Source: Anaerolineales bacterium (lineage in GTDB: Bacteria; Chloroflexota; Anaerolineae; Anaerolineales; Villigracilaceae). Taken from it: a DNA stretch of 5,693 bases. The position numbers and the translations under genes are program-made. The notes below the pieces were generated by a model. That model had not been told where the DNA came from. It saw nothing but the letters and a program-made list of their open reading frames with translations, and ran no database searches. The stretch lies in NCBI GenBank assembly GCA_025938055.1, contig JAICQC010000301.1, positions 1 through 5,693 on the forward strand, read 5' to 3'. Positions 1 to 5,693 of the stretch are shown piece after piece. The number at the start of each line of letters is the position of its first letter. The stretch's first letter is position 1.

Positions 1-318
1 ATCATCATCCACCACAGGCGCCACGCCGCCCGTGCGACTGGCAAGCGTCCATGCCATGCCAAGCTGCGCCCCAGGGCGGATGCTATCCAGCCGCTGCATT
101 ACAGACTCGAAGCGCGGCGAGGCATCTGTGAGCAGGATGGGCGCCTCGAGATTGAGCTGTTTGAGCACCCACGCGGATTGGGGATTGAGCGCGCCGGCGC
201 GGGCGGCGATGGTATCCATCCCATCACGCTGGCGCAGCAGCCAGGCATAACCCATTGCGGAGGCAATCGAGTCAGTATCCGGGTTGACGTGTCCGATTAC
301 GTACGTTTTCGTTTGCAT
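1..318 (-). CDS. ppaC: Manganese-dependent inorganic pyrophosphatase, DHH family with CBS insert (5' part, runs off left edge)
   Basis: The first 106 residues are in the window and the frame stays open to base 1. Residues 6-18 read YVIGHVNPDTDSI, the first metal-binding motif of the DHH-family (family II) inorganic pyrophosphatases; His10, Asp14 and Asp16 correspond to the Mn ligands of the Bacillus PpaC type. The DHH motif and the carboxy-terminal substrate-binding domain lie outside. Residues ~40-50 (RAGALNPQSAW) match the segment following the first strand in the CBS-containing subgroup. From ~75 onward a CBS-like unit begins, ending at the edge in PVVDDD. Known family role: cytoplasmic hydrolysis of pyrophosphate to two phosphates; in CBS-containing members, adenine nucleotides modulate activity. 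The ATG at 318 is chosen because the family begins only a few residues before this motif; a weak GGAA lies 7 nt upstream. Another DHH phosphoesterase is possible but less likely. Confidence 0.85.
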   Translation of the reverse strand, partial: MQTKTYVIGHVNPDTDSIASAMGYAWLLRQRDGMDTIAARAGALNPQSAWVLKQLNLEAPILLTDASPRFESVMQRLDSIRPGAQLGMAWTLASRTGGVAPVVDDD

Positions 319-329
319 AAGACTATTCC

Positions 330-370
330 GTCATTGCGAGCTGATTTGCGGTGTGAACTCTGGCAATGAC
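330..370. repeat. Palindromic hairpin repeat (GTCATTGC-type)
   Basis: GTCATTGC at 330-337 is a perfect reverse complement of GCAATGAC at 363-370. The stem continues as GAG (338-340) with CTC (358-360) past a two-base bulge, leaving a loop of about 17 nt. From memory, palindromes with GTCATTGCGAG arms are dispersed intergenic repeats in many bacterial genomes, which makes this a likely copy of such a family; a genome search was not possible here. It lies 12 nt upstream of the pyrophosphatase start, so it would form in that gene's 5' untranslated region. No U-tract follows on either strand, so it is not a normal intrinsic terminator. Confidence 0.7.
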
Positions 371-377
371 ACAGGGA

Positions 378-383
378 ATTATA
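378..383 (-). promoter_or_regulatory. Candidate -10 box (TATAAT) for the pyrophosphatase gene
   Basis: On the minus strand a perfect TATAAT lies 60 nt upstream of the pyrophosphatase ATG and overlaps the stop codon of the HD-GYP remnant. A start about 7 nt downstream (~371) would make the transcript begin with the 330-370 hairpin and place the start codon just after it. No good -35 hexamer is visible at 16-18 nt spacing (the sequence there is near GGGATT; a TTGCTG occurs but only 13 nt away), so this rests on the -10 alone. Confidence 0.35.
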
Positions 384-734
384 TCTTGCCTTCACGCAGC
401 AATCCCAGAAATATTTCCACAACTTTTGGGTCGAAATGTTTTTCAGATCCATCAGTCAGATATTGCATCGCCTTTTCCCTCGACCAGGCTGCCCGGTACG
501 GGCGATCTGTGGACAACGCGTCCCACACATCCACTACTGCAAAGATACGGGCAGGGAGCGGGATTTCGCTCCCCTTCAGGCCGCGCGGATCCGTCCCATC
601 CCACTTTTCGTGATGCTTACAAACCACGTATACGGGCGCGCGGCGCGCACATGACGATGACGCCAGGTGTAGAGAAATATTCCCAGCGATGAGAGCAGAT
701 AAGGAACCAGATACAAAAGTTCTTCACGGTTCAT
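379..734 (-). pseudogene. Remnant of a 7TM-sensor / HD-GYP phosphodiesterase gene with internal deletion and frameshift
   Basis: Two gene ends abut in different frames. From the ATG at 734 (734-621) about 38 residues begin MNREELLYLVPYLLSSLG, with one membrane helix (~6-24) followed by TWRHRHVRAARPYTWF. This resembles the start of the amino-terminal 7TM region of histidine kinases and related sensors. That frame then continues as unrelated sequence to a stop at 576. In another frame, from about 627 to the stop at 379, lies the end of an HD-GYP domain: HHEKWDGT, RGLKG, IPLPARIFAVVDVWDAL, RPYR and HFDPKVVEIFL. Everything between, including the HD metal site, is missing. HD-GYP proteins hydrolyse cyclic di-GMP. 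The GYP signature itself reads DP. The only in-frame start for the HD-GYP piece is a GTG at 627 with no ribosome site. The simplest view is one membrane sensor gene that lost its middle; a join of two genes or an assembly error is possible. Confidence 0.75.
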
Positions 735-743
735 AATAATAAA

Positions 744-774
744 GACTTCCGGAGTTTATCAGACTACGGAAGTC
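744..774 (-). terminator. Probable rho-independent terminator of the molybdenum hydroxylase gene
   Basis: GACTTCCG and CGGAAGTC form a perfect 8-bp stem (774-767 with 751-744). After one mismatch, three more pairs close a loop of about nine bases. On the minus strand the stem is followed at once by TTTATTATT, a modest U-rich tail. It begins 24 nt after the hydroxylase stop codon. The tail is weaker than ideal and runs into the ATG of the 7TM remnant at 734. On the plus strand no T-run follows, so it is assigned to the minus strand. Confidence 0.65.
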
Positions 775-797
775 CATACGGCGATTCACAAGATTAA

Positions 798-3700
798 TTA
801 TCTGCTCTTGAGAGCCTGCCATACTCGTTGCGGTGTCGCCGGGATCTCGTCCACGTTGACCCCGACCGCATCGAGAATCGCATTGCCGACCGCGGGTGCG
901 ACTCCGTCCATGGGAATCTCGGCGACCGCTTTGACGCCGAACGGGTGACTCGGCTCGAAGGTCTCCACGAAGATGGTTTCGAGCGCGGGCATTTCGTCGG
1001 CGCGGAAAATATGATACCGGTCGAGGTCGCGCTCGATGGCGTTGCCTTTTTCATCGTAGCGCATCTCCTCACAGATCGCGTACCCGAGGGCTTGAGTCAT
1101 GCCTCCTTCGACCTGCCCGGACGCTGTGAGCGGATTGACGATCACACCAGAATCGACCGCCATCACGAGCCTGTCGACCGTTACCGCGCCGGTCTCCACA
1201 TCCACGGTAACTTCAGCCAACTGCGCCGCGAACGGGGGCGGTGACACCGGCGAGACATAGGATGCCACGCCCATGATCTGTTCCTGGTTATTTTTGTGAA
1301 GGGAGTCCAGGGCGATTTCCATGAAGGGAACTGCGCGCCCATCCGGGACAATTGCCTGGCGGTTTGCGAGACGAACATTCGGAGCTTCGGATTCAGGAAG
1401 CCCGAGGATCATGGTCGCGCGGACTCTGATTCGCTCTGCGCACTTTTCGGCTGCCTTCACCGCTGCGGTTCCTGAAATATAAGTGGTTGACGAGGCGTAG
1501 GCGCCTTTATCGAAGGGAGTGAAATCTGTGTCGGATGAGTAGGTGATCATATCCTCCACAGGCACACCGAGCACCTCTGCCGCCATCTGTGCCAGTACGG
1601 TGTCTGAGCCGGTGCCGAGATCGGTCGCGCCCACCAACAGGTTGAACGAGCCGTCGTCGTTCATCTTGACGGACGCGCCGCCCATATCCAGGTAGGGAAT
1701 GGCTGTGCCCTGCATGACCATGGCAACACCGATCCCTTTTCTCAAGTGTAATCCGCGCTCCCGAAAACCATCGGGACTATCGTGAGCAGAGCGCAGCGAA
1801 GTCGAAGCGTTATGCCATTCTTCATTTCCGTACTTATCATCCCATCCGATGGCAGCTCTGGCTTGTGCCACGCATTGTTCGAGCCCCACTGTGTGGATGA
1901 TCTCGGGTCGAGGCTCGCGACCCTCATTCCACGCGGTCGAAAATGGATGATATTCACCGGGATGAATGGCGTTCCTCAGGCGGAACTCGATCGGGTCGAG
2001 GTTCAGGGCGCGCGCGATCTTTTCCATGTGGCGGTCGAGGGGCCAGTAGCCTTGCGGGACGCCGTAGCCGCGGAATGCACCCGCGGGTGGTGTGTTGGTA
2101 TAGACGATGTCCGCATAGAAACGGATATTAGGAGCCTTACGATATTCTCCATCGCCGACGTACAAAGCCATGGCTTTGTGTCCGGTGTTGCCTGTGACAG
2201 TCAGCGCGTGACAGCCATATGCCCCCGTGTCAGACAGCGCATACATCGAGTTGGCAGTGATCGTCCCATCGCGCTTGACGCCGGTCTTCATCTTTATCTT
2301 CATCGGGTGGCGCGAGCGTGCGCCGATGAATTCCTCTTCGCGCGTATATTCGTAAATCACGGGTCGCCTGGTTGCAATCGTCAGATGGGCGGGAACATCT
2401 TCCATCAAAACTTCCTGCTTGCCGCCGAAGCCACCGCCGATGCGCGGCTTGATCACACGAATCCTTTTTACGGGCAAGTTCAAGACGGGTGCCAGCATTC
2501 TGCGCACATGGAATGGCACCTGCGTGGACGTGCGGATCACCAGCCGGTCATCTTCATCCCAGTAGGTTATACAAACGTGCGGCTCGATATGCACCTGCTG
2601 GACTTTAGGCACTTCGTATTCCCCTTCAAAAATCTCGTCAGCTTCGGCGAATCCTTTTTCCACATCACCGATGTCAATGCGGATGTGCGCCGCCAGATTC
2701 TTTTCCGGGTTTGAGTCCGCGAAGTTAACGAACTCCGGCTCATCGTGGATTCTGACCGCATCATCCTTCATGGCCTCGCGTGAGTCCAAAATCGCGGGCA
2801 GGATCTCGTATTCGACATCGATTAAGCGCAAGGCTAGTTCCGCAATTTCAGGAGTCTCCGCGGCGACCATCGCCACGCGGTCTCCGACAAAACGGACCTT
2901 GTGATCCAGCGAGAAGGAATCCAGCGGACCGGGAATTGGGTCGGACTGACCTGCAGTGGAGTAGATCACACGAGGGATGTCCTGCCAGGTGAGCACCGCC
3001 GCGACGCCTTTCAACTCTCTCGCACGCGTTGCGTCAATGTTTTTGATGCGAGCATGGGCATGCGGGCTTCTGAGGACACGCGCGTAGAGCATGCCGCGCA
3101 TATCCATGTCGGCAGTGAAGGCAGGTTTACCCTGCACCAGTTTGATGGCATCCACTTTCTTTTCAGGCTTGCCAACGGTCTGATACGTTTCGGTCTGTGG
3201 TGTGACGACCACTTTCGGCATCACGCTTGTTCTGACCAAAGCTGGGCTGGGCGAATCTACGTTCGGTGCAGAAGCAGGCGGAGGAAAAGCAAACGGATCA
3301 CCGCTTGCCGAGAGCTGCCCGCCCACCTCGGTATCGCCGCGCATGACAGCCGCGGCTTTCAGGACCGCCTGCACCGGTTTAAGATAACCCGTACATCGAC
3401 ACAAGACGCCAGCAATCGCCTCGCGAACCTGCTCTTCGCTCGGGTTTGGTGTTTTGTCGAGCAGCGCCTTCGCGGCAAGGATCTGGGCGGGTGTGCAGTA
3501 CCCGCACTGGATGGCGCCCGATTCAACAAACGCCTTCTGCAGCGGGTGCAAACCCTCCGTCTTCCTCCAGCCCTGATCGGGATGTTCGCCCAAGCCTTCG
3601 ATCGTAACGATGTCGTGTCCCTCTGCTTGCGCGGCGAGCATGGAGCCTGCATTGACCGGCTTGCCATCGAGCAAAACGGTGTCCGCCCCTGAGAGCCCCT

Positions 3701-3818
3701 GCTCATCACCGAATTTAATCCCATAGAAGCCAAGCCCGCGCAGGGCGGCAAGTAAAGTTATGGATGGCCTTACATCGACTATGTGTTCGATGCCATTGAT
3801 CTTCAGTGTGACGTTCAT
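798..3818 (-). CDS. Single-chain molybdenum hydroxylase, xanthine dehydrogenase/aldehyde oxidoreductase family (XdhD-like), with degenerate first Fe-S site
   Basis: 1006 residues from the ATG at 3818, which has AAGGA six bases upstream; an in-frame TTG at 3842 lacks such a site. Domains in order: ferredoxin-like fold (~1-75); helical [2Fe-2S] domain (~85-160) with Cys105, Cys108, Cys140, Cys142; a long Pro/Ser/Ala linker (~162-207); the a/b hammerhead domain (~215-335, PHAHARI); then the molybdopterin domains (~360-1006). Landmarks there: TSTQVPFHVRR (432-440), RIGGGFGGKQ (459-468), PPAGAFRGYGVPQG (577-590), GAYASSTTYISG (772-783), and KAVAEIPMDG (963-972) with candidate catalytic Glu967. The family hydroxylates purines, N-heterocycles or aldehydes at a Mo-pterin centre and passes electrons through two Fe-S clusters to FAD or another acceptor. 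Here all four ligands of the first cluster are lost, the E802 and R880 positions of bovine xanthine oxidase are Gln468 and Met550, and ~18 codons near 670-688 look inserted. No FAD subunit, maturation gene or signal peptide is visible, so it should be cytoplasmic. Substrate unknown; true xanthine dehydrogenase activity is unlikely. Confidence 0.92.
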   Translation of the reverse strand: MNVTLKINGIEHIVDVRPSITLLAALRGLGFYGIKFGDEQGLSGADTVLLDGKPVNAGSMLAAQAEGHDIVTIEGLGEHPDQGWRKTEGLHPLQKAFVESGAIQCGYCTPAQILAAKALLDKTPNPSEEQVREAIAGVLCRCTGYLKPVQAVLKAAAVMRGDTEVGGQLSASGDPFAFPPPASAPNVDSPSPALVRTSVMPKVVVTPQTETYQTVGKPEKKVDAIKLVQGKPAFTADMDMRGMLYARVLRSPHAHARIKNIDATRARELKGVAAVLTWQDIPRVIYSTAGQSDPIPGPLDSFSLDHKVRFVGDRVAMVAAETPEIAELALRLIDVEYEILPAILDSREAMKDDAVRIHDEPEFVNFADSNPEKNLAAHIRIDIGDVEKGFAEADEIFEGEYEVPKVQQVHIEPHVCITYWDEDDRLVIRTSTQVPFHVRRMLAPVLNLPVKRIRVIKPRIGGGFGGKQEVLMEDVPAHLTIATRRPVIYEYTREEEFIGARSRHPMKIKMKTGVKRDGTITANSMYALSDTGAYGCHALTVTGNTGHKAMALYVGDGEYRKAPNIRFYADIVYTNTPPAGAFRGYGVPQGYWPLDRHMEKIARALNLDPIEFRLRNAIHPGEYHPFSTAWNEGREPRPEIIHTVGLEQCVAQARAAIGWDDKYGNEEWHNASTSLRSAHDSPDGFRERGLHLRKGIGVAMVMQGTAIPYLDMGGASVKMNDDGSFNLLVGATDLGTGSDTVLAQMAAEVLGVPVEDMITYSSDTDFTPFDKGAYASSTTYISGTAAVKAAEKCAERIRVRATMILGLPESEAPNVRLANRQAIVPDGRAVPFMEIALDSLHKNNQEQIMGVASYVSPVSPPPFAAQLAEVTVDVETGAVTVDRLVMAVDSGVIVNPLTASGQVEGGMTQALGYAICEEMRYDEKGNAIERDLDRYHIFRADEMPALETIFVETFEPSHPFGVKAVAEIPMDGVAPAVGNAILDAVGVNVDEIPATPQRVWQALKSR
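1756..1809. repeat. Putative 54-bp palindromic element inserted in frame in the hydroxylase gene
   Basis: The segment is bounded by CGCT (1756-1759) and AGCG (1806-1809) and contains a perfect 6-bp hairpin, TCCCGA (1759-1764) with TCGGGA (1771-1776) around a 6-nt loop. On the coding strand it has the low-complexity run CTTCGACTTCGCTGCGCTC, typical of dispersed intergenic repeats (from memory). It is exactly 18 codons long and encodes about residues 670-688 (core STSLRSAHDSPDGFRER), between GWDDKYGNEEWH and LHLRKGIGVAM. The E. coli XdhD sequence, as remembered, has no such residues between the equivalent points. In-frame insertion is an inference; a lineage-specific loop is the alternative. 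Confidence 0.55.
3393..3506 (-). other. Intact Mo-proximal [2Fe-2S] ligand set in the hydroxylase
   Basis: Residues 103-110 read IQCGYCTP and residues 139-145 read LCRCTGY, the C-x2-C plus C-x-C pattern of the helical domain of molybdenum hydroxylases (Cys105, 108, 140, 142). In the D. gigas aldehyde oxidoreductase fold this cluster sits next to the pterin and takes the first electron from molybdenum. Its preservation argues that the enzyme is still redox-active, despite loss of the other cluster. Confidence 0.9.
3645..3707 (-). other. Degenerate plant-type [2Fe-2S] site: all four cysteines replaced
   Basis: The usual family consensus is K-x-G-C-x4-C-G-x-C-T-V-L-L-D-G-x-x-V-x-S-C. Here residues 35-59 keep the lysine, glycines and TVLLDGKPVN, but the four cysteine positions are Asp38 (3705-3707), Ser43 (3690-3692), Asp46 (3681-3683) and Gly58 (3645-3647). 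Each codon was read back from the bases. The fold's core is well kept while only the ligands are lost, which looks like selected loss of the cluster and not decay of the domain. Confidence 0.9.
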
Positions 3819-3824
3819 ATGAAT

Positions 3825-3829
3825 TCCTT
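3825..3829 (-). promoter_or_regulatory. Ribosome binding site deciding the hydroxylase start
   Basis: AAGGA on the minus strand is separated by six bases (ATTCAT) from the ATG at 3818. This fixes the start there and not at the upstream in-frame TTG at 3842, for which no Shine-Dalgarno sequence is seen. The site lies 3 nt beyond the 3832-3869 inverted repeat. Confidence 0.7.
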
Positions 3830-3831
3830 GA

Positions 3832-3869
3832 TTGAAGGTCAAAAGTAACTTTCAACCTTTGACCTTCAA
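3832..3869. repeat. 12-bp inverted repeat in the protease-hydroxylase spacer
   Basis: TTGAAGGTCAAA (3832-3843) is the exact reverse complement of TTTGACCTTCAA (3858-3869), with a 14-nt loop. In the minus-strand message it would form a hairpin ending 3 nt before the Shine-Dalgarno sequence of the hydroxylase. No U-tract follows it, so it is not an evident terminator. It could affect translation initiation or protect the message end, or be a by-product of the repeated motif in which it lies. Confidence 0.7.
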
Positions 3870-3877
3870 CCTTTGAC
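3851..3877. repeat. Two direct copies of a 13-bp motif
   Basis: TTCAACCTTTGAC occurs at 3851-3863 and again at 3865-3877, with one C between (period 14). On the minus strand the motif reads GTCAAAGGTTGAA. The hairpin arm TTTGACCTTC at 3858-3867 spans the junction of the two copies. There are too few and too short units for a CRISPR array; it looks like a minisatellite-like intergenic repeat. Confidence 0.8.
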
Positions 3878-3880
3878 TAT

Positions 3881-5693
3881 TTATAGAACCTTCGTCACTT
3901 CCAAGCCAACATTTGCAGACTCCAGCGCATTCTGCGAGCCCAGGACGGTGACAGCGTTGGACTGCGCCACTTTCTCCAGAACTTCACCGAATGCAATAAA
4001 GTCCTCGCCGTTGGTGGAGAGCACTTCGTCACGGATCTCCTGCCGCAGCTCGTCTGTGCGGTTGGTGAGATAGCGCAGCATGGATGTGTAGCCCTTTGCA
4101 TCGGGGAGCTGATACGCGTCGAGGTCGCCGATGGCGCCGATGATGGCTTTGGTCAGTTCATTGTCACTCAGCCGCGATGCGTCGAGACTCTTCAGAAAGG
4201 CGGCAGCTTTGTCGTAGCTGTCGATGGTCGCGGCAACATTGGGGTCGCGATAGGAGAGGAAGGTGAACACACCCGAGGCGTCGTCGAACACAGAGAACGC
4301 GCCGTACGCACCGCCCTGCACCCGGATCTTCTCCCACAAATACGCCATACGCAGGTAACCGACAATGACCTCTGCGGAGCCGTCGTATTCATACCCGAGA
4401 TCATACAGATTTGCACCTTTGCCCACGTAATTGACTTGCGCGGGAATTGCCAGCCCTTCCTTCTTTTGACCAGGCTGGACACCGAACGGCTCAAGCTTTA
4501 CATTCTTTGCGGGCAATGCCGAGAGGAATGTCTCAAGCTGTGGTTTGATGCTGTCCCAGTTGGCGGCGTCCATCGTGACGTTCACCAGCAGGGCATTACG
4601 ATTGATCAATGCTTCGCGGATGGCTTCGAGTCTCTTCAATACCGACTTCCACTTTTTATCAATGTCACTTGCCAGCTCCCGCAGCGCGAACAAATAACCG
4701 ATGCCGCTCATCTGATCTTTCGCCCAGCCTGATTCTCCGAACTGCGCGCGCAACCGCTGGTTAACATAGATGTGCCCGCTCGGCACCAGACGGGATTCCA
4801 ACCCCGCTTTTTCCTCGAGAACGATCTGCTTCAACCGTTCCCGGTTATCAAAGTTGGCGCTGAGCAAAACATCGTTGAGGATATTCAACAGCTCTGCCGA
4901 TTGAGCGACCGTGGCTTTACCGCGCAGGAAAAGCTTGGCTATGCTCTCTCTTGATCCGAATGTGGTCGTAGTAACGGCTGTACTGGTGATGCCCCCGGTG
5001 CTTTTCCCGATGCGCTGTGAGAACTTAACGAAATCTTCCTTATCTGTTCCCGTTTCCAGAAGTGCGCGGGCGAAGATCTCTGTCAGCGGGAGCAGGTCCT
5101 TTGGCAGGGCATGCAGGTCGAAGCCGAGATCGAGATAGACGATCCCATTGGTGAACAGGTCATGGTACAGGACCTTGGTATCCTGCATATCCAGGACTTC
5201 GATCGGTATGGTCTTGTTCTGCTTTTCAAGGTCTTCGAGCTTGAGAACGGGCAATGTCTCCAATGCCTCTGCGGAGTCAGGGGTTTCCTGTTTGAGCTTT
5301 AACTTCTTTGTATTCTCGACGAGGTTCTCGATCAGACTCTCGTCCAGTGACTCGCGAATCTTTGCCAGCCGGGCTTTCTCCTCCTCATCGAAACGTTTGC
5401 CCAGCTCAGGGTCCGGTTTGAGGCGCATGATCGTCCGGTGGACATTATCCAGCAGGTGAGCCTGGATCAAGTTTTCGAAGTAGCGCGGGTCAGCCGCGAG
5501 GTGCTGTTTGATCTGGTTAAGCGGTCCCTCAAAGGCTAAAAGTTTGAACGGATCCTCATCATGGATCCAGGTGGTGAGCACGCGGCGCATGATGGCAATG
5601 CCAACGGGGAAGGCGCCCGTGTTATTCTCGCGCAGGTGGAACTCGACCGTGTTCATGGAGGCGGCGACCATATCAGGATCAATTCCATCGCGA
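3881..5693 (-). CDS. PreP-like M16C metalloprotease (carboxy-terminal part; 5' end beyond right edge)
   Basis: About 603 residues are in the window, and the frame is open to the right edge. The residues before the internal Met at 5671 (RDGIDPD) already fit the family, so that Met is not the start. The fragment covers the end of the first half (EFHLRENNTGAFPVGIAIM), the M16C-associated region with a charged coiled-coil-like stretch (QETPDSAEALETLP, LKLEDLEKQNKTIPIEVL), the third M16-like domain (VYLDLGFDLHALPKDLLPL, SQRIGKSTGGI) and the last domain. In the last, KIRVQGGAYG holds the paired Arg (4322-4324) and Tyr (4304-4306) that complete the active site in PreP/Cym1 proteases, followed by SYRDPNV and a TAA stop. 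Family members are ~970 residues, so about 370, including the HxxEH zinc motif, are missing. The family degrades free peptides such as cleaved targeting or signal peptides inside a closed chamber. No defect is visible in the part seen. Confidence 0.92.
   Translation of the reverse strand, partial: RDGIDPDMVAASMNTVEFHLRENNTGAFPVGIAIMRRVLTTWIHDEDPFKLLAFEGPLNQIKQHLAADPRYFENLIQAHLLDNVHRTIMRLKPDPELGKRFDEEEKARLAKIRESLDESLIENLVENTKKLKLKQETPDSAEALETLPVLKLEDLEKQNKTIPIEVLDMQDTKVLYHDLFTNGIVYLDLGFDLHALPKDLLPLTEIFARALLETGTDKEDFVKFSQRIGKSTGGITSTAVTTTTFGSRESIAKLFLRGKATVAQSAELLNILNDVLLSANFDNRERLKQIVLEEKAGLESRLVPSGHIYVNQRLRAQFGESGWAKDQMSGIGYLFALRELASDIDKKWKSVLKRLEAIREALINRNALLVNVTMDAANWDSIKPQLETFLSALPAKNVKLEPFGVQPGQKKEGLAIPAQVNYVGKGANLYDLGYEYDGSAEVIVGYLRMAYLWEKIRVQGGAYGAFSVFDDASGVFTFLSYRDPNVAATIDSYDKAAAFLKSLDASRLSDNELTKAIIGAIGDLDAYQLPDAKGYTSMLRYLTNRTDELRQEIRDEVLSTNGEDFIAFGEVLEKVAQSNAVTVLGSQNALESANVGLEVTKVL

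Follow-up and report, generated by a model that had tools for sequence, protein, structure and literature searches.

A candidate XdhD-like molybdenum hydroxylase of an Anaerolineales bacterium with acidic and small residues in place of the four distal [2Fe-2S] cysteines

In xanthine oxidoreductase the accepted route of electrons runs from Mo through Fe/S I and Fe/S II to FAD, and in the rat enzyme single changes that removed ligands of the N-terminal ferredoxin-like site (the Cys43 and Cys51 mutants) resulted in insoluble or monomeric protein (PMC3509653). The mutated site is called Fe/S II in the table of that review and Fe/S I in one of its sentences. These mutants are single ligand changes, whereas the natural variants considered here replace all four ligands together. 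Among purine enzymes, E. coli XdhD-YgfM has been assigned, as a urate reductase, to the reductive uricolytic pathway: purified XdhD with a co-purifying protein of about 30 kDa is reported to convert urate to yanthine with NADH, and Glu606 to be present in XdhD and absent in XdhA (PMC12507026). An XdhD-like protein is also encoded in a uricolytic gene cluster of Cetobacterium somerae.

The window, a stretch of 5,693 nucleotides, carries on its minus strand a gene for a protein with the same fused Fer2-Fer2_2-Mo chain as XdhD (Table 1). As the first-pass annotation had claimed, the codons read exactly Asp, Ser, Asp and Gly at the sites where xanthine oxidase family enzymes have the four cysteines of the distal cluster, and the four proximal cysteines are complete. 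C105 is the first cysteine of the protein, and there is therefore no alternative cysteine for a distal cluster. The hammerhead domain, the two molybdopterin-binding domains and the glutamate at the catalytic position of the family are all present, and of its eight cysteines for two [2Fe-2S] clusters only the proximal four are found. Pfam detected Fer2_2 and three Mo domains and no Fer2 domain at E<=0.001, while Fer2 is scored in L077, an intact relative. The ferredoxin-like domain is predicted as ordered, each block of ten residues from 1 to 80 having a mean pLDDT of 74-93. The two AF2 models, of mean pLDDT 74.6 and 72.9, do not carry side-chain geometry.

Table 1. Features of the hydroxylase gene, in window positions
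Feature	Position	Strand	Basis
XdhD-like fused Fe-S/molybdopterin hydroxylase gene	798..3818	minus	1006 codons + stop
AAGGA, likely ribosome-binding site	3825..3829	minus	upstream of ATG at 3818
Ferredoxin-like domain without cluster ligands, residues 1-75	3594..3818	minus	predicted structure; no Fer2 in Pfam
Emptied distal [2Fe-2S] site D38/S43/D46/G58	3645..3707	minus	codons + homologue alignment; exact span G58 to D38
D38, codon GAT	3705-3707	minus	
S43, codon TCA	3690-3692	minus	
D46, codon GAC	3681-3683	minus	
G58, codon GGC	3645-3647	minus	
Fer2_2 domain, residues 72-152	3363..3605	minus	Pfam
Proximal [2Fe-2S] ligand set C105/C108/C140/C142, complete	3393..3506	minus	codons + alignment
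C105, codon TGC	3504-3506	minus	
C108, codon TGC	3495-3497	minus	
C140, codon TGT	3399-3401	minus	
C142, codon TGT	3393-3395	minus	
Hammerhead + two molybdopterin-binding domains (Ald_Xan_dh_C, MoCoBD_1, MoCoBD_2), residues 229-944	987..3134	minus	Pfam
E632 (Glu606 in E. coli XdhD)	1923..1925	minus	alignment
E967	918..920	minus	E in 155/159 tree rows, other 4 gapped

The best structural match of the model is the Desulfovibrio gigas aldehyde oxidoreductase (1sij), which is a fused chain without an FAD domain that holds both clusters and acts on aldehydes, and which differs from the window protein by having cysteines at the distal sites in the alignment. In the PDB, the Mo domain has its top sequence match in 4-hydroxybenzoyl-CoA reductase (1rm6), a reductive dehydroxylase with separate chains, complete clusters and a CoA substrate. 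Among E. coli proteins the window protein matches XdhD best, over the full length (582 bits, against 446 for XdhA). E632 is Glu in 159/159 tree rows and in 119/119 rows of the wider family and is invariant in 315 + 123 rows, whereas XdhA has a gap there; E967 falls where enzymes of the xanthine oxidase family have their general-base Glu. The likeness to XdhD extends to the Asp residues of the first and the third distal site and to a YgfM-like FAD partner near many relatives. In contrast, the two proteins are 35% identical, XdhD has lost all eight ligands, in our tree on a separate branch, and R583 of the window protein is Gln in XdhD, so that the substrate may differ. The window protein also remains below the cut-offs of the XdhD-type NCBIfam family TIGR03313 (665.3 bits, cut-off 1101.9), of TIGR03311 for selenium-dependent xanthine dehydrogenase (438.3 bits, cut-off 830.45) and of NF043082 for xanthine dehydrogenase XdhA (672.3 bits, cut-off 780); a TIGR03313 search of 301 genomes gave four matches, none over the cut-off. 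The Cetobacterium protein shares the architecture, the Glu at position 632 and an adjoining FAD gene, and differs in having all eight cysteines and 33% identity to the window protein.

The emptied site belongs to a clade, a point that the first-pass annotation had proposed to check, in the form D/[ST]/D/G: this set together with the four proximal cysteines occurs in 120/120 of the top-scoring homologues listed (8000 were scored), none of which carries the distal cysteines. D38 and D46 are invariant and position 43 is always Ser or Thr in 315/315 rows. The scan retained 80 species-genome loci, and 77 of these lack the distal ligands, the three intact loci being L076, L077 and L078 (the last read with a one-residue insertion). 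All four proximal ligands are retained in 76 of these 77 loci; the exception, L079, also lacks three of the four. Several Mo-domain positions change with distal loss in this close set (e.g., 576, 595, 620, 623, 631 and 644), but the changes do not recur consistently in other lost lineages (595 and 631 are found again in the L127 pair) and hence are not tied to the loss.

Among 119 rows of the wider family, 55 are intact, 25 have lost the distal set, 32 have lost both sets, 6 have lost only the proximal set, and 1 is unscorable. The family includes a clade in which the proximal set alone is gone. By our own count, which rests on trees, the distal set appears to have been lost at least six separate times, and DSDG probably arose at least twice. 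Three groupings were put to the AU test: a single clade of all distal-lost Chloroflexota rows was rejected (p=2e-6), as was one joining the window core to the L134 clade, each of which reads DSDG/CCCC (p=0.00085), while one uniting the window core, L073 and L080, hence a single loss, was not rejected (p=0.346). Counting on the Mo-domain tree over-counts losses, as seen for the 18 rows of the L079 group, in which the proximal state changes 6 times on the Mo tree versus 2 on the N-terminal tree; the N-terminal module thus seems to have been exchanged. On the N-terminal tree the L127 pair groups with the DTDQ clade. The statement in the first-pass annotation that E. coli XdhD lacks ligands in both clusters was borne out (0/8 ligands, no Cys in the first 150 residues), but its view of the window protein as a half-way form toward XdhD was not: XdhD groups with the eight-cysteine Cetobacterium protein, both on long branches, and its loss is therefore best read as separate.

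These results lead us to propose, with about even confidence, that the window protein is an XdhD-like oxopurine reductase of the urate-reductase type, served by a YgfM-like FAD partner through a relay that lacks the distal cluster. Such a shortened relay would be plausible; we infer the substrate, the transfer from flavin to proximal cluster and the charge and packing roles of the replacements. The distal cluster would have been given up and the ferredoxin domain kept as a folded docking domain, its empty pocket held by D38, S/T43, D46 and a small residue, position 36 being aromatic, and the two carboxylates would roughly replace the charge of the lost cluster. Electrons would then pass from flavin to the proximal cluster and on to the Mo center with one longer, slower step, which may be sufficient for slow reductive dehydroxylation. 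The reaction may instead be redox neutral, or the emptied site may have been put to new use.

The gene neighborhoods bear on the flavin partner. The window itself contains no gene for an FAD subunit, an XdhC-type chaperone or SsnA. Of the 80 loci, 38, including the intact L077 and L078, have an FAD-subunit neighbor within the fetched flank, every one with YgfM as its best match, and 45 have an XdhC-type chaperone gene. In many relatives the FAD gene lies upstream of the hydroxylase gene, adjoining it or up to several kilobases off, and in the window clade other genes often stand between the two; its FAD proteins have TxAG instead of TxGG in the second FAD motif. A YgfM-like gene was present in 6/6 genomes searched, that of L079 included, and 279/298 genomes gave an FAD-subunit match in a search that does not separate YgfM-like from other FAD subunits and is left out of the argument. 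No FAD gene was found near the six proximal-lost loci. In the first 80 loci SsnA occurs just twice, at the distal-lost L057 (a partial match at the locus edge) and the intact L078, and it occurs in 5/32 both-lost loci; some both-lost relatives, L213 and L207 among them, have SsnA, GuaD, an F420 luciferase-family gene and an FAD subunit as neighbors.

Outside electrons and a relay would be unneeded if the enzyme catalyzed a redox-neutral oxygen transposition, in which Mo gains two electrons on hydroxylating a purine at one site and gives them back at a second site or to a second molecule, as in xanthine to yanthine via urate. This rather unlikely reading would account for the repeated loss of either or both clusters while the Mo-site positions checked hardly change, and for the eroded FAD motifs beside the both-lost L132, L172 and L177; motifs are likewise eroded in some intact relatives. 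However, an FAD gene accompanies 9/25 distal-lost and 13/32 both-lost loci and in most of them retains the GGT motif, the proximal set, superfluous without outside electrons, persists in 76 of the 77 distal-lost loci of the scan, and XdhD is reported with NADH as donor, no NADH-free control being mentioned in the portion consulted (PMC12507026).

Alternatively, low flux might have made the relay superfluous, the replacements merely keeping an unfilled pocket soluble and electrons coming from chance donors such as ferredoxin. Repeated loss across several lineages and combinations fits this explanation, as does the loop of the both-lost rows, which is less constrained than their Mo domain (0.272 versus 0.208, as dN over Mo-domain dS). 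We nevertheless regard it as unlikely: in the window clade the emptied loop (residues 33-64) is as constrained as the Mo domain (0.078 versus 0.080, 60 pairs) and is under purifying selection, while the whole ferredoxin domain (1-75), at 0.149, is less constrained. Moreover, the distal set is always lost whole, with no partial set among 441 aligned rows, two locus rows having gaps there, or among the 118 scorable rows of the wider family.

A further possibility, which we consider improbable, is that the two Asp and the Ser/Thr make up a mononuclear metal site for Fe, Mn, Zn or Ca, structural or redox active. The constancy of D38 and D46 and of Ser or Thr at position 43 noted above would agree with a metal site, as would the repeated origin of DSDG and the enrichment of Asp/Glu among replacements at lost sites, but sets such as S-A-S-V, S-G-S-I or S-T-A-D at the distal sites of other lost lineages would make poor metal sites. 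Sequencing error or a pseudogene, the latter dismissed in the first-pass annotation as well, is practically negligible, since the frame is open from the ATG at 3818 to the TAA at 798-800, purifying selection acts on it, and the listed homologues and 77/80 species loci agree.

Beyond the XdhD-like reading of the window protein, we think it somewhat better than an even bet that the whole family builds on a dispensable Fe-S relay, in which clusters were lost singly or together, in either order and many times, each time with a small group of replacements rich in carboxylates and hydroxyls, and the Mo site persisted, often together with the flavin partner. If this is true, cluster-less members, E. 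coli XdhD included, would need an unusually long flavin-Mo transfer, a moved flavin or redox-neutral transposition, each of which would break the Mo - Fe/S I - Fe/S II - FAD scheme. XdhD is an assayed urate reductase with relevance to the gut and gout and, by sequence, of the cluster-less type, a state not mentioned in the parts of its paper available to us (PMC12507026). We found no assayed member of the window clade and, among the titles and abstract openings listed from the open-licence literature, no account of XdhD or Chloroflexota hydroxylases lacking Fe-S ligands.

A purine-type molybdenum enzyme that is common in bacteria and has traded its distal cysteines for acidic and small residues challenges the textbook picture of an unbroken Fe-S wire. 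Intact, distal-less, proximal-less and cluster-less enzymes with a nearly identical active site form a natural deletion series, so that whether the relay is needed can be tested directly on enzymes already adapted by evolution.

Codon reading bore out the first-pass annotation, which had claimed that the window protein lost the ligands of its distal [2Fe-2S] cluster and kept the proximal cysteines, and it found the emptied site exactly where that annotation had placed it. The Fer2_2 and molybdopterin (Mo) domains are detected in the protein by Pfam, which gives no match to Fer2. The observation was right and understated.

Features of the window and of its hydroxylase gene
Feature	Position	Strand	Detail
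Hydroxylase gene	3818 to 798	minus	1006 codons
Emptied distal site, residues 38, 43, 46, 58		minus	codons GAT, TCA, GAC, GGC (codon reading)
Proximal Cys 105, 108, 140, 142		minus	codons all intact (codon reading)
HD-GYP-like gene remnant	382-734	minus	matches to a 556-aa relative (locus L029) are confined to its residues 1-41 and 478-556
M16/PreP-type peptidase gene			last 60% or so of gene
Pyrophosphatase gene			first quarter of gene

The top E. coli match of the window protein is XdhD, aligned along the whole chain with 582 bits (XdhA scores 446), and E632, the counterpart of XdhD Glu606, is invariant in 315 + 123 rows; an excerpt of PMC12507026 places Glu606 in XdhD and none in XdhA. Its score for the NCBIfam XdhD-type model (665.3 bits) is below the cut-off of 1101.9, as are its scores for each of the other 19 NCBIfam models listed, and because the XdhD-type model is missed we call the protein XdhD-like and not XdhD. 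Among solved structures, 1rm6 is nearest in sequence and 1sij in fold.

The D/S/D/G pattern is shared clade-wide, a point that the first-pass annotation had proposed to check: for the window protein and the best 120 of 8000 scored homologues, 119 of 121 rows are DSDG and 2 are DTDG, with the proximal cysteines complete in all. A species-genome scan, from which the best 80 of 533 relatives were retained as loci, finds the distal set absent in 77 of 80 and the proximal set present in 76 of those 77. Locus L078 has an intact distal set, read with a one-residue insertion, and in a sister group reached via three intact loci all eight cysteines are present in 120 of 120 rows listed with L077; the 120 rows listed in the L079 search comprise 114 distal-lost ones with the proximal set kept and 6 with proximal ligands lost as well. 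D38 and D46 are invariant across 315 distal-lost rows, where position 43 is Ser or Thr, and a partial distal cysteine set occurs in 0 of 441 aligned rows; of 47 distal-lost, proximal-intact tree rows, 39 are free of cysteine over residues 1-75 and the other 8 have a single one there. Scaled by the dS of the Mo domain, dN in the window clade is 0.078 for the emptied loop, equal to the Mo domain itself (0.080), and 0.149 for the whole domain 1-75 (60 pairs). In both-lost rows the loop is under weaker constraint (0.272 vs 0.208 for the Mo domain), which counts against our main reading of an XdhD-like oxopurine reductase with a YgfM-like FAD partner and a shortened relay. Separately, in locus L047 (8001-11007, genome G001) the hydroxylase frame is interrupted around residue 48 and the FAD gene contains a TGA, by assembly error or decay, and L056, a contig labelled Blastopirellula marina with this hydroxylase gene of Anaerolineales type, is probably mis-binned.

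Matches at E<=1e-150 occur in 172 of 298 genomes of the class. Hydroxylase ORFs of >880 aa came from 119 of 141 loci read: 55 have both sites intact, 25 have lost the distal site, 6 the proximal site with the distal intact, 32 both (one proximal Cys remaining in some) and 1 lacks the N terminus, shares that are no unbiased census because rows and not genomes were counted (two rows come from each of a few genomes) and they were picked from score-ordered lists. E632 and R583 are kept in 119 of 119. Written as distal/proximal residues, the states include DSDG/CCCC (L134 and relatives, about 54% identity), DSDG/CESD (L127), CCCC/SDSE (L129), DTDQ/SNDE (L132), SDSV/SDSE (L135) and STAD/SSCE (L141); E. 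coli XdhD, described in the first-pass annotation as lacking ligands in both clusters, indeed reads DADS/SNSD, and a Cetobacterium protein within a uricolytic gene cluster has both sites intact. Loci L129, L159, L161, L162, L164 and L169 form one clade that kept the distal ligands and lost the proximal ones, the opposite of the window protein.

Mo-domain trees built without trait columns require at least 9 distal and 8 proximal changes for 83 rows (LG+C20), and at least 9 distal and 12 proximal ones for 159 rows; an N-terminal-region tree without ligand columns, its branches weakly supported, gives 7 and 7. A single clade of all distal-lost Chloroflexota rows was rejected (p=2e-6), as was one clade of window core and L134 clade (p=0.00085); the N-terminal tree also holds L134 apart from the window clade and groups it with L181, which is intact. 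L134 carries an insertion at a place where longer insertions occur in L136 and L210, both intact, so D-S-D-G arose at least twice. In the L079 group (P0241-P0257 and P0303, 18 rows) the proximal state needs 2 changes on the N-terminal tree vs 6 on the Mo-domain tree, as if the Fe-S module had been exchanged between close relatives. Allowing for such exchange, we count at least six distal losses: the window clade, the L134 clade, DTDQ with L172 and L127, the STAD clade, the S-x-S-V clade and E. coli. The dedicated separation test covered the first two, and the placement of E. coli and Cetobacterium is less sure because both are long branches. The order of loss varies between lineages; the window clade lost the distal set first and then, in part of the L079 group, the proximal set, and the both-lost S-x-S-V group has as its sister the proximal-only-lost clade (L129 and relatives).

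With each of eight lineages represented by a single consensus, Asp or Glu makes up 13 of 32 distal (p=4.7e-6) and 12 of 29 proximal replacements (p=8.7e-6) against a background of 9.9%, p-values that are indicative because lineages and consensus strings were hand-chosen and some are merged in the loss count; these eight consensuses hold no basic replacement. The oxidised [2Fe-2S](Cys)4 unit has a charge of about -2, and the replacements may stand in for the lost cluster's charge and may pack the empty pocket. Outside the L134 clade, every distal-lost Chloroflexota tree row (73 of 73) has Phe or Tyr at position 36; His takes this place in all 12 L134-clade rows and in 47 of 67 intact rows, and E. 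coli has Asn. Part of a review (PMC3509653) describes rat xanthine oxidoreductase with Cys43Ser or Cys51Ala as insoluble or monomeric, and assigns this site to Fe/S II in its table and once to Fe/S I in its text; natural ligand loss therefore probably needed the other replacements.

There is no FAD gene within the window. YgfM is the best match for all 38 FAD-subunit neighbours found in 80 loci, 45 of which have an XdhC-type chaperone gene, and each of the 6 genomes of relatives that were searched has a YgfM-like gene. The remnant at 382-734 belongs to a family that we take to be HD-GYP; the middle of this gene is missing in the window, and many relatives have a longer version at this place. 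Contig ends and short flanks included, a FAD gene was seen directly upstream of the hydroxylase at 17 of the 55 intact loci, 7 of the 25 distal-lost ones, 8 of the 32 both-lost ones and none of the 6 proximal-lost ones. Several observations count against the main reading: the window clade seldom adjoins uricolytic genes and often has its FAD gene at a distance from the hydroxylase, the second FAD motif in its FAD proteins is TxAG, none of the six proximal-lost loci showed a FAD gene nearby, and FAD-binding motifs are eroded in the FAD neighbours of both-lost L132, L172 and L177. Such erosion also occurs beside some intact enzymes (L139, L140, L204 and L218).

With genes labelled by best BLAST match, SsnA lies at most four genes away in 5 of 32 both-lost loci, and some both-lost relatives likely sit in uricolytic clusters. 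Gene order is SsnA-GuaD-FAD-hydroxylase-XdhC-luciferase family in L213 and luciferase family-FAD-hydroxylase-SsnA-HyuA in L207. Locus L078 (1176-17341) holds an SsnA homologue, a CofD-family gene, an F420 luciferase-family gene, the XdhD-like pair and a second xanthine-dehydrogenase-like enzyme; a further gene there is presumably CofC-like. Portions of PMC12507026 (2025) describe an F420 luciferase-family gene in ssnA clusters of Chloroflexota, and report that purified XdhD, together with a protein of ~30 kDa that came along in the purification, formed yanthine in an NADH-driven reaction; the main-text portions mention iron-sulfur for YgfK only. If this assay holds, Fe-S-free electron delivery to Mo is implied, because all the cluster ligands are missing from E. 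coli XdhD.

The window protein is a variant within a known kind of enzyme. What is surprising is the repeated, family-wide loss of either or both Fe-S ligand sets with a nearly unchanged Mo site, and this loss is open to immediate testing.
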